64,000 bases of DNA from Lysobacterales bacterium (GCA_026982315.1 JALSHI010000024.1:1-64000), one strand, 5' to 3'; shown: positions 1 through 64,000, counted from the first letter of the stretch. Program-made: numbers and translations. The notes: generated from the letters alone by a model not told the origin.

Positions 1-3
1 TTT

Positions 4-1143
4 TTACGGCTTTGTTTTTTGTTCATCGGTCGCCGCGGTATCCGCCTTCCTGATGCGACAAGCCAGAGTCGAGTCTTTCAGGCGTGTGGCCATGGCCGGT
101 GTCATTTCGCAGCGGTTTTTCTCCCCCACCAGCAATGCGGTATCAATACCCATATAGCGGGCCACCTGCGGCCATTTGTCCCAGCCGGCCACCACCATGG
201 CCGTGGCCGCGGCATCCGCCAGGGTGCCGTTAGCCGCCATCACTGTTGCCGAGGCCACCGTGTCCACCGGCCAACCAGTGAACGGATCGAGAATATGCGC
301 ATACCGCTGTCCCTGATATTCACTGTACCGTTGGTAGTTACCGGAGGTAAAAATGGCTTCATTACCTTGGCTTTCAATTACGCCCAGCACCGGGCCTCCC
401 CAATCTTTCCCAGGTGACCGTATAGCCACTTTCCAGGGTGTTTGTCCTTTTTTTCCCCGCACCCGCACGTCACCGCCGGCATTGACAATGACATTACGAA
501 AGCCGCTTGCCGCCAGCATATCAACCACCATGTCGGTGGCCAGACCTTTGGCCACGCCCCCAAAGTCCAGCCAAATACGCGAATTGGGGGAGCGAGCCAT
601 GCCATTTTCCAGAATCAGATCCTGCATGCCAGGTCGGTGCTGTAGCCAGTCCTTGATAGCTTCCGGCGAAGGTGGCGGGCTGCTAAGCGGGTATTCATCC
701 GCATGAAAGCCCCATAAATGCACCAGCTCGCCAATGGCTGGATCAAAAAAACCTTGACTGGCCAGACTCAAGTCTTTGACCCGAGCCAGAAAACGGCTTT
801 CTTCGGCATTGAGGGCCATCGCGCGCCCGCTCCGCAGGGCCTGGTTGATTTTCTGCAAGCGCCCCGGTTTCCAGGCATGCCACTGGTGGTGCATGGCGTT
901 GAGTGTCTGCTCAACCTGGTCAAGCGCGTCCTCCAGGGGCTGCGTGTCAGTCGACGGCGTCCATACCAACACATCCAATATGGTGCCAAAGACAAAAAAC
1001 GAGCGTTTGAACAGGTGTCCGGGCGCTGGATTTTCTGGCTTGTCAACTTCCGCAGGCTTTTCACACCCCGCAAAAACCAGCGCAATAAAAAAAAGCAATC
1101 CAGCCGATATTTGTTTTCTTTTTTTATTGATAATCATTCTCAT
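4..1143 (-). CDS. apbE: FAD:protein FMN transferase lipoprotein (ApbE)
   Basis: ApbE enzymes move FMN from FAD onto a Thr of extracytoplasmic proteins. About 379 residues. The N-terminus is a lipoprotein signal: basic start, hydrophobic stretch, lipobox FAGC with Cys at about residue 27, so the enzyme should be membrane-anchored in the periplasm. Family motifs are present: DFGGVAKG, NAGGDV and HILDPFTGWPV. The longer upstream reading frame to 1242 lacks a signal-like start, so ATG at 1143 (or 1137) is preferred; neither has a good ribosome binding site. A Fur box overlaps this start region. The gene is divergent from the porin/FMN-binding/PepSY operon, whose FMN-binding protein carries the target motif, so that protein is its likely substrate (inference). 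Confidence 0.93.
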   Translation of the reverse strand: MRMIINKKRKQISAGLLFFIALVFAGCEKPAEVDKPENPAPGHLFKRSFFVFGTILDVLVWTPSTDTQPLEDALDQVEQTLNAMHHQWHAWKPGRLQKINQALRSGRAMALNAEESRFLARVKDLSLASQGFFDPAIGELVHLWGFHADEYPLSSPPPSPEAIKDWLQHRPGMQDLILENGMARSPNSRIWLDFGGVAKGLATDMVVDMLAASGFRNVIVNAGGDVRVRGKKGQTPWKVAIRSPGKDWGGPVLGVIESQGNEAIFTSGNYQRYSEYQGQRYAHILDPFTGWPVDTVASATVMAANGTLADAAATAMVVAGWDKWPQVARYMGIDTALLVGEKNRCEMTPAMATRLKDSTLACRIRKADTAATDEQKTKP

Positions 1144-1155
1144 TTGCAATAGAAT
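1127..1155 (+). promoter_or_regulatory. Promoter of the porin-FMN-PepSY operon
   Basis: A -35 TTGATA (1127-1132) and a -10 TAGAAT (1150-1155), each 5 of 6 to the sigma-70 consensus, are separated by exactly 17 bases. Transcription would start near 1162, leaving a leader of about 80 bases before the porin start at 1244, which has a strong AAGGAG six bases upstream. The Fur box lies between and over the two hexamers. Confidence 0.55.
1128..1142. promoter_or_regulatory. Fur box (7-1-7 type)
   Basis: TGATAATCATTCTCA matches the 7-1-7 Fur inverted repeat TGATAATNATTATCA with one mismatch. It covers the end of the -35 and the spacer of the forward promoter and overlaps the candidate start codons of the divergent apbE. 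A bound Fur dimer would block both directions, so the whole locus is expected to be expressed in iron limitation (inference). Confidence 0.7.
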
Positions 1156-1243
1156 CCGGTTTTGCGGCGTGCAGTAGCACCGCTTTTCCACTGATTTTGG
1201 CCACACAAGTAACCAGATTTTACCTTGTATTAAGGAGTACAAA

Positions 1244-2503
1244 ATGCCTATTCATCCGGTTTTTTCTTCTCGGTTTCGAGACGTTTTCTTGGCCGTTTTA
1301 TGCTGCGGACTAACGGTCTCCGCCATGGCCCAAGACAAACCAGAAAAAAATACGGCGGTTCCCGACCCCAAACACATGTGGCGCATCATTCAGCAACAAC
1401 AGCGCACCATCGAAGCGCTTCAGGCCGAGCTCGAACAACAAAAACAGCAACTGGCCAAAACCCGCCAGGATTTAGGCGCCCAGGAAGAAAGCCTCAATAT
1501 CATGGCCGAGGTTGTGGAAACCACCAGCGTCCCTGCCAGCGCCACCACCGTGGGCGGATATGGCGAACTGCACTATAACAACACCGACCGCGGCAATGAA
1601 GTTGATTTCCACCGTTTTGTGCTGTTTGTGGGGCACGACTTCAGCGACAAAACCCGGTTTTACTCCGAGATTGAGCTGGAACATGCTTACGCTGCCGACG
1701 GAAAACCCGGTGCCGTGGAATTGGAACAGGCTTTTATCGAGCATCGGCTTTCAGAAAAATTTACGGCTAACGCTGGCATGATCCTGATGCCCGTGGGCAT
1801 TATCAATGAAACCCATGAGCCGGAAACTTTTTTTGGCGTGGAAAGAAACCCCATCGCCAAGCATATTTTGCCCACCACCTGGCGCGAAGCCGGACTGGGC
1901 GGTCACTGGCGGGTTAATGGCCAGCTGCAAGCCGATTTGTTACTCAGTTCCGGCCTGGATGTGCCCACTGAAGGGGCAAATGCCTTTTTGATTCGCTCTG
2001 GACGGCAAAGTGTCGCCAATGCCATCTCTAACAAGGGTGCGATTACCGGACGCGTGCGATATCGTTTGACTAACGGCTTGCAATTGGCTGCCACGGTTCA
2101 TCATCAACAGGACATTACCCAGGGTCAATTGGGCATTGCCGCCACTTTGCTGGAGGCCAATGCGCAATACCGCAATGGCCCCTTTGGGTTACGCGCAGTC
2201 ATGGCACAATGGCGCCTGGACAATAAGGTGGCTGAATTGGCGCCAGGGCGTGAAAAACAAAGCGGGTATTACCTTGAGCCATCCTGGCGTTTTGGCGAAA
2301 GGGATAAACTGGGTGTTTTTGCCCGTTATTCAGTCTGGGATAACAAAGCCGGCAGCGACGATCAGGATGACGCCATTAAACAGTGGAACCTGGGAATGAA
2401 CTACTGGCTGCATCCGCGGGTGGTTTTCAAACTGGATTATCAAGACCAGTCCGGCGCCAGTGATAATGACGGCATCAATCTGGGTGTGGGTTATTCATTT
2501 TGA
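1244..2503 (+). CDS. Outer-membrane porin with N-terminal coiled coil
   Basis: 419 residues. It has a signal peptide ending near AMA at about residue 29, then a Gln/Glu-rich coiled coil (about 45-80), then a beta-barrel that opens with GGYGELHYN and ends with the outer-membrane signature GVGYSF (terminal Phe). The GYGELHYN opening is typical of phosphate-selective-type or general 16-18-strand porins; the substrate cannot be read from sequence. The start has a clear AAGGAG ribosome binding site. It is first in an operon with the FMN-binding and PepSY genes under a Fur-box promoter, so a role in passing an iron-related solute or supporting an outer-envelope redox process is plausible (inference). 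Confidence 0.85.
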   Translation: MPIHPVFSSRFRDVFLAVLCCGLTVSAMAQDKPEKNTAVPDPKHMWRIIQQQQRTIEALQAELEQQKQQLAKTRQDLGAQEESLNIMAEVVETTSVPASATTVGGYGELHYNNTDRGNEVDFHRFVLFVGHDFSDKTRFYSEIELEHAYAADGKPGAVELEQAFIEHRLSEKFTANAGMILMPVGIINETHEPETFFGVERNPIAKHILPTTWREAGLGGHWRVNGQLQADLLLSSGLDVPTEGANAFLIRSGRQSVANAISNKGAITGRVRYRLTNGLQLAATVHHQQDITQGQLGIAATLLEANAQYRNGPFGLRAVMAQWRLDNKVAELAPGREKQSGYYLEPSWRFGERDKLGVFARYSVWDNKAGSDDQDDAIKQWNLGMNYWLHPRVVFKLDYQDQSGASDNDGINLGVGYSF

Positions 2504-2508
2504 GCACC

Positions 2509-3060
2509 ATGTTTCATCAGCGGTTTTTTATGGCTTTGTTCCTGGCGGCCTGTCTGCCGGGAACAAGCCTCTTTGCTGCCGCATCTTCCACAGATGACAA
2601 ACAGCAGCTAACCATTTTTTTGCGGCAGGCTTTTGGCCCCGATATCCCCAAAACTCAACGGCTATGGCTGTCTGAGCAACAAAGAAAAGAATTGCAAAAG
2701 CAATTGCAGCGCCCGTTTCGTCACCGTTCCCTGCGGTATTGGGGCAATGCGAACCACAGTGTCTGGCTGTTGAATGAAATTGGCAAGGAGCGCCCCATTA
2801 CCACAGCGGTGGAAATCAAAAACGGCGTAGTTCATCGTGTTCGGGTGCTTGCCTACCGGGAGTCTCGCGGTGGTGAGGTTCAAGCGGACTGGTTTTTGCA
2901 GCAGTTTGCAGGCATGCAGACTGATGACTTGGCCGGTATTCACCGGCAAATCGATACGATCAGCGGCGCCACATTGTCTGTAAACGCCCTGAAGAAACAA
3001 GTCGCAACCGCCTTGCTGGCCGCTTCCTGGATCAACAACTCTCCTGCATCTGACAACTAA
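2509..3060 (+). CDS. FMN-binding (flavinylated) periplasmic protein
   Basis: 183 residues. A signal peptide (about 1-24) is followed by an FMN-binding domain like those of NqrC and RnfG. The motif DTISGATLS at residues 149-157 is the ApbE target pattern D-x-x-[ST]-G-A-T, with Thr155 the predicted FMN attachment site. A TTG at 2500 overlaps the porin stop and is in frame, but ATG at 2509 begins a better signal peptide. The gene follows the porin without a gap and precedes the PepSY protein by 13 bases. Expected role: periplasmic one-electron flavin carrier receiving electrons through the membrane protein encoded next. Confidence 0.87.
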   Translation: MFHQRFFMALFLAACLPGTSLFAAASSTDDKQQLTIFLRQAFGPDIPKTQRLWLSEQQRKELQKQLQRPFRHRSLRYWGNANHSVWLLNEIGKERPITTAVEIKNGVVHRVRVLAYRESRGGEVQADWFLQQFAGMQTDDLAGIHRQIDTISGATLSVNALKKQVATALLAASWINNSPASDN

Positions 3061-3073
3061 ACCGGAGCCAGTC

Positions 3074-3823
3074 ATGCCCTGGAAAAACACCCGCTGGATT
3101 CGAAAAAGCCACCGCTGGATTGGCGCGGCGGCCGCCGCCTGGCTCTTTGTGCTGGCGTTTACCGGCATCCTTTTACAACACGCCGAAGATTGGGGACTGG
3201 ACAAAAAAAGCGTCCACCTGCCTTGGCTACTGGCCAGCCAGGGCTACACGCCCAGGATATGGATTTACACCGATCCGAACCATGGCGCCACAACCATTCA
3301 GGGGTTTGGCGGCAAGATTTATCGACTACCGCTAACCAACGGAGAGTCTTTGTCGCTGCCTGAAAAACCCGTATCCGTTCTCCGGCAAAACAAAATGTTA
3401 TGGCTGATTTTTCCTGATCAAATCTGGCAGATGGATGCCGCCGGAGAGATTTTTTTGCAGCTTGATCAGGTTGATGGCCTGAAAACACCGGTGTTACAGG
3501 CTCGCTGGCACCAGCCTTACCGTTATATACTCCTGATGGGTCAAGACACCGTTCAGCGCTTTGATACCCATCAGCTGGCTTTTTCATCTGTTCCCCAAGA
3601 GATAAGCCAAGCTGTCCCTTCTCCTGCACCTGTTCAATCCACAACCGGAGTCATTCTGGAAAATCATTTGGCAAAAGGGCTGTTAAGCTGGCAAAAACTG
3701 ATTTTCAGTTGGCATGCCGGGCTGGTGGGCAGCTGGTGGTTGAATGATTTTGCCGCTGTGGCCCTGATGTTCCTCAGTCTTAGCGGCTTATGGCTGTTTG
3801 TCAGAAAAAAGCGCCGCCAGTAA
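3074..3823 (+). CDS. PepSY-type transmembrane redox protein
   Basis: 249 residues with one N-terminal transmembrane helix after RKSHRWIG (about 10-35), a periplasmic domain of about 190 residues, and a second helix near the C-terminus following FSWHAGLVGSWW, ending in a basic RKKRR tail. This is the layout of short PepSY-associated membrane proteins. The His residues beside both helices could hold a heme, as proposed for the family. A GGAG ribosome binding site precedes ATG 3074. Its position after an FMN-binding protein matches known flavinylation clusters in which such a protein passes electrons across the inner membrane. Ferric reductase activity is inference. Confidence 0.75.
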   Translation: MPWKNTRWIRKSHRWIGAAAAAWLFVLAFTGILLQHAEDWGLDKKSVHLPWLLASQGYTPRIWIYTDPNHGATTIQGFGGKIYRLPLTNGESLSLPEKPVSVLRQNKMLWLIFPDQIWQMDAAGEIFLQLDQVDGLKTPVLQARWHQPYRYILLMGQDTVQRFDTHQLAFSSVPQEISQAVPSPAPVQSTTGVILENHLAKGLLSWQKLIFSWHAGLVGSWWLNDFAAVALMFLSLSGLWLFVRKKRRQ

Positions 3824-3891
3824 AAAGGGGGCGTTGATATCTGGTTTTTTTCCTGTTAGGGTTTTATTAAACTCACATTTACCACATAACA

Positions 3892-4215
3892 ATGAAAAAC
3901 CTTATTCACCGTTTTCTATTTATTGACAAACCCTTTTACACCACTGCCTTGCAATGGCTTTACTGGATGATGCTATTTTGGATCGCCTGGGTAGCCGCGC
4001 TTTTTCTGCTGGGTTATCTCCGCTGGACTGTTGTTGGCCTGCGCCTGGTCCTGCAGCCTCACTTTGATTGGTCAAGCCTTTTTTGGGCAATCAGCTTTTT
4101 TGTGGGGGCTTTTGTCATCTTGCGCCTGTTCATCGAGATCATGGACGCATTGATGCACTGGCTGCTCTACGGCCAACCACGACACTCAAGTGCACCCTCC
4201 TCTGATAAAAACTAA
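3892..4215 (+). CDS. Small membrane protein, DUF4282-like
   Basis: 107 residues with two hydrophobic segments (about 18-47 and 62-87) and an amphipathic end, RLFIEIMDALMHWLLYG. The arrangement of two helices followed by an acidic/aromatic stretch resembles DUF4282 membrane proteins of unknown function. It shares this architecture with the protein encoded at 4330. It lies 68 bases after the PepSY gene on the same strand; I see no clear ribosome binding site or promoter. Function unknown. Confidence 0.6.
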   Translation: MKNLIHRFLFIDKPFYTTALQWLYWMMLFWIAWVAALFLLGYLRWTVVGLRLVLQPHFDWSSLFWAISFFVGAFVILRLFIEIMDALMHWLLYGQPRHSSAPSSDKN

Positions 4216-4329
4216 ATTTCATAAACGCAGCCACAGCAAAAGCCTTTTATGTGTTTTCCGGGGTTGATTTGTATTGTGACCGGCCTCATATAAAAACTAT
4301 CCATATTAATGAACCGAGGTGGTGAACGC

Positions 4330-4644
4330 ATGAACTTGAAAAACGTTTTTAACCTGAAAGTCAAAACCGATATCCACACAGTTTCCCTTCTTTTCTGGGT
4401 CATGCTGGCCTTTATCGTGGCCCGTTCTGCCTGGGTGCTGTTTAACCATGCTTTTGACGTGCCACTGACCGACCCCAACTTCCCCTGGGAAAGTGTGTTT
4501 TTAACCATTATCACCCTGGCTATTGCCTTACTGGCGCTTAAAGGCTGGTTTGAAACCTTCAAAGTGCTCTATGAAATGAACGACAACTTGGAAGCCATAC
4601 GTAACGCCGGCGACAAGAACAGGGGAAATCAAGAAAAAGCCTGA
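4330..4644 (+). CDS. Small membrane protein, DUF4282-like, second copy
   Basis: 104 residues, two hydrophobic segments (about 16-38 and 52-75), then WFETFKVLYEMNDNLEAIR, the pattern seen at the end of DUF4282 proteins. The ATG at 4330 is chosen over ATG 4309 because GAGGTGG lies seven bases upstream of it and nothing ribosome-binding-like precedes 4309. It is probably a distant paralogue of the neighbouring protein at 3892. Function unknown; the next gene encodes carbonic anhydrase. Confidence 0.6.
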   Translation: MNLKNVFNLKVKTDIHTVSLLFWVMLAFIVARSAWVLFNHAFDVPLTDPNFPWESVFLTIITLAIALLALKGWFETFKVLYEMNDNLEAIRNAGDKNRGNQEKA

Positions 4645-4721
4645 AATTAAATCGGCTATACTATGCGGCGGGCTTGTCAGCGGCACACTGGCAAGCCAGA
4701 TTGTGGCCAAAGGCAGTAAAA

Positions 4722-5351
4722 ATGAAATCCCTGAAACCCTTGTTTGACAAAAACCGTCAATGGGCCGAAACCATCCGCCAGGAACAGCCGGATTTTTTTG
4801 AGCGACTGTCACAACAGCAGACACCGGAATACCTCTGGATCGGCTGTTCTGACAGCCGGGTACCCGCCAATCAGATTGTGGACATGGCCCCCGGTGAGAT
4901 ATTTGTCCATCGGAACATCGCCAACTCTGTGGTGCACACCGACCTTAACTGCCTGTCAGTGATTCAATACGCCGTCGAGGTTCTCGATATCAAGCACATT
5001 ATCGTTTGCGGCCATTATGGCTGTGGCGGGGTCCGCGCGGCCATGGAAGACCAGCAGCATGGCCTCATTGACAACTGGCTATTGCATATCAAGGACACCC
5101 AGCGTTTTCATACCGAAACACTGGCTCCACTGGATGAAAAACAGCGATTTGACCGACTGTGCGAGCTGAATGTTATCGAGCAAGTCAAAAACGTGGGGCA
5201 CAGCACCATTGTGCATGGCGCCTGGGCTGCGGGGAAAACTCTGCATGTCCACGGCTGGATTTACAACGTCGCCAATGGCTTGCTTCGGGATTTGGGTTGT
5301 GGTGTATCCAGCCTGGAAGAATTGCGGGCTTTGGAGCAAAACACGCCTTGA
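4722..5351 (+). CDS. can: Beta-class carbonic anhydrase
   Basis: Interconverts CO2 and bicarbonate in the cytoplasm. 209 residues, the usual length for the Can type. Zinc ligands Cys42, His98 and Cys101 (HYGCGG) and the Asp44/Arg46 pair (CSDSR) align with the E. coli positions. An upstream in-frame start at 4674 would add 16 residues unlike the family; ATG 4722 starts the conserved MKSLKPLFDKN. It is convergent with def and separated from it by only two bases. Confidence 0.96.
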   Translation: MKSLKPLFDKNRQWAETIRQEQPDFFERLSQQQTPEYLWIGCSDSRVPANQIVDMAPGEIFVHRNIANSVVHTDLNCLSVIQYAVEVLDIKHIIVCGHYGCGGVRAAMEDQQHGLIDNWLLHIKDTQRFHTETLAPLDEKQRFDRLCELNVIEQVKNVGHSTIVHGAWAAGKTLHVHGWIYNVANGLLRDLGCGVSSLEELRALEQNTP

Positions 5352-5353
5352 CC

Positions 5354-5863
5354 TCAGACAGGGTTACTCACGACGGCCTGTTTTTGCAGTTTCTTCAAGG
5401 CCATTTTTTTCTTTAGCGGCGAGAGCCTGTCAAGAAAAACAATACCCTCCAGGTGATCCAGCTCGTGCTGGATACACACGGCCAACAAGCCATCGGCGTC
5501 CATTTCGAAGTGTTTTCCATCTTTGTCTTGCGCTGTGACACGCACGCGCTCGGCGCGCTTCACCTTGGCATAGATATCCGGCACTGACAAACAGCCCTCC
5601 TCACACACCTGCTCCCCTTCTGAATGTATGATCTGAGGATTAATCAGGCACAAGGGTTGATTTTTTTCCTCCGATACGTCAATAACCACCAGACGAATAT
5701 GCCGGTCCACCTGGGTGGCGGCCAGGCCAACACCCGGTGCGGCATACATGGTTTCCAGCATGTCATCAACCAGCTGACGGATGCTGTCATCCACTTTTTC
5801 AACGGCTTTGGCTTTTGTGCGCAAGCGCTTGTCCGGTAAAGTGAGTATGGGCAAAATCGCCAT
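5354..5863 (-). CDS. def: Peptide deformylase
   Basis: Removes the formyl group from N-terminal Met of new proteins. 169 residues with all three motifs: [16 protein letters not shown] and QHELDHLEG (HExxH metal site). It is divergent from the LysM gene, as in many gammaproteobacteria, but its usual partner fmt is not adjacent here; fmt lies at 51.9 kb. Confidence 0.97.
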
Positions 5864-6059
5864 GGTTCTGTCCTGTTTGTCGCCCCTTGTATTCTACCTG
5901 ATTCCGCCTGACAAAAGAATGTGGGCTGGCCATATGCCATTTTTGTGCCTAAAATGGCCACTTTTCGGCCAATATGAAGGATGTATCACATTTTTTTGTT
6001 TTACTCCGCAGGCAAAATAGCTAAACTAAACTCACTTAAAAATCAAAGGGTTGTTAGCG

Positions 6060-7280
6060 ATGCTTAAAAAACAACATTTAATTGCGGCACTGTTTTTACT
6101 GGCTGCATGGGTCGTTATGGCCGGAGAAGAACCAAACGGCAGCCAGGCCGTTGAGCTCAACCCGTCACACCCGGATGTGTATGTGGTTCAAAAAGGCGAT
6201 ACTTTGTGGGATATTTCCGCCCGTTTCCTCAAGTCTCCATGGCTATGGCCGGAAGTCTGGCACGCCAACCCGCAGATCAAAAACCCTCACCTGATTTACC
6301 CTGGCGATCGTATCAGTCTGGTTTATGTGGACGGCCAGCCGCAATTACACCTGGAACGGGGACACCCCACCGTCAAGCTGGGCCCTAAAGCCCACGCCAT
6401 TGACCACAATCAGGCCATTCCCGCCATTCCGCTGGATGAGATCAAACCGTTTCTGGAAGATTTACGTATTTTGTCCGACGAGCAAATTGACACGGCTCCT
6501 TATGTGGTCGCCCTGGAAGATGGTCATGTTATGGGCGCTTCCCCTTATCACATTTACGTACGCAACCTGAATGCCCGTCCCGGTGCGGTATATACCGTCG
6601 CTCACCCTACCGTCACTTATTATGATGTGCCCTTGCATTACCCTTGGGAAGAGTCCGAAGCCCGTGAAACCCGTAGCAAAGAGTGGCGCCTGGACAGCCC
6701 CCACACCCTGGACAGGGTGTTAAGCCGGTTCTGGAAAAACTATATCGACCGCACCTACTGGGAAAACGTTAAGGTTCTGGGGCATGAAGTGGCCGATATT
6801 GCAACCGCCACCGTAGTCCGTACCAGCAAGGATGTGACCACGCTAAAAATCACCGACAACAAACAGGAAGTGCGCAAGGGAGATTTGATTCTGCCGCCGG
6901 TTCATAACCAGTACAATCCATTTTTCTTTCCCAAACCCGGAAAGGTCAACGACAACAATGTGCGTATTGTGGCCCTGAACAACGCCATTTTTCGGGCCGG
7001 CAAACGCCAGGTTGTGGCCATCAACCGGGGCAGTCGGCATGGCATTCAGGTTGGCGATGTTTTCCAGGTCAACCGGCCGGAAAAAACCATCCGTGATGAG
7101 GTCAAACACCCCAAAGGCGACTTCAAGGCCCTTATCAAGCCCTCAGAAGCCCAGGTCACCTTGCCAGAGGAGTCTGTGGGCCATGTCATGGTTTTCCGCA
7201 CCACCCCTTATATTAGCTATGCCATTGTGACCGAGGGCAAACGAGGCGTCAAACTCTATGACTATGTGAGAACACCTTGA
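6060..7280 (+). CDS. LysM domain envelope protein
   Basis: 406 residues. A signal peptide (about 1-21) is followed by a LysM peptidoglycan-binding domain (about 40-95; VVQKGDTLWDIS ... NPHLIYPGDRI) and a long C-terminal region of about 300 residues. This is the family regularly found between def and dprA (for example PA0020 in Pseudomonas). The exact function is unknown; a role at the cell wall is likely. The ATG at 6060 follows an AAAGGG by about ten bases; a TTG nine bases earlier lacks room for a ribosome binding site. A strong terminator follows the gene. Confidence 0.9.
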   Translation: MLKKQHLIAALFLLAAWVVMAGEEPNGSQAVELNPSHPDVYVVQKGDTLWDISARFLKSPWLWPEVWHANPQIKNPHLIYPGDRISLVYVDGQPQLHLERGHPTVKLGPKAHAIDHNQAIPAIPLDEIKPFLEDLRILSDEQIDTAPYVVALEDGHVMGASPYHIYVRNLNARPGAVYTVAHPTVTYYDVPLHYPWEESEARETRSKEWRLDSPHTLDRVLSRFWKNYIDRTYWENVKVLGHEVADIATATVVRTSKDVTTLKITDNKQEVRKGDLILPPVHNQYNPFFFPKPGKVNDNNVRIVALNNAIFRAGKRQVVAINRGSRHGIQVGDVFQVNRPEKTIRDEVKHPKGDFKALIKPSEAQVTLPEESVGHVMVFRTTPYISYAIVTEGKRGVKLYDYVRTP

Positions 7281-7303
7281 GGCAATCCCTTACTTAAAAA
7301 TCC

Positions 7304-7330
7304 AAAAAGCCCGCGTTGCGCGGGCTTTTT
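7304..7330 (+). terminator. Rho-independent terminator after the LysM gene
   Basis: An 8-bp GC-rich stem AGCCCGCG / CGCGGGCT with a TTG loop is flanked by A5 on the left and T5 on the right, so it could work in both directions. It ends the LysM transcript 24 bases after the stop codon and leaves dprA with its own start signals. Confidence 0.9.
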
Positions 7331-7363
7331 GCTTTTTTGCCCTTTTTGCCATAAGCTAATGAC

Positions 7364-8506
7364 ATGACAGAAACCCAGGCGTGGCTGTTGTTATTGCGAA
7401 CCCCGGGGTTGGGTCCGGTAAAAATCAACCGCCTCATAGCTCAATGGCAATCACCTCAAGCAGCTTTTGGTCGAGACCATTACCCACCTGAGTGGAAACT
7501 GCCAGCCAAAACCATTCAGGCGCTTCGCGACCCGAAAATTCAGTCCATCGCCCGGGACATGGACTGGCTGCAACAGCCCAATAACCACCTGATTCCCCGT
7601 TCAGATCCCCTCTACCCACCCTTGCTGGAAGAAATCCCCCAACCACCGCCGGCCCTGTTTGTTCACGGTCAAGCGGAAACCCTGGTGCAACCACAACTGG
7701 CCATTGTTGGCAGCCGCCATGCCACCGGCGGCGCCATCCGCAATACCCGGGAATTTGCCGCTCAACTGGCTGCAGGAGGACTGACCATCACCAGCGGCAT
7801 GGCTCTGGGCGTGGATGGCGCGTCTCATCAGGCCGCCCTGGAAGCCGGCGGCACAACCATTGCGGTGACCGGCACCGGCCTGGATATCGTTTATCCGGCC
7901 GCCCACCGTCAACTGGCTCACCACATTGCCAAAAGCGGCGCACTGGTGTCAGAGTTTCCACTAGGGACGCCTGCTGCGGCCAGTCACTTTCCACGCCGTA
8001 ACCGGCTGATTGCCGGGTTATCTTTGGGAACCCTGGTGTGCGAGGCTGGTCTTAAAAGCGGCTCTCTGATTACTGCTCGCTTGACCATGGAAATGAACCG
8101 GCCACTGATGGCGATTCCCGGCAGCATTCACAACCCGTTGGCGCGCGGCTGCCACCAGCTTATTAAACAAGGCGCCCGCCTGGTGGAATCACCAATGGAA
8201 GTTCTGGAGGAGTTGCAGTCCATGAGCGAACGATTGGCCGCAGACCTGAAAAAACGCCTTGACCCTGTCGCTGAAAAACCGCAAAAAAGCGCGCCAGTAC
8301 TTGATTCCCCAGCCCGGCTGGCCTATAGTGCCGCCTCGCCAGCACACCGGAAAATTCTGGAATCCATTGGCTTTGATCCAACACCCATTGACCAAATTAT
8401 TTCCAAAAGCGGCTTGACCGCAAACGAAGTTTCCTCCATTCTGTTATTACTGGAGCTCGAAGGCATGGTTGAATCCCTGCCAGGCGCACAATACTCTCGC
8501 TTATGA
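7364..8506 (+). CDS. dprA: DNA processing protein DprA
   Basis: Loads RecA on incoming single-stranded DNA during natural transformation. 380 residues: an N-terminal SAM-like region, the central Rossmann domain (about 100-290) with GSRHATG, ITSGMALGVDGASH, FPRRNRLIAGLS and GSLITAR motifs, and a C-terminal winged-helix domain (about 320-380). It overlaps smg by an ATGA junction. Confidence 0.96.
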   Translation: MTETQAWLLLLRTPGLGPVKINRLIAQWQSPQAAFGRDHYPPEWKLPAKTIQALRDPKIQSIARDMDWLQQPNNHLIPRSDPLYPPLLEEIPQPPPALFVHGQAETLVQPQLAIVGSRHATGGAIRNTREFAAQLAAGGLTITSGMALGVDGASHQAALEAGGTTIAVTGTGLDIVYPAAHRQLAHHIAKSGALVSEFPLGTPAAASHFPRRNRLIAGLSLGTLVCEAGLKSGSLITARLTMEMNRPLMAIPGSIHNPLARGCHQLIKQGARLVESPMEVLEELQSMSERLAADLKKRLDPVAEKPQKSAPVLDSPARLAYSAASPAHRKILESIGFDPTPIDQIISKSGLTANEVSSILLLLELEGMVESLPGAQYSRL

Positions 8507-8982
8507 ACGAAAACATCATCGACTTATTGCTGTACCTGTTTGAACATTATCTTTATGACAACCCGGAACAGGCCATTGATCGCACCCGGGTTCATAACAA
8601 TCTGCGCGAGGCCGGATTTTCCTCTCCTGTTATCGACAAGGCCTTTGACTGGCTGGAAAACCTGTCCGAGCAGTATGATGCCGCCCGGCTAAGCGCAAAC
8701 ATCTCCCAGAATTCCCTGCGCTTTTTTTCTGAAAGCGAACAGGAAAAACTGGGGCGGCAATGTCAGGATTTCATTTATTATCTGGAAAACACCGGTATTC
8801 TGGATGCGGCACGCCGTGAAATTCTCATAGACAGCGTCATGAGATTGGAGCTGGAAGACATCAGCACCGAGGACTTGCAGTGGCTTGCTCTGATCGTGCT
8901 GTTTTCACAACCCGGTCAGGAACAGGCTTTTGCCACTTTGGAGAGCTTGCTGTTTGACTCGCCGGTAAACTACGAACATTAA
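8503..8982 (+). CDS. smg: Smg family protein (DUF494)
   Basis: 159 residues, acidic, no signal or membrane segment. The start MNENIIDLLLYLFEHY and the end LLFDSPVNYEH match the Smg/DUF494 family, which is found next to dprA and topA in many gammaproteobacteria. Its function is unknown. Its ATG overlaps the dprA stop, implying translational coupling. Confidence 0.93.
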   Translation: MNENIIDLLLYLFEHYLYDNPEQAIDRTRVHNNLREAGFSSPVIDKAFDWLENLSEQYDAARLSANISQNSLRFFSESEQEKLGRQCQDFIYYLENTGILDAARREILIDSVMRLELEDISTEDLQWLALIVLFSQPGQEQAFATLESLLFDSPVNYEH

Positions 8983-9050
8983 CTCACGCTTGACAGCGGT
9001 ACTTTATCCCCTCAGCCCCATATGCTCAGGGCTGAATCACGAGAACCACC

Positions 9051-11414
9051 ATGGCTGAAAATCTTCTTATTGTTGAGTCACCCGCCAAATCGAAAACCAT
9101 TGAAAAATACCTGGGTAAAAACCATAAGGTATTGGCATCCTATGGTCATGTCCGTGACCTGGTGCCCAAAAACGGCGCGGTGGATCCGGAGCATGATTTC
9201 GCCATGAAATACCAGGAAGTGGAACGCAACAAGCGCCATATTGATGCCATTGTTCGAGCAGCCAAAAAAGCCAAAAACATCTACCTGGCCACCGACCTGG
9301 ACCGCGAAGGAGAAGCCATTTCCTGGCATGTGGCTGAAATCCTCAAGGAAAAAGGCGTTCTGGACAAGGACAAAAACCTGTATCGAGTGGTGTTTAACGA
9401 AATTACCCCCGCAGCCATCAAGGATGCCGTGGCCAACCCCAGAGGCTTATCCCAGGACCTGGTGGACGCTCAACAGGCGCGCCGGGCGCTGGATTATCTG
9501 GTGGGCTTTAATCTCTCTCCACTGCTGTGGAAAAAAGTGCGGCGCGGCCTGTCTGCCGGGCGGGTACAAAGCCCGGCCTTGCACATGATCGTCAAACGTG
9601 AAGAAGAAATTGATGCTTTTACACCCCAGGAATACTGGAGCATCACTGCACAACTGCAAAAAAACAGCGACGCGTTTACCGCCAGACTGGTTCAGTTCAA
9701 AGGCCAAAAGCTCAAAAAATTTGACCTGGCCAGTGCCGACCAGGTTCACGCAATCCTAGCTGAACTCAAACAACAGGCCGGAGATACGCTCACTGTCAGC
9801 GAGGTTCAGGAAAAACTCCGGCAACGGCGACCTGCACCGCCTTTTATCACCTCCACCTTGCAGCAGGAAGCCGCTCGAAAATTGGGGTTTTCCACCCGAA
9901 AAACCATGCAGGTGGCCCAACAATTGTACGAAGGCGTCACCGTGCGCGGCCAGCATCAGGGCCTAATTACTTATATGCGAACCGACTCGGTACACCTGGC
10001 CGGTGAAGCCGTGAATGACATTCGCGAAACCATTGCCTCCACTTTTGGCCCTGAACTGATCCCGGAAAAACCCAACTTTTATAAAAGCAAGGCAAAAAAT
10101 GCCCAGGAAGCTCACGAAGCCATTCGCCCCGTTCAGGCGCGATTGGTACCAGAGACCATCCGGAATGAACTGGATAGCGATCAGTTTCGTCTCTACCAGC
10201 TTATCTGGAAACGCGCCCTGGCCTCTCAAATGGTGCCTGCACAGATTGCCACGGTGACAGCCAATTTTAATTTTGGCGACAACCACCAATTGCGATCTAC
10301 TGGCTCCACTGTGGTCAAAAAAGGTTTTTTGACCGTTTATGAAGAAGGCGTGGACGACAAAAAGAACCAGGACGACGAAACGCGCCTGCCGCCCTTGAAA
10401 ACCGGCGAAAAAGTGGCCGTCAAGGACATTTCCGGCAAGCAGCACTTTACCGAGCCGCCACCTCGCTTTACCGAAGCGTCTCTGGTCAAGGCTCTGGAAG
10501 AATACGGCATTGGCCGGCCTTCCACCTATGCCAGCATTATCAGTACCTTGCTGAATCGCGAATATGTGGAGCTGGACCGAAAACGCTTTGTGCCCACCGA
10601 CGTGGGCAAGGTGGTGGCACGATTCCTCGACCAGCACTTTGAACCCTATGTGGACTATGAATTTACCGCCCGGCTTGAAGACGAACTCGACGCCATCGCC
10701 CGGGGGGAAAAACCCTGGAAACCCCTGCTGAAAGGGTTTTGGGAGCCGTTTATCAAACGCATTCAGGACAAAGAAATCAGCGTTTCCAGTGACGAAGCCC
10801 GCTATAAACGGGAATTAGGTATTGACCCGGCCAGCGGCAAACCGGTCACCGCCCGCATTGGCAAATACGGTTCCTTTGTGCAAATCGGTTCACGTGAAGA
10901 TGAAGAAAAGCCCCGTTTTGCCGGTTTGCGGCCCGGTCAAAAACTGGACACCATCACTCTGGAAGAAGCCCTGGAGCTGTTCAAGCTGCCCCGGGACCTG
11001 GGAGAAACCCCGGAAGGTGAGCCCTTGTCTGTCAATATCGGCCGCTTTGGCCCCTATGTGCGCTATGGCAACAAGTTCGTATCCATCAAGGATGACGACC
11101 CTTACACCATATCCCGGGAAAAAGCCCTGCAACTGGTGGCCGAAAAGAAAATCGCTGATGCCAACCGCATTATTAAAACCTTTGATGACGGCATCCAGAT
11201 TCTCAATGGCCGTTGGGGCCCTTATGTGACCGACGGAGAAAAAAATGCCCGCATCGGCAAAGATGTGGATGCCAAAAGCCTCAGCCATGAAGAGTGCCTG
11301 AAACTGCTTGCCGAAGCGCCCGCAAAAAAGAAACGTGGCGGACGCAAAACCAGCCGCAAAAAAACGGCGAAAAAGACGAGTAAAAAAACAGCCGGCAAGG
11401 CCAAAACCGTCTAG
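9051..11414 (+). CDS. topA: DNA topoisomerase I (type IA)
   Basis: Relaxes negative supercoils. 787 residues: Toprim domain (1-150, with LLIVESPAK and TDLDREGEA), then the type IA core with active-site Tyr308 in GLITYMRTDS. The C-terminal part has GRFGPYV-type topoisomerase repeats (about 600-740) instead of the Cys4 zinc ribbons of E. coli TopA; the C-terminal region has a single Cys. It ends in a Lys/Arg-rich tail (KKKRGGRKTSRKK onward), probably DNA-binding. ATG 9051 begins the conserved MAENLLIVES. Confidence 0.97.
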   Translation: MAENLLIVESPAKSKTIEKYLGKNHKVLASYGHVRDLVPKNGAVDPEHDFAMKYQEVERNKRHIDAIVRAAKKAKNIYLATDLDREGEAISWHVAEILKEKGVLDKDKNLYRVVFNEITPAAIKDAVANPRGLSQDLVDAQQARRALDYLVGFNLSPLLWKKVRRGLSAGRVQSPALHMIVKREEEIDAFTPQEYWSITAQLQKNSDAFTARLVQFKGQKLKKFDLASADQVHAILAELKQQAGDTLTVSEVQEKLRQRRPAPPFITSTLQQEAARKLGFSTRKTMQVAQQLYEGVTVRGQHQGLITYMRTDSVHLAGEAVNDIRETIASTFGPELIPEKPNFYKSKAKNAQEAHEAIRPVQARLVPETIRNELDSDQFRLYQLIWKRALASQMVPAQIATVTANFNFGDNHQLRSTGSTVVKKGFLTVYEEGVDDKKNQDDETRLPPLKTGEKVAVKDISGKQHFTEPPPRFTEASLVKALEEYGIGRPSTYASIISTLLNREYVELDRKRFVPTDVGKVVARFLDQHFEPYVDYEFTARLEDELDAIARGEKPWKPLLKGFWEPFIKRIQDKEISVSSDEARYKRELGIDPASGKPVTARIGKYGSFVQIGSREDEEKPRFAGLRPGQKLDTITLEEALELFKLPRDLGETPEGEPLSVNIGRFGPYVRYGNKFVSIKDDDPYTISREKALQLVAEKKIADANRIIKTFDDGIQILNGRWGPYVTDGEKNARIGKDVDAKSLSHEECLKLLAEAPAKKKRGGRKTSRKKTAKKTSKKTAGKAKTV

Positions 11415-11447
11415 CCCGGGTGGCCTGAGGCTGAAAAGAGTTATACG

Positions 11448-11999
11448 GTGAAAACCCTTTCTCCTGAACATGCCGCCGATGTGATTCGCGCAGGCGGCAT
11501 TATCGCCTATCCTACCGAGGGTGTTTTTGGGCTCGGCTGTGATCCGTTTAACGCCGAAGCGGTGAACAAACTGCTGCACCTGAAAAACCGCGCCCAGTCC
11601 CAAGGGCTGATTCTTATTGCCGCCGGGGTGAAAGACCTGCTGCCCCTTATTCAGCCTCCATTGACAGGCGTCATGCTGGCTCAATTCAATCACTGGCCGG
11701 CAGCGCTTAGTGTGCTTTTTCCCGCCAGCAACAAAGTGCCTCCCTGGATTAAAGGTTCCCATTCAACCGTGGCCTTGCGCGTTACAGCCCACCCGTTGGC
11801 TAACCGCTTGTGCCAATTATGGGGCAAACCGCTGGTATCCACCAGCGCCAACCCCCATGGTCGCCCACCGGCTGTGGATGAAAAAGCGGTTTGCCGCTAC
11901 TTTGCTGATAAAATTGACGCCTTGGTGACAGGCCAGGTGCTTAACCCCGGCCAGACCAGCCGCATTATCACCCTTGATGGCGGCACGCTAAGACCCTAA
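11448..11999 (+). CDS. tsaC: Threonylcarbamoyl-AMP synthase (TsaC)
   Basis: Makes threonylcarbamoyl-AMP, the first step of t6A37 tRNA modification. 183 residues, single YrdC domain: GGIIAYPTEGVFGLGCDP near the N-terminus and VSTSANPHGRPP later. It starts with GTG and lies 33 bases after topA and 25 before hemF, the order also seen around dprA in Pseudomonas. Confidence 0.95.
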   Translation: MKTLSPEHAADVIRAGGIIAYPTEGVFGLGCDPFNAEAVNKLLHLKNRAQSQGLILIAAGVKDLLPLIQPPLTGVMLAQFNHWPAALSVLFPASNKVPPWIKGSHSTVALRVTAHPLANRLCQLWGKPLVSTSANPHGRPPAVDEKAVCRYFADKIDALVTGQVLNPGQTSRIITLDGGTLRP

Positions 12000-12024
12000 A
12001 CCCCGCTAACAACCAGGAAAACCC

Positions 12025-12954
12025 ATGAACTCTGAACAATTTAATCGCGTTAATCAGTGGTTACAAACTTTACAGGATGATATCTGCCAGCAATTGGCCG
12101 AAGTCGATGGCAAAAAAAACTTCCACGAAGACGCCTGGCAACGCCAGGGAGAAGAGACGGCCATGAGTGCCGGTGGCGGAAAAACCCGTGTTCTGGCAAA
12201 CGGGGGCGTTTTTGAACAAGCCGGCGTCAACTATTCCCGTGTCAGCGGCACACGCATGCCGCCATCGGCCACCGCCGCCCGGCCGCAACTGGCCGGACAA
12301 GGGTTTGAAGCCGCCGGTGTTTCTCTGGTGATTCATCCCCACAACCCGTATGTACCCACGTCCCACGCCAATGTGCGGGTTTTCCGCACCACCGGAGACG
12401 ATCCGGTGTGGTGGTTTGGCGGCGGTTTTGATTTAACCCCGTATTATCCGTTTGATCATGACATTCGCCATTGGCATGAAACCGCCAAAGCCGCTTGTGA
12501 CCCTTTTGGCAAGGATGTTTATCCCCGTTTCAAAGCCTGGTGTGATGATTATTTCTACCTCAAGCACCGGGGGGAAACCCGCGGGGTTGGCGGTGTATTT
12601 TTCGATGACCTGAATGACTGGGGATTTGAAACCAGCTTTGCGTTTTTGCAGGCCATTGGCCAGGCTTACTGTAAGGCTTACATTCCTATTGTAAAGAAAA
12701 GACAACACACACCCTTTGGTGAAACCCAGCGCTTTTGGCAAAAGTATCGCCGCGGTCGTTATGTGGAATTCAATCTGGTTTACGACCGGGGCACCTTGTT
12801 TGGCTTGCAGTCTGGTGGGCGAACCGAGTCCATTCTCATGTCCTTACCTCCGGAAGTCAGCTTTCGCTATAACTACCAGCCAGCACCTGACAGCGAGGAG
12901 GCGCGCCTGGCGGAATACTTGCGACCGCGCGACTGGTTACAGGAGCTGCAGTGA
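12025..12954 (+). CDS. hemF: Oxygen-dependent coproporphyrinogen III oxidase
   Basis: Converts coproporphyrinogen III to protoporphyrinogen IX in heme synthesis, using O2. 309 residues, full length. Conserved stretches include [38 protein letters not shown] and the C-terminal [14 protein letters not shown] block. It overlaps waaA by GTGA. hemH lies nearby on the opposite strand. Its presence indicates that the organism can use oxygen. Confidence 0.97.
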
Positions 12955-14291
12955 TTCGGCGCGAGTCCAAAAGCCGTTTTTACTCTCTGCTCACCGCCGT
13001 CCTAACCCCCGTTGTACTCATTCGATTGGCCTTGCGGGGATTAAAATCGCCAGCCTATTTTCGCCGCTGGCGGGAGCGCTTTGGCTTGTTTCCCGATCCG
13101 GGCTTTCGTCAAACCATCTGGATTCATGCCGTCTCAGTGGGCGAAGTCAATGCAGCCATTCCATTGATTCGTTCGCTGATGGAAACCTATCAGGACAGCG
13201 ACTTCGTGGTCACAACCATCACCCCCACCGGATCAGACCGGGTTCAGCAGGTTTTTGGCAATCAGGTCTTCCATGTTTATTTACCCTATGACTTGCCGGG
13301 TGCCGTTAAACGATTTTTACGCAAAATACGCCCGCGGCTGGCGGTAATTATGGAAACAGAAATCTGGCCGAATTTATTTCGCTTTAGCCACAAGCAAGGC
13401 ATTCCTGTGGTGGTGGCCAATGCCCGCTTGTCGGAAATGTCGCTGAAAGGATACAAATGGGTTCAAACACTGGCTGCCATGGCCTTTAACCATGCCCGGC
13501 ATGTGGCGGCGCAAACGCGGACGGACGCCGATCGCATGCTGCGACTGGGTTGTAATCCGGAAAAAATCCACATCGTGGGCTCGCTCAAGTTCGATATCCA
13601 GATTGATGAAGAAACCCGCCGTACAGGCGCCTTGTACCGGCAAAAACTGGGCGCTGACCGCCGCATCTGGATTGCCGCCAGCACACACCCGGATGATGAA
13701 AAAGAAGTCCTTCAAGCCTATGTGATGCTTAAAAAAGCGTACCCGGATTTACTGCTGGTACTGGTTCCCAGACACCCAGAACGTTTTGCCCAGGCCGCGC
13801 AAAACTGTCGTAACCGGGGTTTGAACACCCAGTTACGCAGCGAACACGGGTTTTGTGACGATCAGGCTGACGTTTTCGTGGTGGACACCATGGGTGAATT
13901 GCTGCCGTTTTATGCGGCCGCCGACTTTGCTTTTGTGGGCGGCAGTATCGCCAATGTGGGCGGCCACAATGTCCTGGAAGCGGCTGTTTTCAGCCTGCCG
14001 GTACTGGTGGGGCCAAACACGCATAATTTTGCGGAAATTAACCAGCTTCTCTCCGCGTGCGGCGGCTCTGTCACCGTTCAGAATGCAGAAGATATTGTCC
14101 GGGAAATCCGCCAGTTAATCGAAAGCCCGGAACAATGCCGGCGCATGGGAGAGGCCGCCTACCGCATGGTGGAAGAAAACCGGGGCGCGGTGGATTTAAC
14201 CATGAAACTCATCGCCAACGCAGTAGATGGAACGCCATTGCCCGAGGCATTCAAACAACGCCGCTTTCACCCCGAGATTCCGCCAGCATAA
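12951..14291 (+). CDS. waaA: 3-deoxy-D-manno-octulosonic acid transferase (Kdo transferase)
   Basis: Adds Kdo to lipid A precursor at the inner membrane. 446 residues, slightly longer than the E. coli enzyme. There is an N-terminal membrane anchor region, the catalytic Glu in [20 protein letters not shown], and the C-terminal GT-B sugar-nucleotide part with [16 protein letters not shown]. The GTG start overlaps the hemF stop. Its last 41 bases overlap the convergent hydrolase gene. Confidence 0.94.
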
Positions 14292-15159
14292 ATGCCCGAA
14301 TCAATTCAGCGACAACCGGGGCCTGCGTCAAATGCAAATGATGGCAACCTGGAAGCCGGTGTACGCTTTCAGGTGCCAGAGCCTTTAATCGCTGTTCCCG
14401 GGCTGGGTAATCCAAAGCCTGAGTGACCGGATCGGCCAATATCAGATGAGTCGGCACGGAAGTGGCCTGTAGCATTTCCTGAATTTGCGACTCGGTCAGG
14501 CGAAACAGCGAAGGCAGACGCAAGCGTTTGTCCGTCCGCCAATGATAGGCCGTTTGTCCGTTTTCCAGCATCTTTTTTGCCACACCGCGTTGCACCATGG
14601 GGCGCAAAATAGCCGGTTCCATGGGGGTGGCTTCCATGCGCGCTGCCAGCGCTGCCTCAACAGAAGGGTAAAACCGCCGATGGGTCAGATTGTGTTTTTT
14701 CCATTTTTGCACGGCCTTGCGCCACTGGTCAGCCGTTGTGCCGGGTTGCCATGAAGGCACAGCGCCAAGGTTTTCAATCATCACCAGCCGCTCAACGCTT
14801 TCAGGTTCAGCCACACTGAACAGCTGGCCAATGGCGCCACCCAGAGAGTGACCCAGCACCATCACCTTGTCCCACCCCAGTTGTTCCAACACTTCAGGAA
14901 TCTCCAGGGCATAGTCAAAAAAGGCGTAAATGTGGCCCGGTGCCCGGTGGTCGGACAAGCCATGGCCGGGAAAATCCATGGCCACCAGGTCACAATCCGG
15001 CAACAAGGGCGCTAAGCGATGAAAACTGGCGGCATTATCCAGCCAGCCGTGCAAGGCCAGCACTTTGACCGGTGCGCCAGCATGCCAGCGTAACGCGGCA
15101 ATCTGGCCGTAGCGACAGGAAAACACGCACTCAGAAGGCTGGTTTGACACGTCAACCAT
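14251..15159 (-). CDS. Alpha/beta hydrolase
   Basis: 302 residues, cytosolic. HGWLDNAASFHRLAPLL forms the oxyanion region, GHSLGGAIG carries the nucleophile Ser, and the catalytic His is in PGCHHLHL near the C-terminus. It resembles serine hydrolase/epoxide-hydrolase-fold proteins of unknown substrate. ATG 15159 is chosen because GAGGAAG lies eight bases upstream; a TTG at 15174 overlaps the hemH stop. It follows hemH in the same operon. Confidence 0.85.
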   Translation of the reverse strand: MVDVSNQPSECVFSCRYGQIAALRWHAGAPVKVLALHGWLDNAASFHRLAPLLPDCDLVAMDFPGHGLSDHRAPGHIYAFFDYALEIPEVLEQLGWDKVMVLGHSLGGAIGQLFSVAEPESVERLVMIENLGAVPSWQPGTTADQWRKAVQKWKKHNLTHRRFYPSVEAALAARMEATPMEPAILRPMVQRGVAKKMLENGQTAYHWRTDKRLRLPSLFRLTESQIQEMLQATSVPTHLILADPVTQALDYPAREQRLKALAPESVHRLPGCHHLHLTQAPVVAELIRAFMLAESRGESGVV

Positions 15160-15170
15160 GGCTGGCTTCC

Positions 15171-16163
15171 TCAAAAACGCGGCATGTGTTCAACCATGAG
15201 TTGCTCGTAGAGCACCACTTGTTCCGGGGCGTCATTAAGCGCTGGAATATAATGAAAACGCTTTCCCCCAGCCTGCACAAACACGTCACGGTATTGCATG
15301 TCGATTTCTTCCAGGGTTTCCAGTCCATCAGTGGAAAAACCGGGGCAAATCACATCCACGGACTCCACACCCTCTTGGACCCATTGGGCCAGCACCGCAT
15401 CCGTTTTTGGTTCCAGCCACTGTCGCGGACCAAATTGCGACTGCCAGGCCAACTGCCATTGTGCAGGCGCAAGGCTCAACGCCCTGGCCAGGGCTTCAGC
15501 CGTGGCCTGACAGCGCTGGGCATAGGGGTCACCGGCATCGATATATTCTTGTGGCAAACCATGAAAACTCATGAGCAGTCTTTGTCCCCGCCCGTTTTCT
15601 TGCCAGTGTTTTCGCACCGAGTCAGCCAGCGCCTTAATGTAAAACGGATGTGTGGCGTAATCTTTTACATACTGGATGGCCGGTTGTTGCCTGTGGGGGT
15701 TTTGTTTGAACCAAGCGTCAATCTGGTCTTTGATGGGGCCAAATGTGGTGTGTGAATATTGAGGATACATGGCGATGACCACCAGTGTGTCTCCTGGATT
15801 CCAATGCGTATTGGCCAGGCGATCGGATATGGACGGTTGCGCATAAACCATGGCGTCGGCAAACTGTTGCTGCGGATTTCGCTGGGCCAGTTTTTTCATC
15901 AAACGGCGCGTATGCACCGCTAACGGCGCGCCTTCGGGCAACCAGATGGCCTGATATTTTTCCGCCACTTTTCCCGACCTTAATGGCAGGATGACAGTAT
16001 CCAGAAGCCCTTTCCACAGCCAGCCGGTATTTTTAATCACCCGCGGATCTGTCAGAAAACGGCGCAAATATGCCTTGACGGCGCTTTTTTCCGGCTGGCT
16101 GGGCGATCCCAGATTCACCAGCCACACATGCTGGCGGCCAGGTGATGTGCTGGACGAATTCAT
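15171..16163 (-). CDS. hemH: Ferrochelatase
   Basis: Inserts Fe2+ into protoporphyrin IX. 330 residues. The catalytic His lies in LLMSFHGLPQ, and the conserved Glu region is CPGFSTDGLETLEEI. It starts seven bases after uppP ends, and the hydrolase gene follows it directly. hemF is about 2.2 kb away on the other strand, so two late heme genes are close but not in one operon. Confidence 0.96.
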   Translation of the reverse strand: MNSSSTSPGRQHVWLVNLGSPSQPEKSAVKAYLRRFLTDPRVIKNTGWLWKGLLDTVILPLRSGKVAEKYQAIWLPEGAPLAVHTRRLMKKLAQRNPQQQFADAMVYAQPSISDRLANTHWNPGDTLVVIAMYPQYSHTTFGPIKDQIDAWFKQNPHRQQPAIQYVKDYATHPFYIKALADSVRKHWQENGRGQRLLMSFHGLPQEYIDAGDPYAQRCQATAEALARALSLAPAQWQLAWQSQFGPRQWLEPKTDAVLAQWVQEGVESVDVICPGFSTDGLETLEEIDMQYRDVFVQAGGKRFHYIPALNDAPEQVVLYEQLMVEHMPRF

Positions 16164-16170
16164 TTTTTAC

Positions 16171-16950
16171 CTAAGCTCCTTTGTACACCCATAAACCCAA
16201 CAAGCCCACGCCCAAAATGATGCGGTAAATGGCAAATACAGACAACGGGGTTTTTTCCAAAAAACGCATAAACCAGTCAATGGTTAACAAGGCGACCAGA
16301 AAACTGACAGCCATCACCATACCTAACAGGGGGACGTTAAAAGCCATGGGTTGTTGCAGAATTTTCCAGCCACCATAGCCTGCCACCATCATCAAAGCCG
16401 GAATGGCCAGCAAAAAAGCACCTTTGGCAGCGGCTTTTTTCTCCAACCCCATAAACAGGCCGCCGGTTAAGGTGACGCCAGAGCGGGAAGCACCAGGTAT
16501 CAAGGCCAGCACCTGCCACAACCCCATCATAAGGAGGTGCCTGGCGGTCAGTTGTCTTTCTCTTGGCTGGTGCCACTTTTCGGCCAACCATAAAAGCCCA
16601 CCGAAAACGATGCTGCCCATAGCAATAACAAATACCGAGCGCAATTGATTTTCCACCTGTTTATGCAACAACAGTCCCATCAGGCCCAAGGGCACACTGG
16701 CGGCCAACAAAGCCACAGCCTGCGAACGTTTTTGAGGTGTGAGCAAGGCGCACACATCACGGCGAAAAAACCAGATGACAGCAAGCAAGGTGCCAAAATG
16801 CGCCGCGATATCCACCATCGCACCCTGATCCGGCCAGCCTGTCAGCCATGACAGTAGGATCAGGTGTGCAGAGGAGGATACAGGCAAAAATTCCGTGATT
16901 CCCTGAATCAGGGCCAGCACAAAGGCCTGCAACCAGCTGATTTCCGTCAT
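16171..16950 (-). CDS. uppP: Undecaprenyl-diphosphatase (BacA type)
   Basis: Recycles undecaprenyl pyrophosphate for cell-wall and LPS synthesis; inner membrane. 259 residues with about seven or eight transmembrane helices. Both family motifs are present: QGITEFLPVSSSAHLIL and PGASRSG. Its start codon directly abuts the stop of the upstream TPR gene. Confidence 0.96.
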   Translation of the reverse strand: MTEISWLQAFVLALIQGITEFLPVSSSAHLILLSWLTGWPDQGAMVDIAAHFGTLLAVIWFFRRDVCALLTPQKRSQAVALLAASVPLGLMGLLLHKQVENQLRSVFVIAMGSIVFGGLLWLAEKWHQPRERQLTARHLLMMGLWQVLALIPGASRSGVTLTGGLFMGLEKKAAAKGAFLLAIPALMMVAGYGGWKILQQPMAFNVPLLGMVMAVSFLVALLTIDWFMRFLEKTPLSVFAIYRIILGVGLLGLWVYKGA

Positions 16951-19035
16951 TTAGTTGTCCTGGGATTCAGGCTCTTCCGTCCGCGCTTCAGGCAGATCCG
17001 GGTTCCCGGCATCATTCAGATGGCTGGCGTAGTTTTTCCAGTGCCCTGCGTCAAAGCGGCTCTTTCGCCACCAGGGAACATCACGCAAAACGGGTTTTTC
17101 CAGCGGTTTGTTGAACAGACTGTGCAAGTGCTTGAGCGTGGCTTCATCACCAGCCAGCCATTTGTCCGAATCAATCTGTTCAACATTCAGCCCCATGTTA
17201 ATGAGCTGATTCACCGTGTCATCCCATTCATTGGCAAGCACAGGTTCGGCACCAAAGGCGTGTTGGTGCAGAGCTATGTCCTTGGTGTCCCGCTGCAATA
17301 CCAGCACTTTCGCCTCGGGAAAAAACCGCTTAATAAGTGTTCCCTGATGCGGATTCAAAAACATAAAATCCACCACATCGCGGTCTTCTTCGCCCAGCCA
17401 TGGTTTAATATGCTGCCAATACAACGCTCTTTCCTGACGAGTGGTGTCTTCATTGACAGCATCCAGATCATCCACTTTTTGCAGGGCATAAAAAATATCC
17501 GGCCGCCCCAGCGCCGCCAGGCGGTCATTGAGCACTTCCAAACCTTGCGCTTTCAGCCATAAGGAAAAGGTTTTAATATCCGTGGAGTCATAACCCATGA
17601 CAAATGTGGGGATTTTCTGGTTATCCCTGATTGACTCCGGCCAGGACCGGACTGTTTTTTCTTCTTCTTTTGTCAACACCGGATATCTGGGCACTTGTCG
17701 GGCCGGCGGCACAAGCGCAAATGTCTCCCAAGCCTGGTCGAATTGGCCCTGATGATCTTCAAACAGGGCTTTGGAAAGCAATAAAGGCGCCCTGGCCGAA
17801 GCCTTGAATTTGTTCATGGGGATGGTGAGCAGAAACAACTCCGCATCCCCGGTTTTGTCCTGGGCAAAAAGGCTCCAGAGTTTCAGCAACATGGCTTCGG
17901 CGTGATTCGGCATCAGTTCCAGGGCCTTGTCTGCCGCTTTTTCTGCCTCAACAGGCTGCCCGGCCGCCAAATGGCTGCGCGCTAGGCCAAGAAGAGCACT
18001 TAGGTGGCGAGGATCTTCCGGGCCAATTTTCTTGTAGGCTTCCAGGGCTTTATCTGTTTTCCCCTGAAATTCATAGGTTTCCGCCAAAGCCAATCTGGCC
18101 GTTGAGTCTTCCGGGCGTTGCTCCAAAACCTGAAGCAACCAGAAACGGGCATCAGGCCAGTGGCCCATTTTGCTCAGGGCTTGACCCAGCGCCAACTTGG
18201 CGGATGTGGGCGCATTCTTCTTGACCACCTCACCTAAATATTTGGCCGCCAGTGGATATTGTTTTTCGATAAAGGCCGTTTTTCCCAATGCCATAAAGGC
18301 TTCCCGGGTTTCAGGAAATTGTTTGACAAAGCCCTTGATAACTTCCGCCGCGTTTTTGGCATCCCCCATCCATAACTGTGACAGGGCCTTGTAATAGCGT
18401 GCCAGAATATCACCAGGCACCATGGCCAGGACTTTGTCAAAATAGCGTTGTGCTCCGGCCCAGTTACGCTTTTCGTACAAACCTTTGCCTATTACCATTT
18501 TGACAGCCGTATTGTCAGGATGGGCTTCTTCCAGCCGGGATAAATCCGCCATGGCTTTTTCGATGTCGCCTTTTTCAATCTGAATATCCGCCAGATGCAG
18601 CCGCGCCTCCAGTCCTTCTGGCTGGACATGCAGGGCCTGTTTGAGGTGCTTTTCCGCCTGATTAACATGGCCCAGCTGATTTTCAATAAAGCCGGCCCCC
18701 ACCAAAGCCGCATACAAATTGGGGTTTTTTTCGATGGCTTGTTGATACGCTTCCAGCGCCTGTTCAAATTGCCCGGACTTTGCCAATATGGCGCCTTTGA
18801 GTTGAAGATAAGCTGGCGCCAGACTATTCACTTTCAAGGCCTTGTTGACCCATTCCAGCGCTTCATCCAGACGGTTATCTCCCAGATAAAGTGTCGCCAG
18901 GGTGTACATGAGATCGCCATTTTCCGGCTCTTCAGAAAGCAATTCCAGGTAGCCTTTTTCTGCTTCCTGAACGCGTCCGGCTTTGTGCATTTCCATCACT
19001 TCGGCGAGTTTGTCAGGATTTTTTTCTGTCGTCAT
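16951..19035 (-). CDS. TPR protein with degenerate sulfotransferase-like C-terminus
   Basis: 694 residues. From about 1 to 440 it consists of about a dozen tetratricopeptide repeats (patterns such as LATLYLGDNRLDEALEWVNKAL). The C-terminal part (about 470-690) follows the layout of TPR-linked sulfotransferases: FPEAKVLVLQRDTKDIALHQHAF matches the 3'-phosphate motif and HWKNYASHL matches the usual RWRNY end. The P-loop-like PAPS motif, normally GMPRSGTT, reads GYDSTDIK here, so catalysis is doubtful. No signal peptide. It is first in an operon with uppP, hemH and the hydrolase gene. Function unknown. Confidence 0.75.
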   Translation of the reverse strand: MTTEKNPDKLAEVMEMHKAGRVQEAEKGYLELLSEEPENGDLMYTLATLYLGDNRLDEALEWVNKALKVNSLAPAYLQLKGAILAKSGQFEQALEAYQQAIEKNPNLYAALVGAGFIENQLGHVNQAEKHLKQALHVQPEGLEARLHLADIQIEKGDIEKAMADLSRLEEAHPDNTAVKMVIGKGLYEKRNWAGAQRYFDKVLAMVPGDILARYYKALSQLWMGDAKNAAEVIKGFVKQFPETREAFMALGKTAFIEKQYPLAAKYLGEVVKKNAPTSAKLALGQALSKMGHWPDARFWLLQVLEQRPEDSTARLALAETYEFQGKTDKALEAYKKIGPEDPRHLSALLGLARSHLAAGQPVEAEKAADKALELMPNHAEAMLLKLWSLFAQDKTGDAELFLLTIPMNKFKASARAPLLLSKALFEDHQGQFDQAWETFALVPPARQVPRYPVLTKEEEKTVRSWPESIRDNQKIPTFVMGYDSTDIKTFSLWLKAQGLEVLNDRLAALGRPDIFYALQKVDDLDAVNEDTTRQERALYWQHIKPWLGEEDRDVVDFMFLNPHQGTLIKRFFPEAKVLVLQRDTKDIALHQHAFGAEPVLANEWDDTVNQLINMGLNVEQIDSDKWLAGDEATLKHLHSLFNKPLEKPVLRDVPWWRKSRFDAGHWKNYASHLNDAGNPDLPEARTEEPESQDN

Positions 19036-19101
19036 GTTGTATCTCTTGAAAATGGGCGATATATGATCGCTGTTTATCAGGTTGGTTTTTGAACAGGGCC
19101 A

Positions 19102-20052
19102 TTATCCCTTTTTTATCTCAGTGGTGATATAGGTTTCCACCCAACTATGCCCGTTCCATTGGGTAATAAACCCACAATGGCCGCCTCTTGGAAGGATTTT
19201 TAAACGGATGTTTTCTTTTTTTTCCATCCGTTTGAAATCTTTTACAGGAATAATGGGGTCGTCCTGGGCGGTAATCACGTGCGTTTCCGCCCTCAGATTA
19301 TCGAGAATATCATCGATCAACTCATAACCTCGATAGTAATCCCTGGTGCGGGCATAAGGGGTGTGCTGCAATATAAGCACCTGGGTTAATGCGTTCAATG
19401 AGCGCTGTTTTTTCCAATGAGTATCAGAAAAAATATCCGGAAAGAAGTGCTGCTTGCGTTTGAGCGACTTTTTCCATTTGCGCAAAAAGTAGTTGTGATA
19501 AACCGGGTTGGCTTCAATGGCCAGCATGGCGCTGTGCGGGTCAACCACCGGTGAAATGGCAAAAACCTTGTTTAGACGGATATCTTTTTCCGCCGCTACC
19601 GCATTGACGCGGATGGCGAAGTTCCCGCCCAGGGAAAAACCGGTGATAAAAAAATCGGACGGTTGCAGTTTTTGTTGCAACAGCCGAATCGCATCAGCCA
19701 CCTCATTCAGGCGGCAGGAATGAAACAGCCCGCGGTTCAGGTGGTGCGTGTTCCCGTGGTCACGAAAATTCAAGCGGGCGATGCTGATCCCGTGCCGGTA
19801 CAGGGTGTCTGCCAATAGCTGGATATAAGTGGATTCAGCGCGCCCTTCCCACCCATGCAACAACACCATCAGTGGCCCACTTTCTGCCTTTTTAGCCGGT
19901 GTGTAGTGACACAATAATCGGCCATCCGTCGTTTCCAGTAAAATTTCCTGGCTTTTTTCAATAACCGGGTTGGATTTTTTTAAGCGGCGCAATCGCCAGT
20001 GAGAGCTGGCCAGCAAGCTTTGCACGTGAGGATTATCAAGAATCACTTTCAT
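19102..20052 (-). CDS. YheT-family alpha/beta hydrolase
   Basis: 316 residues. LLHGWEGRAES, nucleophile GFSLGGNFA, acid in TAQDDPIIP and catalytic His in RGGHCGF are all in place, and the order matches the YheT/abhydrolase (EMB8) family, probably esterases. Its ATG overlaps the plsC stop (ATGA), placing it last in the gyrB-to-yheT gene run. Substrate unknown. Confidence 0.85.
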   Translation of the reverse strand: MKVILDNPHVQSLLASSHWRLRRLKKSNPVIEKSQEILLETTDGRLLCHYTPAKKAESGPLMVLLHGWEGRAESTYIQLLADTLYRHGISIARLNFRDHGNTHHLNRGLFHSCRLNEVADAIRLLQQKLQPSDFFITGFSLGGNFAIRVNAVAAEKDIRLNKVFAISPVVDPHSAMLAIEANPVYHNYFLRKWKKSLKRKQHFFPDIFSDTHWKKQRSLNALTQVLILQHTPYARTRDYYRGYELIDDILDNLRAETHVITAQDDPIIPVKDFKRMEKKENIRLKILPRGGHCGFITQWNGHSWVETYITTEIKKG

Positions 20053-20828
20053 GACAGCCAGTACCCATCCTGGGTTAATTGCTGTTCAATGGCCCGCTGG
20101 GCCTGTTGGGCCAGTTCTCGCGCTGATCGGGGTTGTTCATCCGCTTGTCTTGTGGGCAATGGTGATAACCAGTGCACAACCGCAAACCCTGGTGGCAAGG
20201 TCAACAGCCGCCAGACATTATGCAAAAAGCTTTCTCCTTGTTGGAAGGGCACTTGCCAATGCCGACGATGCTGGTTGTCCCAATACTCAATGGCCACTGG
20301 CTGGATGGGGCAACCGGTTTCCACGGCCGCTTGCAGCAGCTGCCGATGAAACCGTCCTATAGCAGATCCATCGGTGGTTTTCCCTTCGGGAAAAACAGCC
20401 ACCGCCCTATTTTGTTCCAAGCGCGCCTGCAAGGCCTGCAAAACCCGTTGACGGGAATCGACCCTTCCCCGCTGGTGAAACACCGTATCTCCACATTTGA
20501 CCACCCAACCCAGCACCGGCCAGCGGGCGATTTCCGCCTTGGCCACAAAGCCTGCGGTTTTGGCGCTGTGAATCACCGGGATATCCAGCCAGGAAACATG
20601 GTTGGCCACCAAGAAAACAGGGTTTTCCGCCGCTGTACCATAATGGCGCAATTGCAAACCCAAGGTACGCAGCAACAATTTTGACCAGGACTGAACCATC
20701 ATATCCTGCCAGTGTTGTTTTTGCCAACGCCGGGCCAGCGCAATGCCTGCCAGAACCCCCGGTAACACCACAATCAGCAATAATATCAGGCCCGCGCCAC
20801 GGCCTATGACGCGCAAGGTGGCTTTCAC
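20049..20828 (-). CDS. plsC: 1-acyl-sn-glycerol-3-phosphate acyltransferase family
   Basis: 259 residues, one N-terminal membrane segment (about 8-33). The acyltransferase HX4D motif is NHVSWLD and the acceptor motif is VFPEGKTTDGSAIGRF. Likely makes phosphatidic acid, or acylates another lysolipid. A PlsC-like gene just after gyrB is also found in Pseudomonas (PA0005, lptA). It overlaps the thioesterase gene by ATGA. Confidence 0.88.
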   Translation of the reverse strand: MKATLRVIGRGAGLILLLIVVLPGVLAGIALARRWQKQHWQDMMVQSWSKLLLRTLGLQLRHYGTAAENPVFLVANHVSWLDIPVIHSAKTAGFVAKAEIARWPVLGWVVKCGDTVFHQRGRVDSRQRVLQALQARLEQNRAVAVFPEGKTTDGSAIGRFHRQLLQAAVETGCPIQPVAIEYWDNQHRRHWQVPFQQGESFLHNVWRLLTLPPGFAVVHWLSPLPTRQADEQPRSARELAQQAQRAIEQQLTQDGYWLS

Positions 20829-21247
20829 ACCGGCAACGCCTCTATCACACTCACGGTCAAACGGGCCACGGCCACCCTTTTGTGGGCCTGGTTACGGATA
20901 TCGATATCCCACACTTGGGTGCGTCGGCCGATATGCAACGGCCGGGCACAGGCCTCTATCTGTCCCCGGCGCTGAGCCCGCAAGTGGTTAATATTGAGTT
21001 CCAGCCCAACAGCATGTTGGCCCTCTTCAAGCATCAAAAAGGCACCCAGACTGGCCACTGTTTCCGCCAGGGCCGCACTGGCACCCCCATGCAACAAGCC
21101 GAAAGACTGTGTGGTGCGCTCATCGACCGGCATGCTGGCGCATAAATTGTCATCATTCAGTGCGGTGATACTGATTCCCAAATGGCGCGCCAAACCGGTG
21201 GTTGCCATTTGGTTCAGTTGTTCAATTGGGAGTTTTCTTTTCCACAT
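20825..21247 (-). CDS. Hotdog-fold thioesterase (MenI/EntH-like)
   Basis: 140 residues, single hotdog domain. FGLLHGGASAALAETVAS is the signature of the PaaI/YdiI group, closest to YdiI (MenI) and EntH, which hydrolyse aromatic or aryl-CoA thioesters. The exact substrate is not readable. ATG 21247 is chosen; a TTG 24 bases earlier would add eight residues. Located between DUF3465 and plsC genes. Confidence 0.85.
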   Translation of the reverse strand: MWKRKLPIEQLNQMATTGLARHLGISITALNDDNLCASMPVDERTTQSFGLLHGGASAALAETVASLGAFLMLEEGQHAVGLELNINHLRAQRRGQIEACARPLHIGRRTQVWDIDIRNQAHKRVAVARLTVSVIEALPV

Positions 21248-21274
21248 TATCTGTTTATTTCTGCTCGCCAAGGC

Positions 21275-21739
21275 TTAGTGATAGGTTTTACCCAGATGAC
21301 GAATCCAGCCATCTGGATGGCGCCCTTGTGGATCATGGTGGGTCCAGTGCAATAAACCGCCTTTGCTGTTCGCCTCAAATTGCCCGTAAATTTGTAGTTG
21401 ATCTCCGACTTTTAATGGCACAACCGGCGCTATATCAATGTTATGCGCCACCAAAACCGTTTTCTTGCGATAAGGTATGCGCATCAACCAGCGCTGATGG
21501 CGGCTGCCTTTTTCATCGGTGGCAAGAATTTTTAGCACTGTCCCGGAAGCCAGGACCATCTGCCCGTCCTTCCAGTGTGCATTTTTATTAGTCGGGGCTG
21601 TTGGTTGTTGGACGGGTAATCGGGTATTTGCCTTTTCCAGCCAATCCGGGGCCGCTTTCAGCAAGCCCGCAATCACGACAACAAACACCGCCGGCCATTT
21701 TTTCTTTTTAAAAAGCACAATCAGCCGGCGAGTATTCAT
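21275..21739 (-). CDS. DUF3465 family protein
   Basis: 154 residues, one N-terminal hydrophobic anchor (about 15-28), then a domain ending HHDPQGRHPDGWIRHLGKTYH, which is the conserved end of DUF3465. The fold is probably an OB-like domain facing the periplasm. Function unknown. It starts three bases after the Grx4 fusion gene. Confidence 0.82.
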   Translation of the reverse strand: MNTRRLIVLFKKKKWPAVFVVVIAGLLKAAPDWLEKANTRLPVQQPTAPTNKNAHWKDGQMVLASGTVLKILATDEKGSRHQRWLMRIPYRKKTVLVAHNIDIAPVVPLKVGDQLQIYGQFEANSKGGLLHWTHHDPQGRHPDGWIRHLGKTYH

Positions 21740-21742
21740 GGC

Positions 21743-22648
21743 TTAGCCTGCCATATTCTGCCAGGCCATCATTCCTCCTTTCAGGTTATGCACATTGGTA
21801 AATCCTTTTTTGCGGAAGAATTCTGCAGCGCCCTGACTGCTATTGCCCAGATTGCAGACAAAAACCAAAGGGGTTTCCTTGGGCAATGTTTCAATTTCCT
21901 CAACCGCTTTTTTGTCCAGCCTGCGAGCCCCTGGAACGGTTCCCGTCGCCATTTGTTGTTCCGAGCGCACATCGTACACCCGGATCGGCTCTCCTGCCTC
22001 AAGCCGCTGCTTCAGTTCTTTGGGGGTGATATCTTTGACCGGTGGCGGCTCATTGGGGTTTTTAATCACAAGGCCAGAGCCCTGAATATCGTCCACCCAA
22101 TCGATTTCAATGCCATTTGCCCGCTTGGCCGTGCCAATGTCCATGTAAATGGGGATACCGGCTGCATCAGCGACAACTTCATAACCTTTTGGAGTCTCAA
22201 CACTGAAACGGGTGTTAAACTGGTCATCAATGGTCAGATATAACACCTGATCGGCCAATTCTGCGATTCCAGACTCAATATGTTTTCTGGCCTCGTCGGT
22301 AATAGATATTTCCGGAACACTGCGATCAGGCGGATCAAGCCCAAGTAGCTCGTGCAGTTCGCCTGTGTTATACATTTCAGTCACAATATCATTTCCACCC
22401 ACCAGTTCGCCCTTCACATAGAGCTGTGGGATCGTCGGCCATTGCCCATACGCTTTTATGCCTTCGCGCACGGCTTGGTCTTCCAATACATTGAAGGTGG
22501 CAAAATTATCACCCAGAAGATCCTTTAAAATACGGACCGTATTTGCTGAAAAACCGCACATGGGCGCTTGTGGCGTTCCTTTCATAAAAAGAATCACCGG
22601 TTGGCTCTTTACCAACTGGTTAATTTTTTCCATTATTTTGTCTGTCAT
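21743..22648 (-). CDS. Monothiol glutaredoxin - A-type-like - rhodanese fusion
   Basis: 301 residues with three domains. Residues 1-105 are a Grx4 monothiol glutaredoxin with the CGFS site at 31-34 and the glutathione-binding WPTIPQLYV and GGNDI motifs. Residues about 112-200 resemble the A-type Fe-S carrier fold (IscA/Erp[13 protein letters not shown] matches the usual GSGF.F.NPN) but contain no Cys, so the cluster ligands are lost. Residues about 205-301 are a rhodanese domain with Cys265 in FVCNLGNSS. It lies 14 bases after gyrB. A role in Fe-S cluster handling or sulfur relay is inference. Confidence 0.9.
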
Positions 22649-22662
22649 TTTTTTATCCTTTT

Positions 22663-25065
<2,403 letters not shown>

Positions 25066-25077
25066 TCAATGACTTGA

Positions 25078-25086
25078 ATTATAACA
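25078..25086 (-). promoter_or_regulatory. Extended -10 promoter for gyrB
   Basis: Read on the reverse strand, TGTTATAAT gives a perfect TATAAT with the TGN extension. Transcription would start near 25071, only about 20 bases before the gyrB ATG. No good -35 lies 17 bases upstream, as is common for extended -10 promoters. Confidence 0.6.
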
Positions 25087-25158
25087 GATGAACACTTTTC
25101 TCACTGCTTGTTTACCCCACCTTTGAGGACGAAACAGAAGGATGAGAAGGCTTGCGGC

Positions 25159-26253
25159 CTAGAAGGAAACCCCCATATCCTGTTCCACGTGAAACACACT
25201 GGTTTCATTGTTTCGGCAAAACAGGTTTTTCAGGGTTTCCGGATGCAAACTACTGACAAAAACCTGGGTTTTTATTTCTGAAAACGCTTCTATAACAAAT
25301 TCCAAACGTTGTTTGTCCAACTCTGAATCGACATCATCCAGACAAATCACTGGCCATTGACTGGTTAATGAATGAATGACTTCCAGCTGGGACAGATAAA
25401 GGGCCATGGCAACAATCTTTTTTTGCCCCCGGGAAAGAATCTTTTTTGCCTCTTCACAGTGGGATCTAATCAGCATATCCATCCTGTGCGGCCCTATGGA
25501 AACAACACCATAGCGGATATTCCTGCTGTCACTTTCACAAAAGGCATCAAACAGGGGCTCACCCTGCCTCCAACCACGGCGATATTCAATATCTACCTGA
25601 AGCGCCTCTAGTTGCATCGTTTCCAGCCGCGTTTGAAATGCCGTTTTTAGCGAAGAAAAAACGGTAGCGCGATTTTCACTCAGCGCCTCCCCCACCTCCG
25701 CCAGCTGTTCATACCAGAAATGGCGTTGCTCACGCTTAACTTCTTTTTGCTTAAGTAGTGCATTGGCTTGCAGCAAAATCTTGCGGTACTTTTTCCAGGT
25801 AAGCAAATGAGAAGGTTTCACGTGAAACGTTAGCCAATCCAAAAACCGCCGTTTGAACTCCGGCCCTAAATCAATGAGGTAGTAAGAATCACTGTGAATG
25901 GACACCACTGGCAAAAGAAGAGACAAAGGGGAAACCCCCGCCAGGGGGTGTCCTTGCAGTCGCGCCTTCATTTGGCCGGTTTTGTCTTTTGACAACCCCA
26001 AACAGTGCGCGTTTCCATTTTTTAAAATTTCCCCGTAGACTGATACCATGGATTGACCATGGCGAATCAGGGAATGAATTCCTCCTGCACGAAAGGATTT
26101 TCCACTGGATAAAAAATGAACAGATTCCAGAAATGAGGTCTTTCCAATACCGTTAGGTCCTGTCAGGATATTGACGCCCGCAATCGGTTGCCAGTCTACC
26201 AATGGTAGACACCGAAAATTCTCGATAAGTAGGCGATTCAAATAAACGGACAT
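25159..26253 (-). CDS. recF: DNA replication and repair protein RecF
   Basis: Binds gapped DNA and helps RecOR load RecA. 364 residues. SMC-like ATPase with Walker A GPNGIGKTS, and Walker B VICLDDVDSELD followed by the D-loop. The upstream in-frame start at 26298 would add 15 atypical residues; ATG 26253 begins MSVYLNRLLIENFR, matching the family. Fifty-six bases after dnaN. The coding sequence carries two parS-like sites, both encoding Phe-His-Val. Confidence 0.96.
   Translation of the reverse strand: MSVYLNRLLIENFRCLPLVDWQPIAGVNILTGPNGIGKTSFLESVHFLSSGKSFRAGGIHSLIRHGQSMVSVYGEILKNGNAHCLGLSKDKTGQMKARLQGHPLAGVSPLSLLLPVVSIHSDSYYLIDLGPEFKRRFLDWLTFHVKPSHLLTWKKYRKILLQANALLKQKEVKREQRHFWYEQLAEVGEALSENRATVFSSLKTAFQTRLETMQLEALQVDIEYRRGWRQGEPLFDAFCESDSRNIRYGVVSIGPHRMDMLIRSHCEEAKKILSRGQKKIVAMALYLSQLEVIHSLTSQWPVICLDDVDSELDKQRLEFVIEAFSEIKTQVFVSSLHPETLKNLFCRNNETSVFHVEQDMGVSF
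25181..25196. promoter_or_regulatory. parS-like ParB binding site 1
   Basis: TGTTCCACGTGAAACA matches the bacterial parS consensus TGTTNCACGTGAAACA at every position. It lies inside the last codons of recF. ParB spreads from such sites near the origin to direct chromosome segregation and SMC loading. No parA or parB gene is in the window. Confidence 0.85.
25814..25829. promoter_or_regulatory. parS-like ParB binding site 2
   Basis: The 16-mer matches parS at 14 of 16 positions; the inner 14 bases GTTTCACGTGAAAC (25815-25828) form a perfect palindrome identical to the consensus core. It is inside recF, 633 bases from the first site. Confidence 0.75.
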
Positions 26254-26309
26254 GGTTAGCCCACCACTATCAAAGGGAGGTCGGCCAATGGCAGGCAATC
26301 AAAAAACAA

Positions 26310-27422
26310 CTACAGGCGCAGTGGCATAACGATTTGACGACACTGAACGCTATCGGGATCGCGAATCACGCAACTGCTGGTGGCATCCTTAAAGCTGAAA
26401 AGCACCTTCTCACTGTCAAGGCTGTTAATGGCATCAAGCAGGTAATTCACATTGAAACCCGTACCCAGTTCAGCAATGTCTGTTTCTACAGGTAGTTCCT
26501 CTTCTGAGGTTTCATGCTCCGGATTGTGTCCTGTTATAACAAGTTTATTTGGTGATATTTTAAATTTAACCCCTTTGTACTGTTCGTTGGAAAGAATCGA
26601 GGCCCGTAGAAAGGCCGCCCGCGCCTGTTCCTTATCAACCTCCATGTTCAGGTTAATATCCAGGGGAATCACCAGATTGTAATCCGGAAAACTGCCATCA
26701 ATGAGCTTTGACGTAAAGGCTGTTTGTCCCAGTGTGGCGCTGATATGGTTCCGGCCAATCTTTACCTGGATGGTTTCTGGCGCATCTTTCAGCAATTTTT
26801 GTAATTCGATCACACCTTTTCGCGGAATGATAATCCGATGCTTGATGTTTTTAGTGTTTTCAAAATCCGCCTCCGCCAGTGCCAATCGGTGTCCATCCGT
26901 GGCCACACAGCGAATCTTATTATCATCCAGCTCCAATAAAAGCCCATTAAGGAAATAACGCACATCCTGGCTGGCCATGGCAAAGGCCGTTTGTTGTAGC
27001 AGACGGATCAGGTCATCCGTTTTGACCTCAAAGCGATTAACCGCCTGAACACCTTCAATCAAAGGATATTCTTTTGCTGGCAGGGATGCCAGGGAGAAAC
27101 GGCTTCTGTTGGCGCTGACACTCACTTTTGATGCATCATCATTTTGCTGAATGGTGATGAGAGAGCCATCGGGCAAGGCTTTGCAAATATCAAAGATTTT
27201 TCGGGCGGGAATGGTGGTGGCGCCAGGTTCATGCACTTCGACGGCCAAGGCACTGCGCATTTCCACCTCAAGGTCGCTGCCGACAATGGTTACATGCTGA
27301 TTGTCAGGCTCTGTGCTGAAGAAAAAATTACCCAGAATCGGAAGGGTTTGTTTTCTCTCGATCACGCCGATGGTCTGCCCAAGGGCATGGAGTAGAGTTT
27401 CTCGCTGTGCTGTTATTTTCAT
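26310..27422 (-). CDS. dnaN: DNA polymerase III subunit beta (sliding clamp)
   Basis: Processivity clamp of the replicase. 370 residues, three repeated clamp domains, full length. N-terminus MKITAQRETLLHALGQTIGVIERKQTLPILGN and C-terminus ending in VMPLRL are typical, the last being part of the conserved clamp end. It lies between dnaA and recF on the same strand, 197 bases after dnaA. Confidence 0.97.
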   Translation of the reverse strand: MKITAQRETLLHALGQTIGVIERKQTLPILGNFFFSTEPDNQHVTIVGSDLEVEMRSALAVEVHEPGATTIPARKIFDICKALPDGSLITIQQNDDASKVSVSANRSRFSLASLPAKEYPLIEGVQAVNRFEVKTDDLIRLLQQTAFAMASQDVRYFLNGLLLELDDNKIRCVATDGHRLALAEADFENTKNIKHRIIIPRKGVIELQKLLKDAPETIQVKIGRNHISATLGQTAFTSKLIDGSFPDYNLVIPLDINLNMEVDKEQARAAFLRASILSNEQYKGVKFKISPNKLVITGHNPEHETSEEELPVETDIAELGTGFNVNYLLDAINSLDSEKVLFSFKDATSSCVIRDPDSVQCRQIVMPLRL

Positions 27423-27459
27423 TATCTTTATAAAGAATAGTCGTTATAGGATGGAACAA

Positions 27460-27509
27460 CCTTGGGGAAAAACGCCTAACGGGTTGATTTTAAGGCAAAA
27501 TCCCCAAGG
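27460..27509. repeat. 9-bp inverted repeat in the dnaA-dnaN spacer
   Basis: CCTTGGGGA (27460-27468) and TCCCCAAGG (27501-27509) are perfect reverse complements with 32 bases between them, upstream of dnaN. No T-run follows, so it is not a typical terminator. It could be an operator or part of the origin structure; nothing decides this. Confidence 0.5.
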
Positions 27510-27526
27510 GATGCAAAAGATTAGCT

Positions 27527-27617
27527 TGTGGACAGCTTGTGGATAAAAAAGAGGCGGATTTTTATCCCCTTTTTATCCACAGCTTACTCAAGGTTTATCC
27601 TGGGTTTCTGTGGTTAA
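27527..27617. other. DnaA-box cluster, candidate oriC or dnaN/dnaA control region
   Basis: Two perfect DnaA boxes face each other: TGTGGATAA (27538-27546) and TTATCCACA (27573-27581). They sit inside a 12-bp perfect inverted repeat (27538-27549 and 27570-27581). Three further near matches are TGTGGTTAA (27609-27617, 8 of 9), TGTGGACAG (27527-27535, 7 of 9) and TTATCCCCT (27562-27570, 7 of 9). Five boxes in 91 bases is far above chance. The cluster lies between dnaA and dnaN, and the spacer upstream of dnaA has no consensus box. Confidence 0.7.
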
Positions 27618-27619
27618 AA

Positions 27620-28930
27620 TTACTCTGTGAGCAAGTTAATCAGCTTTTGTTTGTCTTCGGCGTAATCCGGTTCCTCAGTAAATAGTTGTTCCATTTTTCG
27701 GCAAGCGTGCAAAACAGTGGTGTGATCCCGGCCGCCAAAGGCTTCGCCTATTTCCGGCAAACTTTTATCCGTGAGTTCCTTGGCCAGATACATGGCCATT
27801 TGACGAGGACGGGCAATGGAACGGGTGCGTTTTTTTGAAAGCAGATCACTAAGGCGAATGTTGTAGTAATTGGCTATGGTTTTCTGAATGTTTTCGATGG
27901 TGACTTGGCGGTGGTGGATGGAAAACAGCTCGCGCAAGGTTTTTTTGGTGAATTCGATATCAATGGTGGCGCCGGTGAAACGGGCATTGGCCCATAAGGT
28001 ATTGAGAGCCCCTTCTAATTCGCGAATATTGGACCGCAGTTTTTTGGCAATATAAAAAGCCACCTTGTCAGAAATCTGAATGCCTTGCTGGCGCGCTTTA
28101 TGCAGGAGAATGGCCACCCGGGTTTCAAAATCGGGTGGATCAATGGCCACACTTAATCCCCAGCCCAGGCGGGACTTCAGGCGGTTTTTTAATCCATTGA
28201 CTTCCTTGGGATAGCGGTCACAGGTAATAATCACGCGTTGTTTGAGTTCAAGCAGGGAGTTGAAAGTGTGAAAAAACTCCTCCTGGGTTCGTTCTTTACC
28301 GGCAAAAAACTGGATATCATCAATTAATAAGGCGTCAACGGAGCGAAATTGCTCTTTGAGCCGGTCCATTTCCTGATTTTTGATAGCGCGAATGGTGGCA
28401 TTAACGAATTGCTCTGAATGAGTGTAATAGACAATGGCCTGTGGCTGGCGCTCCAGAATGCGGTTACCGATGGCGTGAAGCAAATGGGTTTTTCCCAAGC
28501 CGGTAGAGCCATACAACAGTAAAGGGTTAAATTGTGTCAGAGGTTCTTCAGCAATTTGTAAAGCGGAGGCTTTGGCAATGGCATTGGATTGCCCTTCCAC
28601 AAAATTTTCAAAAGTAAAGCGCGCGTCAATATTGGATTTCAGTCGTGCCTGTGGGCGATCTCGGGGAGGATCCGGCTTTTCCTTGGTTTGTGGTTGGGCG
28701 CCTGTTCCCAAACAAAGGTTAACCTCGCAAGGATGTTGAAGAATGTCTTCACATGCCTTGCGGATAAGATCAAGATAATTGTCCCGAACCCGATGGGCCA
28801 AAATTTCATTGGGTGCAAAAAGTTCAAGTCCGGTTGTTGTTTCTTTAACCCGCAATGGCTTTAAAAAAAGCGCAATGTCGTTTTTGTCAAGTTCCGCCTG
28901 CAGACGTTTTAGACATTTATCCCAAAGCAT
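27620..28930 (-). CDS. dnaA: Chromosomal replication initiator DnaA
   Basis: Binds DnaA boxes and opens oriC. 436 residues: N-terminal DnaB-interaction domain, a short linker (about 90-110), the AAA+ domain with Walker A GSTGLGKTH and Walker B LLIDDIQF, and the C-terminal DNA-binding domain with the signature GGRDHTTVLHACRK. ATG 28930 has AGGGAAAG about eight bases upstream and begins MLWDKCLKRLQ as expected; a TTG at 28951 is in frame but less likely. The second residue of Walker A is Ser-Thr instead of the common Gly-Val. Confidence 0.97.
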   Translation of the reverse strand: MLWDKCLKRLQAELDKNDIALFLKPLRVKETTTGLELFAPNEILAHRVRDNYLDLIRKACEDILQHPCEVNLCLGTGAQPQTKEKPDPPRDRPQARLKSNIDARFTFENFVEGQSNAIAKASALQIAEEPLTQFNPLLLYGSTGLGKTHLLHAIGNRILERQPQAIVYYTHSEQFVNATIRAIKNQEMDRLKEQFRSVDALLIDDIQFFAGKERTQEEFFHTFNSLLELKQRVIITCDRYPKEVNGLKNRLKSRLGWGLSVAIDPPDFETRVAILLHKARQQGIQISDKVAFYIAKKLRSNIRELEGALNTLWANARFTGATIDIEFTKKTLRELFSIHHRQVTIENIQKTIANYYNIRLSDLLSKKRTRSIARPRQMAMYLAKELTDKSLPEIGEAFGGRDHTTVLHACRKMEQLFTEEPDYAEDKQKLINLLTE

Positions 28931-29307
28931 CGATGATCTTTCCCTGGTCAATATATAAGGCCTATGTAAAACAGGTTTCCGGTGAGAAAATTGTCAACGG
29001 GGCATCTTAGCACCACACAGACACATGCTTTTTAAAAAATGGTGAATCAACATTTTTGTCAATCAGTTTATGTATTGATGCACCTGGGAGGATATTAATA
29101 AAATTAATACACTGTTCACCCAGCATTTGCTGATGGTAAAAAGCCATTTTGCTTGAAAAGGTTGGCAAAAAAAGGTATGCTTTCCCACCTTTTTGGGAAG
29201 CGCCAGGCATGATTCCCCCTCGGAGCTGCTCTGCCGGTGGAGAGAGTGGATCCGGCGACTCCCTATTATGATGATTGTCTAAAGCCAATTCAGACGGAAA
29301 GAATACC
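28931..29307. other. Intergenic region between dnaA and rpmH (377 bases)
   Basis: The longest non-coding stretch in the window, between divergent dnaA and rpmH. It is A+T-rich, with a run around GATATTAATAAAATTAATAC (29091-29110). I found no TTATNCACA on either strand, although this is the oriC position in Pseudomonas. It holds the rpmH promoter and the presumed dnaA promoter; an AT-rich TATATA lies just upstream of dnaA but without a good -35. Confidence 0.6.
29153..29181 (+). promoter_or_regulatory. Promoter for rpmH-rnpA-yidC
   Basis: -35 TTGAAA (29153-29158) and -10 TATGCT (29176-29181) are 17 bases apart. Transcription would start near 29188, giving a leader of about 120 bases before rpmH. 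Confidence 0.55.
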
Positions 29308-29448
29308 ATGAAAAGAACCTATCAACCCAGTAAAATTAAACGGGCCAGAACCCATGGGTTTCGTGCCCGCATGAAAACAGCCAGTGGCCGTGCAGTGATT
29401 AATGCGCGCCGAGCCAAGGGACGCAAGCGGCTGACCGTGTCCGGCTAA
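29308..29448 (+). CDS. rpmH: 50S ribosomal protein L34
   Basis: 46 residues, very basic, full length: begins [19 protein letters not shown] and ends GRKRLTVSG. Too short to appear in a long-ORF scan. A GGAAAG lies upstream of the ATG. It is divergent from dnaA and starts the rpmH-rnpA-yidC run, as in most bacteria. Confidence 0.98.
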
Positions 29449-29542
29449 CAGAAACAACCTCCTTTTTAGATGATATTGGCCAACGGGAAAAACACGCCTG
29501 AAGGTTGTAAATGCTAGTCTGGACGGGAAAAGCCGGTGTTTT

Positions 29543-29998
29543 TTGATTCTGTGCCATTGGCCAAAGCCGTTGATTGATTCCACTGGAAACAAAAACAGTG
29601 AGCCGGAGAAAAAAAGAACCGGCAGCGCATTTCCAAAATCAGCCCGGCTACTGAAGAAAAGTCAGTATGACCGGGTTTTTTCCCGTTCAATCAAAGTATC
29701 GGATCAGTATTTTTTGATACTGATGCACCAACGGAATAAAACATCTTTCTCTGCAAAACCTCGTCTTGGTTTGGTGATTTCCAAAAAAGTGGACAGACGC
29801 GCTGTGGGCAGGAACCGCATCAAAAGGCTGGTGAGGGAAAGTTTTCGCCAACAAAAACATATACCCGCATGTGACTTTGTGGTGATTGGCCGGCCAGCAG
29901 CGAAAGCAGCCAGCAATACCCAATTGCTTCACAGTCTTGACACCTTGTGGCATCAGGCCAGTATTCAATTCACTCAACGCAGAAAAAAACATGAATAA
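29543..29998 (+). CDS. rnpA: Ribonuclease P protein component
   Basis: Protein subunit that helps the RNase P RNA mature tRNA 5' ends. The conserved core runs from FPKSARLLKKSQYDRVF through RLGLVISKKV and the RNR box GRNRIKRLVRESFR. The C-terminus overlaps yidC by eight bases. The start is unclear: no ATG or GTG is in frame upstream of the core; TTG codons at 29543 and 29570 are the only usual alternatives, and both give a longer N-terminus (151 or 142 residues) than most RnpA (about 120-135). Confidence 0.88.
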   Translation: MILCHWPKPLIDSTGNKNSEPEKKRTGSAFPKSARLLKKSQYDRVFSRSIKVSDQYFLILMHQRNKTSFSAKPRLGLVISKKVDRRAVGRNRIKRLVRESFRQQKHIPACDFVVIGRPAAKAASNTQLLHSLDTLWHQASIQFTQRRKKHE

Positions 29999-31694
29999 CA
30001 CGCGCCCTTTTCTTTTTGCTGCCTTATTTTTTCTCGGTTTTGCTTTGTATCAAAACTGGCAACAGGATTATGGAACATCCTCTTCCGGCAGTAATAATCA
30101 GTCACAGCCATCTTCTGTTAAAGAAAACAAGGATCTCTCCGTCCCCCAAGTGGGAGACGCTCCGCAAGTAGGGCAAGAACCTGAGTACACAAAAAAGGAA
30201 TTACCGAGAAACTCCGACTTTTCCGGGGAAGAAGGGGGGCAGAGTCCCACCCACCTGGTCGAAGTGAACAATGGTGTGTTAACACTTCGCATTGATACCC
30301 GGGGCGCTGGCATTAAATATGCGGAATTACTTCACTATCCGGCCACAAAAGGTGCCACTGAAAACGTGGTATTGATGGATGACAGTGAAAAAAACCGTTA
30401 TTACGCGCAAGGCGGTTTGGTTTCTTCTTCACCGGCCGCAGATCATCGGCAGTTATTTAAGACATCGGCGGATAAGGTTGATGCCACCAAAAAAGCGGTG
30501 GAGATTCCTTTTGTCTGGGAAAAAGACGGTATCAAGGTGACTAAAACCTACCATATTGAACCAGGTTCATATGTGATTAAAGTCCATCAGACGGTGGAAA
30601 ACCACAGTGGCCAGCCCTGGACCGGTTATGCCTACCAGCAACTCCAGCGAAATAATCCCTGGGAGGGAAAAAAGAGCGGATTCACGGATCCGGCCCGCAT
30701 GTCCCTGAAAGGCGCGGCATTTTACGATGCGGATGAAGGGTATACCAAGGTGCCTTTCACAGACATGAAAGACTTTCTGGAAGAAGGAGAGAAGCCGGTT
30801 GAAGCCGTTGTGAATAAAGGCTGGATTGCCATGGTGCAGCATTATTTTTTGTCTTCCTTCATTGATGACAAGGAACCGCTGAAAGTGCAGACCCGGTATT
30901 TACCGGACTCGCCCACCCCTTATTTGATACGCTTTTTAACCCCGGCGAAAACAATAGAAAGCGGCCAAAGTCACGACTTTGAAGCCACTTTGTTTATTGG
31001 CCCCAAACTGCAAAAACTATTGCCTACAGTGGCCCAGGGACTGGAATTGACAGTTGACTATGGCATTTTTACGGTGATTGCCAAACCCCTGTTTGCGGTA
31101 TTGTCTTTTATTTACTCCTTTGTGCTTAACTGGGGTTGGTCCATTGTTATATTGACTATTTTGATCAAACTGGCTTTTTTCAAGCTGACAGAGTCCCAGT
31201 ACAAGTCCATGGCGCGCATGCGCAAACTGCAGCCGCGCATCCAGACTCTGAAAGAACGTTATAAAGGCAACCGGCAGCGATTTAACGAAGAAATGATGAA
31301 GCTGTACCAAAAGGAAAAGGTTAATCCTTTGGGTGGTTGTTTGCCCATGCTGGTGCAAATCCCGGTTTTTATAGCCCTGTACTGGGTGTTGCTGGAAAGC
31401 GTGGAACTGCGCCAGGCGCCTTTTATTCTCTGGCTGCAGGATCTGTCCAGCCCGGATCCCTACTATATTTTGCCGGCCATCAATGCTGCTGCCATGTATA
31501 TGACCCAGCGTTTGTCGCCCACGCCGGGAATGGATCCCATGCAGCAAAAAATCATGAAATTCATGCCTTTGGCTTTTTCATTCATGTTTGCCTTTTTCCA
31601 GTCCGGCCTGGTGTTATATTGGGCGGTAAACAGCAGCTTGTCGCTCTTGCAACAATGGATCATTACCAAGCGGGTGGAAAAGCAACCTTACTAA
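29991..31694 (+). CDS. yidC: Membrane protein insertase YidC
   Basis: Inserts and folds inner-membrane proteins. 567 residues: N-terminal transmembrane helix, a periplasmic beta domain (about 60-340) typical of Gram-negatives, and the conserved C-terminal five-helix core, with MLVQIPVFIALYWVLLESVELRQAPFI split across helices. ATG 29991 overlaps the rnpA stop; yidD, normally between rnpA and yidC, is absent. Confidence 0.97.
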   Translation: MNNTRPFLFAALFFLGFALYQNWQQDYGTSSSGSNNQSQPSSVKENKDLSVPQVGDAPQVGQEPEYTKKELPRNSDFSGEEGGQSPTHLVEVNNGVLTLRIDTRGAGIKYAELLHYPATKGATENVVLMDDSEKNRYYAQGGLVSSSPAADHRQLFKTSADKVDATKKAVEIPFVWEKDGIKVTKTYHIEPGSYVIKVHQTVENHSGQPWTGYAYQQLQRNNPWEGKKSGFTDPARMSLKGAAFYDADEGYTKVPFTDMKDFLEEGEKPVEAVVNKGWIAMVQHYFLSSFIDDKEPLKVQTRYLPDSPTPYLIRFLTPAKTIESGQSHDFEATLFIGPKLQKLLPTVAQGLELTVDYGIFTVIAKPLFAVLSFIYSFVLNWGWSIVILTILIKLAFFKLTESQYKSMARMRKLQPRIQTLKERYKGNRQRFNEEMMKLYQKEKVNPLGGCLPMLVQIPVFIALYWVLLESVELRQAPFILWLQDLSSPDPYYILPAINAAAMYMTQRLSPTPGMDPMQQKIMKFMPLAFSFMFAFFQSGLVLYWAVNSSLSLLQQWIITKRVEKQPY

Positions 31695-31717
31695 AACCAG
31701 GCTTTCCTGAGTAAGCC

Positions 31718-33118
31718 GTGAGTGAATCCATAGATACCATAGCGGCTATTGCCACGCCCCCAGGAGTGGGTGGCGTCGGTATTGTGCGGGTTTCCGGCCC
31801 CCGGTCTTTAGCCATTGCCAAGGTCCTAAGCGGAAAGAGCCCTTCGCCACGCCTGGCTGAATTTTCCCATTTCATGTGGCCGGACTCTGCCGGTGAGCAA
31901 ATCCCGGGGCACGAAGAAAAACGGCGCCCGGGTGAACGCATTGACAGCGGACTGATTCTTTACTTTCCCGGGCCGAACTCCTTTACCGGCGAAGATGTGG
32001 TGGAGTTTCAGGGCCATGGTGGCCCGGTGGTCATGAATTTGTTGTTACAAGCGACATTGGCCGCCGGAGCACGTTTGGCGCAGCCAGGGGAGTTTTCCCG
32101 CCGGGCTTTTTTGAACGGAAAAATTGACTTGGTGCAAGCCGAGGCCATTGCCGACCTTATCCATAGCGCCAGTGAACAAGCGGCACTGGCGGCAGGCAGG
32201 GCCCTTTCCGGAGAGTTTTCCCGGCAGGTAAACGCCCTGCTGGAACAACTCATTCGTCTGCGGGTATGGGTGGAAGCGGCCATTGATTTTGCCGAGGAAG
32301 AAATCGATTTTCTGGCCGATAGCCAATTGCAAGCCACTTTGGATGACATTAACCAGCGAATGCGGGATCTTTTACGCCAAACCTCGGCGGGCGCCTTGTT
32401 GAACAAAGGGTTTGTGCTGGCGCTGGCAGGGATTCCCAATGCCGGAAAATCCTCTTTGCTGAACTGTCTGGCGCGCCAGGATAGCGCCATTGTTTCGGCA
32501 GTGGCTGGCACCACGCGGGACGTGCTCAAGGAAACCATTCAGATTCAGGGCATCGCCGCGACTGTGCTGGACACCGCCGGTTTGCATGTAACCATGAATC
32601 CGGTAGAGAAAGAAGGCATCCGTCGTGCCCGCCAGGCCGTGAATGAAGCCGATCTGGTGCTGGTGGTGGCCGATGCCAGCGTATCATTGGATAAACAGCA
32701 GGCAGCCTGGAGTGATGTGCCCACAGAACGCATGGTCCTGGTGATTAACAAGGTGGACATCAATGCGGAAACCGCGGCATTTCGACATTGGGCCGAACAG
32801 TATGAACGGCCCTGGGTGGAAATTTCCGCCAGCCAGAAGCAAGGGTTGGACAGACTTCAGGAAACCATCGTACGCACCATTACAGGGCAGGGCCGGTTAG
32901 AGACCACTTATCTGGCGCGAACCCGGCATGTGCAACAACTTCAGAAAACCGCGGCGCATTTACAACAGGCTCAAAAACAACTGGAGGAAAATCAGGCTGG
33001 CGAACTGGTGGCGGAAGAACTGCGCCTGGCGCAACAGGCGTTAAACGCCATTACCGGGGAGTTCACCAGTGATGATTTACTCGGGGAGATTTTTTCCTCC
33101 TTTTGCATTGGCAAATAA
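31718..33118 (+). CDS. mnmE: tRNA uridine-5-carboxymethylaminomethyl modification GTPase MnmE
   Basis: With MnmG it modifies U34 of tRNAs. 466 residues: N-terminal folate-binding domain (1-120), helical domain, G domain (about 215-375) with GIPNAGKSS, DTAG and NKVD, and the C-terminal Cys motif FCIGK. GTG start. It follows yidC by 23 bases as usual, but mnmG, rsmG and parAB do not follow; a TonB receptor on the other strand does. Confidence 0.97.
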   Translation: MSESIDTIAAIATPPGVGGVGIVRVSGPRSLAIAKVLSGKSPSPRLAEFSHFMWPDSAGEQIPGHEEKRRPGERIDSGLILYFPGPNSFTGEDVVEFQGHGGPVVMNLLLQATLAAGARLAQPGEFSRRAFLNGKIDLVQAEAIADLIHSASEQAALAAGRALSGEFSRQVNALLEQLIRLRVWVEAAIDFAEEEIDFLADSQLQATLDDINQRMRDLLRQTSAGALLNKGFVLALAGIPNAGKSSLLNCLARQDSAIVSAVAGTTRDVLKETIQIQGIAATVLDTAGLHVTMNPVEKEGIRRARQAVNEADLVLVVADASVSLDKQQAAWSDVPTERMVLVINKVDINAETAAFRHWAEQYERPWVEISASQKQGLDRLQETIVRTITGQGRLETTYLARTRHVQQLQKTAAHLQQAQKQLEENQAGELVAEELRLAQQALNAITGEFTSDDLLGEIFSSFCIGK

Positions 33119-33179
33119 GATATGCGGTCACAGCATCTGATTGGCGAACCACTTTTTACGGGTATTTAGAATAACAGCC

Positions 33180-35312
33180 TCAAAACAGCAAGTGCCATGA
33201 CAAAACCGGGCCACGACCCGGCGCTTCCAGGCCTGAACCATGTTCCCGATAGCGTTTGTCAAACAGGTTTTGAACACCCAGGCGCAGGCTATGGTTGGGA
33301 TGAGGGTGCCAGTTCAGAAAAACATCAAAAACCGCAAAGCCGCCGGTGCCTTGTGGGTTTATGCGGGCATCCCGGCGGTCGCGCGCACTCAAGCGTCGCT
33401 GGGAAGCCGCAAAACGGCTGTGCATATTGATGATCCACCGGTGAGACACCGGCCAGAAAAAGGATAATGAACCATTGAGTGGGGGAATACGGTCGGCGGC
33501 TTCACTATCCTGCCGGGTTTTTTCCTGTCCCCACACATAGTTGAGCGAACCTCGCAAACGTTGTCCTTGTGTCCCGTACCACTCAAATTCATTTTCCAGA
33601 CCAAACAAACGAACCCGGGAGAGATTTTGGCTTTGTACCACAGACAAGCCATCGGGTGTGGTTTCTCCGGTGAATACTGAAGTGATTTTGTCGCGGTAAT
33701 GGCTCAGGAAAATAGCGCTTTGCCAATGCCAGTTGGTGCCGGAATGTTTCCAGCCAAAATCCAGGGAATATAGGCTTTCCGGTTTTAGCTGGGGGTTGAT
33801 GACATTAAAACGGTTTCCTGGCCGGGGCCCCAATTGGCCAAGATCAAAAATATTGGGCGGGCGAAACCCCCGTCCCAGATTGGCGAATAAACGATTTTCA
33901 TCACTTAAGGTTAATAACCAGCCCACATGACCGCTCCAGTCGGTCAGAAGCATGGAATCAGGAGCCAGTGGGTGGCGCAGGCTTGTGTGGTAACGGCTGT
34001 GGCGCACGCCCAGATTCCATTGTTGCTGCTGATTTTTAATGCGGTATTCAGCAAATGCGGCCAACAATCGCATCTGGGATCGATCTGGAAAACGTGGCGT
34101 GACTGGGTTTTCTCCATTGGTGGTTTCGCGCCATTTTTCACTGCGAATGGTGTCCTGCCAGGATTCAAGACCAAAAAGGAGATGCCTGTATTTATCTAAC
34201 TGTCGGTTCCAGGTGGCCTTGGCGCTGAAGCTGTGGCTTTGATTGTTTTCACGAAAGCCGTCAGTTTCCTGCCATGAACGCACCTGGCGCTGGTCAATGA
34301 TTTTTTGCCAGGCCAGCTGGTATCGGGCATTGTCATACCAGCCACTGGCATTGGGGGTTTCCATAAAAATATGGACAAAATCACGCTGGTTGGGGGCAAA
34401 TAAATAGCGCTCGGCGTCCGGATGGGTTTGACCAAAACCGGCTATCAGAGCATCCACCCGTGGCGTGGCCGGTTGTTTCAGGTGCTGAAGATCCACTCCC
34501 AGTGTCAGGCCCTGATCGGTGACTCGGATGCCCTTTCCGGTCAGGGACTGGGAACGGTAATTGGTAAAAGGGATGGTTTGACCTCCGCCAATGCGGCGCA
34601 GACCACTGTCCAGATAGGTCATGGCGATTGATGCGGCCTGTTGGCGGCCGGAGATGTCCATGCGGGCATGGCCTAAAGCCAGATTTTCAGCGCCATACCA
34701 TGCCAGATAGCTTTCACCGCTTATTGGCTTGTGGTGATTGACCGCAGGACGGTGGCTAATGATATTAACAACACCGCCCATGGCGTCGCCTCCGTACAAC
34801 ACAGAAGACGGCCCGCGAATCACTTCGATTTGATCTGCCCAGAAAGGATCAACCAAAGCCAGATACTGGTTGGGGGCGTCGCGAAAAAAGGCGGTATTCA
34901 GGCGAATACCGTCCACCAGATGCAGGTTTTGCGAGCCTTTGAGGCCTCGGATAATGGGAATGCCCTGCCCGGGCGTGGTTTGTTGCACATAGATGCCGGC
35001 GCTATCGCGCAACAAGTCGGCCAGAACAACATTAGGGCGGGAAAAAATGTCATCACGGGTGACCACTGAAACCGCTGCGGCCACCTGGGTCAGCGGCTGA
35101 GACTCCATGCTGGCGGTAACCTGTAAGGTGTCCAGTTGGCGGCGGTGCGTGGTGGTTTTTTCCTCAGAGGAAGCAGGCTTTGCATGATCTGTTTCTTCTG
35201 TCGACGGAATTTTCCGGTCGGGGGAAGGGGTTTCGGGAGGAATGGCATGGGCAGAAAACGCAAGGCCAAAAAAAGAGATCAAGGATAAAAAAGAACGCAG
35301 GAAGACACCCAT
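33180..35312 (-). CDS. TonB-dependent outer-membrane receptor
   Basis: 710 residues. Signal peptide (about 1-23), a Ser/Thr/Lys-rich linker, TonB box DTLQVTA (about 60), plug domain (about 75-190; IRGPSSVLYGGDAMGGVVNIIS), and a 22-strand barrel ending GPVLSWHLLF. GFRPPNIFDL and NPQLKPE correspond to the FRAP and NPNL boxes of heme/siderophore receptors, but no His lies between them, so heme uptake is not supported. Substrate unknown. No Fur box was found in the 99 bases upstream. It is convergent with mnmE. Confidence 0.9.
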   Translation of the reverse strand: MGVFLRSFLSLISFFGLAFSAHAIPPETPSPDRKIPSTEETDHAKPASSEEKTTTHRRQLDTLQVTASMESQPLTQVAAAVSVVTRDDIFSRPNVVLADLLRDSAGIYVQQTTPGQGIPIIRGLKGSQNLHLVDGIRLNTAFFRDAPNQYLALVDPFWADQIEVIRGPSSVLYGGDAMGGVVNIISHRPAVNHHKPISGESYLAWYGAENLALGHARMDISGRQQAASIAMTYLDSGLRRIGGGQTIPFTNYRSQSLTGKGIRVTDQGLTLGVDLQHLKQPATPRVDALIAGFGQTHPDAERYLFAPNQRDFVHIFMETPNASGWYDNARYQLAWQKIIDQRQVRSWQETDGFRENNQSHSFSAKATWNRQLDKYRHLLFGLESWQDTIRSEKWRETTNGENPVTPRFPDRSQMRLLAAFAEYRIKNQQQQWNLGVRHSRYHTSLRHPLAPDSMLLTDWSGHVGWLLTLSDENRLFANLGRGFRPPNIFDLGQLGPRPGNRFNVINPQLKPESLYSLDFGWKHSGTNWHWQSAIFLSHYRDKITSVFTGETTPDGLSVVQSQNLSRVRLFGLENEFEWYGTQGQRLRGSLNYVWGQEKTRQDSEAADRIPPLNGSLSFFWPVSHRWIINMHSRFAASQRRLSARDRRDARINPQGTGGFAVFDVFLNWHPHPNHSLRLGVQNLFDKRYREHGSGLEAPGRGPVLSWHLLF

Positions 35313-35411
35313 ATGGTCAGCTGTTGTTTACATGGCCGACCAATGTAACGGTTTTGGTTCAACGGGTCAATGAGAACACAATCAACCAGCTGCCACTGGG
35401 GGGCTCTGATA

Positions 35412-38162
35412 TCAGGCTTTGGTGCCTGTTTGGTCATATTTGTCAATTTCCCGAACCGTCAACAGATAGGATTTTTTGATGTTTTCCATAAGCGCATTCA
35501 ACCGTTGCATATCTTCGGAAAGGGCTTCGGCCTCCATGCGCTTGCAAAAGTAGCTGAGGCCCCGGGCACCGATATTGGCCGAGGAGGACTTGAGAGAATG
35601 GGCCAGGGTCCGCAGTTCCTGAAAATTCCGCGTTTGCAAAGCCTTGCGCATATGGCGCAAGGTGCCTGGGGCGTCTTGTTTAAACAGGGATAACAGCCGT
35701 TGCACATCATCACCCATGAATTCGCGGATTTCACTCAAGGTTTTTGTGCTGAGCCATTTGTCATTGATACTGGCATGGGGATGCTGTGCCGCTGTGGCGG
35801 CCGGGTTTTCCGGTTTGTTTTGTAAGGGATCCCATTTTTTCAGGGTTTTTTCCAGGACATACCGGTTCAGGGGCTTGGACATATAGTCATCCATACCGGC
35901 GTCCAGACATTTTTCCCTATCCCCCATCATGGCATTGGCGGTCATGGCGATAATGGGAGTACGCGGAAGACCTTCGGTTTCTTCGTATTCGCGGATACGT
36001 TGGGTGCACAAATAACCATCCATCACGGGCATTTGGCAGTCCATCAAAACCATTCGGTAGCGGGTTTTTTTGACTTTTTCCAGGGCCTCCAGTCCGTTTT
36101 TGGCCACGTCAAAAGTATAGCCAATGTACTGAATCAACTTTTGCGCCACCTTGAGATTCACTTCGTTGTCTTCCACCAGTAAAACACGCTCGTCAATGGC
36201 GCCAGTTGGTGTAACAGTGGCTGGCGTGTTGTTGGTTCCAGGCTGTTTGGAAACAATGGCAGCCGGTTGCTCACAGGTTGAGTCCGGTCTCTGTTCGGCT
36301 TCGTCCAGATCCAGCCCGCCAAAGCCGGAATCGCGCTGATGAGCAGCCTGTGGTGTTTTGTCGGTGGCTGAAGAGGTGGCGTCTTCTTTTAATCGCTGCA
36401 ACAGCTCGGTCAGTGGTGTTTTGGGCGCCAGCAGTTGAATGCGCGGGCTTTTCGGCACACCGGCAATGCGCGGCTGAGATGTGATGACACACAGAATAAA
36501 ATCATCTGCGTTATCCGGTTCCATGGTGTTGGCGATCAACTGACGGGCCTGTTTGGCTGCAGTATCAAAATCCACAAAAACCAGAACCCGTCCGGCCTTG
36601 TGGCTGTGCTGCCGGGTTTTTTTCAAATGATCTGTAATTTGGCTCAGGTGGTTAACGGCTTTTGCCCCGATGCTCAGGGATTTTAATTGAGACATGAGCC
36701 ACTGGCTGGTGGAAAAGCTGGTATTGAGAATCAGCGCCTGATAACCAGGGCCTGAAGAGCTGTGATCCGTATCGTCTGCTGCCTTTTGGGTGATAGCGCT
36801 GTGATGAACCGGCTTTAACAGCGGGATATCCACATAAAAGGTGCTGCCTTTGCCTTTTTCGGAATCGACGCCAATGCCCCCCCCCATGAGCTCCACAATT
36901 TTTTTGCTGATGGCCAGACCAATACCGGTACCGCCAAACTTGCGCGTGCTGGAACCATCGGCCTGGTTAAAGGCCTGAAACAAAAGGGTTTGTTGCTCCT
37001 TGTCAATGCCAATGCCCTGGTCTTTGACGCTGATGCGGACATGCTCGTGTTCCCCATCATCTCTGGTTTTGTCTGCCCGAACAGTGATAATGCCGCGGTC
37101 AGAAAACTTGATGGCGTTGCTCAGCAAATTGGTGACCACCTGCCTAAGACGCAACGGGTCACCCCGCAACAAAGGACTGATGTAAGGGGATACCTCCAGT
37201 TCAATGCGCAGGTTTTTCTTCTGGGCGGATGGTTCCAGGGCCTTGACCACGGATTCCAGCACTTGAGGCAGTTTCAGTCCCACCTGTTCAATTCGCAACT
37301 TGCCGGCTTCAACTTTGGAATAGTCCAGCAAGTCATCAATAAGCTTTTGCATTTGTTTGGCGGAAATAAACGCCGTTTGCAGGTAATCTTTCTGGAAATC
37401 AGACAGCTCGGAGTCCAGCAAAATATCCAGCAAGGGAATAATTCCGTTCAAGGGTGTGCGAATTTCATGGCTCATGGTGGCCAGAAATTCCATTTTGGTC
37501 ATTTCCGCAGAAGAAAGATCGGCTTCCAGCATGCGCACCTGATTTTTGAGTTCAGTGATTGTGCGTTCGGTTTCCGGGTCCGGCCCGGCCGGTGGTGTCA
37601 TAAGTGGCTCGGCAGCAGGATTTTCATCCAGGGTCGGAGCGGGATCTTCCTCCCAGCCTTCATTGGCCAAAAGGTGATGGCGGTACCCCAGAACCAGCCC
37701 AAGCAACAGCAAAAGACCAGTACCGGTCAGGTAGTATCCATGCGTCATCAGGACAATCGCGGCAGCCAGCCCGGCGGGCACGATACCCGCGGCCAAAAGC
37801 CGGACATCGCTTTCAGGCGTTAATATCAGATAGGCCAGCACAAGCGTGGCCAGAATAAAGAAAATCAGTGGCCAATTAGCGGACAAGGCGGTAAAAAAGC
37901 TTATACCCCACAAGGCAGACAACAAGGCGTGAAGGCCGGGCTTCAGTTTGTGCTCGAGGATTTCCTCATCCAGCCAGTCCCTGTCTGATTGTTCATCCAG
38001 CCAGGACAGGCCCACTACTACCAGCGCTACGACCATTATTAGCCACAAGCTCCAGCTGCCCATGCGACTAATGGCGATGCTCGCGATGACAACCAGCGCC
38101 GCATGCAGCAGCGCCAAGATAGCCGATGGCGCGGAGAACCATTGAGTCAGTTTTTTATTCAT
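35412..38162 (-). CDS. GacS/BarA-like hybrid histidine kinase
   Basis: 916 residues. About six transmembrane helices in the first 165 residues with short loops, so there is no large periplasmic sensor domain; a coiled segment (200-222); HisKA with His232 in SHEIRTPLNG; HATPase domain with GTGIGLAISKKIVELMGG; a degenerate receiver; a true receiver with Asp in VLMDCQMPVMDG and KPLN; and a C-terminal Hpt domain with LAHSLKSSSANIGA. This is the GacS/BarA phosphorelay layout. No GacA-type regulator gene is adjacent. It has a TATAAT just upstream. Confidence 0.92.
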   Translation of the reverse strand: MNKKLTQWFSAPSAILALLHAALVVIASIAISRMGSWSLWLIMVVALVVVGLSWLDEQSDRDWLDEEILEHKLKPGLHALLSALWGISFFTALSANWPLIFFILATLVLAYLILTPESDVRLLAAGIVPAGLAAAIVLMTHGYYLTGTGLLLLLGLVLGYRHHLLANEGWEEDPAPTLDENPAAEPLMTPPAGPDPETERTITELKNQVRMLEADLSSAEMTKMEFLATMSHEIRTPLNGIIPLLDILLDSELSDFQKDYLQTAFISAKQMQKLIDDLLDYSKVEAGKLRIEQVGLKLPQVLESVVKALEPSAQKKNLRIELEVSPYISPLLRGDPLRLRQVVTNLLSNAIKFSDRGIITVRADKTRDDGEHEHVRISVKDQGIGIDKEQQTLLFQAFNQADGSSTRKFGGTGIGLAISKKIVELMGGGIGVDSEKGKGSTFYVDIPLLKPVHHSAITQKAADDTDHSSSGPGYQALILNTSFSTSQWLMSQLKSLSIGAKAVNHLSQITDHLKKTRQHSHKAGRVLVFVDFDTAAKQARQLIANTMEPDNADDFILCVITSQPRIAGVPKSPRIQLLAPKTPLTELLQRLKEDATSSATDKTPQAAHQRDSGFGGLDLDEAEQRPDSTCEQPAAIVSKQPGTNNTPATVTPTGAIDERVLLVEDNEVNLKVAQKLIQYIGYTFDVAKNGLEALEKVKKTRYRMVLMDCQMPVMDGYLCTQRIREYEETEGLPRTPIIAMTANAMMGDREKCLDAGMDDYMSKPLNRYVLEKTLKKWDPLQNKPENPAATAAQHPHASINDKWLSTKTLSEIREFMGDDVQRLLSLFKQDAPGTLRHMRKALQTRNFQELRTLAHSLKSSSANIGARGLSYFCKRMEAEALSEDMQRLNALMENIKKSYLLTVREIDKYDQTGTKA

Positions 38163-38194
38163 AATCCGCTGAAAAAGTTAAAGGACTTTGGCCC

Positions 38195-38200
38195 ATTATA
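38195..38200 (-). promoter_or_regulatory. -10 element upstream of the hybrid kinase gene
   Basis: A perfect TATAAT read on the reverse strand gives a start near 38188 and a leader of about 26 bases. The -35 position, inside the end of the previous gene, is weak. Confidence 0.4.
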
Positions 38201-38209
38201 TGCTGTCTT

Positions 38210-39883
38210 TCAAAGGGATTGCTGGGAAAAGCTAAAGTCTACCTCAGCAGTGGGCGGTTGAATAAAATGACCTTGCAGGTAATCCACACCCAAGGTCCAT
38301 AATTGGGCCGTCTGTTTCATGGTGTCGACCTGGGGAACAAAAACCTGTTGCCCGCCAGCATGTGCCTGAGTAATCAAGGCGGCGCAAGGAGAGTCCTTTC
38401 CACCGGTAAAGAAGGTCGGATCATGTTGTGGGCTGGGGGTTCGCACCCAGTCGGCCTGCAACTGTTCCAGGGCGCGCCATTGTTCCGAAGCGCCGGAAAA
38501 GCCGCTCAAACACATGGCGATGCCCGCGTGCCGCAGGGTTTTTCCCAGCGAGTCCAATTGCGCCATATGCACAATGGCGTCTTGCACATCGAACTGAATC
38601 ACCAACTGGTGGCTGGGGCAGTCATCTGTCGGGTTGATAAACGGAGACACTTTTTCCACGAGCGAAGATACGCGAGAGTCCCGGTGGTGATGGAGATAGG
38701 CGTTCAGGCCTTGGTTGATTAACAGGCAATAGTGACGCCCTTCTCGGGCCTGTTGCAGCCAATTAATGGCTTGTTCCAGCACAATGTGGTCAAGGGTTTC
38801 CAGCAGGCCGGAGTTGCGGGCGGCATCGAGATAATCCTTGCCAGCCAGCATCGAGCCATTTGTGGTGATAATCCGCATCATCAGCTGGTATTTTTCCCGG
38901 TTGTCTTCTTTTTGGCTGACAAACGGCTGATAAAGCCAGCGGAAACGCCGGTCGTTAATGGCCTGCTGTAACTGGGCTTTTATCAAAAGAGACCGCTTTT
39001 CATGGGGCGTTTCGCCCACAAAATGGAGTTCTTTGTTTGTTTCGTCATCGCTGGTTTGTTGTTTGAGCAGTGACCGTTCGCCATGTTTCAACCACTCTTT
39101 TGCATCAGGGTGTCTGGAAAAATGACTAAAGGCCACGCCACACAATCCGGTCACCACGCTATGTTCGCCAATGGTTAATGGCTGCTGAAAAGCCGATTGG
39201 AGCCGGGAAAACCAGCGGCTGGTATTGGTGTGGTCGGTGGGAGCCAGCACCATTACCGTGGTTTCAGAAATCCGTATCACAGAGAGGTTTTTTAGTGCTT
39301 GTCGGAGGCGTTTGAACCACATCAGGGTTAAATCATAAAATGCGCCAATCCCTAAAAGCTTTCGCCATTTATCGGGTTGGGGAATCCCCAGCCATACCAC
39401 GCTGGCATGGTCTTCTTGCTGGTGTTTTTGCACAAATCGAGCAGCCAGTTTTTGGCTGTGTTGGCCCACGCAGCGGTGATTTTCCAGAGACTGGCGGTAA
39501 AGTTGCGCCTGACACTGGCGCAGCTGTTTTTTGATGTAGGCCCTGAGCTGATCTCCAGACAGGCTTTTGGGTAGCCAGCCTTCTGGTGTAGGCAACGACA
39601 TTAACCAGGGAACCGGTGATTCAGCCGTGGCTATAAACAAAAAACCGCGGTGTGATCTTAAAGCATCGCGGATACGCTGTATGTTGCTTGCCTTTGGTTC
39701 GGTTTCAGGCGGGTCAAGGATAATCAGTGCTGGGCGAAGGCGTTTGATATGGGTGGAAAGTGCCTCATGCGAAAAAGACACACAGGCGGCAGTTGGGTCA
39801 TCGTTTTTAAATAACGCAGACCAGAAGCTCTGCTGGTTGTTCGCGGTAACCACCAAAACAGAAGCCGGTAAAGAGTAATCCAT
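38210..39883 (-). CDS. FimX-like protein: receiver-like, degenerate GGDEF and degenerate EAL
   Basis: 557 residues, soluble. Residues about 5-115 resemble a receiver with LIILD as the phospho-Asp strand but without the acidic pair. A GGDEF-like domain reads RISETTVMV where RxGGDEF is expected. In the EAL-like domain (about 310-550) EAL reads LMM and the metal-binding Glu and Asp residues are replaced. The C-terminus, DYLQGHFIQPPTAEVDF, resembles the end of FimX, which binds c-di-GMP without degrading it and controls type IV pili. ATG 39883 is preferred for its AAGGGGGG site. The pilus link is inference. Confidence 0.78.
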   Translation of the reverse strand: MDYSLPASVLVVTANNQQSFWSALFKNDDPTAACVSFSHEALSTHIKRLRPALIILDPPETEPKASNIQRIRDALRSHRGFLFIATAESPVPWLMSLPTPEGWLPKSLSGDQLRAYIKKQLRQCQAQLYRQSLENHRCVGQHSQKLAARFVQKHQQEDHASVVWLGIPQPDKWRKLLGIGAFYDLTLMWFKRLRQALKNLSVIRISETTVMVLAPTDHTNTSRWFSRLQSAFQQPLTIGEHSVVTGLCGVAFSHFSRHPDAKEWLKHGERSLLKQQTSDDETNKELHFVGETPHEKRSLLIKAQLQQAINDRRFRWLYQPFVSQKEDNREKYQLMMRIITTNGSMLAGKDYLDAARNSGLLETLDHIVLEQAINWLQQAREGRHYCLLINQGLNAYLHHHRDSRVSSLVEKVSPFINPTDDCPSHQLVIQFDVQDAIVHMAQLDSLGKTLRHAGIAMCLSGFSGASEQWRALEQLQADWVRTPSPQHDPTFFTGGKDSPCAALITQAHAGGQQVFVPQVDTMKQTAQLWTLGVDYLQGHFIQPPTAEVDFSFSQQSL

Positions 39884-39996
39884 AACACCCCCCTTAGGCA
39901 CCACGAACATTCGCGGTTTTTATCCTTAAGCCCTGGAAGCCATTCTAGCAATCTGATGAGGATATCACAAACACCAGGCCAAGGCGCACAACCCGC

Positions 39997-41493
39997 TTAG
40001 CGCTGTTCAGGAAATATTTTGCTTAACTCATCGACCAGGGTTTGTTCGTCGATGGGCTTGGGAATCACCGCGGAAAACCCCCGCTGCAACAGGCGTTCGA
40101 CGGTTTTTGGGTGTGGCAGGGCCGACATGGCCAGAACGGGTAATTTCTGGCTGTGAGCGCGCACTTGATCCAGTACTGATTCGCCGCTGCCGTCGGCCAG
40201 GTTAATGTCCGTGAGAATCAAATCAAAGCGCCGACGGCTAAAAAGTTCGGCCGCGTCCCCGGCGCTATGAGCGGTGACCACAAAAAGGCCGAGATCTTCC
40301 AGTAACAATTGGCACAGGTAAAGAATGTCCTTATCATCATCCACAATCAGCACATGCTTGTTTTTGAGTTTTTCTGGTCGCATGCTGTGGACGGTTTTGT
40401 CTGTGTTGGTTTGCACGGGAACGTCCAAACAAAATTCTGTTCCGCTTTTTGATGTTTTTGTCATTCGCAGGGATCCACCCAGAGATTCAGCCAATTGCTT
40501 GCTGATCACCAGACCCAGGCCGGTTCCGCTGGCTTGAGGTTGTGTGCCGCGAACCCAGGGAGTGAAAAGCCGGTGTATTTTATCGGCAGGAATCCCGCTC
40601 CCGGTGTCTTGCACCCGGAATGTAACATTTGTTTTTTCTGTCCCGTCAACCACAAGCCGCACCTGGCCGCAGGCGGTGTACTTGAACGCATTACTGAGTA
40701 AATTGACCAGTATCTGGCGCAAGCGGTAACGATCCCCAGACAGGGTTTCCGGCATGGAAATCGGCAGGATCTCAAAGGTCAACCCCTTGCTGTCTGCCAG
40801 CGGTTGCAAGGTGCTTTTCAGGTCTTCCAGCAAGTTTTGGAGAGAAAATGACTCATGATTCACAGGCGCATTACCGGCATGTAGCTGGCCATATTGCAGG
40901 GCGTTGTGAATCATGTTCACCAGGGAGTCGGCATTGCGGCGAATCACGCTGGTGGCTTTATCCGCTGGAATCTTGCCTTTTTCCAGCAATTCGGCATACC
41001 CTTTGATGGCTGACAATGGCGTGCCAAATTCATGGGAAAGCATGGCAATCAGCATGGCTTTTTCTTCATTGGCCTTGTACAGGCGGGCCTGTGTGGCCGT
41101 CAGCTCATCAATCAGGCGTTTGAAATAGTCGTTGGACAGTTGGACGTTATGGCTATGTTGCTGGTGACGGGAAATGACATCAAACTGATCGGTGCGATCC
41201 AGTAACAAAATAAAATGTTGCTGTTGGTCGGTGACGTAATGCAGGTCACAAACCAGCCCGGGCTTCAGGTTTAAAAAGGATAATTGAAAAGGCGCGTCAA
41301 ATGTTTCGGTTTCCAGCGCCGGGTGAATGTGTGTAACCGGTTTTCCCGGCTCCAGGTCGTTAAAGCCAAAATGCTCAGGGGCGCCATAAACCGCAAGCGT
41401 CTCAAAAGTGTCTTTGTCAAACGCAATGGCCAGGTGGCCGTTCTGGGCGCGGTGGTGAAGCAAATACTCCTTCAGAACGGCCGGCAGTTTCAT
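39997..41493 (-). CDS. Hybrid sensor histidine kinase (PAS-like, HisKA, HATPase, receiver)
   Basis: 498 residues, no transmembrane segment. The N-terminal part (1-105) looks PAS-like, followed by a coiled stretch, HisKA with His154 in MLSHEFGTPLSAIKGY, HATPase with GTGLGLVISKQLAESLGG, and a C-terminal receiver with the phospho-Asp in LILTDINLADGSG and the Lys in IPKPID. Its ATG overlaps the stop of the small GTPase gene (ATGA), so the kinase is made with the GTPase. A soluble kinase here may sense through the OmpA protein or GTPase (inference). Confidence 0.93.
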   Translation of the reverse strand: MKLPAVLKEYLLHHRAQNGHLAIAFDKDTFETLAVYGAPEHFGFNDLEPGKPVTHIHPALETETFDAPFQLSFLNLKPGLVCDLHYVTDQQQHFILLLDRTDQFDVISRHQQHSHNVQLSNDYFKRLIDELTATQARLYKANEEKAMLIAMLSHEFGTPLSAIKGYAELLEKGKIPADKATSVIRRNADSLVNMIHNALQYGQLHAGNAPVNHESFSLQNLLEDLKSTLQPLADSKGLTFEILPISMPETLSGDRYRLRQILVNLLSNAFKYTACGQVRLVVDGTEKTNVTFRVQDTGSGIPADKIHRLFTPWVRGTQPQASGTGLGLVISKQLAESLGGSLRMTKTSKSGTEFCLDVPVQTNTDKTVHSMRPEKLKNKHVLIVDDDKDILYLCQLLLEDLGLFVVTAHSAGDAAELFSRRRFDLILTDINLADGSGESVLDQVRAHSQKLPVLAMSALPHPKTVERLLQRGFSAVIPKPIDEQTLVDELSKIFPEQR

Positions 41494-41996
41494 TGGTCCT
41501 TCAATAGTCGCTTGGCCAGCTCGGTAAAACCCTGTTCGACATTTTCACCGGTTTTGGCGCTGCTGAACAAGACGAACCCGAAAACCTTTTGTAAATGGGC
41601 AATGTCTTCGTTACGGATGCGCCACTGATCCAGCAAATCATGTTTGTTAATCAGGCATACACCCGGCACAGCATGGATGGATTGGTGATTCTGGTGGATG
41701 GCCAGTAACTTCTGCCAGGAAGCCGGCTCGGTGCCATCGGCCACCCACAGGACGCCGTGACTGCCGCGCAAGTACTGCTGGTAGTGGGCAACCTGTTCAA
41801 AACCGGCGATATCCCAGATAATCAGCTTGATCGTCTGCGCATTAATGTTCAGGGTTTTGGTGTGAATACTGACCCCGACGGTGGTTTGGTAGCGTTCGTC
41901 GAACACATTTTCCACAAACCGGCGCACCAGCGATGTTTTACCCACAGCCAGGCGGCCCAGCAGGCAGATTTTTCGTGTCAGGACAGGGGCGCTCAT
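41490..41996 (-). CDS. Ras/Rab-like small GTPase
   Basis: 168 residues, a single G domain of small-GTPase size. G1 is GRLAVGKTS (14-22), G2 Thr near 38-39 (QTTVG), G3 WDIAGFE (61-67), G4 NKHD (117-120) and G5 SSAKTG (145-150). The Gln after DxxG that Ras uses for hydrolysis is Phe66, so intrinsic GTPase activity should be low and a partner is expected. There is no C-terminal Cys for lipidation. ATG 41996 overlaps the OmpA gene stop (ATGA). Bacterial relatives such as MglA act in cell polarity; here the partners would be the OmpA protein and the kinase. Confidence 0.9.
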   Translation of the reverse strand: MSAPVLTRKICLLGRLAVGKTSLVRRFVENVFDERYQTTVGVSIHTKTLNINAQTIKLIIWDIAGFEQVAHYQQYLRGSHGVLWVADGTEPASWQKLLAIHQNHQSIHAVPGVCLINKHDLLDQWRIRNEDIAHLQKVFGFVLFSSAKTGENVEQGFTELAKRLLKDQ

Positions 41997-43846
41997 GGTA
42001 GGTGGCCTTCTGCTGGCTGAATAACTTTGGTTGTGACTCGTCGCAAGGCTGGATCTAGACGGGCCGGGCCGCTGGCGCATGGTTTGGTGTCTGTTTGTAT
42101 CCGTTGCTTGTCCACCCCGTGCTGGACTAGCGCTTGTTTGACATGTTCAGCCCGGCGTTGAGCGAGTTTCTGGTTGGCCTCTGGTGAACCGGTACAGTCC
42201 GTGCTGCCGGTCAGTGTAATGGCCATGCGCGGGTCTTGCTGTTGCAGGAGTTTTAGCTTGTCGGCCAAAGAGGTTATTGACTGTTTGCCTTCCGCGGTGA
42301 TTTGAGTTCCGCGGGGCATGGTGATAACAGAGGCATTGATGGCTGCGATCAGGGCGTCTTTATCCGGCAAAACGCGGAGATGCCGGGTGTCGATGGCCAT
42401 GTCAGGAAAGGCCTGGGTCACAGCCGCCAGCCAGGATTTAATCTGGGTGCCTGAGGTTTCGCCTTGCAGGGTGAGTTGTTGGTTGGTCATCGTGGCCTGA
42501 ATGTTTTCCGGAACGGGATTTCGGGACAAAAACCGCTGCCATGGACTGACCGGTGCGGTAACCTGAGTGCTGTCCACGGCATTCACGCCCGGCATGGCCA
42601 GTAATTGCCGGCGCAGTGAAGCCAGTGTGTTTTCCGAAGCGGTGCCGGAAAGCGTGACCTGGCCATTTTCCGCCAGGCGGGCCTGCAAGGCGGTGCCTTC
42701 CGACAGTCGCTGGAGGCGTTTTTGCACCAGAGACGCGTCCAGTGATAAATAAGGGCGCAGACGAAATTTAACACCATCATGGCGCACAACTGACAAATCC
42801 GCCAACGGGTCTTTGAGGCCGGTGACCAGCAGGCCATCATCGCTGCTGCGAATGTCCTGTAAAACAAATCCGGGGATGTGTTTAAGCTGGGCTGTTAGGT
42901 TGTGCAGTTGTTTTTTGTGTTGCAAATAGCGCCAACCGCCCCAGGCGACCAGTGCCATTAACACAAGAGCCGCTATCCAGCCTTTTTGGCGAGACAGGCC
43001 GGTGTGGTTGTCATCATCGTCTGCCTGGCGGTTTTTGGTGATAAGCAGGTCTTCCAACTCCAACCGAACCGGTGGCAACTGGCCGTACTGGTCACTGTTT
43101 GCCAGTTCCTCTGCATAGAGAAAATGGATTTTATCCAGGGCGTCCTGTAACGATTCGCGCAGGCGTTCAGACGGATTGCCTTTGATAAGCACAGCCAGAT
43201 ACGCCCGGGGGCCATCAATAATCCACAACTGGTATTCGCCCAGTTCCGCGCTGCGCAGGCGGCTGCCGGTATCATCGGCCAGGGTGTCGGCGACAAAATC
43301 GTTAATGGCCGTCAGCATGGCTGAAAAGGCGTCCTTGTCCCGGGCCAGCTCCCCTTCGTGGCCGGCATATTCGATGAGCAGGCCGCTGTCTTTATCAATC
43401 AGAAAAGCGTGCTGAACCTGGTATTCCACCGTGTTGAGAAAAACCAGCTCGGCAAATGGCACACCGGTTTTCCAGGACTGCCAGCGCCATTTGATGGCCT
43501 TGGGCGAGAGCCCCAGTTCCAGTATGCGGTTGAGATCCGCCATGAGCTTTTTGATGGACGCGCTCACCGAAGCCCGGATCATGGGGCCAATCACCGGCAC
43601 AAAGGCATCGATAATGGAGCGTTGCTCCCGCTTAAGGGCGGTTTTCAGCCCTTCCCCAATGGGCTTGGCCAAAGAGGCCTGGTAGGCGGGGTCTTTTTTC
43701 CATGCCCGTTGGGTGGCGGTGGCCAGAACATCGGCGACAGCTTCGCTAAAGTGCTCGGACTCCAGCACTTTTTCCCGCAACTGTTGCAGCAAGGCCAGTT
43801 CATCGGCCAGCAGCAACTGTTTGATTTTGTCGCTTTCGCTGTTCAT
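41993..43846 (-). CDS. OmpA-domain protein with cytosolic longin-like domain and BON-like domain
   Basis: 617 residues. Residues 1-288 have no signal peptide and are cytosolic; about 130-245 (VQHAFLIDKDSGLLIEY ... ELGEYQLWIIDGPRAYLAVLIKGN) look like a roadblock/longin-type fold. One transmembrane helix lies at 289-307. The periplasmic part has a BON-like stretch (about 390-430; GQVTLSGTASENTLASLRRQ) and a C-terminal OmpA/MotB peptidoglycan-binding domain (about 505-615; LTGSTDCTGSPEANQKLAQRR). So the protein reaches from cytosol to cell wall. It overlaps the small GTPase gene by ATGA. Confidence 0.85.
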   Translation of the reverse strand: MNSESDKIKQLLLADELALLQQLREKVLESEHFSEAVADVLATATQRAWKKDPAYQASLAKPIGEGLKTALKREQRSIIDAFVPVIGPMIRASVSASIKKLMADLNRILELGLSPKAIKWRWQSWKTGVPFAELVFLNTVEYQVQHAFLIDKDSGLLIEYAGHEGELARDKDAFSAMLTAINDFVADTLADDTGSRLRSAELGEYQLWIIDGPRAYLAVLIKGNPSERLRESLQDALDKIHFLYAEELANSDQYGQLPPVRLELEDLLITKNRQADDDDNHTGLSRQKGWIAALVLMALVAWGGWRYLQHKKQLHNLTAQLKHIPGFVLQDIRSSDDGLLVTGLKDPLADLSVVRHDGVKFRLRPYLSLDASLVQKRLQRLSEGTALQARLAENGQVTLSGTASENTLASLRRQLLAMPGVNAVDSTQVTAPVSPWQRFLSRNPVPENIQATMTNQQLTLQGETSGTQIKSWLAAVTQAFPDMAIDTRHLRVLPDKDALIAAINASVITMPRGTQITAEGKQSITSLADKLKLLQQQDPRMAITLTGSTDCTGSPEANQKLAQRRAEHVKQALVQHGVDKQRIQTDTKPCASGPARLDPALRRVTTKVIQPAEGHLP

Positions 43847-43878
43847 GCTGGTGTTAACCCATGTGCTGGTTCACAAGA

Positions 43879-44307
43879 TCAATCAGCCAGCTTTGCGGCC
43901 AATTCCTGCAGTAATTTGGCCAGTTCGTTTCGGTCTGTTTTGTGATGGTCCAGGGCGGCGGTACGGTCGCTGAGTTGCTGGCTCAGGTCTGCTTCGGTCT
44001 CGGCGATTTTGTGTTGCAACTGTTTTTCCACCTGTTGTAGGTCTTCAGCCAGCGCGTTGGCAGTTTGTTGTTGCTCGTGTTTGAGGCTTTTGTCCAGTTG
44101 CTCGAGCCGCTGGCTGATCTGTGTATTCAGCTGCTCAATGGTTTGTCCAAGCTCGGTGATTTTGTCTTGCATCTGCGCTTCCAGGGAGGCGAAGCGTTGT
44201 TGGAATTCGCGCAGGTGCTGCCCAAACAGGATGTCGCGGATTTGTTCAACGGAATCCTGTGCAGGCGGATTGCTGTGGTTGGGGTTTGCCGGTTTTTTTT
44301 CTGCCAT
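43879..44307 (-). CDS. Coiled-coil protein of the GTPase-OmpA locus
   Basis: 142 residues. After a polar start (1-20) comes VEQIRDILFGQHLREFQQRFASLEAQM, then an almost continuous coiled coil rich in Gln, Leu and Glu to the end (about 30-140). No signal or membrane segment. It lies 32 bases before the OmpA gene on the same strand, so it is probably part of the same module, perhaps a scaffold. I cannot assign a named family. Confidence 0.75.
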   Translation of the reverse strand: MAEKKPANPNHSNPPAQDSVEQIRDILFGQHLREFQQRFASLEAQMQDKITELGQTIEQLNTQISQRLEQLDKSLKHEQQQTANALAEDLQQVEKQLQHKIAETEADLSQQLSDRTAALDHHKTDRNELAKLLQELAAKLAD

Positions 44308-44449
44308 AAAATATCTCCGATGGTCTCAAGACCCATCCTGAAAGGAAGTCAATGAAAAATTGCTCAAAGTCTATCATGACTGGCCAGAAAGGCCCATGGG
44401 TCATGGATGTAATGGGTGGAGTTTCTGGCACCAGTGGATTGGCCGGAAA

Positions 44450-45145
44450 TCAGGCCACGTGGCGCTTTTCCCGAACCATTTTGTAACCCTGGTGGTAGAC
44501 GGAGATCAGCTTCCAGCCATATGAGCCATCCAGGTGCAGCTTTTTTCGCAACCGGCTGATGTGGGTGTCCACGGTGCGGGTGTTGATATCCGAGCTGCGC
44601 ACCCAAATGGTTTCCAGCAGGCTTTTGCGGGACACCAGGCGCCCGGGATTTTTAAAGAAATGCACAGCCAGGTCAAACTCCTTGGCCGTTAGGGAAATCT
44701 CTGTACCATCAAGGCTGATGCGGCCGTTTTCAATGTCAATGTGATAAGGGGAGGTGTCTTCCAGGCTGGGCTTGTGGGTTTTGTTATAGCGGCGGCTGAC
44801 TGCCGCCAGGCGTGCCAGCAGCTCGGCCTGGGTGATGGGTTTGGCAATGTAGTCGTCCGCGCCTTGGGTTAAGGCCTCTACCATATCGTCTTCATCGGCC
44901 CGCGCAGACAGGAAAATCACCGGAATGTCATCATAGCGGCTGGCCTTGATCCAGTGCAGGACATCCATGCCGTCAATCACCGGCAGGTTCCAGTCCAGCA
45001 AGGCAATATCCGGCAAGTCAAAGGGAATGCGGCGGATAAACTCACGCCCGGTGTCAAATAACTGGCACTCATGACCGTTTTCTTCCAGCCACAGTTTATA
45101 GAGCTGAGCCTGATCCGGATCATCTTCCAGAATAAATATTTTCAT
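44450..45145 (-). CDS. OmpR-family response regulator
   Basis: 231 residues. Receiver domain (1-120) with the acidic pair EDD, phospho-Asp in ALLDWNLPVIDG and Lys in IAKPIT; winged-helix DNA-binding domain (about 130-225) with VSRKSLLETIW and NTRTVDTHISRLRKKL. It is the first gene of the block that continues with the coiled-coil, OmpA, GTPase and hybrid-kinase genes, and the kinase is a candidate partner. Confidence 0.94.
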   Translation of the reverse strand: MKIFILEDDPDQAQLYKLWLEENGHECQLFDTGREFIRRIPFDLPDIALLDWNLPVIDGMDVLHWIKASRYDDIPVIFLSARADEDDMVEALTQGADDYIAKPITQAELLARLAAVSRRYNKTHKPSLEDTSPYHIDIENGRISLDGTEISLTAKEFDLAVHFFKNPGRLVSRKSLLETIWVRSSDINTRTVDTHISRLRKKLHLDGSYGWKLISVYHQGYKMVREKRHVA

Positions 45146-45176
45146 GCGCTACCCGGCGAGTGCAGATTGATAAATA

Positions 45177-45205
45177 ATTGTGCCACTAAATATGCCGCCT
45201 GACAA
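45177..45205 (-). promoter_or_regulatory. Candidate promoter for the regulator-GTPase block
   Basis: On the reverse strand TTGTCA (45200-45205, 5 of 6) and CACAAT (45177-45182, 4 of 6) are 17 bases apart, with a start near 45170. It lies in the 79-base gap after the aldehyde dehydrogenase gene. Confidence 0.35.
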
Positions 45206-45224
45206 GGTGGAAAATATTTAACAG

Positions 45225-46628
45225 CTAGAGCCGCCCCAAATAATCAATAAGCCGCTTTTTCCAGGCGCTGTAAGGGGGGCGAATCAGATGATTGGGATTC
45301 AGCCGGGACTGGTAGTATACCGGCTTTAGGTGGCTGAAGGTTTCAAAGCCGGCCTGGCCATGGTAGCAGCCAAGACCGCTTTCCCCCACGCCGCCAAAAG
45401 GCAGGTTGTCCTGGGCAAACTGGACCATGGTTTCGTTGACACAGAGGCTGCCGCTGAGGGTGTGGTTGCGCACCTGGCGGATGGCTTGGGGCCGGTGGCC
45501 GAAGAAATAAATGGTGAGCGGGTGCGGCCGGCTGTTGATGATGTTAATTTTGGCCTCCAGGCCTGCCGCTTCAATAATCGGCAAAATGGGGCCAAAGATT
45601 TCTTCTTGCATAAGAGGACTGCTTGCCGGCGGGTTAAGCACCAGCACCGGCGGAAAAATGCGTCGTTCCCGGTGAGCCGGCGTGATGGTTCCCAGTGGCC
45701 AATGCAAGGATGTGTCGGGGAGGTCTTGGAGCAAATTTTCCAGCCGCTGAAAGTGGTGTTCATTGATGATAGCGGTATAGTCGGGATTGTCCAGCACGTT
45801 TCCCGGATACAGGGCGCGGCAACTGGCGGCGGTCTGCTGGAGTACCTGCTCACGGGATGCCGGGTCAATCAGGACATAATCCGGGGCGATACAGGACTGA
45901 CCGGCATTGAACAGCTTGCCGGCCATTACGCTGTCCATGGATTTTTTTAAAGGCGCATCGTCATCCAGAATCACAGGCGACTTGCCGCCCAATTCCAAAG
46001 TAACCGGTGTGAGCTGACAGGCGGCCGATTGCATGACTTTTCGGCCCACAGCGGTGGAGCCGGTAAACAGCAGGTGACCAAACGGCAGGCGGGTAAAGGC
46101 CGCAGCGGTGTCGGCGTCCCCTTCTACCACGGCCACTTCATTGGGGCGAAAAGCCTCGCTCAGGATGGTGCGGAGCACAGCATTGGTTTGCGGCGTTAGC
46201 TCCGAAGGCTTCAGCATGACCCGGTTGCCGGCCGCCACGGCCGCGCTCAAGGGACACAACGCCAGGTTCACCGGATAGTTCCAGGGAGAAATAATACCCA
46301 CCACACCGAGTGGTTGTGGCACCAGGCGCGCCCGAGAAGGCCAAAACTTGATGCCTGTGGACACGGTCCGTGGCCGCGCCCATTGCATCAGGTGTTTGCG
46401 GTTATGGCGAATGTCTGCCCGCACCAGAGAGATATCGGCCAGACGGGTCTCGCCATCGCCTCTGCGGCCAAAATCCCGGTTGATGGCCGTCACCAGCGGT
46501 TCGCTGTGACGGATGAGCGCATCATGCAGTTCTTGCAGCCGTTGTCGGCGTTCAGTCACCGACCAGGAAGGTGTCTGCTGCAAGCGCTGAAAGCGGATTT
46601 CCAGTTCAGAAAGGCTGGGATGTTTCAT
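45225..46628 (-). CDS. Aldehyde dehydrogenase, coniferyl-aldehyde type
   Basis: 467 residues, NAD(P)-dependent aldehyde oxidation. SPWNYPVNLALCPL, the Glu in VTLELGGKSP and the catalytic Cys in NAGQSCIAPDY are present; C-terminal NLPFGGVGESGLGCYHG is typical. Closest in form to the class-3/coniferyl aldehyde dehydrogenases, which act on fatty or aromatic aldehydes. ATG 46628 follows GAGGAATATTGGT. Its start lies inside the end of the DUF2007 gene (23-base overlap), at the end of the fmt-rsmB-ntrY run. Confidence 0.93.
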   Translation of the reverse strand: MKHPSLSELEIRFQRLQQTPSWSVTERRQRLQELHDALIRHSEPLVTAINRDFGRRGDGETRLADISLVRADIRHNRKHLMQWARPRTVSTGIKFWPSRARLVPQPLGVVGIISPWNYPVNLALCPLSAAVAAGNRVMLKPSELTPQTNAVLRTILSEAFRPNEVAVVEGDADTAAAFTRLPFGHLLFTGSTAVGRKVMQSAACQLTPVTLELGGKSPVILDDDAPLKKSMDSVMAGKLFNAGQSCIAPDYVLIDPASREQVLQQTAASCRALYPGNVLDNPDYTAIINEHHFQRLENLLQDLPDTSLHWPLGTITPAHRERRIFPPVLVLNPPASSPLMQEEIFGPILPIIEAAGLEAKINIINSRPHPLTIYFFGHRPQAIRQVRNHTLSGSLCVNETMVQFAQDNLPFGGVGESGLGCYHGQAGFETFSHLKPVYYQSRLNPNHLIRPPYSAWKKRLIDYLGRL

Positions 46629-46848
46629 ACCAATATTCCTCAAGCACCGACTTGGCGCGGGTTTCTTTTTCCCATGGCACCAGGACGCGAACAGGTTGGT
46701 CCAGAGGCAGTTCTCCCAGTCCTCCGGACAGGTATTGTCCGGTCACCTGAGCGGGGATTCCATGGTGATTCAACAACTCTTTGACCAGCCAGGCTTCGGT
46801 GAGCTGGTTGCTGGAAAATACGCACATGATGTGTTGCTTCGGTTTCAT
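46606..46848 (-). CDS. DUF2007 family small protein
   Basis: 80 residues: MKPKQHIMCVFSSNQLTEAW, VKELLNHHGIPAQVTGQYLSGG and a conserved VLVPWEKETRAKSVLEEY. This is the DUF2007 (putative signal-transducing) fold. It overlaps the NtrY-like kinase gene by ATGA and sits where ntrX usually follows ntrY. Function unknown. Confidence 0.85.
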   Translation of the reverse strand: MKPKQHIMCVFSSNQLTEAWLVKELLNHHGIPAQVTGQYLSGGLGELPLDQPVRVLVPWEKETRAKSVLEEYWYETSQPF

Positions 46849-49019
46849 GGCTTTTCCGTGTCTTTTAGTGGCAGAACCGGCAGACGAATTTCCACGACGG
46901 CCCCACCCTCGGGGTGATTATAGGCGCGAATACTGCCGCCGTGTTCTTCAACGATTTTTTTGACAATGGCCAGCCCCAGACCCGAGCCGCCGGTTTTGGT
47001 GGTGACATACGGTTCAAACAGATGTTCGAGAGTGTTTTCATCAAATCCGGGCCCATGGTCGCGGATGGTGAGAACAAGGGTTTTTTCCGTTCCTTGTTGT
47101 TGTGTTTGGGTGGCAATGGCAATGCGGGTGTCGGACTGGCTTTCCTGGGCATTTTTAATCAAATTGGTCAGTAATTGCTGGATGCGGTTTTTATCCAACA
47201 ACAAAACCGGTTCTGGTTCATTTAGATCCAATTCGAAAGTAATGCCCGGATGTGACAGGGCATAGAGGTTAACCGCTTCCCGCACCAGTTGGTTAAGGCC
47301 GCCGGGTTCGCGCTTCAATTGCGGCGCCTTGGCATAGTCGGAAAAAGCATTCACCAGGGTTTTCAGCGTTTCCACCTGGGAGATGATGGTATCAGTGGTG
47401 CGGCTCATGATTTCCGCATCCTCCGGCGCCATCCGCGACAAAAAGCGTAAGCGCAGACGTTCCGCGGACAGTTGGATCGGCGTAAGCGGGTTTTTGACCT
47501 CATGGGCCAAGCGCCGCGCCACCTCGCCCCAGGCGGCATCGCGCTGGGCCTGGTTGAGTACGGTCTCATCATCAAATACCACCACCAAACCGCCCTCCTC
47601 TTGCTCCCGCTCGGGAATCCGGCTGCCCCGCACCACCAGAATACGACGAAAAGAATCTTCGGCCAGTAATACCTCTTGCTGCCATTCGTCTGAGCGGTCG
47701 GCCAGTTTTTTCAGAATCAGGTCCACCAACGGCTGCAAGGCATGGTTTTTGTGTGAGAGAAACTCCAGATCCTGGTTCACCAGGTCTTTTAAATCCAGGT
47801 GCAAAATAGCCGCGGCCGCGGCATTGGCCATGAGAATACGCTGGTTTTTATCAATACTTAAAACCCCGCTGGACAGGTGTGACAGTACGCTTTGCAGATA
47901 CCAGCGTTGAGACTCGGCTTCTACCTGGGAGCGGTGTGCCAGGGCGCTGGAGGCGGCCAGTTGCGACGACATGGTATTAAACGATTGCACCAGAAAACCC
48001 AGTTCGTCACTGGATTCCACGGGAATGCGGTGGCCAAACTCCCCCTTGGCAATGGATTGGGTGGCTTCGCTTAACAGCCGTACAGGGGCCACCAGTTGCC
48101 GGGCGGCGGAAAAGGCCCGTAACAGGGCCAGTAACACACTTAGCAGCAAGACAATGGTCAGGATGATAATAAAGGTTTGTTTGACCTGGGTGCGCTGGTA
48201 GGCTTGGCGCTTGTAGTCGTGATACGTGGTTTCAATGTTATTGGCCAGCGCGCTGTAGGCCGGTGGCACGGGAAACAGCGCTTGCAGAAAACGCTGGCGG
48301 CCAGAAGTTTGCAGGGCATTGGTGGCCACCGGCACCAATGTCCGGATTTGCAAGCCTTTTTCAGCCGGTTCCACACGGGCGTAGGTTTGCCCGTGACGGA
48401 CATTTTGCAGGGCTTGTTGCGGAGGCAGGCTGGTTTGCAGCGAAAACGGGTCCAGATTGCTGTTGGCCAGAATGGTGCCGTTGTCGTCCAGCAGGCTGAG
48501 ACTGATGGCGCCGCCGGCGTCGTCCAGCAGGCTGTCCAGGCGAATGATCTGCGCGGCCGGATTCATTTCCGCCAGTTGCCGCGCCAGGCGCTTGCTGATG
48601 CCAAGGTTTCGCCGTGTTTGGGTTTCAAGGAAGATTTGCCCCAGAGACAAAGAGTCACGCAAGGCTTTTTCCGTGTCACTACTGAACCAGCTATCCACAT
48701 AACGATCCACAAATTGATTGGCAAACAGGTACAGAATCAGGATAGGCGGTAAGGACAGGGTGATAAAAGTGGCGACCAGTCTGGAAGTCAGGTGAATCCC
48801 CGGCGCATTGTTCCGGCGTTTGAGAAAAAGCCATATCAAGCGCTGAATAATCACCAGGGAGAGGATGGCAACGGCCAGAATCGAGGCGCCAAACAACCAC
48901 AAATACATGCGATTGAACTGTTCGCGTCCCTGAATGGCTTCTCCCAGCCAGTACAGGGCACCCAGCAAAAAGGCAATGATGACAAAGGTCGGCAGAGAAC
49001 GTTTTAGAAACCGCTTCAT
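46845..49019 (-). CDS. NtrY-like sensor histidine kinase
   Basis: 724 residues. Several N-terminal transmembrane helices (about 12-30, 42-62, 85-110) and one near 283-305 enclose a periplasmic domain; then HAMP (about 310-365), PAS (about 380-490), HisKA with RLAHEVKNPLTPIQLSAERLR, and HATPase with GSGLGLAIVKKIVEEHGG. This is the NtrY type found after rsmB and DUF4390 in gammaproteobacteria. Its usual partner ntrX is missing. The start overlaps the DUF4390 stop by ATGA. Confidence 0.92.
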   Translation of the reverse strand: MKRFLKRSLPTFVIIAFLLGALYWLGEAIQGREQFNRMYLWLFGASILAVAILSLVIIQRLIWLFLKRRNNAPGIHLTSRLVATFITLSLPPILILYLFANQFVDRYVDSWFSSDTEKALRDSLSLGQIFLETQTRRNLGISKRLARQLAEMNPAAQIIRLDSLLDDAGGAISLSLLDDNGTILANSNLDPFSLQTSLPPQQALQNVRHGQTYARVEPAEKGLQIRTLVPVATNALQTSGRQRFLQALFPVPPAYSALANNIETTYHDYKRQAYQRTQVKQTFIIILTIVLLLSVLLALLRAFSAARQLVAPVRLLSEATQSIAKGEFGHRIPVESSDELGFLVQSFNTMSSQLAASSALAHRSQVEAESQRWYLQSVLSHLSSGVLSIDKNQRILMANAAAAAILHLDLKDLVNQDLEFLSHKNHALQPLVDLILKKLADRSDEWQQEVLLAEDSFRRILVVRGSRIPEREQEEGGLVVVFDDETVLNQAQRDAAWGEVARRLAHEVKNPLTPIQLSAERLRLRFLSRMAPEDAEIMSRTTDTIISQVETLKTLVNAFSDYAKAPQLKREPGGLNQLVREAVNLYALSHPGITFELDLNEPEPVLLLDKNRIQQLLTNLIKNAQESQSDTRIAIATQTQQQGTEKTLVLTIRDHGPGFDENTLEHLFEPYVTTKTGGSGLGLAIVKKIVEEHGGSIRAYNHPEGGAVVEIRLPVLPLKDTEKP

Positions 49020-49606
49020 GGGAGGGGCTTATTCGCGTCACGTGGGGAGTTCTGCACCGGTGGCAAGGGAAACGACCGCCATCCTGAATCCAGATGCCAG
49101 GCACGGTCCAGCAGTGTGGGCAATTGCATGGCGGCAGGCAAGGCGCCGGTGTCCAGTCGCAGCCGCAATTCCACGCTGTTGGCGTGCCGGTGGGCCGGCA
49201 AGCGCACCGGGGCCAGCTGGCCAATATGTTTCCAGAGGTTGTCCAGTTGCAGGAAGCTGCGTTGCTGGCCGGTATTCCGGTTTTTTAGCAGATACTGTTT
49301 GCTCAGGGAGAAATAGCGCACTTCCAGATTCTGGTTTTGGTTTTCCAGTATTTTGTCCCACCACAAGGGAGCCTGTTGGATTAGACGCCCTTTGAGCTGG
49401 AAGCGCAAAGCCACGCCGCTGTGGATGGCTTCTATCACAGGCGGATCGATTTGCCAAAGAAATACGGGTGTGACCTCCCACCATCCATTGTGAAAACGAA
49501 TGGACGCTGAGGTGATAGCCAGGCTTGAGGCATGAGCGAAAGCCGGGAAAAGAAGTGCCCACCACAGTAGCAGGAAAAGCAGCCGGTGAGTCTGCAGGTT
49601 AACCAT
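49016..49606 (-). CDS. DUF4390 family periplasmic protein
   Basis: 196 residues with a signal peptide (about 1-26, ending AHA) and a beta-rich domain containing ITSASIRFHNGWWEVTPVFLWQIDPPVIEAIHSG. DUF4390 proteins regularly stand between rsmB and ntrY; they may be sensor partners of the kinase (inference). ATG 49606 overlaps the rsmB end by eight bases; the longer upstream frame is the rsmB shadow. Confidence 0.85.
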   Translation of the reverse strand: MVNLQTHRLLFLLLWWALLFPAFAHASSLAITSASIRFHNGWWEVTPVFLWQIDPPVIEAIHSGVALRFQLKGRLIQQAPLWWDKILENQNQNLEVRYFSLSKQYLLKNRNTGQQRSFLQLDNLWKHIGQLAPVRLPAHRHANSVELRLRLDTGALPAAMQLPTLLDRAWHLDSGWRSFPLPPVQNSPRDANKPLP

Positions 49607-50909
49607 GGCCCCGTTTTTTGAGCAGCGCGTAGTAAAAACCGTCTCCGCCGTGGATTTCCGGCAGGAGTTGAACGCCATGCTGGCGGGAGACTCCTCCAGG
49701 CAATGATAGGGTTTCGGCTTCAAACTCGGGATGTCGGCTTAAAAAATGCGCCACTTGTTGTCCATTTTCCTCATCAAAGACAGAGCAGGTAGCATATAGC
49801 AGGTGACCACCGGGTTTCAACAAGCGGGTGGAAGCCTCGAGAATATCTTTTTGCTGGCGGGTTATTGCGGCGATGTCTCCGGCCTGACGCAAATACTTGA
49901 TATCAGGATGACGCCGAACCACACCCGAGGCACTGCAAGGCACATCCAGAAGAATGCGGTCAAACACCGCGCCAGCGCCCCAGTCTGGCGGCCACTGGTT
50001 GGGTTTGGCCATGTTCAGGGCGCGGACCTCGACAGGTGTACCGTTGATGTTGGCTTGCAGGCGGCGCAGGTTTTCCCCTACCCGGCTCAGGCGGTGGGCT
50101 TGCACATCTATGGCAGTGATTTCGGCCTGGGGCGCCTGTTCCCACAGATGGCCGGCTTTTCCGCCTGGAGCGGCACAGGCGTCAAGAATGCGTTCACCGT
50201 TGTGTGGGTCGAGGAGAGGGGCAGCCCTTTGGGCGTGGGCATCCTGCACGCTGAAATGTCCGGCCTCAAAACCCGGTATGGACGCCACCGGGCGCGGATC
50301 AATACACCAGGCAGAAGCGATGTGTGGATGTTGCCGGGCCTCCGGGCAGGCTTTTTGCAGGGCCGGCAGTGCCGCAGGAACCTGGCGATTATGACGCAGC
50401 CAGAAAGGTGCCTTGTGGTTATTGGCCTGCAGGATGGCTTGCCAGTGCTTTGGCCATTGTTGCTGGAGTTTTTTAATCCACCATTTGGGGTGGTTCCAGC
50501 GGGTTTCTTCGTTGTGCAGGTGTGTTGGCAACAGGGGGTTTTTGGCGATTTTACGCAGTACGGAATTCACCAGGCCGCTCAAGTGCGGCTTTTTCAAAGC
50601 CCGGGTGAGTGTGACGGTTTCGTTGACTGCCGCCCACGGAGGCGTTTTCAGGTGCTGTATCTGGACGGTGCCCAGATCAAGAATGGCCAAGGCCAGAGGG
50701 TCTGTGGGTTTTTTTTTGACATGCTGCTGCCAGCTGGCCCGAATGCTGGGCAAATAACGCAGGGTTTCAAAGCAAGCCGAACGCACCCAGGGGCGCTGCT
50801 CTGGGGGCAGTTGCGTCTGGTGTGTTTCCAGTGCGTCATCCACGGTGGAGCGGTTTGCATACACCTCCTGCAAGACACGGGCTGCGGCTTTACGGCTGGC
50901 CAGGCTCAT
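49599..50909 (-). CDS. rsmB: 16S rRNA (cytosine-967-C5)-methyltransferase RsmB
   Basis: 436 residues: N-terminal NusB-like domain (1-140) and a C-terminal SAM methyltransferase with DACAAPGGKAGH (SAM binding), LLDVPCSASGVVRRHPDIKYLR (first catalytic Cys) and YATCSVFDEENGQQV (second Cys). Its ATG overlaps the fmt stop by one base. Confidence 0.96.
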   Translation of the reverse strand: MSLASRKAAARVLQEVYANRSTVDDALETHQTQLPPEQRPWVRSACFETLRYLPSIRASWQQHVKKKPTDPLALAILDLGTVQIQHLKTPPWAAVNETVTLTRALKKPHLSGLVNSVLRKIAKNPLLPTHLHNEETRWNHPKWWIKKLQQQWPKHWQAILQANNHKAPFWLRHNRQVPAALPALQKACPEARQHPHIASAWCIDPRPVASIPGFEAGHFSVQDAHAQRAAPLLDPHNGERILDACAAPGGKAGHLWEQAPQAEITAIDVQAHRLSRVGENLRRLQANINGTPVEVRALNMAKPNQWPPDWGAGAVFDRILLDVPCSASGVVRRHPDIKYLRQAGDIAAITRQQKDILEASTRLLKPGGHLLYATCSVFDEENGQQVAHFLSRHPEFEAETLSLPGGVSRQHGVQLLPEIHGGDGFYYALLKKRGHG

Positions 50910-51880
50910 CAGGATTCCGGCGAAGATGGCATGCCGGCCTTTAGCCGCTGGGCATGGGCGTTCAGATAATCACCAATGGACAAACGGCGTTTACCGGCCT
51001 GCTGGATTTCGTCAACGGCCAGCGCACCCTCGCCACACTGGATTTCCAGTGTTTTTTTGTCCACGCGGCGAATGTTTCCCGGAACGGGTTTGGTTGTATC
51101 GGACTCATCCGGCAGGGTATGCGCGCGCCAGATTTTATGGGTTTGGTCTGCGATTTCCCCGCGGGCACCTGGCCATGGATTAAAGGCCCGAATTTGGCGC
51201 ACAATGGTTTCTGCTGGCTGGCGCCAGTCGATAATCGCCTCCTCAGGCCGGATTTTGTGGGCATAGATGATGCCGCTTTCATCCTGGGGACGGGGCGCTG
51301 GCAGCCGCCCGGCGACCAGTTGCTGTAAACACTCGCCCAGGGCGTCCGCGCCCATGACAGCCAGGCGGTCATGGAGCTCACCGGCAGTTTCCAGGGGATG
51401 GATGGCCGTGGCTTTATGGTGGTAAACGGCTCCGGTATCCAGTCCGGCGTCCATGTGCATAATACAGACACCCGTTTGCTTGTCACCGGCCAGAATCGCC
51501 CGCTGAATGGGCGCTGCTCCCCGCCAGCGGGGCAATAACGAAGCATGAATGTTCCAACAGCCATGGCGGGGAATATCCAGTACAGCCTGGGGCAAAATGA
51601 GACCGTAGGCCACCACCACCATCAAGTCAGGTTGCAGCTCGGCCAACCGGAGCTGCCAGTCGGCATCGCGCAGGTGTGCTGGCTGCCAGACAGGAATTCC
51701 GGCCTCCTGGGCGGTCGCTTTAACCGGGCTCTGGCGCAATTTGCGGCCCCGGCCGGCAGGTTTGTCAGGCTGGGTCAGGACGGCCTGGATTGTATGGGGG
51801 CCATTCATCAGGGCTTTCAGGGCGGGAACGGAAAAATCCGGCGTACCGGCAAAAATAATCTTGAGTGGTGAATGCGTCAT
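50909..51880 (-). CDS. fmt: Methionyl-tRNA formyltransferase
   Basis: Formylates initiator Met-tRNA. 323 residues. FAGTPDFSVPALKAL at the start, the catalytic loop HASLLPRWRGAAPIQRAI, and the C-terminal OB domain. It begins the fmt-rsmB-DUF4390-ntrY run. def, its usual upstream neighbour, is 46 kb away. Confidence 0.97.
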   Translation of the reverse strand: MTHSPLKIIFAGTPDFSVPALKALMNGPHTIQAVLTQPDKPAGRGRKLRQSPVKATAQEAGIPVWQPAHLRDADWQLRLAELQPDLMVVVAYGLILPQAVLDIPRHGCWNIHASLLPRWRGAAPIQRAILAGDKQTGVCIMHMDAGLDTGAVYHHKATAIHPLETAGELHDRLAVMGADALGECLQQLVAGRLPAPRPQDESGIIYAHKIRPEEAIIDWRQPAETIVRQIRAFNPWPGARGEIADQTHKIWRAHTLPDESDTTKPVPGNIRRVDKKTLEIQCGEGALAVDEIQQAGKRRLSIGDYLNAHAQRLKAGMPSSPES

Positions 51881-51927
51881 AAGGTTATGCCTGTGATGAA
51901 AGGCTGTGGTTTGTTTGTCCGCCGGAT

Positions 51928-52560
51928 TCAGGATGGCGGTTCATCCAGAGGCAAGGGGCATTGCAGCGGCTCAATGGTGCCTTTGTCGTAAAAAATGCGT
52001 TTGTATTCGGCGCGTGATACCGAGACATAGCGTTCATTGCCGCCAATTTCCACTTGTTTGCCGGACTTGATGGCGCGGCCATGTTCATCAATACGAATCA
52101 CCATGGTGGCCTTTTTGCCGGTATGGCAAATGGTTTTCAGCTCTTTCAGTTCATCGGCCCAGGCCAGCAGGTACTGGCTGCCTTCAAACAGCTCTCCCCG
52201 AAAATCGGTGCGCAGGCCATAGGCCAGAACCGGGATACCCAGGCGATCAGTGATTTCGGTTAGTTGATACACCTGGGCTTTGGTCAGAAACTGGGCTTCA
52301 TCCACCAGCACACAGTCAATGGCCTTCTGCCGGTGCAAACGGCCAATGTGTTGATACAGGTCATCGGTGGGTTCAAACACTTCCGCGGATGCGGACAGAC
52401 CAATGCGTGAGGCCACGGTACCACGGCCAAAGCGGTGATCCACAGCCGGTGCCAGAATCACCGTGTGCATGCCGCGTTCACGGTAATTGTAGCTGGATTG
52501 CAGCAAGTGGGTGGTTTTACCCGCGTTCATGGCGGAATAATAAAAATACAGTTTGGCCAT
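51928..52560 (-). CDS. tdk: Thymidine kinase
   Basis: Phosphorylates thymidine in the salvage pathway. 210 residues, type II. P-loop [17 protein letters not shown], the lasso region [15 protein letters not shown]. The second Cys of the E. coli zinc region is Ser here. ATG 52560 begins [15 protein letters not shown] as in E. coli; the ORF from 52587 adds nine atypical residues. Confidence 0.95.
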
Positions 52561-52596
52561 TTTGCGCTGCCTGGAGGGAAGAAACATGCAGACCCA

Positions 52597-54720
52597 TCAA
52601 GCCAATGGCCGGGGCTTGGCCAGATGGTGTCCTTGAAATAAATTAACGCCCAGTTGACTCAGGGTTTCCAGAGTCTTGGCATTTTCCACATGCTCGGCAA
52701 TGGTGGTTTTATTGATGGTCTGGGCGATGTATACCACCGACTTGACGATGGCCTCGTTAATTTTATCATCATTCAGGCCGGTCACAAATTGGCCGTCTAT
52801 TTTTATGTAGTCAAAAGGCAGGTCTTTCAGATAGGCGAAGCTGGTCAGCCCTTTACCAAAATCATCCAGGGCAAAAGTGCAGCCATTACGGCGCAGCAAG
52901 CGCATAAACTTCTGCGCGCTTTCGAGGTGTTGAATGATTTCGTTTTCGGTAATCTCAAAGCAGATGCTTTCATAAGGCACCCGAAAACTCTGAAATTGTT
53001 GCAATACAAAATCCAGAAAAGCGGGCTTGGTGATGGACTGGCCGGAAAGGTTGATACTGAAAACGCGCTCAGGCGCAATTTTGTGTTGGCTGATCCAGGA
53101 AAACAGCGCCTCTATCACCCAGCGATCCAGGGACTCAGCCAGGCCAAAGCGTTGCACCGCAGGCATAAATTCGGCCGGATCGGATATTTTTCCGTTTTCG
53201 TCCACATGCCGCAGCAGTATTTCCTGATAGCATTCCTGACCTTTGTTATGGTTAAACACCGGTTGTTGCCACAGTTGAAAATGATCGTGGGAAAAGGCGC
53301 TTTGCAGCCGTTCAAACCAGGCCAGTTGTTGGTGAGAACGATGAATCAGCTCCTTTTCTTCATGATAAATGAGCAGGCTGTCCCGACCTCCGGTTTTTGC
53401 CAGGTAGCAAGCTTCATCGGCCTTGATAAACAGGGTTTTGGTGGAGTCATGCCGGTTGGCGCTCACCAGCCCGATACTGATGCCCAGGCGATATTCCTTG
53501 CCGTCTTGAATCAAGCGGTAGGACTTAACGGCCTGGCGGATTTTTTCTGCGATATGAATGGCTTGTTTCTGGGTTTTGCCGCAGAGGATCATGCCAAACT
53601 CATCCCCGCCCAGGCGGCACAAGTCGCCATCGTCATGGGTCACTTCCAGTAACCTATGGCTCAATTCGCGCAAGGCCCGGTCGCCGGTGACATGACCGCA
53701 GGCATCGTTAATGGCCTTGAAATAATCCATGTCCATATACAAAAACGCCACCTGATTTTTGTGCTTGCCGTTTAACAGCCTGGTGAGTTTGTTTTCGCAC
53801 CAGCGGCGGTTATACAACCCGGTGAGGGGGTCGCTATAGGCTTGTTTCATGACGCGGCGCAGCAAGGTGTGTTGTTTGGTCACATCCTTGTAATACCAGC
53901 AGCGGCCTTCGATACAACCACGCAGAATCTGGGGGGCGGTAAAGCGTTCAACCACGCGGTCATCCTTCAGATAAAGAACATCATGGCTTTTCTTTGCCCG
54001 GTCTTCATAGAAGGTTTTTATGTCGGGCAAACGGGACTTGCGGGTATCAACCTGGGCGGCAATGTGTCGCCGGATGGCGATTAAATCCCGCTGCAGGCGC
54101 AGCGCTTCAGGAATGTGCCACAGGTCAAAAAAATTCTGATTGACGGCGATGATTTGATCTTTGGTGTTAACCAGAATAATGGCGTCAGGCGCGGCCTCCA
54201 GTACAGACTCATGCAGGGAGATAAGTTTTTTGTTGGCTTTTTCCGTGAGAACCTGGCGGGTGATATCGACACTGAAGCCGCGGAAGCCAGCCAGAGAACC
54301 GTCGGCATGGAATATGGGAATGCCGTCGGAAAGAAAGTATTTGACAGCGCCGTTTTTGGCTTGAACCCGGGTATGGTAATTCTGAAAGGGCTGGGGTTCG
54401 CGCTGGGTTAGTTTGTGCCATCTCTCCTGCTCCTCGGTGACCAGCAAATCCGCCGCACTGCGGCCAAGGCCTTCTTGAATTGACCAGCCGAGCTTTTTTT
54501 CAAAAGCCGGACTCAGCCAGGAGTACCGGAGATCCTGGTCGGTTTCCCAAAAAATCACGTCACTGTGATTGGCCAGCTCATGCAAACAACGAACACCATC
54601 GGAGGACTGGTCAAACAACCATTGCTGCAGAGCCTTGTACACTGCCTGAGCCTGGCAGGGTTTTCCCTTAAGCGCCTGTATCAGCAGATCGGTGTCTTCT
54701 GGCGTGAGTGGCAGGTTCAC
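52597..54720 (-). CDS. PAS-PAS-GGDEF-EAL protein (c-di-GMP turnover)
   Basis: 707 residues, no transmembrane helix. Two PAS-like domains (about 45-165 and 180-270), a GGDEF domain with intact RLGGDEFGM (about 330-480), and an EAL domain (about 490-705). EAL reads EIL, but the remaining phosphodiesterase residues look present: NLS, FEITE, DDFGKG, KIDG, AEHVE and QGH. It may be bifunctional. GTG 54720 is chosen because AGGGGG precedes it by four bases and the long upstream extension has no domain. Confidence 0.88.
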   Translation of the reverse strand: MNLPLTPEDTDLLIQALKGKPCQAQAVYKALQQWLFDQSSDGVRCLHELANHSDVIFWETDQDLRYSWLSPAFEKKLGWSIQEGLGRSAADLLVTEEQERWHKLTQREPQPFQNYHTRVQAKNGAVKYFLSDGIPIFHADGSLAGFRGFSVDITRQVLTEKANKKLISLHESVLEAAPDAIILVNTKDQIIAVNQNFFDLWHIPEALRLQRDLIAIRRHIAAQVDTRKSRLPDIKTFYEDRAKKSHDVLYLKDDRVVERFTAPQILRGCIEGRCWYYKDVTKQHTLLRRVMKQAYSDPLTGLYNRRWCENKLTRLLNGKHKNQVAFLYMDMDYFKAINDACGHVTGDRALRELSHRLLEVTHDDGDLCRLGGDEFGMILCGKTQKQAIHIAEKIRQAVKSYRLIQDGKEYRLGISIGLVSANRHDSTKTLFIKADEACYLAKTGGRDSLLIYHEEKELIHRSHQQLAWFERLQSAFSHDHFQLWQQPVFNHNKGQECYQEILLRHVDENGKISDPAEFMPAVQRFGLAESLDRWVIEALFSWISQHKIAPERVFSINLSGQSITKPAFLDFVLQQFQSFRVPYESICFEITENEIIQHLESAQKFMRLLRRNGCTFALDDFGKGLTSFAYLKDLPFDYIKIDGQFVTGLNDDKINEAIVKSVVYIAQTINKTTIAEHVENAKTLETLSQLGVNLFQGHHLAKPRPLA

Positions 54721-54837
54721 GATTCCCCCTGTGCTGCCGGTCAACGGTTGCCGACAGTTTGGCCACGCGCTTATGCTTGCGCCAGTGACTGCCTGACAGA
54801 AGCGTCGACCGGTGTATTGATTCCCTCTTGACACTAA

Positions 54838-54846
54838 AATATAGCA
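54838..54846 (-). promoter_or_regulatory. Extended -10 promoter for the PAS-GGDEF-EAL gene
   Basis: TGCTATATT on the reverse strand matches the extended -10 (TGNTATAAT) with one mismatch. It would give a leader of about 110 bases before GTG 54720, consistent with the shorter start for this gene. Confidence 0.45.
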
Positions 54847-54876
54847 CAAAAGCCGCCAGGCCAAGCCAGAATTAAA

Positions 54877-54899
54877 TCCAAAAGCGGCTAACCTTTGGA
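54877..54899 (-). terminator. Weak terminator candidate after lpdA
   Basis: TCCAAA / TTTGGA arms with an 11-base loop are followed, on the reverse strand, by TTTAATT. The stem is short and A+T-rich, so this is only a possible end of the maeB-aceE-aceF-lpdA transcript. Confidence 0.3.
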
Positions 54900-54922
54900 G
54901 GATATGGCGGATAAATCGCCGT

Positions 54923-56674
54923 TCAAGCAGGTTTTTTTGGCGGTATCAGATCGGTAATGCTGCCTTCAAACATTTCCGCGGCCATGGCCACTGACTCGCT
55001 CAAAGTGGGATGCGGATGAATGGTCAAGGCCACATCGGCTGCCTCAGCGCCCATTTCGATGGCATGAGCCACTTCGGCGATGAGCTCGCCGGCGTTCACG
55101 CCGGTAATGGCCCCACCAATGATGCGTCGGGTGTCCGGGTCGAACAACAGTTTGGTTTGTCCATCGGTGCGGTCCAGCCCCAAAGCGCGGCCACTGGCCG
55201 CCCAGGGAAAAACGGCCTTTTCATAAGCGATGTTTTTGGCTTTGGCCTCGGTTTCGGTGAGTCCCACCCAGGCGATTTCCGGGTCGGTATAGGCCACTGA
55301 AGGGATAACCAGGGCGTCAAAGGCCACTTTATGGCCAGCGGCGACTTCAGCGGCCACTTTGGCTTCGTGAGTGGCTTTGTGGGCCAGCATGGGTTGGCCG
55401 ACAATGTCGCCAATGGCGAAAATATGCGGGGCATTGGTGCGTTGCTGCTTGTCCACGGGAATAAAGCCCCGGTCGTCCACGTGCACACCGGCGGCTTCAG
55501 CATGGATGTGTTGGCCGTTGGGCTGGCGGCCTACAGCCACCAGGATTTTGTCATAGATGCTTGATTCGGCGTCGTTAAAGGTGACTTTCAGGCCATTTTT
55601 TTGCGCCTTGACAGCGGTTACCCGGGTGTTGGTGCGGATTTCGGCCAGTTGCTTTTTGAGCCGCTGCTGCAAAGGTCGGAGCATATCCTTGTCGGTGCCA
55701 GGGATGAGTTGGGGCTGCATTTCCACCACAGAGACCGCACTGCCCAGCGCTGAATACACTGTGGCCATTTCCAGGCCGATAATGCCGCCACCAATAATCA
55801 GCAGTTTCTTGGGAATGTCTTCCAGGGCCAGCGCATCGGTGGAGTCCATGACCCGGGCATCATCCCAGGGAATGTCCGGCAGTTTAAAAACCCGCGAACC
55901 TGCGGCGATAATGGCCTGGGCAAAGGTCAGACGCTGGGACGAGCCGTTGCCCGTATCAATATGCAGGCTATGGTCTGACTCAAACCGCCCTTCTCCTTGA
56001 ATAACGGTCACTCCGCGTTGTTTGGCCATGGCCGCCAGCCCGCCGGTCAGTTTGCTGATGACGCTGTTTTTCCAGTTGACCAGCGTAGCGCGGTCGATGT
56101 CCGGCGCGGAAAAGCGAACGCCGTGAGCGCCCATGTGCTCGGCTTCGCGAATGACAGCGGCGGCATGCAGCAGCGCCTTGGAGGGAATGCAGCCCACATT
56201 CAGGCAGACCCCGCCCAGCGTGGAATAGCGTTCCACCAGGGTGACCTTCAGACCCAGATCCGCGGCGCGAAAAGCCGCCGTGTAGCCGCCGGGCCCGCCG
56301 CCGAGCACCAACAAGTCGGTATCGTAGTCGGTGTGTTGTTCGGCGCTTTTGTTACTGCTGTCTGCTTGCGTTTCGGGCCGGGCTGCCAAAGGTAGGGTGT
56401 CTTCGGCCGCGGTTTCGGCAGGCGTGTCTTCAGTTTCGGCGATGATGGTGGCGATGAGGCTGCCGGGGCTGACGCTGTCCCCTTCCGAGACCAGGACTTC
56501 GGCCAGGGTACCGCTGTAAGGACTGGGAATTTCCATGGTGGCCTTGTCGCTTTCCAGGGTGATTAAAGGCTGTTCTTTTTCCACCTTGTCACCGGCGGTC
56601 ACCAGCACTTCTATCACTGGTACGTTGTCAAAATCGCCCAAATCGGGTATGCGGATGTCTTTTGGCTGGCTCAT
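54923..56674 (-). CDS. lpdA: Dihydrolipoamide dehydrogenase (E3) with N-terminal lipoyl domain
   Basis: 583 residues. A lipoyl domain (about 1-80; lipoyl Lys in LESDKATMEIP) is fused to a full E3 flavoprotein with the redox disulfide GGVCLNVGCIPSKALLH, FAD and NAD motifs (VLGGGPGGYTAA, IIGGGIIGLE), and the catalytic His near HPHPTLSESV. E3 proteins with a lipoyl domain are known in some beta- and gammaproteobacterial PDH complexes. The ATG overlaps the aceF stop (ATGA). Confidence 0.96.
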   Translation of the reverse strand: MSQPKDIRIPDLGDFDNVPVIEVLVTAGDKVEKEQPLITLESDKATMEIPSPYSGTLAEVLVSEGDSVSPGSLIATIIAETEDTPAETAAEDTLPLAARPETQADSSNKSAEQHTDYDTDLLVLGGGPGGYTAAFRAADLGLKVTLVERYSTLGGVCLNVGCIPSKALLHAAAVIREAEHMGAHGVRFSAPDIDRATLVNWKNSVISKLTGGLAAMAKQRGVTVIQGEGRFESDHSLHIDTGNGSSQRLTFAQAIIAAGSRVFKLPDIPWDDARVMDSTDALALEDIPKKLLIIGGGIIGLEMATVYSALGSAVSVVEMQPQLIPGTDKDMLRPLQQRLKKQLAEIRTNTRVTAVKAQKNGLKVTFNDAESSIYDKILVAVGRQPNGQHIHAEAAGVHVDDRGFIPVDKQQRTNAPHIFAIGDIVGQPMLAHKATHEAKVAAEVAAGHKVAFDALVIPSVAYTDPEIAWVGLTETEAKAKNIAYEKAVFPWAASGRALGLDRTDGQTKLLFDPDTRRIIGGAITGVNAGELIAEVAHAIEMGAEAADVALTIHPHPTLSESVAMAAEMFEGSITDLIPPKKPA

Positions 56675-58002
56675 AGCAATATCTTCTTCATATCGGCCAG
56701 TATGTCGGCCAGGTAAACACAAAAACGCGCGGCTTCAGCTCCGTCAATAACACGGTGGTCGTAGGACAGGCTCAAAGGCAGAGTCAGGCGGGGAACAAAT
56801 GCCTCGCCATCCCAGACCGGCTGCATGTGGTGTCTGGAAACACCCAGTATGGCCACTTCCGGGGCGTTGATAATGGGGGTGAAGGCGGTTCCGCCAATAC
56901 CGCCCAGGCTGGAAATGGAAAACGTGCCGCCTTGCAGCTCGGTGGTTTTCAGTTTCTTTTCCCGAGCCCGCTGGCTGATATCGGCCAGCTCCCGGGCAAT
57001 GGCAAAAATACCCTTTTCATCGGCGTGGCGGATGACCGGCACCACCAGGCCATCGGGAGTGTCTACGGCCACGCCAATGTGGTAATACTTTTTCAGTATC
57101 AGGTTTTCACCCGTGGCATCCAGTGAGGCGTTGAACTTCGGAAACTGTTTCAGGGCCCGGGTGACAGCCTTGACCAGAAACGCCAGTGGCGTCAGGTTAA
57201 ACCCCTGGGCCTTGGCTTCATGTTTATGGGCCTGGCGGAACCGCTCCAGTTCAGTGATATCAGCATCTTCAAACTGGGTCACATGCGGAATTCGCACCCA
57301 GTTGCGCCACAGGTTTTTGCCTGAGAGCTTCTGAATCTTGGTCAAAGGCCGGGTCTCAACGGGGCCAAATTGACTGAAATCCACCGTTGGCATCACAGGC
57401 AGGCCGTCACCGCTGGCTGCAGCCGGCGCAGCCCCGGACTGCATCACACCCTTGACAAAACGCTGCACATCCTTGCGGGTAATTCGCCCTTTGGGGCCGC
57501 TGCCTGGCACCTGTTCAATGGCCACGCCCAGTTCGCGGGCGAACTTGCGCACCGCCGGAGAGGCATGCGCCGGTGTGCCGGGTTTGCGAATGTTGGCCTC
57601 AAACGGTGTGGGCGGGGCTTTGCGGGGAACCGCAGGCGTGGGGGCTGAAATGGTTTTTGGCGGGGTTTCAGCAGCCTCTTCGGGTGTTTCGGTAGCCGCT
57701 GGCGTTTCTGACTGAGGGTCTTGTGGTGTGGTTTTTTCGGCACCAGCCGGTTCGGACACGGTCAGCTCAACCACTGCGTCGCCCTGGCGCACCTTGTCGC
57801 CTTCGGCCACCAGGACAGCTTTCACCTGTCCGGCGGCAGGGGCTGGAATTTCCATGGTGGCCTTGTCGCTTTCCAGGGTCACCAAGGGGTCATCGGTGGC
57901 CACGTCGTCGCCGGGCTTGACCAGGACTTCAATGACTTCAACAGCATCGAAGTCGCCAATATCCGGTACGTTGACACTCAGGGTTGTATGATTTGCGCTC
58001 AT
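56671..58002 (-). CDS. aceF: Dihydrolipoamide acetyltransferase (E2)
   Basis: 443 residues. One lipoyl domain (about 1-85; LESDKATMEIP), a Pro/Ala/Glu-rich linker, the E1/E3-binding domain (about 147-185; VRKFARELGVAIEQVPGSGPKGRI), and the catalytic domain with SYDHRVIDGAEAARF. E. coli has three lipoyl domains; here one is on E2 and one on E3. It starts 18 bases after aceE. Confidence 0.96.
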   Translation of the reverse strand: MSANHTTLSVNVPDIGDFDAVEVIEVLVKPGDDVATDDPLVTLESDKATMEIPAPAAGQVKAVLVAEGDKVRQGDAVVELTVSEPAGAEKTTPQDPQSETPAATETPEEAAETPPKTISAPTPAVPRKAPPTPFEANIRKPGTPAHASPAVRKFARELGVAIEQVPGSGPKGRITRKDVQRFVKGVMQSGAAPAAASGDGLPVMPTVDFSQFGPVETRPLTKIQKLSGKNLWRNWVRIPHVTQFEDADITELERFRQAHKHEAKAQGFNLTPLAFLVKAVTRALKQFPKFNASLDATGENLILKKYYHIGVAVDTPDGLVVPVIRHADEKGIFAIARELADISQRAREKKLKTTELQGGTFSISSLGGIGGTAFTPIINAPEVAILGVSRHHMQPVWDGEAFVPRLTLPLSLSYDHRVIDGAEAARFCVYLADILADMKKILL

Positions 58003-58020
58003 GGGCTTGGACTCCTTGGC

Positions 58021-60684
58021 TTATACCAGTCGCGGGTTGGGCTTGGCCGGGTCGATATGGTACAGTTTTTGCGCCTTGGCAATGGCCGATGCCGGTAAAT
58101 CACCGGCCTTGGCCAGCTCCGCGACTGTGGTGTAGGCAATAAAATTGCGGTCGACTTCAAAGAAGTAGCGCAGTTTTTCCCGGGTGTCGCTGCGGCCAAA
58201 GCCGTCTGTGCCCAAAGTGGTGTATTCACCGGCGACAAAAGGCCGGATCTGTTCGGCGTAATCCATGACGTAATCACTGGCGGCAACCACCGGTCCGGTG
58301 GCTTTTTCAAGGCATTTTTCCACATGGGAAACACGCGGTTTTTTATCGGGATTCAACCGGTTCCAGCGGCGAATGTCCTGGGCTTCGCGTTTCAGCTCGG
58401 TAAAGCTGGGCACGCTCCAGATGTCGCTATCGATCTTGAAGTCCTGTTTTAACAGTTTTGCGGCAGCCATAACCTCGCGCAAAATGGCGCCTGAACCCAG
58501 TAACTGGGCGCGGGTTTTACCGCGGCCGGTGCTGTCTAACCGGTACATGCCCTTGAGGATGTCCTTTTCAACGCCCTTGGGCATGTCCGGGTGGCTGTAG
58601 TTTTCGTTCAGCAAGGTGATGTAGTAGTAAATGTCTTCACCTTCGGCATACATGCGCCGCAAGCCATCCTGGAGGATAACGGCCACCTCGTAGCCGAAAG
58701 TGGGATCGTAGCTGACGCAGTTGGGAATGGTGCTGGCATACAGGTGGCTTTGGCCATCCTGGTGCTGCAAGCCTTCGCCGTTGAGTGTGGTGCGTCCGGA
58801 AGTGCCGCCGAGCAAAAAGCCGCGGCAGCGCATGTCGCCGGCGGCCCAGGCCAAATCGGCGATGCGCTGAAAGCCGAACATGGAGTAATAAATGAAAAAC
58901 GGTATCATGGGCACGCCATAATTGGCATAGGATGAAGCCGCGGCCATCCAGGACGAAAATGCGCCGGCTTCGGTAATGCCCTCCTGCAATACCTGACCTT
59001 TGTCGTCTTCCTTGTAGTACATGAGCTGGTCGGCGTCCACCGGAGTGTATTTCTGGCCTTCGTGAGCATAAATGCCCAGTTGCCGGAACAGCCCTTCCAT
59101 GCCAAAGGTGCGGGCTTCATCCGCCACAATGGGGACAATGTGTTCCTTGATGTTTTTGTCCCGAAGCATCAACGCCAGGGCGCGTACAAAAATCATGGTG
59201 GTGGACACTTCGCGTTCGCCGGTGCCTTTGAGCAAGGTCGAAAAAGCCTCCAGAGACGGTGTTTTTAAGGGCGTATAGGCCACCCGCCGCTGAGGCAAGT
59301 AGCCACCCAGTTCCGCGCGGCGCTGTTTCAGATACTGGATTTCCGGGGAGTCTTCCGGGGGTTTGTAGTATGGCACTTCTTCCAGTTGGTCGTCGGGAAT
59401 TGGCACGGCAAACCGGTCGCGGAAGTGCTTGATGGCTTCCACCGGCAACTTTTTCTGCTGGTGGCTGATGTTCAACCCTTCGCCGGATTCGCCCATGCCA
59501 TAGCCCTTGATGGTCTTGGCGATGATGACCGTGGGCTGGCCGGTGTGCGCCATGGCCTCGGCATAGGCGGCGTACACTTTATGCGGATCGTGGCCGCCCC
59601 GGTTCAGCCGCCAGATATCCTCATCGGTCATATGGGCGACCATTTCCTTGAGCTCGGGATATTTGCCAAAAAAATGTTCGCGCACATAAGCGCCATCCCT
59701 GGCCTTGTAGGTTTGATAGTCCCCATCGACGGCTTCTTCCATGCGGCGGCGTAATAATCCCTTGGTATCCCGGGCCAGCAAGGGATCCCAGTAGGAACCC
59801 CAGATGACTTTGATGACATTCCAGCCTGCTCCGCGGAAGACGCCTTCCAGTTCCTGGATAATTTTGCCATTGCCGCGCACCGGGCCGTCCAGCCGTTGCA
59901 GGTTGGCGTTGATAACAAATATCAGGTTATCGAGTTTTTCGCGCCCGGCCAGGGAAATAGCCCCCAGGGATTCCGGTTCGTCGGTTTCGCCATCGCCGAG
60001 GAAGCACCATACCTTGCGGTTGGTTTCCGGCAGTAATTCCCGGTGTTGCATGTATTTCATGAAACGCGCCTGGTAAATGGCCTGAATGGGCCCCAGCCCC
60101 ATGGAAACCGTGGGAAACTGCCAATAATCGGGCATCAACCACGGATGCGGGTAGCTGGACAGCCCCTTGCCGTCCACTTCACGGCGGAAGTTGTCCAGGC
60201 GTTCCTCATCAAAGCGCCCTTCAAGAAACGAGCGCGCATAAAAACCTGGCGCAGAATGGCCTTGGACATACAGCAAGTCCGCCCCGCTGGGGTGGTCCGG
60301 GCCGCGGAAAAAATGGTTGAAACCCACGTCATACAAGGTGGCCGCCGAAGCAAAGCTGGCGATGTGGCCGCCCAGGCTGCCGGGGCGGCGGTTGGCGCGC
60401 ACCACCATGGCCATGGCGTTCCAGCGGATAATGGCGCGGATTTTCCATTCCAGATCGGCATTGCCCGGCGAACGTTTTTCCTTGTGAACCGGAATGGTGT
60501 TGACGTAGGCTGTGGTGGCCTGGTAGGGAAGATGACCGCCGGAGCGCCGGTTCAGATCGATCAGCTGTTCAATCAGATAATGGGCACGTTCCGGGCCTTC
60601 CTGGGCGATGACCGCCTCCAGGGCTTCCAGCCATTCACGGGTTTCTTCCGGATCAGTGTCCGGGCGATTTTTAATGTCTGTCAT
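58021..60684 (-). CDS. aceE: Pyruvate dehydrogenase E1, homodimeric type
   Basis: 887 residues, standard AceE length. Thiamine-diphosphate motif GDGETDEPESLG through NLQRLDGPVRGN, and the start [22 protein letters not shown] matches the family. ATG 60684 overlaps the maeB stop (ATGA); the upstream 68 codons in frame belong to the maeB shadow. It forms acetyl-CoA from pyruvate with AceF and LpdA. Confidence 0.97.
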   Translation of the reverse strand: MTDIKNRPDTDPEETREWLEALEAVIAQEGPERAHYLIEQLIDLNRRSGGHLPYQATTAYVNTIPVHKEKRSPGNADLEWKIRAIIRWNAMAMVVRANRRPGSLGGHIASFASAATLYDVGFNHFFRGPDHPSGADLLYVQGHSAPGFYARSFLEGRFDEERLDNFRREVDGKGLSSYPHPWLMPDYWQFPTVSMGLGPIQAIYQARFMKYMQHRELLPETNRKVWCFLGDGETDEPESLGAISLAGREKLDNLIFVINANLQRLDGPVRGNGKIIQELEGVFRGAGWNVIKVIWGSYWDPLLARDTKGLLRRRMEEAVDGDYQTYKARDGAYVREHFFGKYPELKEMVAHMTDEDIWRLNRGGHDPHKVYAAYAEAMAHTGQPTVIIAKTIKGYGMGESGEGLNISHQQKKLPVEAIKHFRDRFAVPIPDDQLEEVPYYKPPEDSPEIQYLKQRRAELGGYLPQRRVAYTPLKTPSLEAFSTLLKGTGEREVSTTMIFVRALALMLRDKNIKEHIVPIVADEARTFGMEGLFRQLGIYAHEGQKYTPVDADQLMYYKEDDKGQVLQEGITEAGAFSSWMAAASSYANYGVPMIPFFIYYSMFGFQRIADLAWAAGDMRCRGFLLGGTSGRTTLNGEGLQHQDGQSHLYASTIPNCVSYDPTFGYEVAVILQDGLRRMYAEGEDIYYYITLLNENYSHPDMPKGVEKDILKGMYRLDSTGRGKTRAQLLGSGAILREVMAAAKLLKQDFKIDSDIWSVPSFTELKREAQDIRRWNRLNPDKKPRVSHVEKCLEKATGPVVAASDYVMDYAEQIRPFVAGEYTTLGTDGFGRSDTREKLRYFFEVDRNFIAYTTVAELAKAGDLPASAIAKAQKLYHIDPAKPNPRLV

Positions 60685-63026
60685 GAGTTTGTCCCGCAGT
60701 TCTTGTTTTTGGAAAAGGCCGTTTTTGAGCCTTGTTTTCTCGCATTTTTTTGATGTTGCTGGGCGTCCACAACCGCCAGTGCCGTCATATTGACCAGCCG
60801 CCGCACTGAGGAGTTGGGGCTGAGCACATGGGCTGGCATGGCGCACCCCAAAAGCATGGGGCCGATACTGACGCCATCGGTGACGCAACGCACCATGTTC
60901 AGGGTGGTATTGGCCGCATCCAGGTTGGGAAACACAAACAAGTTGGCTTTTCCTTTCAGGCGCGAATTGGGAAAAATCTTTTGCCGCAATGCCGGCATGA
61001 GCGCCAGGTCGGCTTCCATTTCGCCTTCTGCTTCCAGTTCCGGGGCTTCGTTTTGCAGTTGCTGGAAAACCTGGCGCATCTTGTCAGCGCTGCTGCCCTC
61101 GCGGCTGCCAAAGGTGGAATAGGAGATGAGCGCCACATGGGGCGTTTTGCCAAACAGGCGGACTTTTTCGGCGGCCATTTGCGTAATCCGGGTCAGATCG
61201 GCGGCGTCAGGGTCTTCGTTGACGTAGGTGTCGGTCAGGAAGAAGTTGCCATGGCCGGTGGTGACGGCGCTGATGGCGCCAGGTGTTGTGACGCCCGGGG
61301 CCAGTCCCAGCACGTCGATTACATTGCGCAACACTTTGGGATAGCGGCCAATCAGTCCGGCCAGCATGGCGTCGGCCTCGCCGCGGCGCACCATCAAGGC
61401 GGCAATAACCGTTGGCCGGGTACGCACAATGGCTTTGGCGATATCCGGTGTGACACCTTTACGTTGCATGATCTCGTGATAAAGGCTCCAGTATTCCCAG
61501 AAACGGGGGTCGCTTTGGGGGTTGACCAGCTCGAAGTCACGGCCAGGCTCCAGCTTCAGGCCAATTTTCTCCAGGCGCATTTTCACCACTTCGGGCCGGC
61601 CAATCAGAATGGGCTTGGCCAAGCCATCATTGATCACAGTCTGGACGGCGCGCAAGACGCGTTCATCTTCGCCTTCGGCAAACACCACCCGCTTGGGATC
61701 GGCCCGGGCGGCGTCAAAAACCGGACGCATCAAAAGGCCGCTTTGATAGACAAATTCACTCAGGCGAGCCCGGTAGTCGTCGATGTTGTCCAGTGGCCGC
61801 GTGGCCACGCCGGAGTCCATAGCTGCCTGGGCCACTGCCGGCGCCACATACAGCAGAATGCGGGGGTCGAACGGCTGGGGAATCAGGTAATCCGGGCCAA
61901 AAGACGGTGTTTTTCCGCCATAGGCCTGGGCGCTGATGTCGCTACTGGCTTCGCGCGCCAGTTGGGCCAGGGCGAAAACACTGGCTTTTTTCATGGCGTC
62001 GTTGATGGTGGTGGCGCCCACATCCAGCGCACCCCGAAAAATGTAGGGAAAGCACAGAACGTTATTGACCTGATTGGGAAAGTCGCTGCGACCAGTGGCG
62101 ATAATGGCGTCGGGGCGGACTTTTTTGGCCGCATCGGGCATGATTTCCGGTATCGGATTGGCTAGGGCCAGAATAATGGGTTGCCGGGCCATTTTTTTGA
62201 TCATGTGGGGCTTGAGTATGCCGCCCACGGACACACCCAGAAAAATATCCGCATCTTCCAGGGCTTCTTCCAGGGATTGCAAGGGTTTGTCGGTGGCATA
62301 GCGGCATTTGGGGTCACCCGGTTGCAGGTCCGGCCGGTGTTTTGTGACCACCCCGTGACTGTCGGTGAGGATGATGTTCTCCGGCCGCAGGCCCAGATCC
62401 ACCAGTAAATTGACGCAGGCCATGCCTGCGGCCCCAGCGCCGGATGTGACCAGCTTGACCTGGCTGATATCCTTGCCGGTTATTTTCAGGGCGTTGATCA
62501 CGGCGGCGGCGGTGATAATGGCCGTGCCGTGCTGGTCGTCGTGAAAAACGGGAATATTCAGCCGCTGGCTGAGCTTTTTTTCAACCTCGAAGCATTCGGG
62601 AGACTTGATGTCTTCAAGATTGATGCCGCCAAAAGTCGGCGCCAGGCTGGCGATAATGTCCACCAGGTTGTCCGGGTCTTTTTCGTCAACTTCAATATCA
62701 AAAACATCAATGCCAGCGAATTTTTTAAATAAAACGCCCTTGCCTTCCATGACCGGCTTGGCCGCCAACGGGCCAATGTCGCCTAGGCCCAGCACGGCCG
62801 TGCCATTGGTAATCACCGCCACCAGGTTGCTGCGAATGGTCATGTCAGCGGCCGCCTGAGGGTCCTGGGCAATGGCCTCGGAAGCCGCGGCCACGCCCGG
62901 CGAATAGGCCAGGGACAGGTCTTTCTGGGTAGTCAGCGGCTTGGTGGGCGCCACCGTGATTTTCCCTGGCCGGGGATTCTTGTGGTAATCCAGAGCGGCC
63001 TGGCGGATATCGTCTTTCAGACTCAT
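60681..63026 (-). CDS. maeB: NADP-type malic enzyme with phosphotransacetylase-like C-terminus
   Basis: 781 residues. Malic enzyme domain (about 1-430; [46 protein letters not shown]) makes pyruvate from malate. The C-terminal part (about 435-760) is the phosphate acetyltransferase-like domain of MaeB, which is regulatory and binds acetyl-CoA. ATG 63026 begins [15 protein letters not shown]. It overlaps aceE by ATGA, so pyruvate supply and use are co-translated. Confidence 0.96.
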
Positions 63027-63088
63027 AATGTCTATGTCCCCTTGTTGGCAAGCGCTGCTATCCGCGCAACCCGAACTTGCCAATCAAC

Positions 63089-63104
63089 GGCCGGTGAGCC
63101 GGCC
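63089..63104. other. Hairpin in the spacer between fba and maeB
   Basis: GGCCGG / CCGGCC with a TGAG loop is a perfect 6-bp GC stem in the 179-base gap upstream of maeB. No T-run follows on either strand, so termination is uncertain; it would lie in the maeB leader. No other signal was recognised in this gap. Confidence 0.4.
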
Positions 63105-63205
63105 ATTATCTTGTTCAGCCTGGGGCATCCTTGCCCGCGGCTGCAATGCTTGGGTGGTTTTATCCACCGGGTTTTGTGTCGGAAAACGCTGGGCTTCCGC
63201 CCGAT

Positions 63206-64000
63206 TTATCCGTTGCTTTCTGTTTCCAGGCTGTATTCACCCCGGGTGGCCAGGGCATTCATGTGCGCCCGGTGCAAGAGCTCTTGCTGGGCGACGGCCA
63301 CATTGTTTTTTGGGTTGGCGGCCCAGACTTTCAAGGCCGATTCCTGCAGGGCGCGCCCGTAAGAGAAGCTCAGCGGCCATGGCAGTGGTCCCATCTGATT
63401 CATGGCGTTGAGGTGTTCTGTGGCTTCAATTTCGCTTTGGCCGCCAGACAAAAAGACAATGCCAGCCAACGTGGCCGGTACGGTGTTGCTCAGGCAGGCC
63501 AAAGTAGCCTCGGCCACGTCTTCAACGCTCACATCCTGGTCACTGTCCTTGCCAGGCACCACCATGCTGGTTTTCAGGATCGTGCCCTCCAGAATGATAT
63601 TGTGTTCGTAAAGATGGTCGAACAGGGTTTTCAGGGTCAGTTCGGTGATTTCATAGGCGGTTTCAATGTCGTGGTCGCCGTCCATTAGTACTTCCGGCTC
63701 CACCATGGGAACCAGCCCGGCTTCCTGGCACAAGGCGGCGTAACGCGCCAGGGTATGGCAGTTGGCGTCAATACAGGTCTGTGAAGGAATGTTTTCGCCG
63801 ATGGTGATAACAGCGCGCCATTTGGCGAAACGGGCTCCCAGGTCATGGTACTCTTTTAGCCGCTCGCGTAAACCGTCCAGCCCTTCGGTGACTTTCTCGC
63901 CAGTAAAGCCGGCCAGCGGATGGGCGCCTTTGTCCACTTTGATACCGGGAATAATGCCCTGCTCTTGCATGAGCGCCACCAGCGGCTTGCCCTCTGCTGT
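63206..64000 (-). CDS. Class I fructose-bisphosphate aldolase (5' end outside the window)
   Basis: At least 264 residues are visible; the reading frame stays open to the window edge, and GKPLVALMQEQGIIPGIKVDKG is preceded by more coding sequence. EGTILKTSMVVPG carries the Schiff-base Lys, and SGGQSE and the C-terminal NPKNNVAVAQQELLHRAHMNALATRGEY match the eukaryote-type class I aldolases. Cleaves fructose-1,6-bisphosphate. It lies upstream of maeB on the same strand. Confidence 0.94.
   Translation of the reverse strand, partial: TAEGKPLVALMQEQGIIPGIKVDKGAHPLAGFTGEKVTEGLDGLRERLKEYHDLGARFAKWRAVITIGENIPSQTCIDANCHTLARYAALCQEAGLVPMVEPEVLMDGDHDIETAYEITELTLKTLFDHLYEHNIILEGTILKTSMVVPGKDSDQDVSVEDVAEATLACLSNTVPATLAGIVFLSGGQSEIEATEHLNAMNQMGPLPWPLSFSYGRALQESALKVWAANPKNNVAVAQQELLHRAHMNALATRGEYSLETESNG

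Follow-up and report, generated by a model that had tools for sequence, protein, structure and literature searches.

Which task a small Ras-like GTPase may perform in a bacterium, when its gene lies between those for an envelope-spanning OmpA protein and a soluble histidine kinase, is the question raised by a locus of a Lysobacterales bacterium. The window, i.e. the whole stretch of DNA analysed, is 64,000 nucleotides long (GCA_026982315.1 JALSHI010000024.1:1-64000). The first-pass annotation had described five genes on one strand, encoding in order of transcription an OmpR-type regulator, a coiled-coil protein, a protein running from the cytosol through the membrane to an OmpA domain, the GTPase and a soluble hybrid kinase, and had read them as one module, in which a Ras-like GTPase is coupled to the OmpA protein and to two-component proteins. 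All five frames are open, lie on the minus strand and occur in the order claimed. The ATGA overlaps reported at the last two junctions are real, and the coupling of the module to envelope protein and kinase is supported. The features of the locus and of two downstream genes are listed below.

44450..45145, minus strand: P0005, OmpR/PhoB-type response regulator, REC plus winged helix (Pfam)
43879..44307, minus strand: P0003, cytoplasmic coiled-coil protein, 142 aa (weak matches to coiled-coil families)
41993..43846, minus strand: P0002, predicted longin/roadblock - TM - OmpA protein, 617 aa (Pfam OmpA; AlphaFold2 and Foldseek on residues 1-286)
43466..43846, minus strand: P0002 residues 1-127, N-terminal helical bundle (model helices 2-28, 30-51, 53-73, 75-111, 115-127)
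43118..43456, minus strand: P0002 residues 131-243, predicted longin/roadblock-like domain, a-b-b-a-b-b-b-a (model, PDB matches, conservation)
42929..42985, minus strand: P0002 residues about 288-306, single TM helix (hydrophobic stretch GWIAALVLMALVAWGGWRY, read from the sequence)
42092..42313, minus strand: P0002 residues 512-585, OmpA-like peptidoglycan-binding domain (Pfam OmpA, motif read)
41993..41996, minus strand: ATGA overlap, OmpA-protein stop and GTPase start
41490..41996, minus strand: P0001, Rab/Ras-like GTPase (Group 1 Rup), 168 aa (Pfam Ras, PDB Rab matches, G-boxes)
41490..41493, minus strand: ATGA overlap, GTPase stop and kinase start
39997..41493, minus strand: P0004, soluble output, PAS-like - HisKA - HATPase - REC, 498 aa (Pfam; model of residues 1-150)
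41194..41493, minus strand: P0004 residues 1-100, predicted PAS-like domain common to outputs of GTPase loci (AlphaFold2, Foldseek)
41158..41160, minus strand: codon for P0004 Q112, the only invariant residue of the output N-termini
38210..39883, minus strand: P0006, degenerate REC - GGDEF-like - EAL protein, probable downstream effector (Pfam EAL 4.2e-24)
35412..38162, minus strand: P0007, membrane hybrid kinase, HisKA-HATPase-REC-Hpt (Pfam)

Relation to the Group 1 Rup systems

P0001 matches the Pfam Ras family (E=1e-28), and its top PDB matches by sequence are Rabs. A longer frame starting at 42080 is a mere upstream extension to the first start codon; the true start, at 41996, is the one within the ATGA overlap. 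Among 97 distinct loci with a longin gene, the G1 (GxxxxGK[TS]), G3 (WDxxG), G4 (NKxD) and G5 (SA) boxes are essentially invariant. F66 occupies the position of the catalytic glutamine (Q61 in Ras), and a glutamine is found there in 1 of 132 loci. As read from the alignments, the nucleotide-binding boxes are intact and the catalytic glutamine is missing.

GTPases of this kind were described in 2014 by Wuichet and Søgaard-Andersen as Group 1 Rup. They lack the G3 catalytic glutamine, and their neighbours encode a coiled-coil protein, a second protein in which a conserved domain is often joined to TM and OmpA, and an output, either a kinase or a GGDEF/EAL protein, whose N-terminal invariant glutamine was tied to a possible glutamine acting in trans (PMC4316618). 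The same survey ranks Group 1 Rup among the prokaryotic GTPases nearest to Rab/Ras/Rho/Ran, and no member had been characterised experimentally at the time (PMC4316618). Later experimental work on Rup systems was not found in the literature, subscription journals being thinly covered by the search. The window locus has Ras-type G-motifs without the G3 glutamine, a coiled-coil protein, a domain-TM-OmpA protein and a glutamine-bearing output, and is almost certainly a Group 1 Rup system. Having been published in 2014, the gene set is therefore not new (PMC4316618).

Conservation of the set was tested in relatives, and the co-occurrence proved strong and incompatible with random adjacency. The longin/OmpA protein and the GTPase were both sought in 61 genomes, of which 32 have the two, 26 neither, and 3 are discordant, the lone gene sitting at a contig edge in each of them; on the 58 concordant genomes Fisher p is 4.5e-17, uncorrected for relatedness. 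A set of 194 distinct GTPase loci was compared, neighbourhoods being fetched after searches of contigs and genomes. The longin gene lies directly upstream of the GTPase gene in 151 loci, and an output gene directly downstream in 170. Coiled coil and longin are accompanied by a class 1 output in 110 loci and by a class 2 output in 33; 13 loci carry longin and output, 25 GTPase and output only, one, archaeal, has the longin gene only, and in 12, all archaeal, the GTPase stands alone. An output module is present at every bacterial locus of the set. Gene order is kept in Pseudomonadota, Bacteroidota, Chloroflexota and a Caldithrix record.

Such a GTPase is encoded in single copy in the genome of the window. 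Sixteen genomes were checked, nearly all picked for a GTPase locus devoid of the longin gene (G000 served as control), and each of them carries that gene, either at its other GTPase locus or in some other place. Four genomes (G168, G431, G825, G831) have two GTPase-output pairs and a single longin gene; a longin protein may work with more than one pair. The order conserved across phyla, the co-occurrence of unlinked genes and a natural fusion described below all argue against the view that the adjacent genes are functionally unrelated. Nothing was found in favour of this view, the regulator and the EAL-like protein being admittedly variable neighbours, and it is hardly credible.

The two upstream genes differ in their constancy. 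P0003 retrieves from Pfam coiled-coil noise only, and of the 143 loci which have a homologue along with the longin gene, 136 have it immediately 5' of the latter. P0005 matches Pfam Response_reg (3.6e-27) and Trans_reg_C (5.1e-21), and in 40 other loci, 41 with the window, a homologue (44-90% identity) is encoded just 5' of the coiled-coil gene. The spacing between regulator and coiled-coil genes is 142 bp, so the regulator may be outside the transcript of the latter. The OmpR-type regulator is an accessory, lineage-specific component, frequent and not universal. Compared to the 2014 description, both the regulator and the degenerate EAL protein around the window copy are lineage-specific. Further upstream, on the same strand, a membrane histidine kinase with HATPase and four TMs is encoded at 46845-49019; a kinase similar to it precedes the module in L011 and in other Marinicella loci.

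Downstream, the EAL motif of P0006 reads YQLMMR and the DDFG-type metal site LSGFSG, and Lysobacterales homologues have likewise lost the catalytic residues. An active c-di-GMP phosphodiesterase is thereby rejected, and from the degenerate EAL domain we infer that P0006 more likely binds c-di-GMP, as a receptor, than hydrolyses it. A P0006 homologue directly follows the output kinase in L007, L008 and L010. P0007 is a possible phosphorelay partner. A 66% homologue of P0007 is encoded in L002 along with an EAL-like protein and the output kinase, in the same order as in the window; the linkage is seen only in this closest relative.

The predicted longin/roadblock domain of P0002

The cytosolic part of the OmpA protein had been suspected at first reading to resemble a roadblock/longin fold, and structural modelling agrees. 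Residues 1-286 were modelled by AlphaFold2 from 81 aligned sequences (mean pLDDT 85, pTM 0.59), and in the model residues 131-243 form a sheet of five strands flanked by helices, the elements following one another as in longin/roadblock folds. Foldseek retrieved 21 PDB matches at E<=1e-3, at the top of which are the Mon1-Ccz1 GEF, TRAPP subunits, Ragulator, a Streptomyces roadblock, Asgard roadblocks and MglB; the matches span part of the model only (TMq about 0.3, TMt 0.5-0.68). Conservation is highest in helix 171-188 (D170, M177, A180, F184, D187). Profile searches with the longin alignment against Pfam and PDB matched no family, and the fold rests accordingly on the model, by which a longin/roadblock fold is predicted for the cytosolic domain. 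In 2014 the domain of the membrane protein was called 'Unc'; the putative longin/roadblock fold, and the PAS-like fold of the output N-terminus discussed below, are assigned here.

The OmpA domain of P0002 (Pfam E=5.8e-14, 52.7 bits) retains the TDxxGS and RRAexV residues; no signal peptide is visible by eye in the protein. Longin proteins of Bacteroidota correspond to the cytosolic domain alone, without TM or OmpA, and those of Chloroflexota terminate in a TM, without OmpA. The OmpA domain is thus an add-on, and not part of the core of the module. A contig of a DHVE2 archaeal MAG encodes a protein (L032:805-3729, minus strand) made of seven PKD repeats, a TM and a longin-like half, and a Rup-like GTPase gene lies beside it on the opposite strand. 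Since the contig measures 3.7 kb and comes from a metagenome bin, it is uncertain whether it carries an archaeal surface-receptor version of the module or is a contaminant.

Likeness to eukaryotic pairs is twofold, as the GTPase matches Rabs and the modelled partner matches subunits of longin GEFs (TRAPP, Mon1-Ccz1). Unlike Rabs, P0001 has neither a lipidated C-terminus nor a catalytic glutamine; unlike Rab GEFs, the partner would be anchored to peptidoglycan, and its exchange role is putative. In bacteria, the best studied GTPase-roadblock pair is MglA/MglB (PMC2907295, PMC6876712). The likeness consists of a bacterial small GTPase joined to a partner with a predicted roadblock fold, and MglB is itself among the Foldseek matches of P0002, which would fit a polarity module where GTPase and longin protein mark a wall site and recruit the kinase. 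However, the GTPase is Rab/Rup-like, its G3 box reads WDIAGF and not TVPGQ/GTPGQ as in MglA, and the outputs are not motility factors but soluble enzymes; a polarity module is improbable, and the positioning role suggested in the first-pass annotation is not supported. GTPase family and gene neighbourhood differ as well, the set includes no MglB gene, and the roadblock-like fold of the model is carried by a TM-OmpA protein lacking sequence similarity to Pfam families. Both the G3 motif and the genes present rule out membership in the MglA/MglB system. Actinobacterial conservons (Cvn/AGPS; PMC13343842, PMC8510531) similarly combine a histidine kinase, a roadblock protein and a small GTPase in one operon, but the GTPase is MglA-type, the MglB-type protein is separate, the kinase is CvnA, and no OmpA or longin membrane protein occurs. 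Genes for MglB-type roadblock, CvnC and MglA-type GTPase are missing in the window and its relatives, and the locus is not a conservon.

Contact between GTPase and longin domain was searched by mean-field coevolution on 112, then 155 GTPase-longin pairs, the first run being dominated by indel columns, which were subsequently filtered. With 155 pairs the real pairing scores 7.3 and shuffled ones at most 3.8, a difference which includes shared ancestry. Of the 20 top inter-protein pairs, eight connect the switch/effector face of the GTPase with the longin half, against 3.0 expected (p=0.005, for a region picked post hoc), and the GTPase-longin couplings are not enriched over intra-protein ones. 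The same approach revealed no contact patch between GTPase and output. A contact at the switch face is, on this covariation, suggestive only.

Exchange-factor or activating functions of the longin domain are a guess, because roadblock/longin domains are also plain scaffolds. Ragulator roadblocks act in this way. The longin domain might accordingly be a passive scaffold by which the GTPase is kept at the membrane, the real regulator being the coiled-coil protein, whose gene is so regularly placed directly 5' of the longin gene. In the 13 loci with longin and output, however, a coiled-coil gene was undetected near the GTPase, though the profile is weak and genes may have been missed. That the longin domain is a mere scaffold is quite improbable.

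Output modules and their invariant glutamine

P0004 has no TM. Its residues 1-150 were modelled by AlphaFold2 with 79 aligned sequences (mean pLDDT 94.6), and the model features the strand order of PAS domains, followed by one long helix (residues 101-149). The best Foldseek matches are PAS domains, with modest E-values (3.2e-3 at best), and a PAS-like fold is predicted for the output N-terminus. Q112, located on the long helix, is the sole invariant column in the alignment (79/79), and is found in 138/139 sequences of another set. A second class of outputs, which includes GGDEF-EAL and HD-GYP enzymes, is about 10% identical to the first and has an invariant glutamine of its own (40/40), which profile alignment places on Q112 (E 2.2e-5, probability 76%); members were collected by profile, a procedure which could favour sequences having the residue. 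By alignment, two divergent output classes have one invariant glutamine in common.

Enzymatic ends vary: HisKA-HATPase-REC, GGDEF-EAL (L027), HD-GYP (L023, L026, L021, L168), a class III cyclase (L029:7495-8544) and a sigma-54 activator with HTH_8 (L035:7521-8900). The last two kinds do not feature in the 2014 description. Other outputs are stand-alone, with no enzymatic end (L040, L045), as is the Saprospiraceae output, a domain of about 144 aa. Outputs swap freely behind a constant N-terminus, for which a PAS-like fold is predicted. Both N-terminal classes occur in tandem before HD-GYP in one protein of L168 (2566-4038, minus strand), and two separate proteins with the output N-terminal domain are encoded at one locus (L202:3363-3791 and L202:4896-5336).

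GTPase and PAS-type output are fused in one 662-aa ORF in genome G437 (L126:845-2833, minus strand); at the related loci L142 and L146 the two genes are separate and overlap in the ATGA fashion. Candidate GTPase fusions in G055, G446 and G669 were discarded, the long ORFs being upstream frame extensions, and only the one in G437 is a true fusion. HD-GYP, class III cyclase, sigma-54 activator and stand-alone outputs, the fusion, and the unlinked and multi-GTPase arrangements all go beyond the Group 1 Rup systems as known in 2014.

Direction of the signal and meaning of the module

The outer part of the membrane protein is variable, the longin-GTPase-PAS core constant, and the enzyme variable again. 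An outside-in switch is favoured for this reason, and this is the direction we infer. According to this view, the OmpA domain would hold P0002 to peptidoglycan, and the state of the envelope would be relayed to the longin domain by the single TM. This domain may bind the switch/effector face of the GTPase and set its nucleotide state, either as exchange factor or as activator. The GTP-bound form would dock on the PAS domain and helix of the output kinase, where the invariant glutamine may act in trans as the missing residue of the GTPase active site, hydrolysis ending the signal. Phosphate would plausibly move from the kinase to its own REC and also to regulators, for which the OmpR-type protein encoded upstream and the REC-EAL-like protein encoded downstream are candidates. 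That a wall-tethered longin receptor sets the state of the GTPase, which in turn sets the activity of the output, has about an even chance of being correct.

The same components may work in the opposite direction. PAS domains are sensors, and the kinase PAS could be both sensor and GAP, by virtue of the invariant glutamine, the GTPase acting as an output on the longin-OmpA protein, for example as a wall-attachment switch. An invariant glutamine in the output N-terminus and a GTPase without one of its own fit an inside-out signal, as does the published speculation on a glutamine in trans, together with the likeness to conservons, where the GTPase is taken as the output (PMC4316618). Yet the many kinds of enzymatic output are more easily explained by one switch upstream of them all than by one target downstream, the Bacteroidota longin protein has neither TM nor OmpA, and in Saprospiraceae the output is no more than a stand-alone domain. 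An inside-out signal is rather unlikely. Against the outside-in scheme, for its part, the invariant glutamine might serve the coiled-coil signalling helix instead of the GTPase.

The outside-in switch may be given a more specific form, in which the module is a bacterial Rab-plus-longin pair, with a wall-tethered longin exchange factor and GTP hydrolysis completed by the glutamine of the output helix, an extant counterpart of the longin-GEF/Rab pairs by which eukaryotes organise their membranes. In this full form the reading is doubtful. Novel with respect to earlier knowledge are the predicted longin fold, the PAS-like output with its shared glutamine, output swapping, the fusion, and the presence of two GTPase-output pairs per longin gene. 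A longin/roadblock partner and an invariant glutamine on a PAS helix would turn an unexplained operon into a defined switch, in which exchange-factor, activator and effector roles can be tested. By its predicted shape, the inner half of P0002 resembles partners controlling Rab GTPases in human cells, and the existence of a longin-Rab regulatory pairing in bacteria becomes a testable matter.
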